Part shown: piece by piece, positions 1-56,290 of the stretch
How the letters are laid out: each line of letters begins with the position of its first letter
Position numbering within the stretch: the stretch's first letter is position 1
Assembly (NCBI GenBank): GCA_019058425.1
Contig: JAHPYZ010000024.1
Span: 1 to 56,290, forward strand
Direction: 5' to 3'
Length of the DNA: 56,290 bases
From: Promethearchaeota archaeon
GTDB taxonomy: Archaea > Asgardarchaeota > Lokiarchaeia > Sigyniarchaeales > SOKP01
Position numbers and translations under genes: made by a program
The notes under the pieces: generated by a model
The model's database searches: none
What the model was told of the DNA's origin: nothing
What the model saw: the letters and a program-made list of their open reading frames with translations, nothing else

Positions 1-538
1 TAAAAGGATTTAATCTGAGGAGGGCATTTTCTAACTTCCAAATATTTCCATCATAATTTACTTGCTCATCACTTTCCCATAATTTTTTAATGATTATAAC
101 GGCTTCTTCTAATCTACTTACAGGATTCTCCCATTTAATTCCGTAGGGGACAGTATTTTCTTTTTCGCCCGCTCCTATCCCCAATATTGACCTCCCTCTG
201 GATAATTCATCTAAAGTTAGAAAAGTTTGTGCAAGTACCGCGGGGTTCCTTCTAAAAGTTTCGGTTACTCCTGTTCCGAGGTAAATCTTTTTTGTGTGTA
301 AGGCAGCAACAGTCATCATAGCAAAAACATCATATATTAGATGAGGACTGGGATAAACTGTAGCAAGATCAGTAATATCTGGAGTCCAAATAGATTCTGG
401 TATCCAATTTAAGATATGATCGGCAAAAAATATGGAATCATATCCCTCATTTTCATAGCTTTTTACCGTATTGATATTACTTTTAAATGGAGGTATAAAC
501 GTTCCCTCTCGTCCTATCTTAAGATCACTAATGTCCAT
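1..538 (-). CDS. Luciferase-like (F420-dependent type) oxidoreductase, 3' end outside window
   Basis: Reading back from an ATG at 538, the frame stays open for 179 codons to the window edge, so the C-terminus is missing. The N-terminal part has the look of the luciferase-like monooxygenase / methylene-tetrahydromethanopterin reductase superfamily: an early 'GYDSIFFADH' strand, a 'LGTGVTETFRRNPAVLAQ' segment (about residues 90-107) and 'LSRGRSILGIGAGEKEN' (about 113-129). Archaeal members generally use F420 or flavin for hydride transfer; the substrate cannot be told. It lies 31 bp downstream of the FAD oxidoreductase on the same strand and probably ends the same transcription unit, which also carries an F420-type FrhB subunit. 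Confidence 0.8.
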   Translation of the reverse strand, partial: MDISDLKIGREGTFIPPFKSNINTVKSYENEGYDSIFFADHILNWIPESIWTPDITDLATVYPSPHLIYDVFAMMTVAALHTKKIYLGTGVTETFRRNPAVLAQTFLTLDELSRGRSILGIGAGEKENTVPYGIKWENPVSRLEEAVIIIKKLWESDEQVNYDGNIWKLENALLRLNPF

Positions 539-569
539 AATATAAAATTTTATAATTCTTCAAACTGGA

Positions 570-1910
570 TTATAATATTTTTTTAACAATATCGGCCACG
601 CGGTAACCGCTTTCTACAGAGCCAGGAGTTCCTATAAGACCTGGAGCAATGCATGAATCTCCTACGTTAAATAAATTAGATATTGGTGTTTCTAAAGGCA
701 TACCATAACCAAGCCAAGTTCGACCTTCTGGCCATTCATTGATAATGCCGCATGCCCTTATTTTTAAAATTCGACCGTAATTTTCGAAATCTGGAAAGAA
801 TTCCCTAATATCACTTTTAACTTGTTGCATTTCATATTTTATATCCATAGGATGGAGGGTTGATTCGGACTTAGCTGAAGTGTAAATAAGATGCTGCCCT
901 GCGGGAACAAGTTCGGGACAGATATTACTAATAGGGATAACAGTTTTGATTCTTCGCGATCCCATTATTATTTCCAACCCATTATTTATTCCTTCCAAGC
1001 ACAGAGGCTTATCGCTTGCGACTAGAACCAGCAAACATGGGCTTGGTCGGAGTTTTATACGCATCTTTTCAAGATATCCATTATCAAAATTTTCTTTTCC
1101 TGCCAGATTTACCGTTGATTTAGCCCCTATATTACTAATAACCATCTGACATTTTATTTCAATTTGCTTTCCTTCCTTTTCAACAATTACACTTGTTGCT
1201 TTTCCCTCTTTGATATTTATTTTCCTTGCAGGGGAATTAATCCAAACAGCGCCAGTTTTTTCAACTACTTTAGCAAGTTCTTCTACTATGCTGAGGTTTC
1301 CGTCAGGTGATATATAAAATTTAGTCATTTCTTGGAAAAGGAAAAATTTTGAAACAGGTAGCTCCCAAGAATGAGCCATCATCAATCCTGTACAGAGAGT
1401 ATCAAAAGCATCATGCACTTTTTCATTCTCCGTATATTGGAGAAGCCAATCTCGTACAGTTATAGTTTCTTCTTGATTTATTCCCCGCATTTTTTTATAA
1501 TAACCACGCATTATCTTACGTAATTCAACAGGTTTTACTGGACGTTTCTTCTTTTCAGCATCTTTTCTTTCAAGTTTATCTATTATATCAAGCACTTTTG
1601 GAACTCCTATTTCAGCCGGGATTTCATATCTCTCACCGTCAATTCTATAATAAACTTGTGTTATTGGTCTTAAATTATCAGCCCCGATTCCCATATCCTC
1701 AAGTAAGTTTACCACCCATCCATCAGGTATGAGAATCGCACCAGTGGGTAATTTAAAACCTTCATACTCAAAAGTTGAAAATCTTCCTCCTATACGGTTT
1801 CTACTCTCCACTACAACAATTTTAAATCCCATACGGGAGAGGAGACTTGCTGCTGTTAATCCACCCAAACCTGAACCAATAATCACTATATCATAATCAT
1901 AATCCATCAT
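570..1910 (-). CDS. FAD-dependent oxidoreductase, phytoene desaturase/amine oxidase-like
   Basis: About 446 residues. The N-terminus carries a Rossmann dinucleotide fold with 'IVIIGSGLGGLTAASLL', followed by the 'VVESRNRIGGRF' FAD-binding stretch seen in CrtI-type desaturases and related flavin oxidoreductases. The C-terminus has the second FAD contact 'LFNVGDSCIAPGLIGTPGSVESGYRVAD'. The frame can be extended to a TTG at 1937, but the ATG at 1910 is preferred because a GGAGGT ribosome-binding site lies about 10 bp before it, inside the extension. No lipid-cyclase or desaturase partners are nearby; it follows mvhD in the Hdr operon by about 48 bp. Substrate unknown; a geranylgeranyl or other isoprenoid lipid is possible but unproven. 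Confidence 0.8.
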   Translation of the reverse strand: MMDYDYDIVIIGSGLGGLTAASLLSRMGFKIVVVESRNRIGGRFSTFEYEGFKLPTGAILIPDGWVVNLLEDMGIGADNLRPITQVYYRIDGERYEIPAEIGVPKVLDIIDKLERKDAEKKKRPVKPVELRKIMRGYYKKMRGINQEETITVRDWLLQYTENEKVHDAFDTLCTGLMMAHSWELPVSKFFLFQEMTKFYISPDGNLSIVEELAKVVEKTGAVWINSPARKINIKEGKATSVIVEKEGKQIEIKCQMVISNIGAKSTVNLAGKENFDNGYLEKMRIKLRPSPCLLVLVASDKPLCLEGINNGLEIIMGSRRIKTVIPISNICPELVPAGQHLIYTSAKSESTLHPMDIKYEMQQVKSDIREFFPDFENYGRILKIRACGIINEWPEGRTWLGYGMPLETPISNLFNVGDSCIAPGLIGTPGSVESGYRVADIVKKIL

Positions 1911-1957
1911 GTTATCCAGAACCTCCAGCATATCCAATTAGATTAATTTCAATTGGA

Positions 1958-2386
1958 TTACCATTGTAATGGCCCCAATTTTTTAATTTCGTTCGTAAAT
2001 TCAGTGATAACTTCAGCGAATCGTTTACCTTCAGATGCACTTACCCATTCAAGTCTAAATCTTTTTTTAAGATTGAACATTTTTAACACATCTCGAAACC
2101 GTTCGAATCTATCTCTAGCAAACTCATTTCCTTTTAAGTAATGACAATCGCCAATATGGCATCCTGTCACAATTACTCCATCAATGCCATCTTTAAAAGC
2201 TTCCAAAATGAAAGCAGGATCTACTCTACCCGAACACATTACTCGTACAATTCTAATAGTTGAGGGATATTGAAATCGCGAGACCCCCGCTAGATCTGCC
2301 CCAGCATAACTGCACCAATTGCAGCAAAAACACAATATATTGGGGTGAAAATCCTTTTTGTTTACTTTCTTTTTTGATTTAGACAT
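1958..2386 (-). CDS. mvhD: MvhD-type iron-sulfur subunit (cysteine form)
   Basis: A 142-residue protein of the MvhD/VhuD family, the [2Fe-2S] protein that passes electrons between a hydrogenase or dehydrogenase and HdrA. Visible family marks are 'CCNWCSYAGADLAGVSR' (about residues 21-37), 'VMCSGRVDPAFILEAF' and 'TGCHIGDCHYLKGN'. All expected metal-ligand positions are cysteine here, unlike the paralogue at 8346-8807 where two are TGA codons. It lies 18 bp downstream of the double HdrA, so the two products probably form a complex. The lysine-rich first 12 residues are extra relative to the paralogue. Confidence 0.92.
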   Translation of the reverse strand: MSKSKKKVNKKDFHPNILCFCCNWCSYAGADLAGVSRFQYPSTIRIVRVMCSGRVDPAFILEAFKDGIDGVIVTGCHIGDCHYLKGNEFARDRFERFRDVLKMFNLKKRFRLEWVSASEGKRFAEVITEFTNEIKKLGPLQW

Positions 2387-2404
2387 ATAGTAATACCTTT
2401 TAAT

Positions 2405-5400
2405 TTAGGTTTGGACTAAAAGTGCGGAAATCATAGCATGTATTTGCTCAAATCCAAAATGTTTAATAACTATTGTTGAATTAGGACACTGTGCACCACA
2501 TGTACCACATCCTTTACAGAGTGCCGGATTTACATGAGATTTCTTTATAGTCATAGTGATATCTTCGAAAGTTCTTTCTTTCTCAATTAATTCTATAGCA
2601 TTAAATTGACAGACTTCCATACAACTTCCACATCCAATGCAATTTTCTTCTATTACAACAGCTACAAGTCCAGATGTTACGAGTTTTTCAGCACTTAAAA
2701 TTTTAACCGCTTGAGCAGCAGCTCCATTAGATTGTGCTATTGATTCTCGAAGATCTTTAGGTGAATGTGCATTTCCACATAAATATATGCCATCAGTAGC
2801 AAAATCTATTGGCCTTAACTTAACATGAGCTTCTAAAAAGAATTTGTCTTCATTAAGTGGAACTTTTAACATTTTAGCAAGTTCCTCATTTTCTTTTACA
2901 GGTGCTATGAGCCCCGTACTTAATACAACTAGATCAGGATTAATTTCAAGTTTCCCTAAATCTGGATTATTTGTTATAATTGTTATCTTTTTATTTTTAA
3001 TTTTTAATTCTGGGGGTTTAGATTCATCGAATCTAAGAAATATTATCTTTTTATCTCGTGCTAGGTTATAGTATTTTTCTTTAAAACCATATGTTCGAAT
3101 ATCACGATATAGGATGATTATTTCTATTTCAGGGTTTACTTCTTTTGCTTTTAAGGCATTTTTTATTGCTTCTGAGCAGCAAATTCTACTGCAATAAGGA
3201 TGATCTTCATTTCTCGATCCTACACATTGTATCATAATTATTGATTTTAATCCTCTTATCTTGTCAGTAGTAAAAAGAACTTTTTCAAATTCAGTTTGCG
3301 ATATAATTCTTTGATCTTTTCTATAACTATATTCATCTGGTTTATATTCTTTTGCACCAGTGGCTACAATGATTATTCCATGATCTAAATCAATGCTTTT
3401 ATTATTAATTCCATAGCTTATATTTGTAGAAAAATTCCCTATATATCCTGATATTGAATTGATTTGGGCATTTTTAAATACATGGATTAGTTGATTATTT
3501 TCAACTTTATTAATTAAGTTTACAAGAAATTCCTGAACATTATCGTTTTCAAGGGTTTGATAAATATTTCGAGCAAAACCTCCTAATGAGTCTTCTTTTT
3601 CAATTAAAAAGACTTCATATCCTTGAGAAGCTAAATTTAACGCTGCTGACATTCCAGATACTCCACCGCCTATAATTAAACCTTTATCTATAACAGATAT
3701 CTCTTGTTCTTGCAATGGGATCAATTGACTAGCCTTTGCTACGGACATGCGCAGTAAATCCTTAGCTTTTACTGTTGCTTTTTCAGGTTCATGCATATGA
3801 ACCCAGGAACACTGATCTCGAATATTAACCATTTCAAAAAGATATTTATTTAAACCGACCTCCCTAATTGTTGCTTGAAATAACGGTTCATGCGTTCTTG
3901 GAGTACAGGATGCTACGATAACCCTATTAAGTTGATTTTTTTCGATTTTTTCTTTAATATTAGTTTGGGTATCTGCCGAACATGTATATAAATTATGTTC
4001 TGCATAAACAACATTGGGTAATGTCTTAACGTATTCTACGACACCAGGAACATCAACAACCCCACCAATATTTATACCGCAATGACAAATAAATACACCG
4101 ATTCGGGGTGGTTGATCACTTACATCTAGTTCTTCCGGGAGTTCCTTCTTAGAGACTAGACTATTTCTTGCTTCTGATAGAAGAACATTTACCCGTCCAG
4201 CAGCAGCACTAGCTTCAATAACTGTTTCTGGAATATCCTTAGGTGTTGCAAAAGAACCACAAACATAAATCCCCTGCCTCGAAGTTTCTACTGGGTTAAA
4301 AGTTCCAGTTTTACAAAAGCCATATTCATTTAACTGAATATTTAGTTTTTTTGCTAATTCATTTGCTTGTCGGTTAGGTTGCATTCCAACAGAAAGGACA
4401 ACTAGGTTAAATATTTCTTCTACAATTTTCCCATTTCCATTTTCATAATAAACCCTTAAATCTTTAGAATCTGGAATTTCTTTAATAGAAGATATTCTGC
4501 GTCTAATATATCTTACTCCATATTCATCTTTCGCTCGTTCAATATATTTATCAAAATCTTTACCATATGCTCTTATATCCATTGTAAAAATAGTTGGTTC
4601 TATGATATTCATATGTTCCTTTGCGATAACAGCTTCTTTTGTAGTATACATACAACATACAGAAGAGCAGTAATCAATTCTATGCTTTCTATCCCTTGAA
4701 CCTATACAATGTAAAAAAGCGATTTTTTTAGGGATAATACCATCAGAGGGACGAATTATTAAACCTGAATGTGGTCCACTAGCACTGAGTATACGTTCAA
4801 ATTCAATGCTAGTAATCACATTTAAATGCTTACCGTAACCCAATTCCGTTAAAGGAGTAGGATCGTATTCATCAAATCCAATTGCTAATATTACAGCGCC
4901 TACATTAAGGTTAATTACTTTATCGTGAAGTTCATAGTCTATAGCTTTTGCTTTACATATTCCTTTACAAATACCACAACCTATACATTCTTCTTTATTA
5001 ATAGAGAAAACTAATGGAACCGCTTGAGGAAATTTTACAGAAATTGCTGCATTATTAGAAAGCCTTTCATTAAAAAAATCAATAGCCTCTATTGGACATT
5101 GTTGAGCACATAAACCGCATCCTGTACATTTACTCTGATCCAGAAGAAGTGTTGTTTGAATTAAATCAACTTTAAAATTACCAGGAATTCCTTCAATTTT
5201 TTCTACTGAAGAATTAATTAAAATATCTATATTTTCATGTCGACCAGTTTGTACTAACTTTGGAGCAAGTATACATATTGCACAGTCATTAGTGGGAAAA
5301 GTTTTATCAAGCTGAGACATAACTCCTCCAATACTAGTTGTAGATTCTGCTAGATATACTTTATAACCTGAATCTGCTAAATCTATCGATGTTTGAATGC

Positions 5401-5446
5401 CCGCAATTCCACCACCAATAACTAGCACGGCTCCTACTTTTTCCAT
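2405..5446 (-). CDS. hdrA: Double-length HdrA-like electron-bifurcating flavoprotein (cysteine form)
   Basis: 1013 residues, well above the roughly 650 of a usual HdrA. In order: an FAD Rossmann domain ('VLVIGGGIAGIQTSIDLA', start of protein) with 'TNDCAICILAPK'; two [4Fe-4S] ferredoxin motifs (about 108-175); the HdrA N-terminal cluster domain with 'CHCGIN', 'CSADTQ' and 'SCTPRTHE' (about 450-540); a second FAD domain ('LIIGGGVSGMSAALNLA', about 590); and two C-terminal ferredoxin motifs (CxxCxxCxxxC, about 930 and 975). This amounts to an HdrA fused behind a second HdrA-like flavin module. Its ATG overlaps the stop of the HdrB/C fusion by one base (TAATG), so the two are translationally coupled. 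It serves here as the cysteine reference for the selenocysteine reading of the first HdrA. Confidence 0.92.
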   Translation of the reverse strand: MEKVGAVLVIGGGIAGIQTSIDLADSGYKVYLAESTTSIGGVMSQLDKTFPTNDCAICILAPKLVQTGRHENIDILINSSVEKIEGIPGNFKVDLIQTTLLLDQSKCTGCGLCAQQCPIEAIDFFNERLSNNAAISVKFPQAVPLVFSINKEECIGCGICKGICKAKAIDYELHDKVINLNVGAVILAIGFDEYDPTPLTELGYGKHLNVITSIEFERILSASGPHSGLIIRPSDGIIPKKIAFLHCIGSRDRKHRIDYCSSVCCMYTTKEAVIAKEHMNIIEPTIFTMDIRAYGKDFDKYIERAKDEYGVRYIRRRISSIKEIPDSKDLRVYYENGNGKIVEEIFNLVVLSVGMQPNRQANELAKKLNIQLNEYGFCKTGTFNPVETSRQGIYVCGSFATPKDIPETVIEASAAAGRVNVLLSEARNSLVSKKELPEELDVSDQPPRIGVFICHCGINIGGVVDVPGVVEYVKTLPNVVYAEHNLYTCSADTQTNIKEKIEKNQLNRVIVASCTPRTHEPLFQATIREVGLNKYLFEMVNIRDQCSWVHMHEPEKATVKAKDLLRMSVAKASQLIPLQEQEISVIDKGLIIGGGVSGMSAALNLASQGYEVFLIEKEDSLGGFARNIYQTLENDNVQEFLVNLINKVENNQLIHVFKNAQINSISGYIGNFSTNISYGINNKSIDLDHGIIIVATGAKEYKPDEYSYRKDQRIISQTEFEKVLFTTDKIRGLKSIIMIQCVGSRNEDHPYCSRICCSEAIKNALKAKEVNPEIEIIILYRDIRTYGFKEKYYNLARDKKIIFLRFDESKPPELKIKNKKITIITNNPDLGKLEINPDLVVLSTGLIAPVKENEELAKMLKVPLNEDKFFLEAHVKLRPIDFATDGIYLCGNAHSPKDLRESIAQSNGAAAQAVKILSAEKLVTSGLVAVVIEENCIGCGSCMEVCQFNAIELIEKERTFEDITMTIKKSHVNPALCKGCGTCGAQCPNSTIVIKHFGFEQIHAMISALLVQT

Positions 5447-6723
5447 TACTTCCCCTCAATACTCTGATTAGGTTCTATTAACTTAATCATATCTACTAAA
5501 AATTCTGAAAAATCTATAATTTCTATAGAAGAAAAATCATCATAATCTTTCTTTAAACAAATCAAATGCATTCGACATTTTGGACAAGCTGTAATCATTT
5601 TAGTTCCAACAGCTTTCGCTTCTAAAAGTCGTTTATATCTCAAAGCTTTAGACCGTTCATTACAATTCGTCCAAGAATTTACTCCACAACAATAAGAATT
5701 TTCTTTATTATGCTCCATTTCTTTAAAATCATAGCTGATAAACTTCAAATATTTGAAGATTTCTCGGACATTCTCAACTATTTTATTATCCTTTGGTAAA
5801 AACCTACTTAATCTACATGGATCATGATAAGTAAAAGGGATAACTTCATTAGATTTATTAGGCCTTTTAAATTGAATTTTTCCCTGCTTCCATTTATCAT
5901 AGATATATTCAATTATATGTTTGACTTCAAACCTTTCATTAAAATCTTCAAATAGTTTTAAATAATCAATTTTAAAGGTTCTATAACATTCAGCACAAGC
6001 TGTAACTATTGTTGTAGCTCCCGTTTTTTCAAATCTTTTTACATTTTTTTTTGCTAATTCAATAAAGCTTTCGAATTTTGCTTGGCCCCAATATAAATCG
6101 TGTCCACAACATATCTCATCTTTTAGAACAGCTACCGGATCTTTTTCTAATTGACAAAGAATCTTAAGTGTGCTTTCTGCTATAGATAATGAGTCTTCAA
6201 ATTCATAATTAAAAAAAGGTAAACATCCCACATAATATAAAATATTTCCCTTATCTGATGTTTTACAACCTTTTGGAATCCAATCTAAAGGCCTCTCAAT
6301 TTCCATATTATCTTGACTCATCATTTCTGACATTAAAGGATAAATACCTTTATGAGCAATAGACCGACCAGGATTTTGAATATCTTTCATCTGCATTTTA
6401 TATCTAGCAATTCTGACGATATCAGCAAAATTGATATCTTTAGGACAATGTTGCAGACAACTATTACACATTAAACAGTCCCATAATACCCCACTATTGA
6501 TTATCTCATCTTCAAAACCTTCTAATATTGTTTGAATAATTCTACTAGGAGTAAATTTTTGAACTTTACTGATTTGACATACACCTGAGCAACGGGCGCA
6601 TTGATAACATTTCTTTAATAAATTAGTTAAATCTGGATCGAATATCTTTTTCAAATATTCATAGTTGTCATCTGAAACGGATTTTAACTTTTTTAATTTT
6701 TCAATTTCAGTTATTGTTGTCAC
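5446..6723 (-). CDS. HdrC-HdrB fusion (HdrD-like) heterodisulfide reductase subunit
   Basis: 425 residues. The N-terminal third is HdrC/GlpC-like with two [4Fe-4S] motifs, 'CYQCARCSGVCQ' (about 39-50) and 'CLMCNSCLQHCP' (about 84-95). The rest is HdrB-like with two cysteine-rich CCG domains: 'EICCGHDLYWGQ...ACAECYRTF' and 'YHDPCRLSRF...YCCGVNSWTN...ACPKCRMHL'. CCG domains hold the non-cubane clusters that cleave disulfides in methanogen Hdr; in non-methanogens related subunits act on other or unknown acceptors. The start is GTG at 6723 with a GGAG just before it, overlapping the FrhB-like gene by 17 bp. The stop overlaps the HdrA start. Whether the substrate is a CoM/CoB-like heterodisulfide is unknown. 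Confidence 0.88.
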   Translation of the reverse strand: MTTITEIEKLKKLKSVSDDNYEYLKKIFDPDLTNLLKKCYQCARCSGVCQISKVQKFTPSRIIQTILEGFEDEIINSGVLWDCLMCNSCLQHCPKDINFADIVRIARYKMQMKDIQNPGRSIAHKGIYPLMSEMMSQDNMEIERPLDWIPKGCKTSDKGNILYYVGCLPFFNYEFEDSLSIAESTLKILCQLEKDPVAVLKDEICCGHDLYWGQAKFESFIELAKKNVKRFEKTGATTIVTACAECYRTFKIDYLKLFEDFNERFEVKHIIEYIYDKWKQGKIQFKRPNKSNEVIPFTYHDPCRLSRFLPKDNKIVENVREIFKYLKFISYDFKEMEHNKENSYCCGVNSWTNCNERSKALRYKRLLEAKAVGTKMITACPKCRMHLICLKKDYDDFSSIEIIDFSEFLVDMIKLIEPNQSIEGK

Positions 6724-8227
6724 TCCTTTCTTTTTCTTTCTTTAATTCAATTGATTTACAATTTTTTCTTTTAATTCCAGCAATCCGTTCTAGTAAAGGT
6801 TGCCCCGGTTTAACATCCTTTAAATTTTTGGATTCTATTAATCCTGCTTTACTAGCACCCTTAAAAAGTTCTTCTCCTTTTTTATTTCGAGTGATAACAG
6901 AAGACCATCCACTTCCAGATCCAATTGATCCAACTGAGATATCTGCATAATCTGCTGTTAAATCTTCACAAAAGTGACAATTATGACGGGCATAAGATTT
7001 AACATCTTTAAGTGGAACGTTTAAATCTTCTCCTTTATCCAAATAAATAATAAATTTACCACTACTAATATCCATCTTTGTTACTTTATTAAAATCTTGT
7101 TCAAATTGCTCTTTAATTAATCCAAGGACTCCTTCATAAGGAAAAGATTCCATACAAAAAAGCCCTATTTTATATTTTATATTCTTGAAAAATGGTACAC
7201 CACTTGAAAAAAGATTACCTTTTTCAATCGCATTCATCATGCAGGGAGTCCCTACAACAGCTATATTATTATACTCCTTGGCTTTATCTATAATCGCTAA
7301 AGTAGATGCATTTGCATATTTAGTGCCTCCTGTCTTATATAAATCTTTTAAGTCATCTACAATAACCGGTTCAGGTTTCCATTTCTCTTCTGAATGTTGT
7401 ACTGCTACAATTGCATCAACCAGTTTATCCTTAAGTAAGTATTCAAGTAAAGAAGTAACTATCCCTCCATCTTGTCGTACTTCTTTAATATCATCCTTAG
7501 TGGTACTGGCAGAATAAGTGTTAATATAACCATTAATTTTTTCTGAAAAATTTAAAGATTTATCAAGTTTATTTATACTTTTACCCACCTGCTCAATTGA
7601 AAATGATCTCGGGCAAACTGAATAACATAAACCACATTTAATACATATTTCATCATTTATCTCCAAAGTATCTGCGGTCACTGAAATGGCATTTACAGGA
7701 CAAATAGATGAACACCATCCACATTGACAACATACTTCAGAATCGAACACAATAGAAACTGGTTCAAAAAAATGTTCAATGAAATCGTCGGGAATATCTT
7801 TTACTTGATATCTGTAGAAATATTCTTTTTCCTCGACTTCTTTTTCTTCTCCCTTAATTTTTTTAATAACAGTTTTTGTTTTTATTTCAATGTGTTCTTC
7901 AATATATCCCTGTTCTTTAAGATAAATTATATCACGAATTACATTTTCTGCAGGAAAATCCTTTAGAGTTTCTGCAATTTCCTCTAAAAACAACGGTTCC
8001 TTACCTATTAAGGAATCTAAGACTAATTTACGCTCTGTTTCAGCATCAATCATCGCGTCTAAAAGTTCATAAAATTCTTCTTCAGAAAATTTTCCTGTTT
8101 CCAAAATTTCATCCTTCGCTTCAAAGAAAGCTCGAATTTGAAAATTTTCAACTGCTTCATACGTAGCATCCATTAAATTTTTTGGAGTTATCCCATTGAA
8201 ATTTGAATTTTTTGAAATTTGAACCAT
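6707..8227 (-). CDS. FrhB/FdhB-like F420-reducing subunit with N-terminal helical extension
   Basis: 506 residues. Residues 1 to about 150 are a charged helical/winged-helix-like region not found in short FrhB proteins. Two ferredoxin motifs follow ('CCQCGWCSSICP', 'CIKCGLCYSVCP', about 166-212). Then comes the FrhB core with 'RQDGGIVTSLLEYLL', 'VGTPCMMNAIEKG', 'KIGLFCMESF' and 'CHFCEDLTADYADISVGSIGSG', the family marks for flavin and F420 exchange. It starts 119 bp after the selenocysteine mvhD and overlaps the HdrB/C fusion. The placement suggests F420H2 (or a ferredoxin) is one electron carrier of the Hdr complex. A second FrhB-like protein is encoded alone at 20086. Confidence 0.88.
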   Translation of the reverse strand: MVQISKNSNFNGITPKNLMDATYEAVENFQIRAFFEAKDEILETGKFSEEEFYELLDAMIDAETERKLVLDSLIGKEPLFLEEIAETLKDFPAENVIRDIIYLKEQGYIEEHIEIKTKTVIKKIKGEEKEVEEKEYFYRYQVKDIPDDFIEHFFEPVSIVFDSEVCCQCGWCSSICPVNAISVTADTLEINDEICIKCGLCYSVCPRSFSIEQVGKSINKLDKSLNFSEKINGYINTYSASTTKDDIKEVRQDGGIVTSLLEYLLKDKLVDAIVAVQHSEEKWKPEPVIVDDLKDLYKTGGTKYANASTLAIIDKAKEYNNIAVVGTPCMMNAIEKGNLFSSGVPFFKNIKYKIGLFCMESFPYEGVLGLIKEQFEQDFNKVTKMDISSGKFIIYLDKGEDLNVPLKDVKSYARHNCHFCEDLTADYADISVGSIGSGSGWSSVITRNKKGEELFKGASKAGLIESKNLKDVKPGQPLLERIAGIKRKNCKSIELKKEKERSDNNN

Positions 8228-8282
8228 AATTCCATCCTTCTGGATTAGATTTTATTATTAAATCTTAATTTTTAATTGAATA

Positions 8283-8345
8283 CTAATTAAAAACCCCTTC
8301 CCGTGCAAGGTTAGTCTTCTTATAACTAGAATTTGTTTATAAGAA
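8283..8345 (-). promoter_or_regulatory. Candidate SECIS-bearing 3' region of the selenoprotein mRNA
   Basis: Directly after the mvhD stop the transcript can fold two overlapping ways. One is a perfect 9-bp hairpin, TTCTTATAA / TTATAAGAA, with an 11-nt loop (8317-8345). The other pairs CTAGTTA with TAATTAG (8323-8329 with 8283-8289), has an internal loop with GAAGA on its 5' side, and closes on AACC/GGTT with a G-rich apex. Archaeal SECIS elements usually sit in the 3' untranslated region and have a purine-rich internal loop under a short GC helix, so the second fold is the better candidate. I could not compute energies or match a covariance model. It would serve both mvhD and, across a 6-bp gap, hdrA. 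Confidence 0.4.
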
Positions 8346-8807
8346 TCATTCCGCAGGGGTAGTTATAACATGTTTACTTTCAGTTTCCGTTTCTTCATTT
8401 ATTAAGTTAAGTGGACTTGGTCCTACTTCCTTTAGTTTTTCATAAGCGTCCTTAACAGATTCGACAAATTTCCCAGCATCTCCTCCACTTAGCCAATACA
8501 TATTTATTCTTTGATTTCCGAAACCTCTGGACGCTAAGATTCTGTTTGCTAATTCAACGTGTCTTTCAGCTGTGAAATTACCCTTTTTAAATTGACATTC
8601 ATTGGGTCGTCACCCCACAATCATAACTCCATCAGCTCCAGAGCGAATACTATAGAGGATATGTTTAACATCAACTCTTCCAGTACATTTTACTTTGATT
8701 ATTTTTACTGCCGGTGTATATTTCAATCGTGAAACTCCCGCTAAATCAGCAGCACTATATCCTCATTTTAAACAAGCAAAAACGATTAGACTATAAGTAT
8801 TATCCAT
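8346..8807 (-). CDS. mvhD: MvhD with two in-frame TGA codons read as selenocysteine
   Basis: From the ATG at 8807 the frame reads 153 residues if TGA at 8763-8765 (residue 15) and 8610-8612 (residue 66) are decoded. Both sites align with cysteine in the paralogue at 1958-2386: 'CLKUGYSAADLAGVSR' against 'CNWCSYAGADLAGVSR', and 'VGURPNEC' against 'TGCHIGDC'. The flanking sequence stays MvhD-like throughout, with no frame change, so a pseudogene or sequencing error is unlikely. Selenocysteine in VhuD is known from Methanococcales and selenoproteins have been reported in Lokiarchaeota. A third TGA (8346-8348) is taken as the stop; a TAA follows two codons later. The gene begins 6 bp after hdrA. 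Confidence 0.88.
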
Positions 8808-8813
8808 GTGTGT

Positions 8814-10766
8814 TTAACCACCTCCTAAAAGACCATCTATTTCAGCAAATAATTGATGATCTCGATAATATCGGATATCTATTGCGTGAGTAGGACAACA
8901 TGTGGCACAAATACCGCATCCATCACAATTTATCTCATCAATAAATGCACCAATATCCTTCTCAATTCTAATGGCATTTTTAGGGCATTCCTTTTCGCAA
9001 CGTCTACATGAAATGCAAAATTCACTATCCACTTCAGCAGTAATTAGTTCTATATCGATTTGTCCTGGTGCTGTTAACTCAGCTACTTTACTAGCCGCTG
9101 CTCTAGCTTGAGAAACTGAATATGAAATATTTTTCGGTCCTTGAGCAAATCCCGCTATAAAAACTCCTTTTGACTTTGTCTCTTGCGGCATTAGTCCGAA
9201 ATGTGATTCAGTAAGGAATCCATATGTATTAGTATCAAGATTTAAAACCTTTACAATCTGCTGAGTACCTTTTGAAGGGAGTGTTGCTGTGGATAATACA
9301 ACTAAATCAGCATCAATTTTTACAATTTTATCTGTTAGGGTTGAATATAGTCGAACTTTTAGATTTTTAGTTTCTGGATCTTCAGAGATTTCACCAACTT
9401 TTCCACGGATCATTCTAATTCCAACATCTTTAGCTCGCTCATAGTACTCTTCAAATCCTTTTTCAGGAGTTCTTATATCAATATAACAGATTGTTATATT
9501 AGCATCAGGAAATTCTTCGAGTAACAACCTTCCATTTTTCAAAGCGAGCATGCAACACACACCACTACAATAAGTTCGCTCAGTTTCCCGGCTTCCAACG
9601 CATTGTATAAATACAATTTCTTTGGGTTGCTTATCATCTGAAAGACGGTGCACATGTCCTTCAAGTGGTCCATTTGGGGCTAGTATACGCTCTAATTGAA
9701 CTTGAGTTACAACATTTTCGAATTCTCCGTATCCATATTCACCAAAAGGTTCATATATATCCCAACCAGTTGCGATAATGATTGTACCGACTTCAATACT
9801 AACATCTATTGGCACTTGGCTAAAATCGATGGCATCTAATTCACAAGCATCAACGCAAGAAAAACATTCAATGCAGGCATCTCTGTCAATATCAAATAAA
9901 AATGGTACTGCTTGACCAAATGGAATATCAATAGCTTTTCTTACACCTAAATGTTCATCGAAGTAATTACTTGTATAAACAGGACAAACCTCACTACAGG
10001 CACCACATCCATTGCATTCATCTGTGGTGTAGCGTGGTTTCTTTTCAATAGTTACTTTATAATTCCCGACATATCCTTCTATTTTTTTAACTTCACTATA
10101 AGTTAATAACTCAATATTTTCATTCCTATTGACTTCTAACATTTTAGGACCACAGATTCATATCGCACAGTCATCTGTCGGAAATGTTCTGTCCAATTGA
10201 GACATTCTTCCGCCTATTGTAGTTTTTTGATCAACTAAATAAACTTTAATACCTTGATTCGCAAGATCCAACGCCGCATTCATCCCAGCAATCCCACCTC
10301 CGATTACTAATGTAGCTTTTGTAACAGGAACAGTTTTAATAGGAACTGGTTCCAATCGTTTAGCCCTTTCAATTCCGCTTTTGACTAGGATTTTTGCTTT
10401 TTCAGTTGCTTGTTCCTTACTATCTGTACACCAAGAGCAATGTTCACGCACATTTACCATTTGAAAGTAGTAAGGGTTTAAATCCGTTTTTGCTATAGTA
10501 CCTCTATAAATTACTTCATGTGTACGAGGAGTTCAAGCAGACGCTACGATTCTGTTTAAATCCTTCTCTTTGATATCTTCAATGATCTCATTTTGAGCAT
10601 TATCAGTTCAAAGAAATGCGTTCTTTTTTGAGATTAAAATCTCATCTCCAAATTCAGCTTTTACGAAATCAGTTAATTCATCACAATCTACTTTAGATCT
10701 TATATTTACGCCTCATTGACATGCATAGTATCCAATTTTTTTTGGAAAATTTTCATTTTCACTCAT
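8814..10766 (-). CDS. hdrA: HdrA with four in-frame TGA codons read as selenocysteine
   Basis: A single 650-residue reading, normal for HdrA, from ATG 10766. TGA codons lie at 10713-10715 (residue 18), 10608-10610 (53), 10533-10535 (78) and 10158-10160 (203). Each matches a cysteine in the double HdrA: 'CQUGVN' with 'CHCGIN', 'FLUTDN' with 'YTCSAD', 'SAUTPRTHE' with 'ASCTPRTHE', and 'DDCAIUICGPK' with 'NDCAICILAPK'. The first three belong to the N-terminal cluster domain, the fourth to the site after the FAD motif where Methanococcales HdrA also has selenocysteine. FAD fold 'LVIGGGIAGMNAALDLA' lies near 155, with ferredoxin motifs near 245 and 285 and two more at the C-terminus. Selenocysteine at all four sites is an inference from alignment. 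Confidence 0.9.
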
Positions 10767-11244
10767 CTATTTTTACACATCCACCTCTAGCTTTTACATA
10801 ATTGTATATTCATAAATTTCTTAGATTTTTATTTGAAGATTTTTAATTTAAGATATTGATCTTTTTGTTAATATCAATTTTAAATGTTTTTTTTTAAAAT
10901 TTATTCATTTTCAATATTTTTAATATTATCTGTTTATCGATATAATCAATTTATTATGAATCGGTCACCACATTAAAATATTTTTAACCAGATTGAAGGT
11001 TTCTGAATATTTAGTTTTGGAAAATGTTAAGGCAAGCAAGATTTATGATCAATTCTAAACATTATTGTTTTAAAATTTTGACTTTTTAAGTGGAGAAGGT
11101 ATAAAGTACTCTTTTTAATATGAAAATTATCAATAAAAATATTTATACCTTAGAGATCAAATTCTAATTATATTATTTATTACGGCTAGATAGAATATTA
11201 CTTATTCGAGATTATTTAATCGCATTTGGGAGAGTAATCAAAGA
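10767..11244. other. AT-rich upstream region of the Hdr operon
   Basis: No reading frame with coding character was found. On the minus strand a GAGGTGG (around 10781-10787) lies about 14 bases before the hdrA ATG and may be its ribosome-binding site. The rest is very AT-rich and presumably holds the operon promoter; no single TATA box stands out. On the plus strand an AT-rich TATTTATACC-type element (about 11149-11158) could drive the small frame at 11245. Confidence 0.4.
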
Positions 11245-11382
11245 ATGATAGAAGATGATCAAGTATGTATAATCATAGAACGCGTTGAAAGGGAAGAAAA
11301 ATCATACAATTGGGTTTTAATAACAACTTCATATGAGGATGTATTAAAACTTTTACATAAAGAAAATAATGTAGAGAAATAA
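11245..11382 (+). CDS. Possible 45-residue protein
   Basis: An ATG-started frame of 45 codons, acidic at both ends ('MIEDDQVCIIIERVEREEK', then 'VLITTSYEDVLKLLHKEN'). It has plausible codon use and a strand/helix alternation suggesting a small folded domain, but no motif I recognise and no clear ribosome-binding site. It lies alone between the divergent Hdr promoter region and a convergent epimerase gene. It could be a chance frame in an otherwise empty 660-bp gap. Confidence 0.35.
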   Translation: MIEDDQVCIIIERVEREEKSYNWVLITTSYEDVLKLLHKENNVEK

Positions 11383-11429
11383 GCGCAAATTAATAAAAGG
11401 CTTGGTTAATCTTTATGATATTGAAAATT

Positions 11430-12404
11430 CTAAGGAATTTTGTCCTTTAAATACTCTTTATAATAGTGAGATTTATTTAAAAGGTATTTTTGAGCTATAT
11501 GTTTAAACATTATGGTAAAAAATCGTGAGAAAGCGACTTTTTTCCTAACCGCATTGAAGTAGTCATCAAGAGTATATCTTTGATAATTCAGAAATGCTTG
11601 ACTTTTATTTGTTGTCATAAATCCACAATGAAATCCTCTTTTGCTGAATGCCTCAGTAGGTAAAGAATCTCTTCCTATTCCAAAAATATTTAACATTTCA
11701 TTAAGATATTCTCTATAAGAGATTCGGCATCTCTCCCCACCAGCGATATGCATAATTTCTCCCCAAATCCTTTTACTTTCTACTGCATTGGTCAGTGCAA
11801 GACCTACATCTTTAGTATCACAGATTTCGATGCATGTGTCTAATGGCATCGAGAACATCAATGGATCCATCTGCAATTTATTCAAGGAAGTGATGTAAGT
11901 CAATCGAAAAATCGCCCAATCCAAGGAAGAATTCTTAATTAATTCCTCACATTTTATTTTTTGCTTAGCATATTCATCATCATGATTTGGATTTAGTTTA
12001 TCTTCAGTTGAAATTAACGGATTTTCGAGCCGATCTCCATAGACAGCTACTGAAGATGTAAAGATTAGTTTTGGTTTTTTAGGTTGATTTTCCATAGCTT
12101 TAATGATATTTGCTGTTCCTCCAACATTCACGGCTTCAGCAAATTTAGGTTTTTTATCAGCTAGAGGAGGTATAATCGCTGCTACATGAACAACAACATC
12201 TATTTCATTAATGGCTTTTTCAACATCTTTATAATTTCGTAAATCTCCCCAATAGATTTCTACATCTTTATTGTATTTATTTGCAAACCTTTTATTCCTT
12301 CTAGTTTTGATATCAAAAATTCTAATATCATAATTTCTTTTAAGCATTTCTTTTAAAGTGCTCAATCCTACATTACCAAAAGCTCCTGTTAATAAAACTT
12401 TCAT
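11430..12404 (-). CDS. NAD(P)-dependent epimerase/dehydratase (extended SDR)
   Basis: 324 residues, usual length for the family. The N-terminus shows the TGxxGxxG nucleotide-binding motif as 'LLTGAFGNVGLSTLKEML'. It is followed by 'WGDLRNYKDVEKAI' and 'DVVVHVAAIIPP', and the active-site pair appears as 'SSVAVYGD...DEYAKQKIKCEE' (YxxxK near residue 149). The C-terminal part is variable and gives no sugar or sterol specificity. The PadR-like regulator gene lies upstream on the same strand, and the spacer between them holds two 20-bp direct repeats, so this gene is a probable PadR target. Confidence 0.85.
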   Translation of the reverse strand: MKVLLTGAFGNVGLSTLKEMLKRNYDIRIFDIKTRRNKRFANKYNKDVEIYWGDLRNYKDVEKAINEIDVVVHVAAIIPPLADKKPKFAEAVNVGGTANIIKAMENQPKKPKLIFTSSVAVYGDRLENPLISTEDKLNPNHDDEYAKQKIKCEELIKNSSLDWAIFRLTYITSLNKLQMDPLMFSMPLDTCIEICDTKDVGLALTNAVESKRIWGEIMHIAGGERCRISYREYLNEMLNIFGIGRDSLPTEAFSKRGFHCGFMTTNKSQAFLNYQRYTLDDYFNAVRKKVAFSRFFTIMFKHIAQKYLLNKSHYYKEYLKDKIP

Positions 12405-12448
12405 GAGATATACTTCTGCCCTTAATATAATTGATATTTTAAATATAA

Positions 12449-12508
12449 CTGATATCTAATATTTCGATATATCAGAATCTACTATAGTATATATCTGAAT
12501 CTACCATA
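12449..12508. promoter_or_regulatory. Tandem operator-like repeats upstream of the epimerase gene
   Basis: Two near-identical copies of ATATATCWGAATCTACYATA occupy 12467-12486 and 12489-12508, a 22-bp period, so both present the same DNA face. The first also forms the right half of an inverted repeat CTGATAT...ATATCAG (12449-12475). A similar ATATATCAAATTC element occurs at about 13260 before the PadR gene. Arrangement and location suggest binding sites for the PadR protein, repressing the epimerase and perhaps itself. Confidence 0.5.
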
Positions 12509-12641
12509 TATAAATCTTCGTATAAGGAAAACATTATATATACAAAATTTGACACTTCTCTTAATTAAACCAGATAACTCTATTCAATATACAAATTAAA
12601 AAGTATAGATTTATTATCTACTATAATTTATTGACTGGATT

Positions 12642-13214
12642 TTATCCTTTTTTTAAGCTTTCAATTCTCTGGTCAATTTCATTGACAAGATTTTCTAATT
12701 TGCTAACAATTTTAGATATAACAAGTTTTCTTTTTAAAAGAATCTCAAGCTTTTCATTATTTGTTTTTCCTATTAAACTTGCATCATCAATTAAATCTGG
12801 ACCAAACATATCTTCAAAATCATCAGGAAGACTTAAATCTGTTAGGCCTATTGTAGACATGATCATTGAAAGTAATGATTTTCGCATATTTTGTTGTCTC
12901 TCAAGGAGTTTCTTTAATGTTCTTCTACCTTTCTCAGTAATTTCATAGACTTTTCGCTCTCTTTTACCATCCATCTCCGTTTTGAATACAATTAAACCTT
13001 TTTCTGTTAATGAGGAAAGATGTGGATATAGAGAAGATGCGGTAGGGTTCCACACGCCATAGGTATCTTCCGTTATAGTTTGCATTAAGCTATAACCGTG
13101 AGAAGGTCCTTTCTCCAGTGCTAATAATATTAATGTGCTAATATGTCCTTTTTTCATAGATTGTTCAATTGCATCGGCAATCACATCAATTTTTTCACTG
13201 TTTTTCTTACTCAT
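12642..13214 (-). CDS. PadR-family transcriptional regulator
   Basis: 190 residues. The N-terminal winged helix has the PadR pattern 'ILLALEKGPSHGYSLMQTI...GVWNPTASSLYPHLSSLTEKGLI' and then 'GKRERKVYEITEKGRRTLKKLL' (to about residue 105). A C-terminal helical region with heptad-like leucines ('ILLKRKLVISKIVSKLENLVNEIDQRIESLK') is probably the dimer arm. PadR proteins repress detoxification or stress genes and respond to small molecules. The downstream epimerase is preceded by tandem repeats that may be its operator. Ligand unknown. Confidence 0.88.
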   Translation of the reverse strand: MSKKNSEKIDVIADAIEQSMKKGHISTLILLALEKGPSHGYSLMQTITEDTYGVWNPTASSLYPHLSSLTEKGLIVFKTEMDGKRERKVYEITEKGRRTLKKLLERQQNMRKSLLSMIMSTIGLTDLSLPDDFEDMFGPDLIDDASLIGKTNNEKLEILLKRKLVISKIVSKLENLVNEIDQRIESLKKG

Positions 13215-13341
13215 ATCAACGCAACAATGACTAATTCAAAAAAATAAATATCAATTATAGATATATCAAATTCCGTACTAAATATTAATTTTTAGAGTTT
13301 ATATTAAAAAAAATAAGATTAATGCTATGAATTCTAAAGTT

Positions 13342-14067
13342 TTATCTTGGTATTAAGTCTGGTTTCATTAACACAATGAGGGAAAGTGGAATTATCCAGA
13401 CTAAAATTGAGAAGAGTAACATCCATTCTAGAAGTGGAGTACTTTCAATAAGATTCAGAATGGTAACAAATAAAGGTCCAAGTATGCCATAGATTCCTAA
13501 AACCTTAGGGATTTTAGTATTATATAATACAATAATCCATCCCATGAAGAACGCTCCAAATGTAAAACCTCCAAAAGCTAGATAAGACATTATACCATGT
13601 GGTCCTTGCCCTAAAACGGATAAGAAATCATAATCACGATCCGCACTAAAGATTCCAACCCCAATATATCCAAAGTTCCCAATAATACTAAATAAAAAAG
13701 CGAAACTGCTTAAGCGAAAACGCAATCGAGAGTAGTGTTGTTCTCTCAGTTCGCGTTTCTTAGGTAAGGGCGCAAGTAATTTTTCCATATAGTAAGTGAG
13801 CGGAATGGTCATAGATCCCGCAATGATACATGCAATATCATATAGAAATGGTGCGGGTGTATGATTAGATGAGCCTAAATCAGAAATCCAGTTTTCCCAA
13901 ATAGTATATCGATCTGGATCAAGGAATACAGCGATAATTACACCAATAATAAGTAATAAAATATATCCAAACATCACACCCATCGCACTGATTTTCACAA
14001 CCTTAAAGTTTGTAGCAAACCTATACATTTTTGCTCTGAGCTTGTTTATTGATTCACGAACTGTCAT
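13342..14067 (-). CDS. DUF998-like multi-pass membrane protein
   Basis: 241 residues with about six hydrophobic segments and the conserved DUF998-type pattern: 'WENWISDLGSSNHTPAPFLYDIACIIAGSMTIPL' after the first helix, and later a charged loop 'FSADRDYDF' and 'YLAFGGFTFGAFFMGW'. No function is established for this family. A paralogue lies 1.1 kb upstream (15162-15869) with the same N-terminal cytoplasmic helix, and a methyltransferase-like gene lies between them, so the three may be one transcription unit or a local duplication. Confidence 0.7.
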   Translation of the reverse strand: MTVRESINKLRAKMYRFATNFKVVKISAMGVMFGYILLLIIGVIIAVFLDPDRYTIWENWISDLGSSNHTPAPFLYDIACIIAGSMTIPLTYYMEKLLAPLPKKRELREQHYSRLRFRLSSFAFLFSIIGNFGYIGVGIFSADRDYDFLSVLGQGPHGIMSYLAFGGFTFGAFFMGWIIVLYNTKIPKVLGIYGILGPLFVTILNLIESTPLLEWMLLFSILVWIIPLSLIVLMKPDLIPR

Positions 14068-14143
14068 AATACTATTAATTTTATGATTTTATTTATTATA
14101 TTCAGTCTCAGCGAATATAAAGATGATTATATTAAAAATTTCT

Positions 14144-14809
14144 TTAATAAAGAAATGGAATCAATTTCTTAGTTTTCTTTCTATACTCTTCAAATTCTGC
14201 TCCAAATTTCTCAAGCAAAATTCTTTCCTCTTCATTTATCCGCATTCTATATATTAAGAAAGTATATATAAACATTATAATCAGTGTAAGTATAGATCTA
14301 AATACAAAACAAAATCCGATTGTTGCTATTAACCCCCCAGAATACATTGGATTTCTAATATAATTATACACTCCTTGAGTGATTAATTTATGATCTTCTT
14401 CAGTAATTAATTCGGCAGTCCCAAATCGTCCTATTTGTACTCTTGCCACAAGAATTAGCAAGCTACCTGTAAGAAAAAGAATGAATCCCGCATAGCTGAT
14501 AATTATATTATCCCAAAGAGGGAGTATTTGTGAAATAAGCAATTTATTCTCCACAAAAGCACCTATTAGGAAGAAAGGATTTAATAAAAGCATACTCAAT
14601 ATTAATAGATCAAAAATTTTTGAAGCATGTTTCTCTTCTGGGAGGGAACGTATTAGTGTATCTGTTAGAGTAAACATATATGCCATAAGTAAATAGATCA
14701 TATAAATGGGAATTGAATATATTTCAGGTACAAGAATTATATAAAATATGTTCTGGTAAATAAGGTAAACAACTAAGAAAAGTACTAGTTTTTTACTTAT
14801 ATCTTTCAT
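14144..14809 (-). CDS. Isoprenylcysteine-methyltransferase-like membrane protein
   Basis: 221 residues with five or six membrane segments and a C-terminal block typical of the ICMT/PEMT/NnrU-like superfamily: 'LITQGVYNYIRNPMYSGGLIATIGF' (about 145-170), then 'INEEERILLEKFGAEFEEYRKKTKKLIPF'. This region forms the S-adenosylmethionine pocket in true ICMT. Prokaryotic relatives methylate lipids or remain uncharacterised. The window has a second such protein at 53935. No CaaX-type GTPase is visible here, so prenyl-cysteine methylation should not be assumed. Confidence 0.75.
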   Translation of the reverse strand: MKDISKKLVLFLVVYLIYQNIFYIILVPEIYSIPIYMIYLLMAYMFTLTDTLIRSLPEEKHASKIFDLLILSMLLLNPFFLIGAFVENKLLISQILPLWDNIIISYAGFILFLTGSLLILVARVQIGRFGTAELITEEDHKLITQGVYNYIRNPMYSGGLIATIGFCFVFRSILTLIIMFIYTFLIYRMRINEEERILLEKFGAEFEEYRKKTKKLIPFLY

Positions 14810-15161
14810 TTTAACTCATTGTTTTTTTAAAATATGGAAATATTTAGTTAAAACTAGTTTTTCTAAAATAAAATTCTTTTAAAAATTTTTGGAATAGATA
14901 AACTTCTTTGAAATTTACCAAAATAAATAGGTTTATTAATAATTTTAGATTTCTACTAATTCTGATTTTTTTATCATCAATCAAGATAACTATAGTGGTT
15001 TTATTTTATGTAATATAGTATTGCCTAAGTTTTCGATTTAAGATTTCTTTTAAGATATTTTCATAGGAATTTTCATAGAAATCAGACGCTGAATTTAACT
15101 TTTGAGAATAAATTAATCAAAACCAAAAAAAATATAAAAATAAAAATGAGTATAGGGATCT
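14810..15161. other. Intergenic region without recognised content
   Basis: About 350 bp of strongly AT-rich sequence with many T and A runs. I found no frame with coding character, no stable hairpin and no RNA gene signature. It presumably contains the promoter of the methyltransferase-like gene (minus strand) and the end of the upstream DUF998-like transcript. Confidence 0.4.
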
Positions 15162-15869
15162 TTATTCTGATTTTCGAAGTATCAAAAAAACAAGTGGTAT
15201 TATCCAGAGAAGAATTGAGAATAATAGAATCCATTCCCACAATGCTTCCATTGTAAAAAGAAAAACAAACAGCATACTGGGTGGCCCTATTATTCCATAT
15301 ATTCCAAATAGTTTTGGTAATTTAGTATCATAAAGTACAATAATCCATCCAATAAAGAAAGCACCTAACGCAAATCCAGTAAATGAGAAAAAAGAAAAGA
15401 CATCATGAAAAGTAGCAAATTCTAATAATGGATAATTACGATCTTCACTAAAAATTCCCACAAATATGTATGCTAAATTTCCCATTAAACTAAAGAGAAA
15501 GGCATTGCTCCCCAATCTAAATCTCAAGCGTGAAAAATGTATTTGCCGTAGATTTTTCCTTGAAGGTAAAGGCGCAAATAAATTTTCAATGTAAAAAGTT
15601 AATGGTATTGTCATGATTCCAGCGAATATACAAGCGATATCAAATATGATTGGCATAGGAGTATATCTACTTCCCCCTAAATCTGAAATCATACGCGTCC
15701 AAATAGTATATCCATATGGCCCCCATATCGCGGCTATAACAACTGCAATTAAAAGAAGCGTAAGGTATCCTGTTATTACGATAATAGCAGTTTTCTTAAT
15801 GAATTTATAATTAGTAACAATATTGTAAAATTTAGCTCTCGCGTTATTTATTGATTGACGTATTGACAT
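15162..15869 (-). CDS. DUF998-like multi-pass membrane protein, paralogue of 13342
   Basis: About 235 residues. The start at 15869 ('MSIRQSINNARAKFY') is preferred over an ATG four codons upstream because it aligns with the start of the paralogue ('MTVRESINKLRAKMY'). The same landmarks recur: 'WTRMISDLGGSRYTPMPIIFDIACIFAGIMTIPL', 'RLRFRLGSNAFLFSLMGNLAYI' and 'FSEDRNYPLL'. Six membrane helices are likely. Function unknown; the pair probably arose by duplication. Confidence 0.7.
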   Translation of the reverse strand: MSIRQSINNARAKFYNIVTNYKFIKKTAIIVITGYLTLLLIAVVIAAIWGPYGYTIWTRMISDLGGSRYTPMPIIFDIACIFAGIMTIPLTFYIENLFAPLPSRKNLRQIHFSRLRFRLGSNAFLFSLMGNLAYIFVGIFSEDRNYPLLEFATFHDVFSFFSFTGFALGAFFIGWIIVLYDTKLPKLFGIYGIIGPPSMLFVFLFTMEALWEWILLFSILLWIIPLVFLILRKSE

Positions 15870-15998
15870 AATATTCTTCATATTCTATTTTTTTTTAATT
15901 ATACCAAAACAATTTCAATTTAATTAAATAAATATAGAATTTGATTTCAATGTGGATTTAAAAAAAAATAAAATATTAAAAATTACATCTTAATAGTG

Positions 15999-16484
15999 TT
16001 ATTTGGTCTTATTTTTCAATTTTCTATGAATCACAGCAATAAAAACAATTACAGAGACACTAAATATAACGGATAATCCGAAATACCCTGAAATTTGTGG
16101 TCCTCCCTCTGATGGGCAAGCCCCTACACCTACGATATAACATATTGTCCCAGAACCTCCTTGGTTACAAGTAGCAGTTACAACAATTCTAGCCTCATTG
16201 TTAGCTGTTACATTAAAATGATAAGTAGCCCCACTCGTACTTGTTTGATTTGTATATGTTTGAGATATTACCGTGGTTCCATTAACTTGAACTTCTATTA
16301 ATGATATATAATGTGAAGTTGGATCCGTAACTTCATGATCAATCATTACAGTTAGGCTACTAGTGCTAATGCTATAACTCACAAGCATACTGTATGGGCT
16401 GTGTGCTTTAGCATTTTGAATTCCTGACAATGAGGCTACTATACAAAAGAGTAATATAGTAATATAGAGCTTTTTTTTCAACAT
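15999..16484 (-). CDS. Secreted, membrane-anchored protein with superoxide-reductase-like domain
   Basis: 161 residues: an N-terminal signal peptide (to about 'QNAKA', residue 27), an external beta domain, and a C-terminal membrane helix with a positive tail ('VIFSVSVIVFIAVIHRKLKNKTK'). The beta domain resembles the desulfoferrodoxin/superoxide reductase fold in 'LTVMIDHEVTDPTSHYISLIEVQVNG' and 'ARIVVTATCNQGG'. Two histidines and the cysteine of the iron site seem present, but the last histidine of the usual CNxHG motif is replaced ('CNQGG'), so the metal site may be altered or lost. The assignment rests on this pattern alone. Confidence 0.5.
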   Translation of the reverse strand: MLKKKLYITILLFCIVASLSGIQNAKAHSPYSMLVSYSISTSSLTVMIDHEVTDPTSHYISLIEVQVNGTTVISQTYTNQTSTSGATYHFNVTANNEARIVVTATCNQGGSGTICYIVGVGACPSEGGPQISGYFGLSVIFSVSVIVFIAVIHRKLKNKTK

Positions 16485-16735
16485 TTTTTATCAAATTTTT
16501 AGTTTTAGATTTCTATGATGTAAAATGGACCAAAAATCCTATTTAAACTTTTATGTATAATGGAAGACTTATCCCCTTTGGTTTATCTACTTTGATCATT
16601 TTTATTAGTTTCAATAGTCTATTTCTAACATAGTGTTTGATTTTAAGAAATATTTTTATAATTAGTGATCTACTTTGATAATTAGAAAGAATTTTAAGCA
16701 AGTATTTAACTGACATCAATGTAAAGGCATTTTTA

Positions 16736-18334
16736 ATGTTAAAAACAAAGATTCACCCTCGTGAAATATATCAGAGAAGCGAAGAATTCGGATTAAAAAA
16801 TTCAGCAAATATGCTGACCGAAATCATAGAATCAGAAAAAGATAATAATAAGCGAAAAGAGGCAATCAAATATTTAGGATTAATTAGTCATAATTCAAAT
16901 CCATTAAGGAATGAATGTTTTGAAACATTTGAGAATTTATTGATTTCAGACGATGCTGTTGATATAAAATGTGAAGCTGCAAAAGCTTTAGGTAAATTAA
17001 AACATGAAAAAGCGTTGAAACCATTAAATTGGATATTAACACAAGAACCCGTTGATTATAACATTAAGATTAACGTATTAAAAGCCATACGTAAGACTCG
17101 ATTTGAAGAGCCTGAGATAAGAATTTTCATAAATGAATTAGAAAGTGAATTTAAATCAATAAAAGAATATGTTTCAATTCAATTATTAAGTCTCCAACCA
17201 GAAAAATTAATAGATTTATTATTAGATTCATTAAAAAATAAGAGATTTTCTAACGAACATAAAGCAGAGTTTTTAAGATTAATTGGATATGAACTATCAA
17301 GTATAAATGTCTCTTTTGAGGATATAAGTTTTATTAAAAAGAAATATCCTGAAATGCTAACAAATCTAATAAAGCATAAAGAGATTCTGTTGGAAAACAT
17401 TACCCAGATTTTAAAAGAAGAAGATAATAGATTAGTTGATGCTGTGATTACTATTTTAACAATCTTGGGAAAGGATATTGAAAAGGATATTATAAAATTA
17501 TTGTTAATCGATGATTTCATAGTAAAAAAAAATGCTATAGTATTATCTGGGAAATTGAAACTTAAAGATGCTGTGGATTTTTTAATTTCCAATTTAGATA
17601 ATATGTATAATGAAGTGAGTATAGCGGCAATTGAAGCTTTGGGTGAGATAGGTGATTTATCAGCAGTTCCAGAGCTTATAAATGTTTTAGATATTGAAGA
17701 TATTAGTTTTGAATATACTGATTTAGATATGAAACTTTATGTTTTAGATGCCATAAAAAATATTTATCTTTATAATAATGAAGCTTCATTTGAGTATCTT
17801 TATGATTCTCTGAGTAAAGAAAATAATACTATCAGGGAAAGTGTTGCGTTTATTCTTGGTGAAATTGGTAAAGAAGAATTCGTCGGACCACTATGTAAAT
17901 TACTTGGAATCAGGAACCTAGATGTCAGAAAGAATACATTAATAGCTTTAGGAAAAATTGGGAGTATCGATCCTTTAGAAGAGATACTCAAAATCTTACA
18001 AGACGAGAAATCATATTGGCTTTTAAAAAAAGTCGCTATAGATGCTGTGAATAATATTTTTCAAAGAAATTGGTATAAGGTAAAAGATGAAAAGCAAGAA
18101 ATTACGAGAATTTTGAATAAAAATATAACAATTCTTACAGATCATTTGAGACTAAAAGAAGATGAAAATCATAAAGTAAAACTTAGTCTTATAAAATTAT
18201 TAGAAAATTATGGGGGAGAACAGGCGTTAAGCGCTCTAATAAAACGAGTAAATGATTTCCATAGAGTTGTACGAATTTATGCTTCAAACGCGATAAAAAG
18301 AATTGAAGAAAGACTTGAATTAGAAAATAATTAG
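16736..18334 (+). CDS. HEAT-repeat protein
   Basis: 532 residues built of paired helices with repeated HEAT/PBS-lyase-like signatures such as 'VDIKCEAAKALGKLKHEKALKPLNWIL', 'EVSIAAIEALGEIGDLSAVPELINVL', 'NTIRESVAFILGEIGKEEFVGPLCKLLG' and 'LDVRKNTLIALGKIGSIDPLEEILKIL'. No catalytic motif, signal peptide or membrane segment. Proteins of this kind act as binding scaffolds; the partner is unknown. A membrane protein gene follows on the same strand after about 70 bp. Confidence 0.82.
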   Translation: MLKTKIHPREIYQRSEEFGLKNSANMLTEIIESEKDNNKRKEAIKYLGLISHNSNPLRNECFETFENLLISDDAVDIKCEAAKALGKLKHEKALKPLNWILTQEPVDYNIKINVLKAIRKTRFEEPEIRIFINELESEFKSIKEYVSIQLLSLQPEKLIDLLLDSLKNKRFSNEHKAEFLRLIGYELSSINVSFEDISFIKKKYPEMLTNLIKHKEILLENITQILKEEDNRLVDAVITILTILGKDIEKDIIKLLLIDDFIVKKNAIVLSGKLKLKDAVDFLISNLDNMYNEVSIAAIEALGEIGDLSAVPELINVLDIEDISFEYTDLDMKLYVLDAIKNIYLYNNEASFEYLYDSLSKENNTIRESVAFILGEIGKEEFVGPLCKLLGIRNLDVRKNTLIALGKIGSIDPLEEILKILQDEKSYWLLKKVAIDAVNNIFQRNWYKVKDEKQEITRILNKNITILTDHLRLKEDENHKVKLSLIKLLENYGGEQALSALIKRVNDFHRVVRIYASNAIKRIEERLELENN

Positions 18335-18405
18335 AATCTTTCATATTTCATTTCATCGTTTTCTTGAGAAAAAAAAATATAAAGTATATTGATTTAATAA
18401 TTGTT

Positions 18406-18909
18406 ATGAAATTCAGTAGCCACATTTCTTTAATCTTATATATATTCTTAATATGTCTCTTAATTCCAGCAGTAAAAGCCAACCCCGTCCCTGCAAAGCC
18501 ATTAAGTGATATTTTTACTTTTCTATTTTTTTTACCATATATGTTCCTCGCATTCTTAATTACATTGGGATTAGAGCTTGTTGTTTTTTATGTAGCTTTT
18601 CTAGGTGATTTAGAGGGAAAAAATATGTCGAGAACAAATTTATCGAGAAAAATTTTGTATATAAATTCATTAACTTTTCCATTAGTACAGATTTTTGGGA
18701 TTCTTTTTGCTAGACTTTTTAGCACATATTTGCTACTTTTTATTTTATTAAATGAATTAATTGTAATTTTATTGGAATCACTTCTATTACCAGATATGAT
18801 TAAAAAAATAAATTATTCTCAGGTACCAAATAATAAAATTATTTTAACCACGATCATCGCAAATCTAGTTTCAATGGTGATAGGAACTCCGATAATTTCG
18901 ATTTTTTGA
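18406..18909 (+). CDS. Membrane protein with signal peptide, unknown function
   Basis: About 167 residues. The frame opens with a TTG at 18364, but the ATG at 18406 gives a clean signal peptide ('MKFSSHISLILYIFLICLLIPAVKA') and is chosen. A proline-rich stretch 'NPVPAKPLSD' follows, then about four hydrophobic segments. It resembles no family I can name. It trails the HEAT-repeat gene on the same strand. Confidence 0.6.
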   Translation: MKFSSHISLILYIFLICLLIPAVKANPVPAKPLSDIFTFLFFLPYMFLAFLITLGLELVVFYVAFLGDLEGKNMSRTNLSRKILYINSLTFPLVQIFGILFARLFSTYLLLFILLNELIVILLESLLLPDMIKKINYSQVPNNKIILTTIIANLVSMVIGTPIISIF

Positions 18910-19172
18910 ATACTTTTATTTTTTGGTCTAAATTGTTTTTGAATTATATTATTATTCTTATCTTCTAACAGTACGATAACCCCTCCCAGTTCTTCTTTAA
19001 TAGATAGTAATTTTCCAGCAAATTTTTATAAAATATGTTTAAATTTAGGTATCTTTTTTAACTAATCCTTCAAAAGTTGTTTTTGGGATAATGAATCTTT
19101 GTAATCATCTTCTAAATAAAAATTGACCTATTTGAAAAATCTTAATATAAAAAGCTATCCTTACTAACTATT

Positions 19173-19823
19173 ATGGAAAATCTAGCTAATATTGAACTAA
19201 GGGCTGTTGAAAATTCAATTATTGGTAAAAAGGAAATCTCATTTGCGAATGAACTAAAAAGAATGGCAAAAGAAGAGTTGAAAAAAGCTAAAAAAAGGGA
19301 AGAATTAATGCAATATCAATTATCAATTTCTAAAATCAGGGAAGATCTAGCAGAAGAAAATAGAAAAATTGTTGATCATAAACTAAAGTCGAAGCATCTG
19401 ATTCAAACCTCAGAAGCTGTTTTAAAGTATGATCAAGAATTTACGACCTTTCATGAAAAAATGGCAAAAATTCAGAGAGAAATTGCAATGGTACATAAAG
19501 AAATCGCACAGTTAGAAAGAAAGATTGCAGAAGATCGAATTGATTTGGCTAAAGAGAAAATTGATTTTGGTAAAAAAAGAATAAGTATATCTAAAAAACA
19601 AAAAGCATATGTTAAAGCTGTAAAAGCAGGTAATAAAGAAAAGAAATCTAAAGATATTCAATCTCAATATAGAAAAGAACAAAAGGAACTTAATGATAAT
19701 AGAAATGATATATTAAATGTAGAGAACAAAATCAGGAAGAACGTAAATAATATAGCAGATTTAAGAGGGAAACTAGCACTTAAACTAAAGGAAATTGAAA
19801 ATTTGCGATATTATTCAAATTAA
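19173..19823 (+). CDS. Coiled-coil protein
   Basis: 216 residues, almost entirely charged amphipathic helix rich in K, E and I, with continuous heptads from about residue 30 to 150 ('KMAKIQREIAMVHKEIAQLERKIAEDRIDLAKEKIDFGKK') and again at 160-210. No globular domain, signal peptide or membrane segment. Asgard genomes hold many such coiled coils, some of them ESCRT or cytoskeletal, but no specific ESCRT mark is visible here. Flanked by 260-bp AT-rich spacers, so probably transcribed alone. Confidence 0.7.
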   Translation: MENLANIELRAVENSIIGKKEISFANELKRMAKEELKKAKKREELMQYQLSISKIREDLAEENRKIVDHKLKSKHLIQTSEAVLKYDQEFTTFHEKMAKIQREIAMVHKEIAQLERKIAEDRIDLAKEKIDFGKKRISISKKQKAYVKAVKAGNKEKKSKDIQSQYRKEQKELNDNRNDILNVENKIRKNVNNIADLRGKLALKLKEIENLRYYSN

Positions 19824-20085
19824 ACAGATATAATTCATTCTAATATTTTTTTCATTGAATAACAATTCCATTTTTATCTTATTAAAAATGATAGAATAAT
19901 TATTTTGAAAAAAAAAAATTCTTGTTAGTATTGGGGCTAAAAATCAATTTTCTTATTGTCAATTTAAAATTATTAACTTTCTTTTCAAATATTCTTATTT
20001 TGGTAATATTTTTTTTAAAAAAGCTATTTTAATAATTGACACTTTCAATTATTTAATAATTAAATAAGTGGTTCAGTAGAATATT

Positions 20086-21576
20086 ATGACTGAAGATAAA
20101 CCAGAACAAACCGAAACTCCATATGAATACTCTTTTGAATTTATTCAGAAGAAATTGGAGGGAAAGAAAGATTCTTTTGGTATGTTGATGAAGGAGATTG
20201 TACGTACAGGCATTTGCACCGAATGTGCAACTTGTGCCGCAGTTTGTCCCGTCTTGGAATGGGATGATTTAACTGCCCAACCAAAACTTATAGGCAAATG
20301 TACAGGCTGTGGTATCTGCTATAATCAGTGTCCGAGAACTATAACCGATCCCTATCAACTCATGGGAGAATTTAAAACGGGGTATGTATCGAATACAAAT
20401 ATCCCAGAAGTGATTGGAGGTCAGGATGGAGGTACTGTTACAAGTCTTCTCTGTTATTTATTTGATGAGCATTTAATCGATGCTGCTGTAGTTACAATGA
20501 AAGATCCAAGTAATCCATGGCATCCGGTAGCTCAAATTATAACAAGTAAAGATGACGCTATTAAATCTTCAGGTTCAATTTATAGTCATTCTCAAACCGT
20601 TGAAGCATTGATGGATGCTGTACGTCAAGATTTTAGATCAATTGCATTCGTGGGTACACCATGTAATATTGATGCTGTATCAAAAATGTTTGATAGCCCA
20701 ACTGGTATGTTGAAGTATTTTATGCGTTGTCATGTTCTAAAGATTGGTTTATTTTGTATGGATTCATTTGCTCCTGAGGCAATTTATCCTTTCTTTGAGA
20801 AAGAGGGGATAGATTTATCAAAAGTACAAAAAATGGATATAAATAAAGGAAAATTTCATTTATATTATGATCCTCAAGGTGAACCTGTAAAATCCTATAC
20901 TATTAGGCAATTGGATAAGTTTAAGTCCTCGAGTTGTAATTTTTGTACAGATTTAACTGCTGAAAATGCTGATATTTCTGTTGGCTCCGTAGGAAGCGGT
21001 GCAAATAAGAATACCGTTTTTGCTAGAAGTGGAATAGGGACTGAAATTATGGAGGATGCTGCTGAAAAAGGGTATCTTAAAATTGAACCTTTTAATGCCA
21101 TCAATTTAAATGCGGTATTATTCTTAGCAAAGCTGAAAAAAGTGTCTCAATACACAGTAAGGAAACGAAAAGTTTTCATAGTGAGAGATGCTGATGAAAA
21201 GGAAGAACCAAGAATAGAGACAAAACCAGAAGTAGATCAAGCTGGCGTAAAACCGCCTTTAGGTGCAAGAAAATTCCTTAGTGTATCAAAGGACCTTAAA
21301 GAGACAGATCAAATCCTCAACATTTCATTAACAAATACAATTGGCTTTGTTTTAGAAGATATGAAAATAAGAATTGTTTCTGTAGAAGAACTTTTTGAGA
21401 AAAAGCCTTGGATAACAACTATTACAGAATTATTTCCTTTTGAAACTATTGAAATAGGATATCCTATAGATGGTGAACCTGGTCAGCCTATTAGAGCTAA
21501 CGTATTAGTTGAGGCTTCAACAGAAGCATTTGGGAAAATATTTTCAAGAACTCTAAAAATAGCACCAGAAGAATAA
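20086..21576 (+). CDS. FrhB/FdhB-like F420-type oxidoreductase with C-terminal extension
   Basis: 496 residues. Two ferredoxin motifs ('CTECATCAAVCP', 'CTGCGICYNQCP', about 44-85) precede an FrhB core with 'GGQDGGTVTSLLCYLFD', 'FVGTPCNIDAVSK', 'KIGLFCMDSFAPEAI' and 'CNFCTDLTAENADISVGSVGSG'. From about residue 370 a further 125 residues form an all-beta domain ('LNISLTNTIGFVLEDMKIRIVSVEELFEKKPW'), not present in the operon copy at 6707. No other dehydrogenase subunit adjoins it; the Rag-like GTPase follows after 78 bp. It may serve as a shared F420/ferredoxin adaptor. Confidence 0.85.
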   Translation: MTEDKPEQTETPYEYSFEFIQKKLEGKKDSFGMLMKEIVRTGICTECATCAAVCPVLEWDDLTAQPKLIGKCTGCGICYNQCPRTITDPYQLMGEFKTGYVSNTNIPEVIGGQDGGTVTSLLCYLFDEHLIDAAVVTMKDPSNPWHPVAQIITSKDDAIKSSGSIYSHSQTVEALMDAVRQDFRSIAFVGTPCNIDAVSKMFDSPTGMLKYFMRCHVLKIGLFCMDSFAPEAIYPFFEKEGIDLSKVQKMDINKGKFHLYYDPQGEPVKSYTIRQLDKFKSSSCNFCTDLTAENADISVGSVGSGANKNTVFARSGIGTEIMEDAAEKGYLKIEPFNAINLNAVLFLAKLKKVSQYTVRKRKVFIVRDADEKEEPRIETKPEVDQAGVKPPLGARKFLSVSKDLKETDQILNISLTNTIGFVLEDMKIRIVSVEELFEKKPWITTITELFPFETIEIGYPIDGEPGQPIRANVLVEASTEAFGKIFSRTLKIAPEE

Positions 21577-21654
21577 AAATCTAAATCAAATTTTATTAAA
21601 AAAGTTAAATGAAATAAATTATTATAAAACCCATTAAAAAAAGGAAAGTCAAAA

Positions 21655-22563
21655 ATGAAAATTAGTTTAGTTGGACTAAGTGGATGTGGTAAGACAAGCG
21701 TTTATTCAGTTGCTTTTGCCGCTAAAAGACCAGAAGATACCAAAGGTTTAGCACCTACAATTCTTTATGAGACTAGAAGGCATCCATTTCTTGGATTACA
21801 AGTTGGTATTTTTGATTTCGGTGGACAAGAGGAATTCAGAAAAGAGTATGCTGATAAACCCGAAATATTTCGAGGTACAGATATTCTTATTCCTATCGTC
21901 TCTCTGCATGAACCAAATACCTTTAATGAGGCTAAAGACTACTTTACTACTCTATTGGATATATATCGTAAAAATAATGAAAAACCCAAAATCTTTTTAT
22001 TCTTACATAAATATGATACAGAGGATTATCAGAAGGAACTCCTTGATACTAACGTTAAAAACGCTAAGGAGATCTTCCTGGATATGTTTAAAGATTATGA
22101 TTTTGACTATATGCTCACAAGTATTTATGAAGAAGATAAATTAGCAAAAGTATTTAGAGATGTTTTGATTTCTGAATATGCTGAATTAAAGGCTCATGTA
22201 GAAAAAGCGGAAAAACAGCTTGATGAAATTAAAGCTAAAGTCATTATTGCTGATATCTCAGGTAATGTCATCGTTCATAATGTCCAAGGTGTTAGTAGTG
22301 GATTAACTTTACGAGGAGATTTAAGAGATTTTATCAATGCTTGCAATACCGTTCGGGAAAACATATTTATGGCAGATTCTGCTAAATTTGGAGGTCGAGA
22401 CGGAGATGGTAAAGAAATTGAGCTACATATTTTCAAATACATAATCTCAGTCTTAGTCATGAAATCAGCAGAATTGGATCGGGATTCTCAGGATAAATTA
22501 AATATGCTTTTGAATGATATGAAGCTATTTGCCGATTTAATTATTACTGCTCATACAGATTAA
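21655..22563 (+). CDS. Rag/Gtr-like GTPase with C-terminal roadblock/longin-type domain
   Basis: 302 residues. GTPase domain: P-loop 'GLSGCGKTS' (7-15), a candidate switch threonine in 'LAPTILYE', G3 'DFGGQE' and a G4 'HKYD' in place of the usual NKxD. Histidine at this position is a hallmark of eukaryotic Rag/Gtr GTPases (HKxD). After a linker helix, residues about 190-300 form an alpha/beta domain ('KVIIADISGNVIVHNV...FKYIISVLVMKSAELDRDSQDKLNMLLNDMK') consistent with the roadblock-like dimerisation domain of Rag proteins. In eukaryotes Rags signal nutrient state on lysosomes; the archaeal role is unknown. No lipidation site is seen. Confidence 0.78.
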   Translation: MKISLVGLSGCGKTSVYSVAFAAKRPEDTKGLAPTILYETRRHPFLGLQVGIFDFGGQEEFRKEYADKPEIFRGTDILIPIVSLHEPNTFNEAKDYFTTLLDIYRKNNEKPKIFLFLHKYDTEDYQKELLDTNVKNAKEIFLDMFKDYDFDYMLTSIYEEDKLAKVFRDVLISEYAELKAHVEKAEKQLDEIKAKVIIADISGNVIVHNVQGVSSGLTLRGDLRDFINACNTVRENIFMADSAKFGGRDGDGKEIELHIFKYIISVLVMKSAELDRDSQDKLNMLLNDMKLFADLIITAHTD

Positions 22564-22726
22564 TTCTTAAATTTTCAATAAATATAATTTTCTTTATTTC
22601 TTTTTCTTAATTTTAAAGTAAATATAGATTTCATTTTATTTGGACTTATTTGTATCAATATAATTTAAAATTCATGTAGAAATATTGATATTAAACTAAA
22701 ATAATTTAGAAAAGAGAAATAAAATA

Positions 22727-23608
22727 ATGCCAAAAGCTAAAGCTAATAATATAGAAATTGAGTATGATACATTTGGAGATCCTTCTTCAAAACCATTATT
22801 ACTTATTATGGGGCTTGGTGCTCAGATGATCAGATGGGAAGAAGAAATGTGTGAAAAATTAGTGGAACGTGGATTTTATGTTATCCGTTTTGATAATCGA
22901 GATGTAGGGTTATCCACAAAATTTGATGAAGCGGGTGAACCAGATCTCATGAAATTGTATATGAAGGTGGCAAAGGGAGAAAAAATCGAATCGACATATA
23001 CATTAAATGATATGGCTGATGATGCAGTTGGGCTTTTAACAGCTATTAATATCGATAAAGCTCATATCTGTGGAGCATCAATGGGAGGAATGATCGCTCA
23101 AACTATTGCATATAGACACCCTTCTCGGGTCTTATCTCTTACATCTATAATGAGTAGCACAGGTAATCCAGATTTACCTCGTCCAAAACCAGAAGCAATG
23201 AAAGTATTAGTAGAACCCCCTCCTACTGAACGTGATGCCCTTATTGAACATGGTGTGAAGAATTTGCGAATTATTCATGGTAAAGGTTTTCCTTTTGATG
23301 AAGAAAGAGCACGCAGATATGTTAATGCATCATATGATCGCTCTAATTATCGAGCAGGTTTTTCTCGCCAATTAGCAGCAGTATTAGCTACTGGAAATCG
23401 TAAACAAGCTCTAACTTCTATAAGAGCTCCTACACTTGTAATTCATGGAAGTGATGATCCTCTTATGCCACCAGATGGAGGTAAAGATACTGCAGAAGCA
23501 ATATCCGACGCAGAATTACTCATTATAGATGGAATGGGTCATAGTTTACCTCCAGAAGTCTGGCCACAAGTGTTGGACGCAATTACAAATAACGCATCAA
23601 AAGCTTAA
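22727..23608 (+). CDS. Alpha/beta hydrolase
   Basis: 293 residues. The catalytic triad is visible: nucleophile serine in 'CGASMGGMIAQ' (near residue 118), acid in 'VIHGSDDPLMPP' and histidine in 'DGMGHSLPPEVW'. The oxyanion loop is 'LLIMGLGAQM'. The pattern 'FDNRDVGLSTKFDE' is typical of the esterase/lactonase-like branch that includes aclacinomycin methylesterase homologues. An AGAGAAA stretch lies before the ATG. Substrate unknown. It is followed on the same strand by the DNA glycosylase. Confidence 0.88.
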   Translation: MPKAKANNIEIEYDTFGDPSSKPLLLIMGLGAQMIRWEEEMCEKLVERGFYVIRFDNRDVGLSTKFDEAGEPDLMKLYMKVAKGEKIESTYTLNDMADDAVGLLTAINIDKAHICGASMGGMIAQTIAYRHPSRVLSLTSIMSSTGNPDLPRPKPEAMKVLVEPPPTERDALIEHGVKNLRIIHGKGFPFDEERARRYVNASYDRSNYRAGFSRQLAAVLATGNRKQALTSIRAPTLVIHGSDDPLMPPDGGKDTAEAISDAELLIIDGMGHSLPPEVWPQVLDAITNNASKA

Positions 23609-23657
23609 TATTAATATTTATTTTCAAAAATTATTTTTATTTATTTTAGTGGTCTAA

Positions 23658-24233
23658 ATGGTTAAAAAATGCGTATGGGTAGGTAACGACCCACAGATGA
23701 TAGAGTATCATGATAAAGAGTGGGGTACTCCTATTCATGATGATCAACTTCTTTTTGAATTTTTAATATTAGAGGGAGCGCAAGCGGGATTAAGTTGGAG
23801 TACAATTTTACGAAAACGAGATAACTTTAGAAAAGCTTTTGATAATTTTGATTATATCAAGATCTCAAAGTATTCTGAAGGAAAAGTAGAAGAATTAATG
23901 AATAATGAGGGAATAATAAGAAATCGACTAAAAATTAATGCTGTCATCGCAAATGCTAAAGCAATCTTAAACGTACAAAAGGAATTTGGTTCATTTAATA
24001 AATATATATGGAAATTTGTTAATTATAAAACAGTTGATAATAAGTTTAAAGAACTCTCAGAACTTCCCTCAAAGACCGAGCAATCAGAACAGATGAGTAA
24101 GGATTTAAAGAAGAGAGGATTCAAATTTGTTGGACCAACTATATGCTACGCTTTTATGCAAGCCGTAGGAATGGTAAATGATCATGTAATAGATTGCTTT
24201 AGATATGAAGAAATTGAAAAAAGATCTAGCTAA
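23658..24233 (+). CDS. tag: DNA-3-methyladenine glycosylase I
   Basis: 191 residues, full length for Tag. It removes 3-methyladenine from alkylated DNA. Zinc ligands are visible: Cys in 'KKCVWVG', His in 'EYHDKEWG' and the C-terminal pair in 'NDHVIDCFRY'. The base-pocket segment 'LLFEFLILEGAQAGLSWSTILRKRDNFRKAFDNF' is nearly canonical. It starts 50 bp after the hydrolase gene. It is common in bacteria and patchy in archaea, so acquisition by transfer is possible, though base composition matches its neighbours. Confidence 0.93.
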   Translation: MVKKCVWVGNDPQMIEYHDKEWGTPIHDDQLLFEFLILEGAQAGLSWSTILRKRDNFRKAFDNFDYIKISKYSEGKVEELMNNEGIIRNRLKINAVIANAKAILNVQKEFGSFNKYIWKFVNYKTVDNKFKELSELPSKTEQSEQMSKDLKKRGFKFVGPTICYAFMQAVGMVNDHVIDCFRYEEIEKRSS

Positions 24234-24258
24234 GAAGAAGCAAATATCTAATTATACA

Positions 24259-25383
24259 TTAATTATTAGGGATAGTAATAATAAATGTAGTTAGAGGATC
24301 ATTGGTAATTGTTATTTTCCAATTATGTGCTTCAATAATTCTTTTTACGATTTTTAATCCGATTCCTTTGTCTCTAAAATCAAGACTAAAATTTGGTTTA
24401 TGAAATTCATCAACTACATCATTAGAAATAGAAAATCCATCATTTTCTATAAAAATTATGATGTTACCATTATCATTTTTTGAAAAGATATTGATTAATT
24501 CTGATTTACCATGAATCACTGCATTTTCTAATAAGTTTTTCATTACCTGATAAAGGCGATATTTATCAGCGAAAACCGTAGGTAATCCATCAACATTTAT
24601 AGTTATATTTTTTGGGATTATCGTTTCCGCAATCTCTATTGTAAATTTATGTAAATCAACAAATTCAGCATTGTCAATTATTTTTCCAGAATCTGCTAAT
24701 TTTACTGAAGTTTCGAGTAACTGTTGAATTTGACTTATCTTTTTTAGTATTGTCTCTACTTTTTTATTATCTGATTCTCTTCCTATTAATTCTATATATC
24801 CTTTTATGGAGGTTAAATTACTCCGTAAATCATGAGCCATCATATGAGCAAATTGGCTTAATTCATGTTTTTGTTGGCGGAGAATATTCTGAATCTCCTT
24901 ATTATTTTTAATTGCTTGATGAAGCGGATTCAAAATTCTTTTTTTAGTAATAAATACAGTCATATTCAGTAATGATATAATATTAAGTAATCCAATAATG
25001 ATGAATCCAATAATAAAAGGAATATTAGAACGCAGTTGACCCCAGTTTGGTGTTGATTTTGTCATTAAATCAGCAAAATATGCACCATAAGCACAAAGGC
25101 CCGATAGGACCATCACTAAATCAAATTGAAACCTAGTTTTCTTTAAAAACCAACTTATCAGAAAGAGTGGAATGAATAACATAAGTCCATAACCTAATTC
25201 TATCATAAAAATCCGAAATTGAATTTGATTAACTAAAAAGAGTTGATAATATAATAAAAAAGATGTAATAGGAAATATAATAAAAGAAAAATAATTTAGA
25301 TAACTAAGGCCTCTCAATTTAACGTATTTTATAACTCTACTAAAAATTCTATTATTTCTATGGTTATTAATTTTAAACTTCAA
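24259..25383 (-). CDS. Membrane sensor histidine kinase
   Basis: 374 residues. Four hydrophobic segments occupy about residues 30-160, with short loops and therefore no large external sensor. The cytoplasmic kinase core follows: H-box 'AHMMAHDLRSNLTSIKGYIEL' (histidine near 182), N-box 'LLENAVIHGKSEL' and G-box 'FRDKGIGLKIVKRIIEAHNW'. No receiver or PAS domain is present and no response regulator gene is adjacent, so the partner must be elsewhere. Convergent with tag, 25 bp apart. Confidence 0.88.
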   Translation of the reverse strand: MKFKINNHRNNRIFSRVIKYVKLRGLSYLNYFSFIIFPITSFLLYYQLFLVNQIQFRIFMIELGYGLMLFIPLFLISWFLKKTRFQFDLVMVLSGLCAYGAYFADLMTKSTPNWGQLRSNIPFIIGFIIIGLLNIISLLNMTVFITKKRILNPLHQAIKNNKEIQNILRQQKHELSQFAHMMAHDLRSNLTSIKGYIELIGRESDNKKVETILKKISQIQQLLETSVKLADSGKIIDNAEFVDLHKFTIEIAETIIPKNITINVDGLPTVFADKYRLYQVMKNLLENAVIHGKSELINIFSKNDNGNIIIFIENDGFSISNDVVDEFHKPNFSLDFRDKGIGLKIVKRIIEAHNWKITITNDPLTTFIITIPNN

Positions 25384-25570
25384 CTCACATAGATTAAATC
25401 GATTATTTAATTATCAGCTTAAAAGTTTAAAAAGTATATTGTTAAAAGTTAAAAGTACCAAGCTTTGGTAATATTGATTCAGATATATCAAAGAAAATTT
25501 TTTAATAAATTTTGGATTTATTGAGAAATAAATAGTAATATATTTAACTTTCCATGAGAAAAGGTATATT

Positions 25571-25744
25571 GTGAGATGTCAATCTTGTTTAAAACAAGAA
25601 AATTTATACATGTGTTTTTTTACTGATAAGAATAAAGAAGTATATTTGTGCGCAAAGTGCCTCGGAAAAATATTGTTAGAGGATCCTCCCCCACCAATCT
25701 ATAATATGAGTAAGTTAGCTTATACTTGGAAAAAGACAATATAA
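25571..25744 (+). CDS. Small zinc-ribbon protein, 57 residues
   Basis: A GTG-started frame of 57 codons. Two CxxC pairs, 'RCQSC' (residues 3 and 6) and 'LCAKC' (27 and 30), flank a short hairpin-like segment, the arrangement of a treble-clef or zinc-ribbon knuckle. The tail 'LLEDPPPPIYNMSKLAY' is unstructured. Its stop is 8 bp from the convergent HAD gene. The cysteine spacing and lack of other explanation for this gap support a real gene; function unknown. Confidence 0.6.
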   Translation: MRCQSCLKQENLYMCFFTDKNKEVYLCAKCLGKILLEDPPPPIYNMSKLAYTWKKTI

Positions 25745-25752
25745 AATAGTAT

Positions 25753-26469
25753 TCAAAGGATAAGCTTTAAGTCAGCTAAAGCCCCTTTATATGTGGGTTC
25801 TGGTATATGATTAGCAAAATTTTTTTTTTGACTTTCGATATAAAACGTTAGCATTTCTAACCGAGCAGAAATCATATCTTTTTCATCGTCTCCAACCATT
25901 AAGCATGTCTCAGCTGGGTATCCAATTTTATCTATAATTTGTTCATAATAAAGCAAATGGGTCAAAGATTTGGTGGCATGACTATTTTCTATGGTTGTTA
26001 TTAAACGGTAAGGAAAATCGGCTACACCTGCCCATTCTAAGCGTTGTTCAATTGCAGTTGCCGGTAGTATCGGTGTTGTAGCAATTACAACATCATAACC
26101 TTTATCAAAGGCAGTTTGTATAATAGATCTTGCTTCAGGTTTCTTTCTCGTATATTGACGCAGTTTAGAAAAATCATTTTTATAAAAATTGTCAAAAAAA
26201 GGTTTTATTTCTTCACGAGTATGGCCTTCTAATGGAAAAAAGGCTTTAGCATAAACCTCTTCATTAGTATTGTATCCATTGTTTTCTTCAACAGCTCTAG
26301 ACGCTTTAAGTATTTTTGGAATGAACTTTTTTGGTGGAATAATATGAGCTACACTTTGAGCCAATAACTTTAAATATTGAGAGATAAAATTATCTAAATC
26401 AACATCTAATAATGTATTATCCAAATCAAAGAGAACTGCTTTGATTTTTTCATCTAATCGATTAGTCAT
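25753..26469 (-). CDS. HAD-superfamily hydrolase
   Basis: 238 residues. Motif I 'AVLFDLDNTLLD' supplies the nucleophile aspartate, motif II is 'VVIATTP' and motif IV is 'CLMVGDDEKDMISAR'. A helical cap lies between I and II (about residues 20-90), as in subfamily I haloacid dehalogenase/phosphoglycolate phosphatase-like enzymes. Motif III lysine is probably in 'SHATKSLTHLL'. The substrate cannot be predicted. It is transcribed away from the arrestin-like gene. Confidence 0.88.
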   Translation of the reverse strand: MTNRLDEKIKAVLFDLDNTLLDVDLDNFISQYLKLLAQSVAHIIPPKKFIPKILKASRAVEENNGYNTNEEVYAKAFFPLEGHTREEIKPFFDNFYKNDFSKLRQYTRKKPEARSIIQTAFDKGYDVVIATTPILPATAIEQRLEWAGVADFPYRLITTIENSHATKSLTHLLYYEQIIDKIGYPAETCLMVGDDEKDMISARLEMLTFYIESQKKNFANHIPEPTYKGALADLKLIL

Positions 26470-26695
26470 TGCTTTAAACGATTACGATATTTAATCTTAA
26501 TTGGTAAAATTAAACGTGATTCAAATTATTTATCATTTAAATTTCTAACTTAGACAAAAAAATTGACATTCATGAATAACAAATTATCCCTTATAAGAGA
26601 GAATGGTTATTTCCTTATTTCTTATATAAAAAGTTTTTATAAAATTCTATCTTTTTATACAAATAGTAGAAAAATTATCATTATACCTGTTTCGC

Positions 26696-27907
26696 TTGGT
26701 AAAGTTAAAATTATCTGATTTAAATAAAGGCGTTGTTTATCTCGGAGATAAGCTTAGTGTTCGGACTCAATTCAATTTTGATGAAGAAGCAGAAATTTAT
26801 TGGAGTGGAATTCAATTAATAACAAATCCACCTTGTGCTAAAGAGCTTCAAATTTCAAAAGAAGAAATATTTAGTAATGGTAAATTTGAACCTGGTGAAT
26901 ATATTCGTGAAAAATCTCTCTTAATTAAAACAAATATTGTACCAACGATAAAGAATAGAAATTTAAACTACATTCTAAAATTAAATCTAAGGCAACCAAA
27001 TCCAGTCAATCCAGAAGAAGATTTAGTGATAAATAAAACCCATGATATTGAAATTAAAGCACGGAATTCTGGACTCCAAGTAAAATCTCCAAAACCTATC
27101 TCTTTTTCTATTTCAGGATTAAATATTCTTTTAACAAAAGATATATTCAAACCAGGTGAAACTATAAAGATCGGTTACACTTCAGAGGAACTTAAGAAAT
27201 TGGAAGTTAGATTGCTGCAAAATTCCAACTTGGTTTGTTATTGTGAAGCATATGGTCAAAATTGTCGCAAGGTTGAAGAACTTCCACCAGCAATTGCAGG
27301 GGATGTTCGAACTCAAAATTTTGAGAAAGATTTTATGCTTTTAAAAGTTCCGGAAGTTGCGGAACCAAGTCATAATTTTCTCTGGTCTCCTTCTGAAAAA
27401 GAACAATTTGGATTTAGATATGGCGCTTATACTAAATGGAGCCTTTTAATTATTGGAAAGAAAAAACCCGAGTATGGTATAGAACCTATAAAAATGGAAA
27501 TCCCAATAACCATTTCTGCAGGTCCTATTTTACAAGAAAAAGTAGGAGTGGATTTCTTTTCAGAAAGTTCTGCTGCTGCTTCTTCATTGTTTGATGGAAT
27601 TTCAAAATTTCAAAAGACCTATAAGGTTGTCTCAATAGATTCTGATATTGATAAATATATTTTGAAAATAAAAAATATTTCAAAAGAAGATCTTAAAGGA
27701 GTTTCTGTAAATGTTTCAGGGCTTCAGGAAGGCCTCTTCGAGACTAGCCCCCATTTAACAGGTTTTAATTCATGGAAAAAGGGGGAAGAAAAAGAGATAA
27801 TATATGAAACAAAACAAAATATAACGGCTCTCATTTCAATTTTAGAAGATAATAGTCAACAGAGAATTCGGATTCAATCTCCTGTTTCTGAAGTTAGTTT
27901 TTTTTAA
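26696..27907 (+). CDS. Two-domain beta-sandwich protein, possibly arrestin-like
   Basis: 403 residues, TTG start. No signal peptide or membrane segment. The sequence is mostly short beta strands and looks like two tandem immunoglobulin-type sandwiches (about 1-125 and 130-275), each beginning with a 'GD/GE...V...' strand ('VYLGDKLSVRTQFNF', 'FKPGETIKIGYTSEEL'), and the first containing 'GEYIREKSLLIKTNIVPTI'. This is reminiscent of the arrestin/Vps26/Spo0M fold. The assignment rests on fold-like pattern only. Its stop overlaps by 4 bp the stop of the convergent receptor-like gene. Confidence 0.45.
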   Translation: MVKLKLSDLNKGVVYLGDKLSVRTQFNFDEEAEIYWSGIQLITNPPCAKELQISKEEIFSNGKFEPGEYIREKSLLIKTNIVPTIKNRNLNYILKLNLRQPNPVNPEEDLVINKTHDIEIKARNSGLQVKSPKPISFSISGLNILLTKDIFKPGETIKIGYTSEELKKLEVRLLQNSNLVCYCEAYGQNCRKVEELPPAIAGDVRTQNFEKDFMLLKVPEVAEPSHNFLWSPSEKEQFGFRYGAYTKWSLLIIGKKKPEYGIEPIKMEIPITISAGPILQEKVGVDFFSESSAAASSLFDGISKFQKTYKVVSIDSDIDKYILKIKNISKEDLKGVSVNVSGLQEGLFETSPHLTGFNSWKKGEEKEIIYETKQNITALISILEDNSQQRIRIQSPVSEVSFF

Positions 27908-30165
27908 TTAGTATCAAAATTTTTAGTAATTGGTTGAAAAATTCTTTTTTGAATTAAGTTAAGAATTGTTTCAGCATCAGTTATTTGAAAACCTTCCTTC
28001 ATATCATGTAAGGATGACACCAAGAAGTAGTTTGCGTTTTTTTCTTTCATTATTTTAAAAGCTCGATTTATCATCATTTGTTCGTCAGAGCTATTATTTT
28101 TAGGTTGATTTATCACTCTTAATGGAGAGATTAGGGATGTATGTAGATGAAGATCAAGGAGATCTCTTATCTCACTGAATTGAGTTATATCTCCATCAAA
28201 ATCTATTAATAGATGTCCAACTTTTTCCTCGATATCATACAATAACGCATTCAATGAATCTAAAAAATCTTGAGAAGGATTCTTCTTCATAATCAGAATA
28301 CACCTAAAATTCTTATAATCTAACATTAAAATCTTTGAATTCTGATAATCCAATTTGACGCTTCGAGTCTGTTCTTCTGCATCCGTTAATTCTATGCCGA
28401 AAGCGCGTACAGCTTGTAAGAAACCAGATATTAATGTACTATCTAAATTTTTACCTGTAAAAAATTGTTCATAAACTGTTAGACCAGAATTCTTTTCTGA
28501 AATAATAAAATAGTGTAGATTGGATATATCTGCAAAAATATTGAATATTTTTTGTTGACGTTCAATTTTAATCCTTCTTTTTCGTTTTAGTATAATATAA
28601 CTTGTAATACTTACTCCAAGAATAAGGGTTACAAATAAAATAATATTAAAAATAATTTGAAATTGTATTGTATAAGGAATATTAACTGAAAATTCTTGAG
28701 TTTTAATACCTGCATGAGTACTATTATACCAAAATAAGTACGCTTTATATATTCCCTCATAAGGATTTGCAGATAAATTATAACAAAATAGAGTTTCTTG
28801 GGAAATAACTTGTTTAGTGTCCCTAAATTCTTCAAAACCTAGTGGATCAATCAATATATAGGTTATGCTACCTTGAATAACTGGAGAAATTACTGAGAAT
28901 TTTAAATCTTGCAATGGCTCAAACTCAGTTTTTTGTATATTTAAGTTAAAATCTATATTAGGAGAATAAGCAGATAATGACCATGTTGCACCTTCTTTTA
29001 TTGTAGTATTTGAAATGAAAACAAAATTATCAGTATTATTAAGATCAACATCTAAAGTAATATCAAGTCCATTTCTATAAATTGTAAGATTATACCAACT
29101 TTTTGGAAAGTAAAATTTTACTGAGTAATTTGAAGATGCTCTTATAAATTCAGGACTGACTTTCCATTTATTTATCAAATTTTCCCCTATGAATACTGAA
29201 CAATCAGAGAAAAATAAATGTTTAAGAGAAATATAATAACTAAAACTCAATTCTAAACTAATAGTTAGATTATTTCTAATAATAATATTTATCAGAGCTC
29301 CCAATGAATAAAAATCAAGATTCTCTAGAGAAAGTGTTCCAGTTCCTAATTCTGTTCCATCTGTTATGATATACCAGATGCCATCAATTTCAGCAGTCAT
29401 ATTAATTTCAGATGGAAAATATGATCGATCAACTTTTTGAGTTATTTTACAGAGAAATACATCTCCAGTCCTGTTCTGCCATTCATCTAAGCTATCATCA
29501 TACATACACATAGATAATTCTGATACTGGATTATCATTATTGATATACCAGTAATATCTATCATTCCAACTTATTCCTGTTCCATCAAGTACTAAACAGT
29601 AGTATCCTGAAGATAAATAAACGGGATTTTGAAATTTTTGTTTATTCCATTGAGGAATTCCTTCAGTCATATTTAATATAAAGGGAATACTATAAATTAC
29701 ACCATTTGGTCTTCTATTAATAGCGTCCCATCCCTCTATTCGAACATATACAGGTGATGGAGAAGCCGTTTTAATCGCCTTATAACCAAAAATATCTACC
29801 GAATACATAATCGTAGGTTCTGTAATATTTATTTGCATCCCTAAAATTTCATAGTAATACCCTCTTAAAGTTTCGAATCCAGTTGCTTCTTCTTCAATTA
29901 CTCTAATTTCTGAATTCATCTTAATACTAGTAAAATTAAGGTCTATTTCGGTTAATGTCCAATTTGGAGATGGTAAACCAATATTCACTGAAGTTGAATT
30001 TTCTATCATCCCGGAATCTTCTGAATATTCAATCATTTGAAAATCTGAAGGAACTATAAGAGTTTCTCCATTTTCTTGAGCATAGGAAAAATTTAAATTC
30101 TGAATCATGCCTACTACAAAAACAATTAATATTGAAATAGTAAATGCAATCCTTTTTATCTTCAA
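27904..30165 (-). CDS. One-pass membrane receptor-like protein with cytoplasmic longin-like domain
   Basis: 753 residues. An N-terminal signal helix (about 7-28) is followed by a roughly 460-residue extracellular region rich in N-x-S/T sites and beta strands, including a Y/W-rich segment near 130-210. One membrane helix ('IILFVTLILGVSITSYIIL', near 505-525) precedes a basic stop-transfer (RKRRIK). The cytoplasmic part from about 540 has the longin/roadblock-like pattern also seen elsewhere in the window: 'LHYFIISEKNSGLTVYEQFF', then 'STLISGFLQAVRAFGIEL' and 'CILIMKKNPSQDFLDSLNALL'. Such domains bind small GTPases; two GTPase genes lie just upstream on the same strand. Confidence 0.65.
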   Translation of the reverse strand: MKIKRIAFTISILIVFVVGMIQNLNFSYAQENGETLIVPSDFQMIEYSEDSGMIENSTSVNIGLPSPNWTLTEIDLNFTSIKMNSEIRVIEEEATGFETLRGYYYEILGMQINITEPTIMYSVDIFGYKAIKTASPSPVYVRIEGWDAINRRPNGVIYSIPFILNMTEGIPQWNKQKFQNPVYLSSGYYCLVLDGTGISWNDRYYWYINNDNPVSELSMCMYDDSLDEWQNRTGDVFLCKITQKVDRSYFPSEINMTAEIDGIWYIITDGTELGTGTLSLENLDFYSLGALINIIIRNNLTISLELSFSYYISLKHLFFSDCSVFIGENLINKWKVSPEFIRASSNYSVKFYFPKSWYNLTIYRNGLDITLDVDLNNTDNFVFISNTTIKEGATWSLSAYSPNIDFNLNIQKTEFEPLQDLKFSVISPVIQGSITYILIDPLGFEEFRDTKQVISQETLFCYNLSANPYEGIYKAYLFWYNSTHAGIKTQEFSVNIPYTIQFQIIFNIILFVTLILGVSITSYIILKRKRRIKIERQQKIFNIFADISNLHYFIISEKNSGLTVYEQFFTGKNLDSTLISGFLQAVRAFGIELTDAEEQTRSVKLDYQNSKILMLDYKNFRCILIMKKNPSQDFLDSLNALLYDIEEKVGHLLIDFDGDITQFSEIRDLLDLHLHTSLISPLRVINQPKNNSSDEQMMINRAFKIMKEKNANYFLVSSLHDMKEGFQITDAETILNLIQKRIFQPITKNFDTN

Positions 30166-30299
30166 GATTCTTATACCAAAGGAAACATAAAAAAATACAT
30201 TTATATATTTTTGTCAGTTTCTATTTTTTTTAAAAATCTTTTCTTATTGAAATATAAATAGTTATATGAATAATAGAGATTTAATCAAGGGAACTTGTT

Positions 30300-30893
30300 T
30301 TAATTCACTGCTGTAACTAGTTTATGTTGATAGTATTTTTTTAGGATTAATCTTAGAATATCTTCAAAACAATCTAGAATTCCTTCTCCTTTTAAGGCAC
30401 TGGTAAATCTGGTATCTATATTCTTGTATTTATGATAATTGATTTCATTTAAAAAATCTATGGAGTTAAATTTTTCTTCTAAATCTTGTTTATTGAATGC
30501 AATGATAATAGGTAGTTTACTTATTGATTCATTAAAATATGAGATTAATTCCTGCCAAGAGATCAGATTCCTTTCATAAACATCTTCCTGAGAGTCTATA
30601 ACAAAGATTACTCCATCCACTGCTCTTAAAGTGATGGGTCTTGTAACAAAATAGAAATCTTGTCCAGTTGTAGTATAGATATGTATTTTTAGTTTCCATT
30701 CTTGATTTTGAAAGGTGACAGTTCCGTAATCAAAAAATAAAGTCCTTTCTAAAGTACTTTCAATACTACATATTTCATCTTCTTTTCCAAATTCAGAAAA
30801 CAAAGCTTTAATTGAAGTGGTCTTACCGCTCATAGCGGGACCAAAATAGACAATTTTTATACTAATGCTCTTCGCAGAATGGTCAATAATCAA
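30300..30893 (-). CDS. MglA-like small GTPase
   Basis: 197 residues. The P-loop 'IVYFGPAMSGKTTSIKALF' and following 'SIESTLERTLFFDYGTV' match the MglA type. The G3 region is 'YTTTGQDFYFVTRPITLRAVDGVIFVIDSQ', where the usual DxxGQ aspartate is replaced by T, as in MglA (TVPGQ). G4 is 'AFNKQDL'. No lipidation site. In bacteria MglA sets cell polarity with roadblock protein MglB as its GAP; here longin-type proteins lie next door instead. 103 bp downstream of the Rab-like gene. Confidence 0.85.
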   Translation of the reverse strand: MIIDHSAKSISIKIVYFGPAMSGKTTSIKALFSEFGKEDEICSIESTLERTLFFDYGTVTFQNQEWKLKIHIYTTTGQDFYFVTRPITLRAVDGVIFVIDSQEDVYERNLISWQELISYFNESISKLPIIIAFNKQDLEEKFNSIDFLNEINYHKYKNIDTRFTSALKGEGILDCFEDILRLILKKYYQHKLVTAVN

Positions 30894-30996
30894 TCTAAAT
30901 TTAACATCCTTTTAACCGTTAATTTTAAAATAGCCTTATAAAAGCCAATAATTTTTATATCAATTAAGGGAAAAAGAAATGAAAGTATAATTTAGA

Positions 30997-31539
30997 TTAA
31001 AGGGTTTTAAATTTAAAATATAACTGCTCTATAATTGCATTAAATGCTTCCACAACCATTTGCCCTGTTTTTGCTGAAGTGAAAAAGTAATTTAAAAAAT
31101 TATGATCATTAATAAGTTGTTGGATTTCTGTTGTATCTAAACTATTTTCATCCAATAAATCAACCTTATTTGCAAATAAAACAATGGGAATATCTCCACA
31201 ATTTATTTCCACTGCTTCATACCAGTTCTTTACATGTGTAAAGCTATTCAGGCCAAGTTCATTCTCTTCAAGACTATATACAATTATTGCTGCTTTACTC
31301 TCTTTATAAAACAAGTGATGTAGAAAATTGAAATCATCTTGACCTGCTATATCCCAGAATAATAATCTGACCATATCTCCATCAAATTCCTTGTTATATT
31401 TTGAAAATTGGGCACCGATAGTTTTTACATAATCCTTTTCAAATGTTCCTTTCGTGAATTTCTTAATTAAGGATGTTTTACCTACTGCACCATCCCCAAC
31501 TACTACTATTTTAAATCGAAATTCCTCAGAATTCTTCAT
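30997..31539 (-). CDS. Rab/Ras-like small GTPase
   Basis: 180 residues, the length of a minimal Ras domain. All G motifs are intact: G1 'GDGAVGKTS', G2 threonine in 'YVKTIGAQF', G3 'WDIAGQ', G4 'ANKVDL' and G5 'TSAKTG'. The 'WDIAGQDDF' block is Rab-like. There is no C-terminal cysteine, so prenyl anchoring like that of eukaryotic Rabs is absent. It is followed by the MglA-like GTPase and preceded, 100 bp away on the same strand, by a TPR-longin protein that could regulate it. Confidence 0.92.
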   Translation of the reverse strand: MKNSEEFRFKIVVVGDGAVGKTSLIKKFTKGTFEKDYVKTIGAQFSKYNKEFDGDMVRLLFWDIAGQDDFNFLHHLFYKESKAAIIVYSLEENELGLNSFTHVKNWYEAVEINCGDIPIVLFANKVDLLDENSLDTTEIQQLINDHNFLNYFFTSAKTGQMVVEAFNAIIEQLYFKFKTL

Positions 31540-31639
31540 TAGATTTCTATGACTTAATGAATATATGATTTTTTCTAATGAAAGATTAGGTTTAGTTTAA
31601 TATAAAATTTTGGTGAATTGAATTGATAAACATCTAACA

Positions 31640-33583
31640 TTATTTTTTCTCTACAAAAATCTCTGTTATCAATGAGTCAAGTGATGGAATACTGTGTAAT
31701 GGAACGGATTTACTTTTATGGAAAAAATTCTGCAAAGATTGCCAAATAATGTTATCACTCTGAATGGAATTAAGAAAACTTGTAATCTTACGATAGGCAA
31801 AATATGAAGCCCCCTTGAAGATATAACATAATAAAAATGACTGAAGGGGCAGCATAAGGAGAGTGTACTGACCGAAAACCGCCCTATCAAGACCTTCAGA
31901 AAATACCTCACTAATTATGTAATTTACAGTAGTTAGAATTCCTCCTAGGATATCATCCTCAAATGAAAAATCCTCCATAAATTTTTTAGAGTATAACAAA
32001 TTACCACCCTCTGTTAAGATTAATATCATAACAGGATCTTCATTTGATATCTCTGGAACTTCAATCATTCTCTTTTTCAAAATTTGTTCCATTTGCTGAT
32101 TCAACCCTGCGAGCTTCCAGCGTTCTGATAAGGGTACATTCAATTCTTTTAATTTCTCCCATAAATCTAATTGTTTAAGTAATTCATCATGTTCATGGGA
32201 AATTTTCATTGTTAATATTTTTAGTCCGTATGATTCCGCAATCTTCTGAGCTTGAGTTAAATATCGTCGGGCTGCTTTTATATTAAAATTTAATAAAGCT
32301 AATTTAGCTTGTAATATGAAAATTTCGCAGAAAGTTGGATATGCATGTGCTTTTTCAGCAAAAGCTATTATATAAGTAATATTTTGATTAATTTCATCAA
32401 GAACTTCACTATTATTACTTATGCGATATTCACCAAGAAGTAAGTCGCAAAGATGAATATATGAGATAATTATTACATCAGTATGTATTCTTTCTGTTTT
32501 TGTTTCAATGACTTGTTTAAATAATTTTTCAGCTTTTGCTTTATCTCGTATTCGAGAACTGCTTTTCAACATTTTAGCTTTATTATATTTGTATAGATAT
32601 TCGATATGACTATCTGGTGCTTGATTATACATATTTTCCAAGCGTTGAAAATATTTTTGAGCAAGTTCAGTATCTCCCTTCTTAAGAGCTACATTTATTA
32701 TACTGTCAATAACACCTTCTATTTGGAAGGGATCTCGCTCCCTTAATGTTAAAGCTTCCTCTAGATATTTCAAAGCCATTTCATAATCACCAATGTCAGC
32801 ATATAAGAGTCCTATATTATTTACCTCCATTGAAATATAAAAATTACTTTTGAATTTTTTGAATATTTTTAGTGCTTTCATATTATGCTTTAAACTAATC
32901 TCTAATTCTCCAATCCAATGGTAAATTGCGCCCATTAAACCATGACCGAAAGCAATCCAGAAATGGTTAAATTTAATTTCCTTAGCGATTGATATTACTC
33001 TCTTGGTGTATTCTATAGCAGGATCTAATCTATTTTCTACAAACATCATAATTTGTGCCATTATTGCATTCACCCAAACTAATTCCCACGTATTACCAAG
33101 TTCTTTTTGAGATTCTAAGGGTTTTCTTAAGTACTTTTCTGCTATATCTGGATTTCCCGACTCAAAGCTCAACGATGCTTTTAATAAACCTAAACGAAGA
33201 TCTCTTAGAATTAAAACATTCTTAGGCTTAGTAGAAATAAATTTTAAGAAATCTTCAGCTTCTTCAACTCTTTCTTGTGCATCATCAAATTTATTAGTCT
33301 GAATCAATCCCGTAATAATAAAAAATAATCCATCAAATGAATAGGCATTATCATTATGTTTTTGGCCTTCTCTTAGCATTTCTTCACCCAACTTAATAAG
33401 TTCTTCGATCTTATGTTGATATAAAACAATCAAGCCCTTAAGAAATTGAAAATAACTTTTCTGCTCAAGGTCAAGCCCCTCAAATAAACTCTGATCATTT
33501 AATAGTTCAAGAGCTTTATCAATCTTACAAGCATCAAAAAGTTCTTCTGCTCTTGTTAGTTGGTTCAACTCAGAATAAGACAT
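31640..33583 (-). CDS. TPR-longin protein, paralogue 1
   Basis: 647 residues, soluble. Residues about 10-480 are tetratricopeptide repeats (clear units such as 'ISMEVNNIGLLYADIGDYEMALKYLEEALTL'). From about 512 a C-terminal alpha/beta domain begins, 'VMILILTEGGNLLYSKKFM...DDILGGILTTVNYIISEVFSEGLDRAVFGQYTLLMLPLQSFLLCYIFKG', which has the strand order expected of a longin/roadblock-like fold. Three nearly identical C-termini in tandem (with 34674 and 36708) show recent duplication. The C-terminal block is better conserved between copies than the TPR part. It probably docks a GTPase; the Rab-like gene is next. Confidence 0.75.
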   Translation of the reverse strand: MSYSELNQLTRAEELFDACKIDKALELLNDQSLFEGLDLEQKSYFQFLKGLIVLYQHKIEELIKLGEEMLREGQKHNDNAYSFDGLFFIITGLIQTNKFDDAQERVEEAEDFLKFISTKPKNVLILRDLRLGLLKASLSFESGNPDIAEKYLRKPLESQKELGNTWELVWVNAIMAQIMMFVENRLDPAIEYTKRVISIAKEIKFNHFWIAFGHGLMGAIYHWIGELEISLKHNMKALKIFKKFKSNFYISMEVNNIGLLYADIGDYEMALKYLEEALTLRERDPFQIEGVIDSIINVALKKGDTELAQKYFQRLENMYNQAPDSHIEYLYKYNKAKMLKSSSRIRDKAKAEKLFKQVIETKTERIHTDVIIISYIHLCDLLLGEYRISNNSEVLDEINQNITYIIAFAEKAHAYPTFCEIFILQAKLALLNFNIKAARRYLTQAQKIAESYGLKILTMKISHEHDELLKQLDLWEKLKELNVPLSERWKLAGLNQQMEQILKKRMIEVPEISNEDPVMILILTEGGNLLYSKKFMEDFSFEDDILGGILTTVNYIISEVFSEGLDRAVFGQYTLLMLPLQSFLLCYIFKGASYFAYRKITSFLNSIQSDNIIWQSLQNFFHKSKSVPLHSIPSLDSLITEIFVEKK

Positions 33584-33736
33584 AAATTTGTGTGAATTGG
33601 ATTATAACATTATGAAAATACTAGGCTAGTCAGCATTTTAAATGTAATGTAAAGGTAAAGATTTTAATTTTCTTTTCAAAAATTAAAAATCTTTTCTGCA
33701 TTAATTATTAAGGTTTATATAGAAAAAAAAGAAGTA

Positions 33737-33810
33737 TAGAATGGAGGAACTTTGGTTTAGTAGTAGCTTCGTCAGGAAGTAGTTTTTCTAACCCAACTCC
33801 TCCAATTCTA
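33737..33810 (+). ncRNA. Candidate structured RNA (or hairpin terminator on the other strand)
   Basis: Long complementary arms at 33737-33760 and 33788-33810 pair TAGAAT/ATTCTA, GGAGGA/TCCTCC and TGGTTTAG/CTAACCCA, with a small inner hairpin CTTC/GAAG. On the plus strand a TATA-like TTTATATAG (33714-33722) lies about 25 bp before the first arm, the usual distance to an archaeal start site, suggesting a roughly 75-nt RNA. On the minus strand the same hairpin is followed by a T-run (at 33722-33730), so it could instead end the transcript of the membrane protein gene at 33927. It is not a tRNA by shape. Confidence 0.45.
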
Positions 33811-33926
33811 TTCTCTGATTTAAAATTAAAATTTACCTCTTTCACCCTCATTATTATAAGTTTTAAACGACAGGATTTATGCTAAAAAAAAAAAATTAAT
33901 TAATTATATTCATACCTCTATTATGT

Positions 33927-34337
33927 TTATCCTCTCTGTTTAATGTAAGCAACAACAATAAGAACCAGAAGTAGGCTCATTATAACAATATCCATGACAC
34001 CTTGCATAGTAGATTCAGTGGAAAACACAGAGCCAAATACAGCAACCAATGAAGCTTCCACAATTATGTTGATTGGTAACCAAATACCCAAAACTTCATA
34101 TGTAAGTTTAATCTTTTCCCAATCCCAATTTTTATGGAGAAGTACTAATAAGGCAAATATTGTTACTACGAATAATGCTGCACCAAACATTCTTGGATGA
34201 GAAGGATTTTGCCATGTTGGCTCATTAAGAGTAGCAAGGAAAATATCAGTTAGAAATACAAGCATTATCCCAAAAAATAAACTGACACCACCGTATGCTA
34301 AAATTGCTATTTTTGTAAGTTTTTTAATTTCAGTCAT
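33927..34337 (-). CDS. Small four-helix membrane protein, copy 1
   Basis: 136 residues with four hydrophobic segments and short loops. It begins 'MTEIKKLTKIAILAYGGVSLFFG', nearly the same as the paralogue at 38808 ('MTEIKKLTKIALIVDAIIWFIFG'), and ends in a basic 'VAYIKQRG'. The pattern 'FGAALFVVTIFALLVL' with a polar loop is found in several uncharacterised four-helix families. It is divergent from the truncated regulator copy at 34533, sharing the duplicated promoter region. Confidence 0.7.
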   Translation of the reverse strand: MTEIKKLTKIAILAYGGVSLFFGIMLVFLTDIFLATLNEPTWQNPSHPRMFGAALFVVTIFALLVLLHKNWDWEKIKLTYEVLGIWLPINIIVEASLVAVFGSVFSTESTMQGVMDIVIMSLLLVLIVVAYIKQRG

Positions 34338-34432
34338 TCTTTTTCACCAACTTTATTCTTTTTTTGGTTTTAATTTTTCATCAAAAATGATGTTTAAATA
34401 ATTGTACACCTATCCATCCATATATAGTTCCA

Positions 34433-34463
34433 CTTTCGGCAATTCCTTGAAAATTCCGAAAAG
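34433..34463. promoter_or_regulatory. Inverted repeat after a TATA box, copy 1
   Basis: CTTTCGG ... CCGAAAAG arms with AATT inner halves, just downstream of a TATATAG element (34420-34426) in a block nearly identical to 40131-40160 upstream of the winged-helix gene. The placement at the likely transcription start suggests a repressor site, possibly for the winged-helix protein itself. Confidence 0.45.
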
Positions 34464-34532
34464 GAGTGGAAGTTTTGAATAATTAGTTCCCAAATTATAC
34501 TTATTGAATAAAATCTTTTATTATCATATATA

Positions 34533-34661
34533 ATGGGAGAAGTAAATTATCCATCAGAACAGATTCTTAATTCTTCAAAACTGCAAAGAAAGGATTATGA
34601 CCATATAATTCTTTGGATATTAGTAAATAATGAAAGTTATGAATTAGGTGAGTTAGATTGA
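34533..34661 (+). pseudogene. Truncated copy of the winged-helix/TPR regulator
   Basis: 42 codons that match the first part of the gene at 40245: 'MGEVNYPSEQILNSSKLQRKDYDHIILWILVNNES' against 'MGEVNYPSEEILNPSKLQRKDYDHIILWMLANNES'. After 'NNES' the match ends and a TGA follows shortly. The upstream 150 bp are also duplicated. It is the remnant of a segmental duplication that was cut off at or near the 3' end of the TPR-longin gene 34674. It could still make a short peptide. Confidence 0.8.
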
Positions 34662-34673
34662 ATCCGTTAATTT

Positions 34674-36608
34674 TTACTCAACAAAGATCTCTGATATTAA
34701 CGATTCAAGTGATGGAATACTATTTGATTGAATTGACTTACTCTTCTCGAAAAATTTCATTAAAGCTTGCCAAATAGCATTATCCTTCTGGAGGGAATCA
34801 AGAAAATTTTTAATCTTATGATAAGCAAAATATGAATGCCCCTTAAAGATATAACATACTAAAAATGATTGAAGAGGCATCATAAGAAGAGTGTATTGCC
34901 CGAAAACAGCCCTGTCAAGCCCTTCAGAAAATACTTCACTAATTATGTAATTTACTGTGGTCAAAAATCCTCCTAGGATATCATCTTCAAATGAAAAATC
35001 CTGTACAAATTTTTTAGAGAATAACAAATTACCACCCTCCGTTAAAATTAATATCATAATAGGGTCTTCTTTTGATACCTCTGGAACCTCCCTTGATCGC
35101 TTTTTCAGCATAGTTGTCATTTGATCATCTAATCGGGCTAATTCCATACGCTCCACCAAACTCGCATTTGATTCACTCAAGATTTCCCAGTTATGTAATT
35201 CTTTTAATAAATTATCATGTTCATTTGAGATTATCATTGCTAATCGTTTTATGCCATAAGTTTCTGCTATTTTTTGGGCTTGAGTTAAATATCTTCGGGC
35301 GGCTTTCACATCAAAAGTTAATAAAGCTAATTTGGCTTGTAATACGAAAGTTTCACAAAAAACACGATAAGAATGTGAATTTTCAGCAATTGTTAATAAT
35401 TGAGCAATATTTTGATTAATCTCTTCAAGAACTTCATCATCATTAAAAGTACGATATTCCGCAAGGAGTAAGTCACAAAGATGAATATATGCATCACTCG
35501 TTTGAATAAAATCCATACGTTTTTTATTGATAACCTGTTTTAATAATTTCTCAGCTTTAGCTCTATCTCGGATTCGAGAACTTCTTTTCAACATTAAAGC
35601 TTTATTGTAATAGAAAAGTAATTCGACATGACTGTCTTTTGATTGATTAAAAATATTTTCCAGGCGATTAAAATATTTCTGTGCATAATCAAGATCACCC
35701 TTTTTAAGAGCTACAGAGATTATACTATCAAGATAACCTTCTGTATGAAGCCCCTTATATTGTCTTTCATGAATTAATAAACATTCTTCCAAATATTTCA
35801 AAGCAAGGTCATATTCACCCTTCTCACAATAGAGATTCCCAATATTATTCAATAAATCCGCATATGCATAATCACTTTTTAATAATTTGACAAATTTTAG
35901 ACAATTCTTCCAATGCTTTAAACTTTTATCTATCTCTCCGATGGACTGATATATTAACGCTTTATAACCATAATAGGCACCAATCCAGTAGTGGTTAAAT
36001 TTAATTTTCTTTGCGTGCAATAATAATGTCTTATTGTATTCCATAGCAAGATCAGTTCTTTTTACCAATAGCATTAAATTTATCATTAAACTATAAGCCC
36101 AGACAAGTTCTATCATATTACCAAGTTCTTTTTGTGAACTAAGGATCTGTTTTAAACCCTTTTCTGCTATATCAATATTACCAATACTCATATTAATCCA
36201 CGCTTTTACTAAATCTAAACGAATATTTCTTCGAATTAACGCATTCTTAGGTTCATTAGTAATAAGTTTTATTATATCTTCAGCTTTACCAGTCTTTTTA
36301 GATGCTTCGTCAAATCTATTAGCATAGCATAATCCGTTGATAATGATAAACAATCCATCAAATGATTGGAGATTGTCATTAAATTTTTGACCTTTTTCAT
36401 ATAAAAGTTCACCATATTTAATTGCTTCATCAGTTTTATGTTGATATATTAAAATTAAACCCTTAAGGAACTGATAATGGTTTTTTTGTTGAGGACTAAG
36501 CCCCTCAAATTGGCTCTCATCGTTAAATATTTCAAGAGCTTTATCAAGCTTACCCTCATCAAAAAGCTGCTCTGCTCTTGTTAACTGATTTAGTTCAAAA
36601 TGGGACAT
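34674..36608 (-). CDS. TPR-longin protein, paralogue 2
   Basis: 644 residues. The layout matches the copy at 31640: starts 'MSHFELNQLTRAEQLFDEGKLDKALEIFND', TPR helices to about 490 (for instance 'ADLLNNIGNLYCEKGEYDLALKYLEECLL'), then the longin-like domain 'MILILTEGGNLLFSKKFVQDFSFEDDILGGFLTTVNYIISEVFSEGLDRAVFGQYTLLMMPLQSFLVCYIFKG'. It ends 12 bp from the truncated regulator copy. Upstream, 99 bp separate it from the third copy, so the two may be co-transcribed. Confidence 0.75.
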   Translation of the reverse strand: MSHFELNQLTRAEQLFDEGKLDKALEIFNDESQFEGLSPQQKNHYQFLKGLILIYQHKTDEAIKYGELLYEKGQKFNDNLQSFDGLFIIINGLCYANRFDEASKKTGKAEDIIKLITNEPKNALIRRNIRLDLVKAWINMSIGNIDIAEKGLKQILSSQKELGNMIELVWAYSLMINLMLLVKRTDLAMEYNKTLLLHAKKIKFNHYWIGAYYGYKALIYQSIGEIDKSLKHWKNCLKFVKLLKSDYAYADLLNNIGNLYCEKGEYDLALKYLEECLLIHERQYKGLHTEGYLDSIISVALKKGDLDYAQKYFNRLENIFNQSKDSHVELLFYYNKALMLKRSSRIRDRAKAEKLLKQVINKKRMDFIQTSDAYIHLCDLLLAEYRTFNDDEVLEEINQNIAQLLTIAENSHSYRVFCETFVLQAKLALLTFDVKAARRYLTQAQKIAETYGIKRLAMIISNEHDNLLKELHNWEILSESNASLVERMELARLDDQMTTMLKKRSREVPEVSKEDPIMILILTEGGNLLFSKKFVQDFSFEDDILGGFLTTVNYIISEVFSEGLDRAVFGQYTLLMMPLQSFLVCYIFKGHSYFAYHKIKNFLDSLQKDNAIWQALMKFFEKSKSIQSNSIPSLESLISEIFVE

Positions 36609-36707
36609 TTACTCAATTGTATGGATTATAACTTTATGAAAATACTAAACTACATAGTATTTTAAATTTATTGGAAAGATTGATAGATTTTAAAATTCTT
36701 TTTAAAA

Positions 36708-38654
36708 CTACAAAATTCCTTTCTCAACAAAAATCTCCATTATCTTAGATTCAAGAGAGGGAATATCGTTTAATTGAATTGATTTACTCTTTTGGAAAAA
36801 TTTCTGTAAAGATTGCCAAGTAATATTGTCATTCTGTATTGAAGTAATAAAAGATTTTATCTTATGTTGAGCAATATATGATGCCCCTTTAAAGATATAG
36901 CATATTAAAAATGGCTGAAGAGGCACCATAAGAAGCGTGTATTGACCAAAAACCGCCCTATCAAGACCTTCAGAAAATACCTCACTAATTATGTAATTTA
37001 CAGTAGTTAGGAAGCCTCCTAAAATATCATCTTCAAATGAAAAATCTTCTATAAATTTCTTAGAGAACAACAAATTACCACCCTCCGTTAAAATTAATAT
37101 CATAACAGGGTCTTCATTGGATATCTTTGGAACATCCACTGACCGTTTTTTTAACATAATTGTCATCTGATCATCTAATCGAGCTAATTCAATACGCTCC
37201 TTCAGACTCGCGTTTGATTCACTCAAGATTTCCCATTTATGTAATTCTTTTAGTAAAGTATCATGTTCATTAGAAATTTTCATTACCAATCGTTTTATAC
37301 CATAAGATTCCGCAATTTTCTGAGCTTGAGTTAGAAATTGTCTGGCTTCTTTTATATTAAAATTTAATAAAGCCAATTTAGATTGTAATATGAATGTTTC
37401 GCAAAAAACTAGATATGAATGTGATTTTTCAGCAATAACTAATAATTGAGTAATATTCTGATTGATTTCATCAAAAACTTCGCTATTATTACTTATACGA
37501 TATTCGGCAAGAAGTAAATCACAAAGATGGATATACGCACCAATAACTAGATCAAAACTTAGCGTTTTAGTTCCAATAACTTGTTTAAATAATTCTTCAG
37601 CTTTTACTTTATCTCGGATTCGCGAACTTCTTTCTAATATTAAAGCTTTAGAGTAAATGTAAGGTAGTTCGATACGTTCTTCTTTTTTTTGGTTATATAA
37701 ATTTTCTAAACGATGAAAATATTTTTTTGCAAGTTCAACATCACCCTTTATAAGAGCGACTTCTATTAAACTACTAAGTGAACTTGTTATTGGTATAGAT
37801 TGTTTTTTTTCACTGAGTAATAAACTCTCCTCCATAGTTTTCAAAGCTAGGTCATATTCACCTTTTTCACAATATATATATCCGATGTTATTCAAGTAAG
37901 CAGCTTCTATATAAAAGCTTTGAAATCCCTTCATTTTTTCTAAAGTTATCTTATAATGTTTTAAACAATTATCTAAATCTCCAATAGAACTATATATAGT
38001 TGCAGAATATCCGTGACATATAGCAATCCAGTAATGGTTAAATTTAATTTCCTTAGCGATTGATATTGTTTTCTTGAAATAGTTCAACGAAATTTCCGTA
38101 TTTCTTTTTAAGTAAAATTCAATTTGTCCTTTTAATAAATAAAGCCAGACAATTTCAAAAGAATTAGGGAGTTCTTGATATAGATCAAAGATCCGTTCTA
38201 AATCCTTTTCTACTAAATCTATATTAGCTAAATTAAAGTTAATCCATGCTTTTAGTAGATTTAAACGAGCTTCTCTTTGAATTAAAACACTCTTCGGTTC
38301 ATTAGAAATAAGTTTAAGTGAAGTTTTAGCTTTTTCAAGTAATTTTTGTGCTTCGTCAATTTTATCGGCTTCCATAAATCCCATAATAATAAAAAATATT
38401 CCATCAAACGATTGGAGATGTTTATTGTGTTTTTGACCTTCTTCAAATATGTGTTCACCCCACTCAATAAGTTCTTCAAATTTGTGTTGATATGCTAGAA
38501 TCAACCCCTTAATAAATTGGTAATAACTTTTTTGTTGTGAATTTAGCCCTTCAAATTGTTTCCAATCATTTAATATTTCAAGAGCTTTCTCAAGCTCACC
38601 CTTATCAAAAAGTTCTTCTGCTTTTGTTAGTTGATTTAGCTCAGGATGAGACAT
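36708..38654 (-). CDS. TPR-longin protein, paralogue 3
   Basis: About 648 residues. The frame extends 15 codons further to 38699, but the start at 38654 ('MSHPELNQLTKAEELFDKGELEKALEILND') matches both paralogues and is chosen. TPR repeats are followed by the shared C-terminal domain 'MILILTEGGNLLFSKKFIEDF...GLDRAVFGQYTLLMVPLQPFLICYIFKG' with a slightly longer tail. It is the first of the run in transcription order, followed by copy 2. Confidence 0.75.
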   Translation of the reverse strand: MSHPELNQLTKAEELFDKGELEKALEILNDWKQFEGLNSQQKSYYQFIKGLILAYQHKFEELIEWGEHIFEEGQKHNKHLQSFDGIFFIIMGFMEADKIDEAQKLLEKAKTSLKLISNEPKSVLIQREARLNLLKAWINFNLANIDLVEKDLERIFDLYQELPNSFEIVWLYLLKGQIEFYLKRNTEISLNYFKKTISIAKEIKFNHYWIAICHGYSATIYSSIGDLDNCLKHYKITLEKMKGFQSFYIEAAYLNNIGYIYCEKGEYDLALKTMEESLLLSEKKQSIPITSSLSSLIEVALIKGDVELAKKYFHRLENLYNQKKEERIELPYIYSKALILERSSRIRDKVKAEELFKQVIGTKTLSFDLVIGAYIHLCDLLLAEYRISNNSEVFDEINQNITQLLVIAEKSHSYLVFCETFILQSKLALLNFNIKEARQFLTQAQKIAESYGIKRLVMKISNEHDTLLKELHKWEILSESNASLKERIELARLDDQMTIMLKKRSVDVPKISNEDPVMILILTEGGNLLFSKKFIEDFSFEDDILGGFLTTVNYIISEVFSEGLDRAVFGQYTLLMVPLQPFLICYIFKGASYIAQHKIKSFITSIQNDNITWQSLQKFFQKSKSIQLNDIPSLESKIMEIFVEKGIL

Positions 38655-38807
38655 AAATTTATGAGAATTGGATAATAAACCTATGAATACATAAGCCAAT
38701 TATAGTTTTAAATCTATGTTTAATTCCGTTGAAAAAAGACAGAGTGTTTTCTATAAATAAGGAATTAAAAAAAAAAATTATATTTAATATTAATTCATTT
38801 TTTATGT

Positions 38808-39203
38808 TTAGCTTCTCTGTTTGATATAGGCGACGATACTAAGAACATCCTTTCCACCATTTAAAACCAAATCGAGGATCATTTGAGATACAGTTACAGC
38901 CATAAATGTCGACCCAAGCACTGCTAATGTTACAGCTTCAACAATAAATACTGCTATACACATGCTAATCAAACAAATATACAGCAATTTAATCTCCGCC
39001 CATTCCTTTTTGCGAAGCATTATAATTACAAAAAAGAAAGCAACAAAAGAAATAGCTCCAAAAGCTCTTACATGAAGCGGATTTGTCCAACCCTCATAAT
39101 TCAATGTTACATCAAATAGAAATAGCATCATAAGCCCAAATATAAACCAAATAATAGCATCCACTATAAGTGCGATTTTTGTAAGTTTTTTAATTTCGGT
39201 CAT
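38808..39203 (-). CDS. Small four-helix membrane protein, copy 2
   Basis: 131 residues, four membrane segments, with the same first ten residues as copy 1 (33927) and the same 'VAYIKQR' end. The interior has diverged more ('TLNYEGWTNPLHVRAFGAISFVAFFFV' against 'LNEPTWQNPSHPRMFGAALFVVTIFA'), but the W-NP-H-R-FGA spacing is retained, suggesting a conserved loop. Both copies sit just upstream of a TPR-longin gene on the same strand. Confidence 0.7.
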   Translation of the reverse strand: MTEIKKLTKIALIVDAIIWFIFGLMMLFLFDVTLNYEGWTNPLHVRAFGAISFVAFFFVIIMLRKKEWAEIKLLYICLISMCIAVFIVEAVTLAVLGSTFMAVTVSQMILDLVLNGGKDVLSIVAYIKQRS

Positions 39204-39336
39204 TTTGTTTTATCAACTAATTTTTTAAATTTTATTTTTAATTTTATCATCAAATTGGCTATCAGTGTTTTTTGAAAAAAAAAAAGAATTTAGAAAATAT
39301 TTTTTACCTGATATGATTCACGATATGTGTTAGGAC

Positions 39337-40011
39337 CTATATTCCCCAGGATTTTGTCAAATAGGACACAGGACCAATCGGTAATTCCGCTGGACCCATC
39401 GGCGTTTCAACAATAATACCGCATAATACCGCAGTAAGGACCCATGCATGCCATTCTGGGTTAGTAAGAACTGGATTATCTGGTCCTGGGGGTGTTGTGC
39501 TGGGATCTAATAAACAATATTCAGCTGTAGGGCTTAGCATCATTATCATCGGTGCTTGTACGTATTCACCTTCAGTATTTGGCATGGTAATTGGAAACCA
39601 ATTTCGATATACTAGATCCAAATTGGTATCAGTAGTCTTATACACGCCCTCACCCATAACCAACCAAACGTTAATAAACCAGACCTGAAAGACTGGACAA
39701 AAGAAACAATAATATTTCGTTTGCAGTGATCCCTCTTTGAGTATTCCCTTCATCGCATACACTTTTTCACCTGATTCATCATAGATTCTTTGATGGAAAA
39801 CTGCATTCGCCGATGGGAGCTCATCGTCTTCACCAAATTTAATACTACCTATAATAAAATTAGTAGTTCCAGCGAGATCTAAGTCATCTCCTTTTGCAAT
39901 GAATAATACGCGATTAGAGGGACAAGCGTTAACTGTAGTAACAAGTGCGATGATCGTTATTAAAAATGTTGCAGCGAACAGTCCTTTAGTTACATTTGAT
40001 TTCTTTTTCAT
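39337..40011 (-). CDS. Secreted protein, unknown function
   Basis: 224 residues. A signal peptide ('GLFAATFLITIIALVTTVNACPS') ends near residue 30. The mature part holds a compact domain with paired cysteines ('YYCFFCPVF') and repeated aromatic strands. I recognise no family. It is divergent from the winged-helix gene at 40245 and shares its duplicated upstream region; no copy is present at the truncated duplicate (34.3-34.7 kb), so it was gained in or lost from one unit. Confidence 0.65.
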   Translation of the reverse strand: MKKKSNVTKGLFAATFLITIIALVTTVNACPSNRVLFIAKGDDLDLAGTTNFIIGSIKFGEDDELPSANAVFHQRIYDESGEKVYAMKGILKEGSLQTKYYCFFCPVFQVWFINVWLVMGEGVYKTTDTNLDLVYRNWFPITMPNTEGEYVQAPMIMMLSPTAEYCLLDPSTTPPGPDNPVLTNPEWHAWVLTAVLCGIIVETPMGPAELPIGPVSYLTKSWGI

Positions 40012-40130
40012 TTACATTTTCACCTTAAATTTTTCTTTTTATTCAACTCTTTTTTTTTGGTTAAATTCGATTTTTATCATCAAAATGATGATCAATTAAT
40101 TGTACACCTATCCATCCATATATAGTTCTA

Positions 40131-40160
40131 CTTTCGGCAATTTTCTGGAAATTCCGAAAG
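40131..40160. promoter_or_regulatory. Inverted repeat after a TATA box, copy 2
   Basis: Arms CTTTCGG (40131-40137) and CCGAAAG (40154-40160) with AATT inner halves, preceded by the same ATATATAG element and conserved block as at 34433. It lies about 85 bp before the winged-helix start codon and is a candidate operator for both divergent genes. Confidence 0.5.
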
Positions 40161-40244
40161 AATGTGAAAGTTTCGAAAAAAACATATAAATAGAAATGTT
40201 CCCAACTTATACCTATTGAATAAAATATTTTATTTTCATAGATA

Positions 40245-42158
40245 ATGGGAGAAGTAAATTATCCATCAGAAGAGATTCTTAATCCTTCAAAACTGCAAAG
40301 AAAGGATTACGACCATATAATTCTTTGGATGTTAGCAAATAATGAAAGTTGTGAATGGTCTAATTTTGAGCAGAAGCCAGTGGAAATTCCTATTTCCACA
40401 TTATCACGTCATTTTACAAGACTAATTCTCAAAGGATACATAGAAAAGTATTCGCGAGGACAATACAGAATAACTCCAGACGGAGAAATGAGATTTCATC
40501 AATTATCAAAAGGCAAAACGAAACGAATATTAAGTTATCCATCTGAAGTTATCTTGAAAAGGGGCAGGAATTATTCTGATTGGATTCTATGGATGGTTTA
40601 TAATAATGGTTTTTGTAAAAGATCTATTTTTCTTGAAGAGCCGTTCTCTATAAATCAATCTTCATTATCAAAAAGTCTAAGTTTCTTGATTCAAAAGGGT
40701 TTCATCATTAAAGAAAACAAAAGATATATTATTACCCAATCAGGGAAATTAGAATATTCGAGGATCCTACAAAAATATAATTTAGACAGACAGGCTATTT
40801 TAGAAGAAGAAAGAAAACGAATTGATGAAATTACTACCAAGACTTCACAATTTTTTAATAAATTTAAAATAACAGATGACCATGTCAAATTTAGATTTCT
40901 GAATAACGTGTTAAAATTAGACTATTCAAAAGTTGACACAATCTTAAAAGAGGAAGAGGATTTTCATAAAATTTTACTGTTTCTATCAATAAATCATCCT
41001 CATTTTTATCCGGATTATCTATCTTTTGAGGATTTTTCGAGATTTTATAAAATCAAAAAGAGAATCCTTGATTTTTGGGTAAATGAAATCGTAGAAAGCG
41101 ACTTATATAACTTAAAGTTTTTTAAATTAGATATTTCTCCTAATAAACATTATTATTTTCATTCAAATGAAAAATTAGAGAAGATCCTTCGAGCTATCAC
41201 TGAAGAACATATTGTAGCAAACAATTATTTAGAAAAATTTGGGAGATCTGGGAGTATTGACTCTATTATCGAGGATATTCTTGAAGAAATTTGCGAAACA
41301 ATATTCAACGAGCATTTCAAGGAATCATTAAGAGAATTTTTACCAGGATATATTAAATATTTAGCATATAAAATTGAGATAAAAGAAGAATTAAAAGAAA
41401 CTTATGATAAACTTGAAGGAATAATATGGCAGAACATGGCAGACATTATGCTATCACAGAATTCTGAAACCCTAGAATCCCAATACGAAGAGAGAATTAA
41501 AGAAATTGATAAAGAAATCAGTGAGAACCCAAATAACTATGAATTATATAATTCAAAAATTAGAATTCTACTCTATTTTAACCAGTACAACGATGTATTA
41601 ATAGTATTAGAGAAAATGAGGGCGTTATTTCCTGAAAAAGAAATTGATATTATGATAAAAAAGGCATATGCTCTTAAAAAGGATAAGAATATAGAATTAG
41701 GACTGAAGATTATTGAGGAATTACTTGAAAAATATCCTAGAGACAATTCTCTTCTTAATTATAAAGCGTATTGGTTATCATATCTGGGGAAAAAACGGGA
41801 GGCATTGGGGATTCTTCGGAGGCTAACAGAAAGCGAACCAAAAAAAGGAATTTATTATGATACGTACGGAGAAATCTTAATAACCTTTAAAGAATATGAC
41901 AAAGCAATAAAACAGTTCAAAAAAGCTATAGAAATTGATCCTAAGGAGTGGTTTATCTACCAGACCTATTTAAAAATTGGAATTTGTTATTCAACGCTTG
42001 AAAATATTGAGTTAGCAATTGAAAATCTAAAGAAGGGAAAAGAATTAACAAGTAAAATTACTAGCGATATTGAATCAAAAAACAAATGGTTAGCAATTGC
42101 TGAACTTTTTCTAGCAGAAATAGAAGAACAAGAAGAATTAGTACTTTCAAATCAATAG
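40245..42158 (+). CDS. Double winged-helix, TPR-containing regulator
   Basis: 637 residues. Two similar winged-helix units stand at the N-terminus: 'ISTLSRHFTRLILKGYIEKYSRGQYRITPDGEMRF' (about 50-85) and 'QSSLSKSLSFLIQKGFIIKENKRYIITQSGKLEY' (about 130-165). A long helical middle follows (170-410), then TPR units ('YDTYGEILITFKEYDKAIKQFKKAIEIDPKEWF') to the end. It is likely a DNA-binding sensor that binds a partner through its TPRs, and its own promoter contains an inverted repeat. A shortened copy lies at 34533. Confidence 0.75.
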   Translation: MGEVNYPSEEILNPSKLQRKDYDHIILWMLANNESCEWSNFEQKPVEIPISTLSRHFTRLILKGYIEKYSRGQYRITPDGEMRFHQLSKGKTKRILSYPSEVILKRGRNYSDWILWMVYNNGFCKRSIFLEEPFSINQSSLSKSLSFLIQKGFIIKENKRYIITQSGKLEYSRILQKYNLDRQAILEEERKRIDEITTKTSQFFNKFKITDDHVKFRFLNNVLKLDYSKVDTILKEEEDFHKILLFLSINHPHFYPDYLSFEDFSRFYKIKKRILDFWVNEIVESDLYNLKFFKLDISPNKHYYFHSNEKLEKILRAITEEHIVANNYLEKFGRSGSIDSIIEDILEEICETIFNEHFKESLREFLPGYIKYLAYKIEIKEELKETYDKLEGIIWQNMADIMLSQNSETLESQYEERIKEIDKEISENPNNYELYNSKIRILLYFNQYNDVLIVLEKMRALFPEKEIDIMIKKAYALKKDKNIELGLKIIEELLEKYPRDNSLLNYKAYWLSYLGKKREALGILRRLTESEPKKGIYYDTYGEILITFKEYDKAIKQFKKAIEIDPKEWFIYQTYLKIGICYSTLENIELAIENLKKGKELTSKITSDIESKNKWLAIAELFLAEIEEQEELVLSNQ

Positions 42159-42167
42159 TTCCCAATA

Positions 42168-42554
42168 TTACCTAGAATATAAGACAATATTATCTTTTTC
42201 AATTTTGCCTTGTAGTTGGTTTCTTAATATTAAAAGCTCAATCTCTCTTCGAAGTATATCGTCAGTAAGATCTAACTTATTATTAGCTCTTAGAATTTGA
42301 TTTATTTCCTGAAACCTAATAGATCTGTACTTTTTCGATAATTCATTGATAATTGTAAGTATTATTTGTTGATTGTAGAGGGAACGACAATTTGAATCTA
42401 ATTGATATAGTCTGTGAGCAAGATTATAGTCAAAATCGGCATTTTTTTCTATTTCTCTAAGTTTTTCGATTAAAATTATAGCTTCTTTATACTTCTCTTT
42501 TTGCATTAATTCTTGAACATCATTCAACTGTTTTATAAATTCTTCAGCTTTCAT
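42168..42554 (-). CDS. Small helical protein with C-terminal winged-helix-like end
   Basis: 128 residues. The first half is helical ('QELMQKEKYKEAIILIEKLREIEKN'), like one TPR unit. The second half, 'IILTIINELSKKYRSIRFQEINQILR...DDILRREIELLILRNQLQGKIEKDNIVLYSR', has the pattern of the winged helix that closes PCI domains of proteasome-lid, COP9 and eIF3 subunits. That likeness is suggestive only. Convergent with the regulator gene, 9 bp apart; followed downstream on its opposite side by the phosphatase gene. Confidence 0.6.
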   Translation of the reverse strand: MKAEEFIKQLNDVQELMQKEKYKEAIILIEKLREIEKNADFDYNLAHRLYQLDSNCRSLYNQQIILTIINELSKKYRSIRFQEINQILRANNKLDLTDDILRREIELLILRNQLQGKIEKDNIVLYSR

Positions 42555-42588
42555 TTTTAATTAAAATTCGATAATTAAAATACTTAAT

Positions 42589-43311
42589 TTAGGTTAATTT
42601 AGAGTTTTTCCACCAATAGGGATATTCTACTGGTTTAAATTCACCATACTCAAATAACTTTATTTGATCCTCTAAAAGCGAAAACACAAATCCTCCAAGA
42701 TAGTCAACCCATCTTCCATCTGGATGTAATCCAAACCATCCTAATCTTAAAGCCATAAGATGTAAATCATGCGTAACATGAATATCTAATGTTTTCTCTG
42801 GAGCATTATCAATTTTCTCTAACATCTGTACTCCAGCATTTTGACTATAAGTGATTAATGGGGTCCAAAGTGTAGGAGAATAAACTCCAGCAACCCATCG
42901 ATAAAAAAGCTCTAATATCTCATATTTTTCATTTTCCTTGAAAAAGGATTTAACAGGAATTCCTATGTGAGATAAAGGTTTGAAAGAACCCTTCAAAACG
43001 GCTTCACCACCAATTTCTTTGAAGCCATTAAATATCTCCTTAGCTGTGTCTTGGCATCTCTCAGCATCACTGTGAAACACACGAATTGATCTATTTTTTG
43101 GTAGGTTACTGCCAAAAAGGTAAGCAATTTTCCGACCTTGGGGAGTTAAATTCAAGTCTGCATTAACGCTGAACTTTTTAGGTTCATTCCTCTGAGAATG
43201 CCTAAGAATCAAAATTACTTTAGCATCTTCAGGGAATTTTCTAATATTTGTTATAATATCACGAGCCTGTTTAGTCCAGCTACGCTCATTCCAAATTTTT
43301 TCTATATCCAT
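42589..43311 (-). CDS. Histidine phosphatase superfamily protein
   Basis: About 240 residues. The catalytic motif 'LILRHSQRNEP' (RHxxR) lies near residue 35. The second histidine is probably in 'DIHVTHDLHLMALRLG', and the acid residue near 'GVYSPTLW'. The ATG at 43311 is chosen over a TTG two codons earlier. Insertions ('SFFKENEKYEILELFYRWVAG') make it longer than phosphoglycerate mutase-type enzymes. Substrate unknown. Confidence 0.82.
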   Translation of the reverse strand: MDIEKIWNERSWTKQARDIITNIRKFPEDAKVILILRHSQRNEPKKFSVNADLNLTPQGRKIAYLFGSNLPKNRSIRVFHSDAERCQDTAKEIFNGFKEIGGEAVLKGSFKPLSHIGIPVKSFFKENEKYEILELFYRWVAGVYSPTLWTPLITYSQNAGVQMLEKIDNAPEKTLDIHVTHDLHLMALRLGWFGLHPDGRWVDYLGGFVFSLLEDQIKLFEYGEFKPVEYPYWWKNSKLT

Positions 43312-43512
43312 TTTCAAATCTTTTCAGATTGTTCTAGAGTTAAAAATATGAGGTAACTCAATAAGCTTTTTACTTAAAAGATCTAACAGTAAAAAGCATG
43401 TTTAAAATAACTGTAATAGATAAATATTAATAAAATATAAAAAGAATTCTTTAAAAGGTTATTTGTGTTTTTTATATTAAAGAATACTAACAATAATTAT
43501 TAAGTGATTATA

Positions 43513-43740
43513 ATGGATGTAGAAAAAGTAAAGCAAGTTATCGAGAAAATAAGACCTCAATTACAGATGGATGGCGGCGACATCGAATTAGTTGGTGTAG
43601 AAGATAATGGTATTGTAAAAGTAAGACTAATGGGACACTGTGCTGGATGTATGCATGCTCAACAAACATTAACTTTTGGAGTAGAAAGAGCTCTCAAACA
43701 ATTCATTCCAGAAGTTACACAAGTTGTAAACGTTGCCTAA
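43513..43740 (+). CDS. NifU C-terminal (Nfu) iron-sulfur scaffold
   Basis: 75 residues, a stand-alone Nfu domain. The CxxC that carries the transient [4Fe-4S] cluster is seen in 'GHCAGCMHAQQTL', with the family's 'LQMDGGDIELV' N-terminal strand. The ATG at 43513 is preferred to a GTG three codons upstream. It likely supplies clusters to the many iron-sulfur proteins of the organism, such as the Hdr complex in this window. No ISC or SUF genes are adjacent. Confidence 0.93.
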   Translation: MDVEKVKQVIEKIRPQLQMDGGDIELVGVEDNGIVKVRLMGHCAGCMHAQQTLTFGVERALKQFIPEVTQVVNVA

Positions 43741-43871
43741 AATCACTCTTTTTCTTTTTAATTTCTTTTTTATACCTCAATTATAGATGAACCTGAAAAA
43801 GAAGAAGATGATGATATTATTATTTTTGTTGACTAAATATCTATGAACTTCTTAAAATTTAGTAAATATAT
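43741..43871. other. Spacer with an acidic-tail-like remnant
   Basis: After the Nfu stop a start-less plus-strand frame at 43774-43836 would read 'IIDEPEKEEDDDIIIFVD' before a TAA, resembling the acidic end of the E2-like protein at 48145 ('EETEDEEEDVIILDD'). It may be debris of a lost gene or chance, as short acidic tails are low-complexity. Confidence 0.2.
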
Positions 43872-44021
43872 TTAAGAATCTGAATTATTATTCTCATCTA
43901 TGAGTTTATAACTAATAATTTTATCATTTGGAGGTTTTTGTTCCTTAATTTCTCGATCTTCTGAAGATATTATTGTTGGCTCATGATCATTTGAATTTGA
44001 ATCCTTTTCTTCCTCGTTCAT
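43872..44021 (-). CDS. Possible 49-residue acidic protein
   Basis: ATG-started frame of 49 codons, strongly acidic and hydrophilic ('MNEEEKDSNSNDHEPTIISSEDREIKEQK'), without motif. No upstream gene shares its strand. Composition is coding-like rather than the T-rich pattern of nearby spacers, but this is weak support and no function is suggested. Confidence 0.35.
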   Translation of the reverse strand: MNEEEKDSNSNDHEPTIISSEDREIKEQKPPNDKIISYKLIDENNNSDS

Positions 44022-44145
44022 GTAATTTCACAATTTTTAAAATTGAAAACTTTCATTCACTATGATAATTCCGCACAGTTATTTTAAATAATAAACCACT
44101 CTATTATTAAATTAATTATTAATAGTATAAAATTAGAAATTCAAA

Positions 44146-45042
44146 ATGATATCCAAAATTCTCATAATAATGGCCAATGGTGTACTCTGTTATTCAAAGA
44201 CCTTTGTTGGTAGTGATGATATGGATTACGATTTAGTAAGCGGATTCCTCACAGCAATTAGTACTATTGCAAAGGAGATTGGCGGAGGAGAAATAAAGTC
44301 ATTAAAATTTAGAAATTTCAATTTTGTTTATACCTATGATGATGAAAAGTTATGTATGTTTATTATTGTCACAGAGATTGATGATCCAGAAGAAGAAGCG
44401 CAAGAAAAATTAGAAATAATGAAAATTGAGTTTATTAAACAATTTTATGATGATTTAAAAAATTGGAAATGTGAAACAGGAAGATTTGAAGTTTTTGATG
44501 AATTTGCAGAAAAACATATCTTTATCCCCCCAAAAATTTTATTGGTGGGAGAACTAGGTGTGGGAAAAACTACAATCATGGATTTATTACCGGGAGAAAC
44601 TGTGTTAGAATTGGATGAAGATTTGAATGAAATCATCCAAAAATCTATCCCTTTATCTGTTTTTAAGAAAATAAATGAGATTGTTTTACGGGAATTTGAT
44701 TTTGAAGATCTAATAAAAAATTCAAAAATTTACAGACCTTTATTGGATTCAATCGATATAATTTGCATTGTTACTAATTCTGGAGCAAGTAATTTAGGCA
44801 GAACTCAGAGACTATTCTCTCAATTAGAAAAAATAGTAAAGAAAGCTGATTATTATGTAATAGCCAATTTCCAAGATTTAGAGAATACTTCATATGAGCC
44901 AGAAAAAGTAGAAGATCTGTTGGGAATTAAAACATATGGGTTTTGTGCCATTAAAAAAGAAGCTAAAGAGAAGATTCTTGGAATAATTAATGAAATGTTA
45001 AAAATTTCAATCATAGAAAAAATAGAAAGTAAACAAGTTTAA
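44146..45042 (+). CDS. Longin-like domain fused to divergent GTPase, paralogue 1
   Basis: 298 residues. Residues 1 to about 110 have a longin/roadblock-like fold pattern ('ILIIMANGVLCYSKTFVGSDDMDYDLVSGFLTAISTIAKEIG', then 'MFIIVTEIDDPEEEAQEKLEIM'). From about 130 a P-loop domain begins, 'ILLVGELGVGKTTIMDLLPGETVLELD', with a G4-like 'VIANFQDLEN' in which N and D of NKxD are kept. The switch/G3 aspartate-glycine motif is not apparent. First gene of a plus-strand run leading to the JAMM, E1 and E2 genes. Confidence 0.7.
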   Translation: MISKILIIMANGVLCYSKTFVGSDDMDYDLVSGFLTAISTIAKEIGGGEIKSLKFRNFNFVYTYDDEKLCMFIIVTEIDDPEEEAQEKLEIMKIEFIKQFYDDLKNWKCETGRFEVFDEFAEKHIFIPPKILLVGELGVGKTTIMDLLPGETVLELDEDLNEIIQKSIPLSVFKKINEIVLREFDFEDLIKNSKIYRPLLDSIDIICIVTNSGASNLGRTQRLFSQLEKIVKKADYYVIANFQDLENTSYEPEKVEDLLGIKTYGFCAIKKEAKEKILGIINEMLKISIIEKIESKQV

Positions 45043-45170
45043 AGTAATAAAGATTATAGAATAAGAAGGGAACATATCCAATGTTTACATAATTATATTA
45101 CATATATTTATTAAAAACATAAGAAAAAGTATAGTCAAAAATAAGAATTAGCGTAAGATTATAGTCTGAT

Positions 45171-46088
45171 ATGATTTCGAATATCTATATTATTACAATG
45201 GATGGGGTAGTACGCTATTTTAAATCATTTTTTGATTCTGAACATGTAAACAACGATATTGTAAGTTTTCTAACGCTCATTACTCGTGTAAGTAAAAAGA
45301 TTGAAGGAGGACATATAAGATCAATAAACTTTGAGAATTTTAATTTTGTTTATACCTATGGTAATCAAGATTATGTATTTATAGTCACTACAGATAGCCA
45401 TGATTCTGAAAAAGAAGTAAGAATTAAGTTAGAATTAATAAAAGAAGAGTTTTTCAAACGATTTAAAAAAGGATTGGGAACAGAAAAAGATCAAACCGCT
45501 CAAATTAGAGAATTCAGTGATTTTATAGAAAGTCATATGATCATTCCCCCCAAAATTTTATTGGTGGGAGAGACTGGCGTTGGAAAAAAAACTATTATGG
45601 ATTTATTCCCGGGAGAAACTGTGTTAGAATTAGATGATGATATGACTGAGATCGTTGAAAAAACTGTGAAAATTTCTAATTTACAAGGAATTAGTGAGTT
45701 TATATTAAGAGAAATCAATTTCCATGATTTAGTAGAAAATTACAGTAAATATAAACCTCTAATAGAATCTATAAATATAATTTGTATGGTTACCAACTCA
45801 GGTGCAGGTAATTTGAGTCGAACTATGAGCTTATACTCACGATTGAAAGAGAGAGTATCAACTGTAGATTTTTATATATTAGCTAACTTCCAAGACTCTG
45901 TTAATTCTGCGTTTGAGCCAAGTAAAATTAGTGAGTCTTTCGGCTTAATGGTATTCGGCTTTTCAGCTATTCAAGAAGATTCCAGAGATCAAATTAATCA
46001 AATAATAAGACAAATTTTAGAAATATCTATATTAAAAAATAAAGAAAGTGTTCAAATAAGCTCAATAAAAGAAATTAAGAAATTATAA
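45171..46088 (+). CDS. Longin-like domain fused to divergent GTPase, paralogue 2
   Basis: 305 residues, same layout as the gene at 44146 ('IYIITMDGVVRYFKSFFDSEHVNNDIVSFLTLITRVSKKIEGG' then 'ILLVGETGVGKKTIMDLFPGETVLELD', and 'ILANFQDSVNSA'). The P-loop reads GKK where GKT/GKS is normal, so nucleotide hydrolysis or magnesium binding may differ from the first copy, raising the idea of an active/inactive pair. Its stop is 5 bp before the JAMM gene, making co-transcription and a shared role with the ubiquitin-type genes very likely. Confidence 0.7.
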   Translation: MISNIYIITMDGVVRYFKSFFDSEHVNNDIVSFLTLITRVSKKIEGGHIRSINFENFNFVYTYGNQDYVFIVTTDSHDSEKEVRIKLELIKEEFFKRFKKGLGTEKDQTAQIREFSDFIESHMIIPPKILLVGETGVGKKTIMDLFPGETVLELDDDMTEIVEKTVKISNLQGISEFILREINFHDLVENYSKYKPLIESINIICMVTNSGAGNLSRTMSLYSRLKERVSTVDFYILANFQDSVNSAFEPSKISESFGLMVFGFSAIQEDSRDQINQIIRQILEISILKNKESVQISSIKEIKKL

Positions 46089-46093
46089 TTATA

Positions 46094-46591
46094 ATGACAA
46101 TTGAAGAAAATTTTGTATTTCCCGTATATATTAATGTAAATGTCTTGAATAGGATAAGGCTATTATGTAAGAATTTTCCAAACGAAATTTTTGGATATCT
46201 AATTGGACATATATTGAAATGGAATGATATATTCTATGTTAAAATCGAGGAACTTCTTTTTCTTTTAGGAGCAATCCATAGTGATAAGTTTTCTACATCT
46301 CAAATAGAAGGTGCAGCAGGAAAATATGATAAAAAGTTCCAACGACTAAAAAGAAAAAGAAAAGATGATAGTTTAAGAATAGTAGGTTGGTGGCACTCAC
46401 ATCCAGGTTTTGGTTGTTTTTTATCGACAACAGATGTAAAAACTCAAGAATACTTTTTTCCTGAATCATACCAAGTAGCATTAGTTGTCGATCCAGTTAA
46501 AGATGATTCCCAATTTTATACTCTAGATAAAAATTCAGAAAAGGGTTATAAAGAAATAAGTTTTGCAGTTGTAAACTTGAATTCGAATTAA
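46094..46591 (+). CDS. JAMM/MPN+ metalloprotease, Rpn11-like deubiquitinase
   Basis: 165 residues. The zinc motif is complete: H101, H103, S111 and D114 in 'WWHSHPGFGCFLSTTD' (HxHx7Sx2D), with the upstream glutamate as E31 in 'NEIFGYLIGH'. A small Rpn11/CSN5-type core without C-terminal extension. It would trim the Ub-like precursor or remove it from targets. It is between the longin-GTPase pair (5 bp upstream) and the E1 (19 bp downstream), the grouping seen in other archaeal ubiquitin-type clusters. Confidence 0.93.
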   Translation: MTIEENFVFPVYINVNVLNRIRLLCKNFPNEIFGYLIGHILKWNDIFYVKIEELLFLLGAIHSDKFSTSQIEGAAGKYDKKFQRLKRKRKDDSLRIVGWWHSHPGFGCFLSTTDVKTQEYFFPESYQVALVVDPVKDDSQFYTLDKNSEKGYKEISFAVVNLNSN

Positions 46592-46610
46592 CCTTGTAAA
46601 TATTTTTTAT

Positions 46611-47501
46611 ATGCCAAGTAAAGAAAAAAATGTGGATTATGAAGTCTATGGCGTTGATTCTATAGACTCGGATAAATTTGATCGCCAAAAACGTATTAGT
46701 GGTTGGGATCAATACAAGATTTCAAATGCAACAGTTATGGTTATCGGTGTTGGTGCCACTGGAAATGAGGTTGTAAAAAACTTGGTGTTAACTGGAATTG
46801 GTAAAATAATAATTATAGATTATGATTTCATAAATATGTCAAACTTGAATAGATGTGTACTTTTTAGTAGACAAAGTGCTCAGAATAAAGAGTATAAAGT
46901 AGATGTAGTAAAAGATGCATGTGAAGTGTTAAATCCAGATACGGAAATTATAGCTGTTAAAAAGGATTTAAATGATATTGATAAAGACTTATATAAAAAG
47001 TCTGATGTTATATGTTCATGCCTTGATAACGTTGAGGCGAGACTACAAGCAAATAATTATGCGTACTTCTATGGTGTTCCTTTTGTAGATTCTGGAATTG
47101 AAGAATTCTTTGGTAGTATTCAATCCGTTTATTCTAAAGAGAAAGATGCTGCGTGTTTACAATGTAGTATATCTAATTCGGATCTCGATCTAATGTGGAA
47201 AAAATTTTCATGCACGGGTCAAGAAATTCAAAGTGAAAAAGGTGAAACTGTTGCTAAGATAGCTACAATAATAACAACAACTTCAATTATAGGAGGCCTT
47301 CAATCACAACAAGTACTAAAATTTATCTTAGGAATTGATTATTATAAAGAACATGGTGAATGGAATTCTTCAATAGGTAAACCTTTGATTGGTAAACAAC
47401 TCAATTATAATGGATTATTAAATAAATTTAGAGTTGTTGAGAAATTAAAGAATCCTGAATGTTGGACATGTTCTTATGAGAGAAAAGATAATATAAATTA
47501 G
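46611..47501 (+). CDS. E1-like ubiquitin-activating enzyme
   Basis: 296 residues, ThiF/E1 adenylation fold. ATP site 'VIGVGATGNE' (G46-G51); 'IIDYDFINMSNLNR' follows with the nucleotide-binding aspartate and the SNLNR motif. 'CSCLDNVEARLQAN' is the next conserved block. Zinc pairs are C182/C185 ('CLQC') and C284/C287 ('CWTC'). The likely catalytic cysteine is C201 in 'FSCTGQ'. It would adenylate the Ub-like C-terminus and carry it as a thioester. There is no separate catalytic-cysteine domain or ubiquitin-fold domain, so it is a compact, single-chain E1. Confidence 0.92.
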   Translation: MPSKEKNVDYEVYGVDSIDSDKFDRQKRISGWDQYKISNATVMVIGVGATGNEVVKNLVLTGIGKIIIIDYDFINMSNLNRCVLFSRQSAQNKEYKVDVVKDACEVLNPDTEIIAVKKDLNDIDKDLYKKSDVICSCLDNVEARLQANNYAYFYGVPFVDSGIEEFFGSIQSVYSKEKDAACLQCSISNSDLDLMWKKFSCTGQEIQSEKGETVAKIATIITTTSIIGGLQSQQVLKFILGIDYYKEHGEWNSSIGKPLIGKQLNYNGLLNKFRVVEKLKNPECWTCSYERKDNIN

Positions 47502-47584
47502 AAATTCCAACTTTAAAAATCACAAAAAATAATAAATAAAAAATCAATAAAATGTATAAAAATTAAAATTGAGGGGTAAAAGAA

Positions 47585-48145
47585 TTGCCAGAACTACCTT
47601 ATGAAATTTGGAAAGATAGAATTGAAAATGAACTCATAAATATAAAAAAATTAAATGTCCTAGAAGAGAATACAATTGTTAAAGGAGAAACTAGCGTTGA
47701 ATTTACAATAAACATCAAGGCATTAGGCCTTCTTCAAAATAAAGGGGAACTTACCCCATTGAGATCTCATAGGATTTTCCTAAAAATAAATAGATCTTTT
47801 CCCTATCCTGGTGGAATTGACTTTTCTTGGATATCGAATATCTTTCATCCTAATATTCATCCTGTCCAAAATCCACTTGGGGGTTCTGGTACAGGTTATA
47901 TTTGTCTCAATGTATTGAAAAAATGGTCTCGATTATCTGATTTAGAGACTACCACTAAAGCCCTTAAAAGTTTAGTAGAAAATCCCAATCCAGACGACCC
48001 TCTTAATTATCCAACATGCCTAGAGGCAGCAGAATTATTCAAAAACAGATCTATGGCTGATATCAAGGAAGAACTTGATATTACCGAAGAGGAAATAGAG
48101 GAGACAGAGGATGAAGAAGAGGATGTTATAATTTTAGATGATTAA
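47585..48145 (+). CDS. E2-like ubiquitin-conjugating enzyme
   Basis: 186 residues, UBC fold. The core shows 'FPYPGG', 'IFHPNIHPV' (HPN motif) and 'GYICLNVLKKWSRLSDL' with the catalytic cysteine C107. The acidic tail ('EEIEETEDEEEDVIILDD') is unusual for a prokaryotic E2 and echoes Cdc34-type acidic tails. The start is TTG at 47585 with a GAGGGG ribosome-binding site about 8 bp upstream; no ATG fits. It follows the E1 by 83 bp. The Ub-like gene faces it, with 27 bp between the stops. Confidence 0.92.
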   Translation: MPELPYEIWKDRIENELINIKKLNVLEENTIVKGETSVEFTINIKALGLLQNKGELTPLRSHRIFLKINRSFPYPGGIDFSWISNIFHPNIHPVQNPLGGSGTGYICLNVLKKWSRLSDLETTTKALKSLVENPNPDDPLNYPTCLEAAELFKNRSMADIKEELDITEEEIEETEDEEEDVIILDD

Positions 48146-48172
48146 TCAATTAAGATTAAGTTGAATGTTAAA

Positions 48173-48430
48173 TTAGCTACCACCAATAACTTTAGCCCAT
48201 AGAATAAGCTTGTCATTTTCTTGTAACCCAAATTTATGAATAGCATCTTCAATGGTTATAGTGTTTGGTAACTCTTGATCCTTGAGGACAAGCGTATATG
48301 AACGTTGTTCTGCGCTTATAATACCCATATGTTTTATAATAATATCAACTATTCTTTCAATCTGGTGATGATTTTTAACATCTAATTTAATTAATTTACC
48401 TGTTCTTGAATCTTCTACTGAAATTCTCAT
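48173..48430 (-). CDS. Ubiquitin-like modifier precursor ending in GGS
   Basis: 85 residues, beta-grasp pattern 'MRISVEDSRTGKLIKLDV...QIERIVDIIIKHMG...YTLVLKDQELPNTITIEDAIHKFGLQENDKLILWAKVIGGS'. The C-terminus is diglycine plus one serine, so the JAMM protease would have to remove the serine to expose GG for the E1. The start at the ATG 48430 has an AGGTG site about 8 bp before it; a GTG four codons upstream is the alternative. It lies convergent to the E2. Confidence 0.9.
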   Translation of the reverse strand: MRISVEDSRTGKLIKLDVKNHHQIERIVDIIIKHMGIISAEQRSYTLVLKDQELPNTITIEDAIHKFGLQENDKLILWAKVIGGS

Positions 48431-48579
48431 TTTTTTTCGCACCTATCAATTTTATTTATATATGGTAAATATTGTTTTTGTTGTTTTTAATATTTATTTT
48501 TTATAATTTGATTTTTCATCTATTAAGCAGAGGTATCTTCACTTGAAGTAATTGAATCTGATTTACTTCTAACTGATAA

Positions 48580-48783
48580 TTAGATTATAAATCCAATGAA
48601 AAACGGTATTATCCATACTATTAAAACCCATGTCGCAGCATTAATTTCTTTTCTTTTCGCATCTCTATAGACCCATATTGCTAAAAATTTTAAAACAGAA
48701 TAAGGAATTATTAAAAATACCAGAAGTAATAGTGCTACCAAAAAATATAAATCACCTAATACAGAAAAAATCATCAATATCAT
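48580..48783 (-). CDS. Small two-helix membrane protein (PLDc_N-like)
   Basis: 67 residues with two membrane helices joined by a charged loop: 'VLKFLAIWVYRDAKRKEINAATWVLIVWIIPF'. The 'VYRDAKRK...W' signature matches the small phospholipase-D-N-terminal-like membrane family, whose role is unknown. It lies between the Ub-like gene and the RING-like gene on the same strand, 29 bp after the latter, so the three are likely one transcript. Confidence 0.65.
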   Translation of the reverse strand: MILMIFSVLGDLYFLVALLLLVFLIIPYSVLKFLAIWVYRDAKRKEINAATWVLIVWIIPFFIGFII

Positions 48784-48812
48784 TTTTTTTCCTCTTACAT
48801 TAATTTTTCTAC

Positions 48813-49352
48813 TTATCTTAGTTTCTTTTTTCTTATTTTTGAAGGTTTATGTGGTTCTGATATCGTATCCTCAGCATTAATCTGTTCTTCTAGGCCTAAG
48901 GCTTTTTCAACCACTTCATGGGGCTGTATTGGTCGTGATTCATCAAATGGAGTATTCCAAACCCAACACGCATTTTCTAAATTACCTAATGCATTCGAAC
49001 ATTTTATACAATAAAGTGCATCACATTCGGGACACATATAATTAATACGTGAGATATGACTCTTACATACAAGACAGATTTTCTTTTGTTTATAAAATTG
49101 AACTTGTTCTTCCGTGATTTGCTGAGGTTTTGAAAATACGCGTATAAAATCTCTCAGCTCATTTTTTTCATCTTCCAATAAAGATTTCGGAGTTCTATAT
49201 GCTTTAATAACATTTATCGCGATATAGATAAGAGCAAATACCAATACAAAAGAGGTAAATATTATGATTATTTGAATTATGATAAGTGTATCTAAATTTG
49301 TAAAAAGGGTTAAACCTAAAAATAGGAAAATAAATCCAATTGAAATTACCAC
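48813..49352 (-). CDS. Membrane-anchored RING-like zinc protein, candidate E3
   Basis: 179 residues. Two membrane helices (about 1-22 and 25-50) are followed by a soluble part with 'ICLVCKSHISRINYMCPECDALYCIKCSNALGNLENACWVW', a cysteine-rich cross-brace like RING/treble-clef fingers (CxxC, CxxC, CxxC plus a single C). Small RING-like proteins accompany E1/E2/Ub genes in other archaea (for instance Caldiarchaeum). It precedes the small membrane protein and the Ub-like gene on the same strand. If an E3, it would act at the membrane. RING family membership is inferred from spacing only. Confidence 0.72.
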   Translation of the reverse strand: MVISIGFIFLFLGLTLFTNLDTLIIIQIIIIFTSFVLVFALIYIAINVIKAYRTPKSLLEDEKNELRDFIRVFSKPQQITEEQVQFYKQKKICLVCKSHISRINYMCPECDALYCIKCSNALGNLENACWVWNTPFDESRPIQPHEVVEKALGLEEQINAEDTISEPHKPSKIRKKKLR

Positions 49353-49614
49353 AATCCAATTAACAAAAGGTTTGGCGAAAAACTGAAGATCGATAATTAA
49401 AGGTGAAATTTAACTTTTCATTCGATTTCAAAATTGGTTATAACTTAAAAATTGAATTCTTTTACGATTAAATCTTACTATTTTGTATGAGTAAATTTCA
49501 TATCTACTTTCTTCGGTTTTCAGGATGTTTCTTGAGTATAATAATTTACAAAAGTTAATTATCGGTCAATAATTACATAGTTTAAATTTTAAAACATTAA
49601 GTTATGAATACATT

Positions 49615-50877
49615 ATGACGGACACTGAAAATAATGAAGGGTTAAAATCTGAGAGCTCGGAGAGTCGAGAAGAAAAAAAGAAAAAGCGAGCTAGACCGCA
49701 AAGAAAAACGCAAGGTCAAATTATTCAGGAAGCTCTTAATCTAGGTCCAACAGATATTCAAAATGTTGAGAAAAAGCTATTTATTGTACGCTTTTTAGAT
49801 TATTTTTCTGAAGAGACATTAGATTTTATATTCAAAGATAGTACTTTAAACCAGTATATAAAACAAATTACAACAAATATTGAGGATTTTAGTAAAGGAA
49901 GAGAAGAAGATAGAATTTTAAAACAGAGTTTTGAATCAAAAGGAATCGTTAATATTGTAAATAAGCTAAAAAGTAAATCAGAAGAACTTGCTTTAAGTAA
50001 AGGCATAAAAGGCTCAATGGATAAAAGATTGCGTAAGTTAACCTTAATAATCACACTACCTTTGTTTGCTGCCATTTTTGGATTAGCTTTTATTCCTAAT
50101 TTACCAATTTTCGTTCTCTTTCCCGTACTTTGTGTCTTTTGTATGTTACCTCAATTAATTAAAGGTAGTGTTGTTAAGAAATGGTATGCGTTTAAAGAAC
50201 AAAATAAAAATGAGATTTACACTAAAAATCGCGAAGATGTTATGATTTTAAAGAATTTCGCGGGTGAAACTTTAGATAATGTTAGATCAAGGCTTATAGA
50301 ATTAAAAGTCCCTCTTCAATTGATCAAATTTGTACTTCATAGTAGAGATTATGAGAACCTAACATTAATTAATCAAAAAAATATAAGAGGAACTATGCAA
50401 TATTTTTATACTTTTGATTATCCTGCAGATGTGGAGCCATTTCCAATACCAGAGACGCTTCAACAATATCAACAACCTTTATTCCCTGAAAAAAAGAAAA
50501 CAGAGAAAATGGAGAAAAACTTTATCGTGCTTTCAGAAATGAAAGGTACAGATGGAGTCATAAGTCATTTTGTACCAACATTAAAAGATAAATATGCTGA
50601 TAAGATTAATGATATGTTAAATAACTCTGAGTTTAGTAAAGCTCCAAAAGAATTCAAAGAAATTATCCCAAATTATTCAAAAGAGATAGCAATTTATTGT
50701 ATATGTGGAGATATTGCTGAAGTAAGTACTGTTCAGATTTGTAATTGGAAAGATCAATTCAAATTTTACTTATTTGAAGGAAAGCAATGTAATTGTGGAG
50801 AATCCGTATATGCTCTCTCTCTAATGAATGAATCTGATGAAGTTCCAGAAGAACTTAAAGAAATTTTCTTAAATTAG
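49615..50877 (+). CDS. Membrane protein with C-terminal cysteine cluster, unknown function
   Basis: 420 residues. A highly charged, disordered N-terminus (1-40) precedes a helical region. Two membrane helices stand near 145-185 ('LTLIITLPLFAAIFGLAF...IFVLFPVLCVFCMLP'). The cytoplasmic C-terminal half ends with cysteines 'IYCICG...ICNWK...QCNCGES', which could bind zinc. No family recognised. It is divergent from the RING-like gene, 260 bp away. Confidence 0.7.
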   Translation: MTDTENNEGLKSESSESREEKKKKRARPQRKTQGQIIQEALNLGPTDIQNVEKKLFIVRFLDYFSEETLDFIFKDSTLNQYIKQITTNIEDFSKGREEDRILKQSFESKGIVNIVNKLKSKSEELALSKGIKGSMDKRLRKLTLIITLPLFAAIFGLAFIPNLPIFVLFPVLCVFCMLPQLIKGSVVKKWYAFKEQNKNEIYTKNREDVMILKNFAGETLDNVRSRLIELKVPLQLIKFVLHSRDYENLTLINQKNIRGTMQYFYTFDYPADVEPFPIPETLQQYQQPLFPEKKKTEKMEKNFIVLSEMKGTDGVISHFVPTLKDKYADKINDMLNNSEFSKAPKEFKEIIPNYSKEIAIYCICGDIAEVSTVQICNWKDQFKFYLFEGKQCNCGESVYALSLMNESDEVPEELKEIFLN

Positions 50878-50881
50878 TTTT

Positions 50882-52231
50882 TTATTTCCTTTTTATTTTT
50901 GAATACCAATTAAAAAGTAATTTATATCCCCGAACTGCTCGTTCAATTTCATTCTCAAAGGCGGGAATTTTTAACTCTGAAGCATTTTTAATAACTCTTT
51001 TAGCTCCATCATGTTCAGCTTGAATTAAAACAGTAATTAATGGTTTGTCTGGAAATGTTTTTTTAATATTGGCAAAAATGTTAAAATCAAATTCAATTTC
51101 GATAAAAAATTCTAGTGCTAAAATTAACCCATCAACAGCTTCATCTTTAAGCAAAGCTTTAGAGGATGTATTATATATTTCACAAATCTTTGTTCCTACA
51201 AACTTTTCAGGAGGCCAATAATCAACCGGATTTCCTAAATTGCACGTAGATCCTCCTACTTTATCAAGAATGATTTTTTTATGTTCTTGACTCACTTTAG
51301 CAAGTGACAATCCTTGGTTTCTCATTTCTTTAACAATTAAATAAATAGCTCCAGAGCTAGGACCAATTATCCCTAAATTAACACCTTTAGGTTCTGGACA
51401 CCATAGAAATATTTTTGCAAAATCAAAAAGTTCAATATAGTTTAAAACAGCAATTCCGCCAGCATTAATTAAGTCATTTTCCTTTGATTCATCTTTTCCT
51501 ACATAAAAAAATAGAACTGGTTTTATTGGTGCAATATCTTTTACGGCTCTGATAATATCTTCTGTGATTTCTCTCAAAAAAATAGAAATTACTTTAGTTG
51601 TATCATCTTCTTTAAAATACTCTAAGACATCTGCATCGTTAATATCAAATCCATATCCTAAATGTATCACCTTAGAAATAGGTAATTCTTGAGATGGTGC
51701 CCACCAACCCATCGCTCCAGCTAATCCTCCTGATTGTGCTATAAAACTAACACCTTCTTTTATTTTCCGATGTTTTCGCATAAGGTATTGTCTTACAGGA
51801 ATTATAGAGGTAGTAAAGTTATTATTAAAGTTAATGATCCCAATCATCGAAGGTCCCATATAGGATACACCATATTTTTCACTAATCATATTTAATTTAT
51901 TTATTAAGATTGGATCTTCAGTTTCAATTCTCAACTCTGATTCAATAGCGATATTTTTAACTCCAAATTTCGCCACTTTTTCAAAAATTTCATCAATTTT
52001 CTTACCTAAGACTATTACGGCTAGTTCTGGGATTTCTGGTAACTCATTTAGTGAATGATATGATTTAATTCCTAATATCTCATCAGCGTTAGGATTTACT
52101 ATATATAAATTTCCTCTGTAAAAAATTTCTAAAAGGTTCTTAAGAATAGTGTAACTAAAGGTATATGCTTTCCTTGACACACCAACTATTAGTATACTTT
52201 TTGGGTTAAAGAAAGGTTCGAGATCTTTCAA
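50882..52231 (-). CDS. NDP-forming acyl-CoA synthetase alpha-like protein, phospho-histidine missing
   Basis: 449 residues. An N-terminal CoA-binding Rossmann domain ('SILIVGVSRKAYTFSYTILKNLLE', 'IYIVNPNADEILGIKSYHSL') and two succinyl-CoA-ligase-like domains ('FIAQSGGLAGAMGWWA', 'GIIGPSSGAIYLIVKEM', 'CNLGNPVDYWPPEKF'). In active alpha subunits a GxASHTGAL-type loop with the phosphorylated histidine follows the KPV..GK/R strand; here the segment is 'KPVLFFYVGKDESKENDLINAGGIAVLN' with no histidine. The enzyme may lack phosphoryl transfer. No beta subunit is nearby. Stops of this and 49615 are 4 bp apart. Confidence 0.75.
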   Translation of the reverse strand: MKDLEPFFNPKSILIVGVSRKAYTFSYTILKNLLEIFYRGNLYIVNPNADEILGIKSYHSLNELPEIPELAVIVLGKKIDEIFEKVAKFGVKNIAIESELRIETEDPILINKLNMISEKYGVSYMGPSMIGIINFNNNFTTSIIPVRQYLMRKHRKIKEGVSFIAQSGGLAGAMGWWAPSQELPISKVIHLGYGFDINDADVLEYFKEDDTTKVISIFLREITEDIIRAVKDIAPIKPVLFFYVGKDESKENDLINAGGIAVLNYIELFDFAKIFLWCPEPKGVNLGIIGPSSGAIYLIVKEMRNQGLSLAKVSQEHKKIILDKVGGSTCNLGNPVDYWPPEKFVGTKICEIYNTSSKALLKDEAVDGLILALEFFIEIEFDFNIFANIKKTFPDKPLITVLIQAEHDGAKRVIKNASELKIPAFENEIERAVRGYKLLFNWYSKIKRK

Positions 52232-52419
52232 AATTAAGTATTCAGATGATTTTTATATTTATAAAATTGTTGATACTAACACTTTATAATATTTTATAAT
52301 TTATCTAGATTTATTTAAGTATTTCATAGACCATCAAAATGAATAAAAAAAATATTCATTTCATTTCAAATAATTGTATCAAATCTATTTTGAGAAATAC
52401 CCTGTAATATTAGGATGAA

Positions 52420-52505
52420 AGCTAAAATCAGTTACCCCTCAATACAGAGGAGTTTATCGAGGTCCATAAATGTCCAGATTTTTAGTAACTGCACTTTTTC
52501 TTTCT
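52420..52505 (+). ncRNA. Possible structured RNA element in a gene-free stretch
   Basis: Between the divergent genes (52232-52634) a G+C-richer patch stands out. CAGTTAC (52429-52435) pairs with GTAACTG (52485-52491) around a small hairpin CCTC/GAGG (52437-52450). CTAAAATC (52422-52429) can pair with GATTTTTAG (52477-52485), and the two pairings cross, giving a pseudoknot or switch. A T-rich run follows (52494-52503), like an archaeal terminator. The rest of the gap is AT-rich; TATA-like elements near 52508 and 52556 probably serve the next gene. Confidence 0.3.
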
Positions 52506-52634
52506 AATAATTATATAATAATATTTTAGTTTTTTCTTGATTTAAATTTGAAAGTTAAATTTATATACCAAAATTTTTCATTATATCACAGAATACTAAT
52601 CTTTCCAAATTTAGAATTTAGAGGGGAAAATAAA

Positions 52635-53042
52635 ATGAATTATATCTTTATTTTTTGGGAATGCATAATTTTAATAATTTTTCTAGGAATTGGTACTTTA
52701 ATTTTTAGAATGATAGCAAAAGAATATGAATGGGATACTTCCTATAAGAAAGCATTCATTGTAATTTTTTTATATACAATTACTAGTAGTTTATTGTTTA
52801 TCATACCTGCTTTGATTGTTTCAGGCTTATCAAACTTAGTAGTTTTAAATAACCTTTTATTTTTTATCTTGATTGCATTGTATGTAGTTTTTTTTGGTTT
52901 AACTTTATATTTTGGAGTTTTGATTATTAGAAGGTTTTATGAGTGTGACTTTAAAGAATCCTTTTCTATGTTAAGATTGTATATATTTTACGATATTATA
53001 ATTATGATACCAATTTCTCCAATTCTCTATGGAATTCTTTAG
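52635..53042 (+). CDS. Small membrane protein, four helices
   Basis: About 135 residues. The ATG at 52635 with GAGGGG 8 bp upstream is chosen; the longer frame from 52548 would add a non-membrane leader and start inside the likely promoter. Four hydrophobic segments are separated by short loops with 'RMIAKEYEWDTSYKKAFIVIF' and 'RRFYECDFKESFSMLRLY'. The alternation of membrane helices with conserved polar/aromatic loops resembles small archaeal membrane families without known function. Confidence 0.6.
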   Translation: MNYIFIFWECIILIIFLGIGTLIFRMIAKEYEWDTSYKKAFIVIFLYTITSSLLFIIPALIVSGLSNLVVLNNLLFFILIALYVVFFGLTLYFGVLIIRRFYECDFKESFSMLRLYIFYDIIIMIPISPILYGIL

Positions 53043-53157
53043 ATTAGTCCCAAGTTATGTAAGATGAATTATAAATAATATATTTTTATTTTTTATAAAT
53101 ATTAATCTCAATTTATAATTAGTAAAGAGAGATATATACCTAAAAAATAATGACAAT

Positions 53158-53790
53158 TTAAGTTGTAGCTAATTCTAACTCGTAAAGAGGGATTTCTCTT
53201 CTCTTCTTGTCATCATATAAGGGTAATCCTGATTGTTTTAATAATTCTGGAGTTTTATATTTCAATACTACAATTTGACAAGAACTAGGTACTTTCATTG
53301 ATGCTACTCTTAACCTATCTCTTACTAATGGAAGATTTCTTAAATTTGTTCCCACATCAACAATAACTTGTCCTGCTCTAATTCGAGCGCATACTCCTGT
53401 AGATCTTCCAAAAGAGTTACGCATCCCAGATTGAACTCGGTCAGCCCCAGCAAATGCTAACATTCTATTCTCTCTAATTTTCTGGAATGGTTTTGGACGT
53501 ACTCGAAGGCGATAATTCTGTCTTCCAAGTTGTCTTTGAAGAACACCGTTAATCGTAATTCTAATTGCTTCAAGAGTGTTCGAGGAAATTTGAACTTGAG
53601 AATTAACTTTAAGTCCGATAACAAGTTCCCAATCCTCCCACGCAATATCCTTATTCCCACCCCAAAACCTTACAATTTTGCTTTGGGCACCACCTCGGGC
53701 ATATTCACGTCTACGATTTGATGATCTTTTATATTGAAAGGGTCTGCGATTCCATTTACTATAACAGTGCCAAGGTCTTTTATGTGCCAT
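53158..53790 (-). CDS. rpl10e: Ribosomal protein L10e (uL16 family)
   Basis: 210 residues; a large-subunit protein placed near the A-site tRNA. The family marks are clear: 'CYSKWNRRPFQYKR' at the N-terminus, 'LRVRPKPFQKIRENRMLAFAGADRVQSGMRNSFGRSTGVCARIRAGQVIV' in the middle, and the L10e-type end 'VASMKVPSSCQIVVLKYKTPELL'. Archaeal in character. It stands alone, without other ribosomal genes, and is a useful phylogenetic marker for the window. Confidence 0.96.
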   Translation of the reverse strand: MAHKRPWHCYSKWNRRPFQYKRSSNRRREYARGGAQSKIVRFWGGNKDIAWEDWELVIGLKVNSQVQISSNTLEAIRITINGVLQRQLGRQNYRLRVRPKPFQKIRENRMLAFAGADRVQSGMRNSFGRSTGVCARIRAGQVIVDVGTNLRNLPLVRDRLRVASMKVPSSCQIVVLKYKTPELLKQSGLPLYDDKKRREIPLYELELATT

Positions 53791-53934
53791 TCCAATTCAC
53801 CTATTTCATTACCTTCTTGAGAATAAAGTAAATATAGTTATTTAGTAAATAGGTAAAATTTGTTATTTCTAATAAGTTTTATTATGATCAATATAGACTC
53901 TTATCATCTTTACTTATTTTTAGACAGTAGTTAA

Positions 53935-54618
53935 TCACCAAATTCCTGGGATTAGTTTATACCGAGTTTTTTGAGTATATTCCTTATAACCTTCAAGTTG
54001 CTCATGAAGCATTTTATCTTCGCGAATTGTGCGGAAAATTATCATTATTATTATAATACCACATGGTATCAATCCGAATACTGATCCTAAAGCTAAACAG
54101 TGCGAAATATAGAGAATTATAACAGAAAAATACATTGGATGTCTTATTATTCGATATGGTCCTGTTGTTATAACTTTATGCCCTCTTTCTTCTTGAATTT
54201 CCACAACTCTTGAAAGATAAGTATTTTCGCGACTGACTAAAAGAAAGATAATTATTGCGATTATCATACCAATATATCCAATAATAGAAATATAGAAGGG
54301 AAGATTTGACCACTTGAATCTTACTGCATCAAAACCTGGGATTATATACAATAATATGAAAAAAGGTGTTCCAATAATACTTAACTTTTTATCCCATCTT
54401 TCTGTAGTTTTTATCTTCGCTCTAGCTTTCAGCAATTCTGGATCTTTTTTTGTTAAGTAAGTAATGAAAGATGTTGAAAAAGTAATCATTACTATTAAGT
54501 AGATCCACCCTTGAAGCCAAAATATTGTCCCTGCCGGAAGAAATAAAGCTAAAGCTATGAAAATATACATAAAAATAAATTTTACATAAGGATTTGGCTC
54601 AGAATTCTTTTCATTCAA
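53935..54618 (-). CDS. Isoprenylcysteine-methyltransferase-like membrane protein
   Basis: 227 residues, five membrane helices, and the ICMT/PEMT-type C-terminal block 'HKVITTGPYRIIRHPMYFSVIILYI' then 'TIREDKMLHEQLEGYKEYTQKTRYKLIPGIW'. It shares only this block with the protein at 14144. The TetR-type regulator is divergently encoded 150 bp away with a palindrome between, so expression is probably repressor-controlled and the protein may handle a toxic or lipid-like compound. Confidence 0.8.
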   Translation of the reverse strand: MNEKNSEPNPYVKFIFMYIFIALALFLPAGTIFWLQGWIYLIVMITFSTSFITYLTKKDPELLKARAKIKTTERWDKKLSIIGTPFFILLYIIPGFDAVRFKWSNLPFYISIIGYIGMIIAIIIFLLVSRENTYLSRVVEIQEERGHKVITTGPYRIIRHPMYFSVIILYISHCLALGSVFGLIPCGIIIIMIIFRTIREDKMLHEQLEGYKEYTQKTRYKLIPGIW

Positions 54619-54681
54619 TTAAATCACATTTAAAACTATTTTTTCATGATGATATAAAAGTCAAAACCATATTTAAGTTTA

Positions 54682-54701
54682 TCGAATCGAATTCGATTCG
54701 A
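54682..54701. promoter_or_regulatory. 20-bp perfect palindrome, probable TetR operator
   Basis: TCGAATCGAATTCGATTCGA reads the same on both strands. It lies about 64 bp before the methyltransferase-like start and 67 bp before the TetR-type start, near the middle of the shared promoter region. Length, symmetry and position fit an operator bound by a TetR dimer pair that controls both genes. Confidence 0.75.
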
Positions 54702-54768
54702 AATATTTATAATGTTTAATTACCATTATTTAATTAAATACGTTTAAAAATACTGCAAAAAATACATT

Positions 54769-55377
54769 ATGAAAAAATATGGGGCAAAGGAACTTATAAT
54801 TCAAACAGCTAACAAATTAGTTGATAAAAATGGTTATGCAAATACAAATATAATTGAGATTGCAAAAAAAGCAGATATTAGTGTAGGGACTTTATATTAT
54901 CATTTTCCGAAAGGTAAAATCGATATTCTATTGGTACTCACTAGAGAAATAGCCCAAGATTTTAAGGAAGAAGCAAAAATTTTAGGTTTTAGAGAGGATA
55001 TGGATTTCTCAACATTAGAAGAAGCTTTGTCTTATTATTTATCATTAATTATTAAACTCCATAAAAAATATCGTCTTACAATGGCAGCTTGGGAAAGCGA
55101 AATACTGTCAAATCTAGATTATTATCTTAAATTAAGAGATGAAATGGATTTAAAAAAAGAAATTCCTGATGAAATGAACTTATTCATTAAAGAAATAAAT
55201 GAATTGATCAAAAAATTCCCAAATGAAAATCTTAGTCTCGAAGGTAAGGAAAAGCAATTATATGTAATCGCTCAAGCAATAATACATAAATATACTTATG
55301 ATAATTATGGATTTAGTTCTGATGAGGAACTGTTAAAATTCTTAATAAAAATTGTCTTAACCGTTTTAAAAGACTAA
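54769..55377 (+). CDS. TetR-family transcriptional regulator
   Basis: 202 residues. The N-terminal helix-turn-helix is classical: 'LIIQTANKLVDKNGYANTNIIEIAKKADISVGTLYYHFPKGKIDIL' (about 8-53). The rest is the all-helical ligand-binding and dimer domain ('FSTLEEALSYYLSLIIKLHKKYRLTMAAWESEIL'). It likely represses the divergent methyltransferase-like gene and itself through the palindrome at 54682-54701. Ligand unknown. Confidence 0.92.
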   Translation: MKKYGAKELIIQTANKLVDKNGYANTNIIEIAKKADISVGTLYYHFPKGKIDILLVLTREIAQDFKEEAKILGFREDMDFSTLEEALSYYLSLIIKLHKKYRLTMAAWESEILSNLDYYLKLRDEMDLKKEIPDEMNLFIKEINELIKKFPNENLSLEGKEKQLYVIAQAIIHKYTYDNYGFSSDEELLKFLIKIVLTVLKD

Positions 55378-55405
55378 ATGTATAAATAAAAAAAAAAGGA
55401 AATCA

Positions 55406-56290
55406 TCAATATTTGATTCGTCTGTGGTATTTATTAATTAAAATTAATGAAATGAGCGACGCAAGACCATAAAGGAGCACCCAATTAAATCCTGGAATTT
55501 CTGGAACTGTATCTTCTGTTAAAAGTACAGTAACTTGAATGCAATTTGAAAAAGTCTGACCTGTTTGGTTATGGGCGACAATTACATAATAAAAATCTCC
55601 ACTTGAGTGAACAGTAATCGCAAATGGGGATATAGCAGATTGATACGCAAAATTCACAACACCTATGGTTATTTCCGTTATATAATTCACTGAGGCATAT
55701 ACAGAGTAATTTGTTGCTCCCTCAGAAGGGTTCCAAATAAGATTATAAGCACCATCAGTATCGGGATCACCAGCATCACTAGTAAGTGTGAAATTTCCAG
55801 GAGGATATGGTGGTAATTGAACTGATACATGGAGATTATTTGAAAATTTCTGACCTGTTTCATTATAGGCGACAACTACAAAATAATATTCTCCAATCAT
55901 CAATCCAGAAAGAGAAACTGGTGAAATTGCATCTTGTTTAGATAGTTCAGTATATATTTCACTTACATATGTAATTGGTTCGTAGGCCATATAAAGAGAG
56001 TAATTATCTGCTCCATCAGAATCAGTCCAATTAAGAGTAAACGCACCATTAGGATCTGGATCTTCAGCATCGCTAATCAAAATAAAATCTCCAGGTAACA
56101 AATGAGAATAGCTTGCCACTAGGTTATTAATACCCCAATGTGGAATGGTAAGGGTTCCTGTTGTGAGATAATCTGGATAAATTGTTCCTCCTGAGGAGAG
56201 CACTACTTTTTCTCCATCCATATGCCATTGAGTGAATATAGCTGTACCAAAAGGCCAACCTTCAACTAAATCATGAGAGGATGTAAATGC
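55406..56290 (-). CDS. Surface protein with fibronectin-III-like repeats, 5' end outside window
   Basis: The frame stays open to the window edge with an internal ATG at 56221, so the start is outside; at least 294 residues are seen. Two similar repeats of about 90 residues each begin 'SDAEDPDPNGAFTLNWTDSDGADNYSLY' and 'SDAGDPDTDGAYNLIWNPSEGATNYSVY' and end near 'FSNNLHVSVQLPPYPPG' or 'FSNCIQVTVLLTED'. A C-terminal 'VPEIPGFNWVLLYGLASLISLILINKYHRRIKY' gives a PEIPGF motif, a membrane helix and a basic tail, like surface-protein sorting or anchoring signals. Confidence 0.8.
   Translation of the reverse strand, partial: AFTSSHDLVEGWPFGTAIFTQWHMDGEKVVLSSGGTIYPDYLTTGTLTIPHWGINNLVASYSHLLPGDFILISDAEDPDPNGAFTLNWTDSDGADNYSLYMAYEPITYVSEIYTELSKQDAISPVSLSGLMIGEYYFVVVAYNETGQKFSNNLHVSVQLPPYPPGNFTLTSDAGDPDTDGAYNLIWNPSEGATNYSVYASVNYITEITIGVVNFAYQSAISPFAITVHSSGDFYYVIVAHNQTGQTFSNCIQVTVLLTEDTVPEIPGFNWVLLYGLASLISLILINKYHRRIKY

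Follow-up and report, generated by a model that had tools for sequence, protein, structure and literature searches.

The hdrA gene described here encodes the flavin-containing HdrA of a soluble Hdr-type electron-bifurcating or -confurcating complex from a Lokiarchaeia archaeon, and there is strong support for the prediction that its four in-frame UGA codons are decoded as selenocysteine (Sec). As an overall explanation we consider it fairly probable that these UGAs are read via a SECIS element at the end of the adjacent mvhD gene, and that the four Sec residues serve as ligands of one inter-subunit [4Fe-4S] cluster. The window, i.e. the whole analysed stretch of 56,290 nucleotides, corresponds to contig C17 in a MAG assembly of 4.64 Mb with 143 contigs, 97.6% completeness and 7.4% estimated contamination. 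Table 1 lists the features of the locus.

Table 1. Features at the hdrA locus, with positions counted in the window.
Feature	Positions	Strand	Remarks
hdrA, 650 aa predicted selenoprotein, Sec at 18, 53, 78 and 203	8814..10766	minus	ATG start, TAA stop
TGA codon, Sec18 = Cys13 of 5odc (hand count on alignment)	10713..10715	minus	TGA in 42/42 named orthologues
TGA codon, Sec53 = Cys46 of 5odc (hand count)	10608..10610	minus	TGA in 30/42, TGC/TGT in 12/42
TGA codon, Sec78 = Cys71 of 5odc (hand count)	10533..10535	minus	TGA in 42/42
TGA codon, Sec203 = Cys197 of 5odc (hand count), reported partner-subunit ligand	10158..10160	minus	TGA in 42/42
mvhD/frhD (FlpD family), 153 aa, Sec15 (8763-8765), Sec66 (8610-8612)	8346..8807	minus	PF02662, 144 bits (156-aa read-through)
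SECIS: AUGA, 9-bp stem, apical loop, GA	8315..8349	minus	motif scan and covariation
FrhB/FpoF-like F420-oxidoreductase with ferredoxin domain, 506 aa, TGA stop	6707..8227	minus	
HdrC/HdrB-like (TfrB-like) Fe-S protein with CCG domains	5446..6723	minus	
Fused double HdrA, all cysteine, 1013 aa	2405..5446	minus	
Second mvhD, all cysteine	1958..2386	minus	

The hdrA product and its gene neighbourhood

The protein has the HdrA domain set, consisting of the N-terminal Fe-S domain, the FAD/TrxR domain with an inserted ferredoxin and the C-terminal ferredoxin, and it gives full-length sequence matches to methanogen HdrA. When an AlphaFold model with Cys substituted for Sec (pLDDT 84.5) was used as Foldseek query, full-length solved HdrA chains were matched at 39-47% identity, with 8rvu, 8rvy and 5odc as the closest structures. 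The NCBIfam HdrA models that fit the product best all stay below their curated cut-offs (NF040770 with 771 of 1100 bits, NF041778 with 619 of 1400, NF041891 with 610 of 1300); these models comprise 762-777 positions, and their ends, from about position 640 onwards, match the MvhD proteins of the window, for which there is a separate gene here.

The first-pass annotation had noticed four in-frame TGA codons in the gene, and there are exactly four, which are the sole internal stops of any kind in the frame and correspond to residues 18, 53, 78 and 203. In the alignment, the solved HdrA proteins 5odc, 8rvu, 8rvv and 7bkb have Cys opposite all four sites, and 9sfi_A has Cys opposite 18, 53 and 78 and a nonstandard residue X opposite Sec203 (U203).

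Downstream of hdrA follow mvhD/frhD, the FrhB/FpoF-like gene, the HdrC/HdrB-like gene, the fused double HdrA gene and the second mvhD, and from this gene content we infer that HdrA and MvhD would join the FrhB-like and HdrC/B-like proteins in a bifurcating or confurcating complex linked to F420. It had been stated in the annotation that an HdrA of the same operon carries Cys at all the TGA sites. This holds for columns 18, 53 and 78 in the second half of what turned out to be a fused double HdrA, but this half has Phe at 203, and the Cys at 203 is found in the first half, which is without the N-terminal domain. Elsewhere in the window, at 46094-48145, three adjacent frames that by eye resemble a protease of the JAB type and proteins of the E1-like and E2-like kinds might represent an Asgard ubiquitin-type cluster.

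Predicted selenocysteine decoding of the UGA codons

The reading of the TGAs as Sec codons, already advanced in the first-pass annotation, is well supported by the combination of Sec machinery in the genome, a SECIS element, UGA at the same columns in relatives, and purifying selection. TGA codons were counted in 42 named Lokiarchaeota/Lokiarchaeia orthologues on 42 contigs, which remained of 47 loci when one frame-shifted locus (L052), two fragments (L075, L077) and two unrelated Blautia ferredoxin matches (L078, L079) had been dropped. All 42 have TGA at columns 18, 78 and 203, and 30 have it at column 53, where the other 12 have TGC or TGT. The TGAs are not confined to one assembly, and one of the 42 contigs (CP070831.1, L039) is a complete chromosome in a single contig. 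At the other 22 invariant Cys columns, TGA accounts for 3 of 908 codons (two truncated loci are without the last eight columns). Among 14 further sequences, which are paralogous or more distant (L018-L032 minus L019), TGA occurs 11, 2, 4 and 14 times at columns 18, 53, 78 and 203, and in 1 of 308 codons at the other 22 columns. A 54-row HdrA alignment has 26 invariant Cys columns if Sec is scored as Cys, and the chance that four random codons all land on these columns is about 2e-6. Nine further HdrA stretches have cysteine-column TGAs at 18, 53, 78 and 203 alone, plus a TGA at column 114 (L131) and one at column 99 (the frame-shifted L135). The TGA at 114, which L131 has in common with L026, is in frame at a non-Cys column and may be a sequence error or something else. 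In L052, L016 and L135, a frame shift separates the N-terminal domain, which contains three of the TGAs, from the remainder of hdrA.

Codons 1-203, which include all four TGAs, are under purifying selection, with dN/dS values of 0.045-0.074 against seven relatives. The values are 0.051-0.082 for codons 204-650 (six comparisons that are not saturated) and higher, 0.125-0.182, in the short stretch of codons 19-52 (three comparisons that are not saturated).

As to the machinery, tRNA-Sec, SepSecS, EFSec, SelD and a PSTK-like protein were found in the genome, the tRNA with an incomplete 5' end and the PSTK-like protein with 149 bits, below the curated cut-off of 290.5 bits. SepSecS scores above its cut-off (488 bits), as do two neighbouring SelD genes that contain one TGA each. 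These SelD genes (L081, L082) are about 2 kb apart and lie beside a frame that by eye resembles a 2-hydroxyacyl-CoA dehydratase subunit. TIGR00475 has no match above cut-off in this genome; its best match there, yet under the cut-off, is a frame of about 472-474 aa whose best solved match is the archaeal SelB 4ac9 from M. maripaludis (290 bits over residues 9-466), and PF21208 (EFSec) has no match anywhere, control genomes included. The tRNA-Sec gene is next to SepSecS, where contig C138 ends, and has the anticodon loop CTTCAAA (TCA anticodon). It was found with a model built on the tRNA-Sec of 11 relatives, whose genes ARAGORN calls tRNA-Sec with anticodon tca in 11 of 11 cases tested; the model matches in 24 of 25 genomes, several of which had supplied the model's own sequences. 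The Rfam model RF01852 gives sub-threshold matches alone in this genome, called tRNA-Arg and tRNA-Gly by ARAGORN, and the search is uninformative because all 14 control genomes matched as well. At positions 2873-2941 of L080, the tRNA-Sec is placed immediately upstream of SepSecS and is cut by the contig end. In eight genomes of the same genus, the tRNA-Sec model, although it has 89 positions, matches stretches of 121-153 bases, which suggests an insertion or intron in their tRNA-Sec.

Since the gap between hdrA and mvhD is only 6 bases, the two genes, with six Sec codons in all, are probably served by one SECIS. Both mvhD columns, 15 and 66, are Sec in all 40 loci with enough flanking sequence, window included, and a SECIS candidate lies 432-484 bases past the hdrA stop in all 40 loci with enough downstream sequence, again including the window. 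The scan pattern, AUGA-stem-loop-GA/AA, is permissive, and the weight rests on the alignment; five named loci were too short for the scan, and the best candidate of L075 is in a shifted register. In the alignment of 38 distinct sequences, from which L075 and one duplicate were omitted, 95.6% of the cells of the 9-bp stem pair, compared with 40-57% in slid controls, and two-sided changes are seen in 7 of the 9 pairs; 0-1 of 500 shuffles came up to these values. The element thus consists of an AUGA...GA core with a covarying stem. For the window sequence by itself, single-sequence folding gives a modest gain over shuffles (z -1.59), of which 13 in 200 do equally well. The presumed mvhD stop TGA at 8346-8348 is at the same time the UGA of the SECIS core, and an in-frame TAA follows two codons later, inside the stem; in 30 of the 40 loci the core UGA is likewise in frame with mvhD as its presumed stop, mostly with an in-frame TAA two codons further. 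A C-terminal Sec at this UGA of MvhD may be conceivable. Three more Sec hdrA-mvhD pairs in the same genome also have SECIS candidates, and their sequences differ.

Probable ligands of the N-terminal cluster

According to passages of PMC9012536, the N-terminal Fe-S cluster in the HdrABC-MvhADG structure has a ligand, Cys197, that is supplied by the other HdrA copy, and the electron path on the ferredoxin side passes through this cluster; the organism is named M. wolfeii in these passages, whereas 5odc is listed as M. thermolithotrophicus. As U203 aligns with Cys197 and thus with a ligand of the partner's N-terminal cluster, all four Sec probably belong to one cluster. This agrees with the annotation's view that the TGA sites include ligands of the N-terminal cluster, and it makes that view more precise, as one ligand would come from the dimer partner. 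HdrA is described as holding six [4Fe-4S] clusters in the part of PMC5861303 consulted. In our assignment by spacing, the two ferredoxin domains and the C389/C400/C404/C405 site account for 20 of the 26 invariant Cys, and residues 16, 18, 53, 78, 200 and 203 are left for the sixth, N-terminal cluster. No Sec occurs at 16 or 200 in 56 sequences (42 orthologues and 14 paralogous or distant ones). In the AlphaFold model, 18, 53 and 78 are each located in a loop that connects a strand (11-16, 43-49, 72-77) to the helix after it (19-25, 55-68, 80-92). This leftover set of cysteines, the lack of Sec at 16 and 200 and the equivalent loops together argue for 18, 53 and 78, plus 203 of the partner, as the ligands: for U203 this rests on a published reading of the structure and the alignment, and U18, U53 and U78 are most likely the other three.

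The restriction of Sec to one cluster is strong, yet it is not absolute, because rare TGAs occur at cluster cysteines of the ferredoxin domains (column 304 in L047 and L054, 617 in L069, 301 in L018). Within the tree of 66 HdrA sequences, the states at 18/53/78/203 are UUUU in 30, UCUU in 14, UCCU in 13, CUUU in 3, CCCC in 3, CCCU in 2 and UUCU in 1, and the fewest changes required are 3, 8, 4 and 1 at columns 18, 53, 78 and 203, respectively. The HdrAs of the genome itself have the states UUUU (window), UCCU (twice), UUCU and CCCC, apart from the all-Cys fusion. Taken together, these state counts and paralogue states point to repeated exchange of Sec and Cys at the four columns, with 203 as the steadiest; by the counts on this unrooted tree, Sec is most constant at 203, followed by 18 and then by 78 and 53. 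The notion of an unusually selenium-rich subunit, as put forward in the annotation, is justified in comparison with methanococcal HdrA, for which one Sec in a CxxU motif is listed, but four Sec are ordinary within Lokiarchaeia, where 30 of 66 HdrAs have them all.

In the mechanism that we propose, the AUGA...GA SECIS at the end of mvhD would direct Sec insertion at the four hdrA UGAs. In one HdrA copy, the N-terminal domain would contribute Sec18, Sec53 and Sec78 as ligands of one [4Fe-4S] cluster, and Sec203 from the thioredoxin-reductase-like domain of the dimer partner would be the fourth ligand. This would result in an all-selenolate cluster where the two HdrA copies meet, in the branch that has been proposed to run to ferredoxin. 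Electrons exchanged with ferredoxin in either direction would pass through this Sec-bound cluster, and the selenolate ligands may shift or tune the potential and the electron-transfer rate of that branch. At low selenium, the Cys paralogues in the genome could take over, by analogy to Methanococcus maripaludis. We give slightly better than even chances to the more general claim that Lokiarchaeia make a natural [4Fe-4S] cluster with all-Sec protein ligands, of which one HdrA supplies three and the partner HdrA the fourth, that Sec constancy decreases from 203 to 18 to 78 and 53 on the unrooted tree, and that Sec and Cys have replaced each other repeatedly at these four columns.

Which other explanations could account for the four UGAs? 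A serious but clearly less probable one is that the four Sec are made without all residing on one cluster, either because C16 replaces one of the residues 18, 53 and 78, or because some selenols are redox-active or protective nearby, as CxU and CxxU pairs with C16 and C200. These two cysteines are the invariant neighbours of U18 and U203, and the HdrA motif listed in the consulted part of PMC9312934 is indeed CxxU. C16, the last residue of strand 1 in the model, is as invariant as 18, 53 and 78 and is Cys in 20 of 20 divergent N-terminal domains, so that by conservation alone it may equally be a ligand; the columns 16/18/53/78 read CCCC in 19 of these 20 domains and CCTC in L176, with a Cys one place later, and neither these domains nor the conservation over the whole protein discriminates C16 from the other three. 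Against this explanation, the 56 sequences have Sec in varying combinations at 18, 53, 78 and 203 but in no case at 16 or 200, and the model places the three N-terminal sites in equivalent loops.

We regard it as improbable that the UGA series is a selenium-sensing brake, in which translation would stop at codon 18 at low selenium, Cys paralogues would replace the protein, and Sec would be of little chemical benefit. The genome would be equipped for this, with 13 HdrA-type N-terminal domains of which 4 have TGA and 9 have none, and M. maripaludis turns to Cys isoforms without selenium (passages of PMC11097638). However, a brake would need one UGA, and three are kept in 42 of 42 orthologues; the presence of several UGAs at one set of sites, the constancy of three of them and the repeated Sec/Cys exchange favour a chemical role. 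Least credible of all, and close to negligible, is an artefact, whether the gene is a pseudogene, the sequence is in error or the TGA codon has been reassigned throughout the genome. The sequence does stem from a MAG with some estimated contamination, but identical TGAs recur in the 42 orthologues and the dN/dS over codons 1-203 is low, a combination by which pseudogene, sequencing error and code reassignment were ruled out. Unlike a reassigned codon, TGA in HdrA is almost wholly confined to four of the 26 Cys columns, and it terminates the FrhB-like gene; 40 other ORFs of the window have no internal TGA, but they were preselected as TGA-free.

If the four Sec do share one cluster, this would be a naturally occurring iron-sulfur cluster with selenolate ligands throughout, and the relatives with 0, 1, 2, 3 or 4 Sec would be a natural series for the effect of selenium on potential, stability and bifurcation. 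It would also bear on the question why Asgard archaea invest so much selenium in HdrA and its neighbour MvhD.

Comparison with known systems

Selenoprotein HdrA with a common hdrA-frhD SECIS was reportedly described for Asgard archaea (Lokiarchaeia) by Mariotti in 2016, and a Lokiarchaeota abstract of the same year is said to mention multiple Sec in three of five selenoprotein families there. The occurrence of several Sec per protein in Lokiarchaeota is probably already known.

Asgard selenoprotein HdrA and FrhD with a common eSECIS-like element are covered in passages of Huang 2024 (PMC11227280) and PMC9723677, and the overlap of a UGA stop with the AUGA core is reported for Lokiarchaeia in the former. 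The Lokiarchaeia HdrA of PMC11227280 thus resembles that of the window in family, gene pair, eSECIS-like element and stop overlap; the number of Sec per HdrA and a tie to cluster ligands are absent from the passages compared. A passage on multiple Sec in PMC13188914 is about FrhD/VhuD. Our literature search, which covered few subscription papers, returned no statement, in the text portions it covered, that several Sec of HdrA share one Fe-S cluster. As Sec-containing HdrA in Asgard archaea is already published, the gene of the window is not a new kind of gene, and the single-cluster reading is the part that we did not find in print.

The HdrABC-MvhAGD complex of Methanothermococcus thermolithotrophicus (5odc) contains a full-length homologue with the same domains and aligned cluster cysteines, and the four sites that are Sec in the window are all Cys in this HdrA. 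The loci differ in that the seven genes scanned here (570-10766) include one FrhB-like gene and no hydrogenase subunit. The HdrA of methanogens can also contain Sec; in M. maripaludis, by the available parts of the sources, HdrAU is a selenoprotein and a Cys isoform is used without selenium (PMC11097638). The one-Sec CxxU motif listed for methanococcal HdrA (PMC9312934) fits column 203, as the first-pass annotation had stated for the methanococcal Sec. In comparison with this CxxU-type HdrA, as far as it is described there, the HdrA of the window has three extra Sec, and these are in the N-terminal domain.
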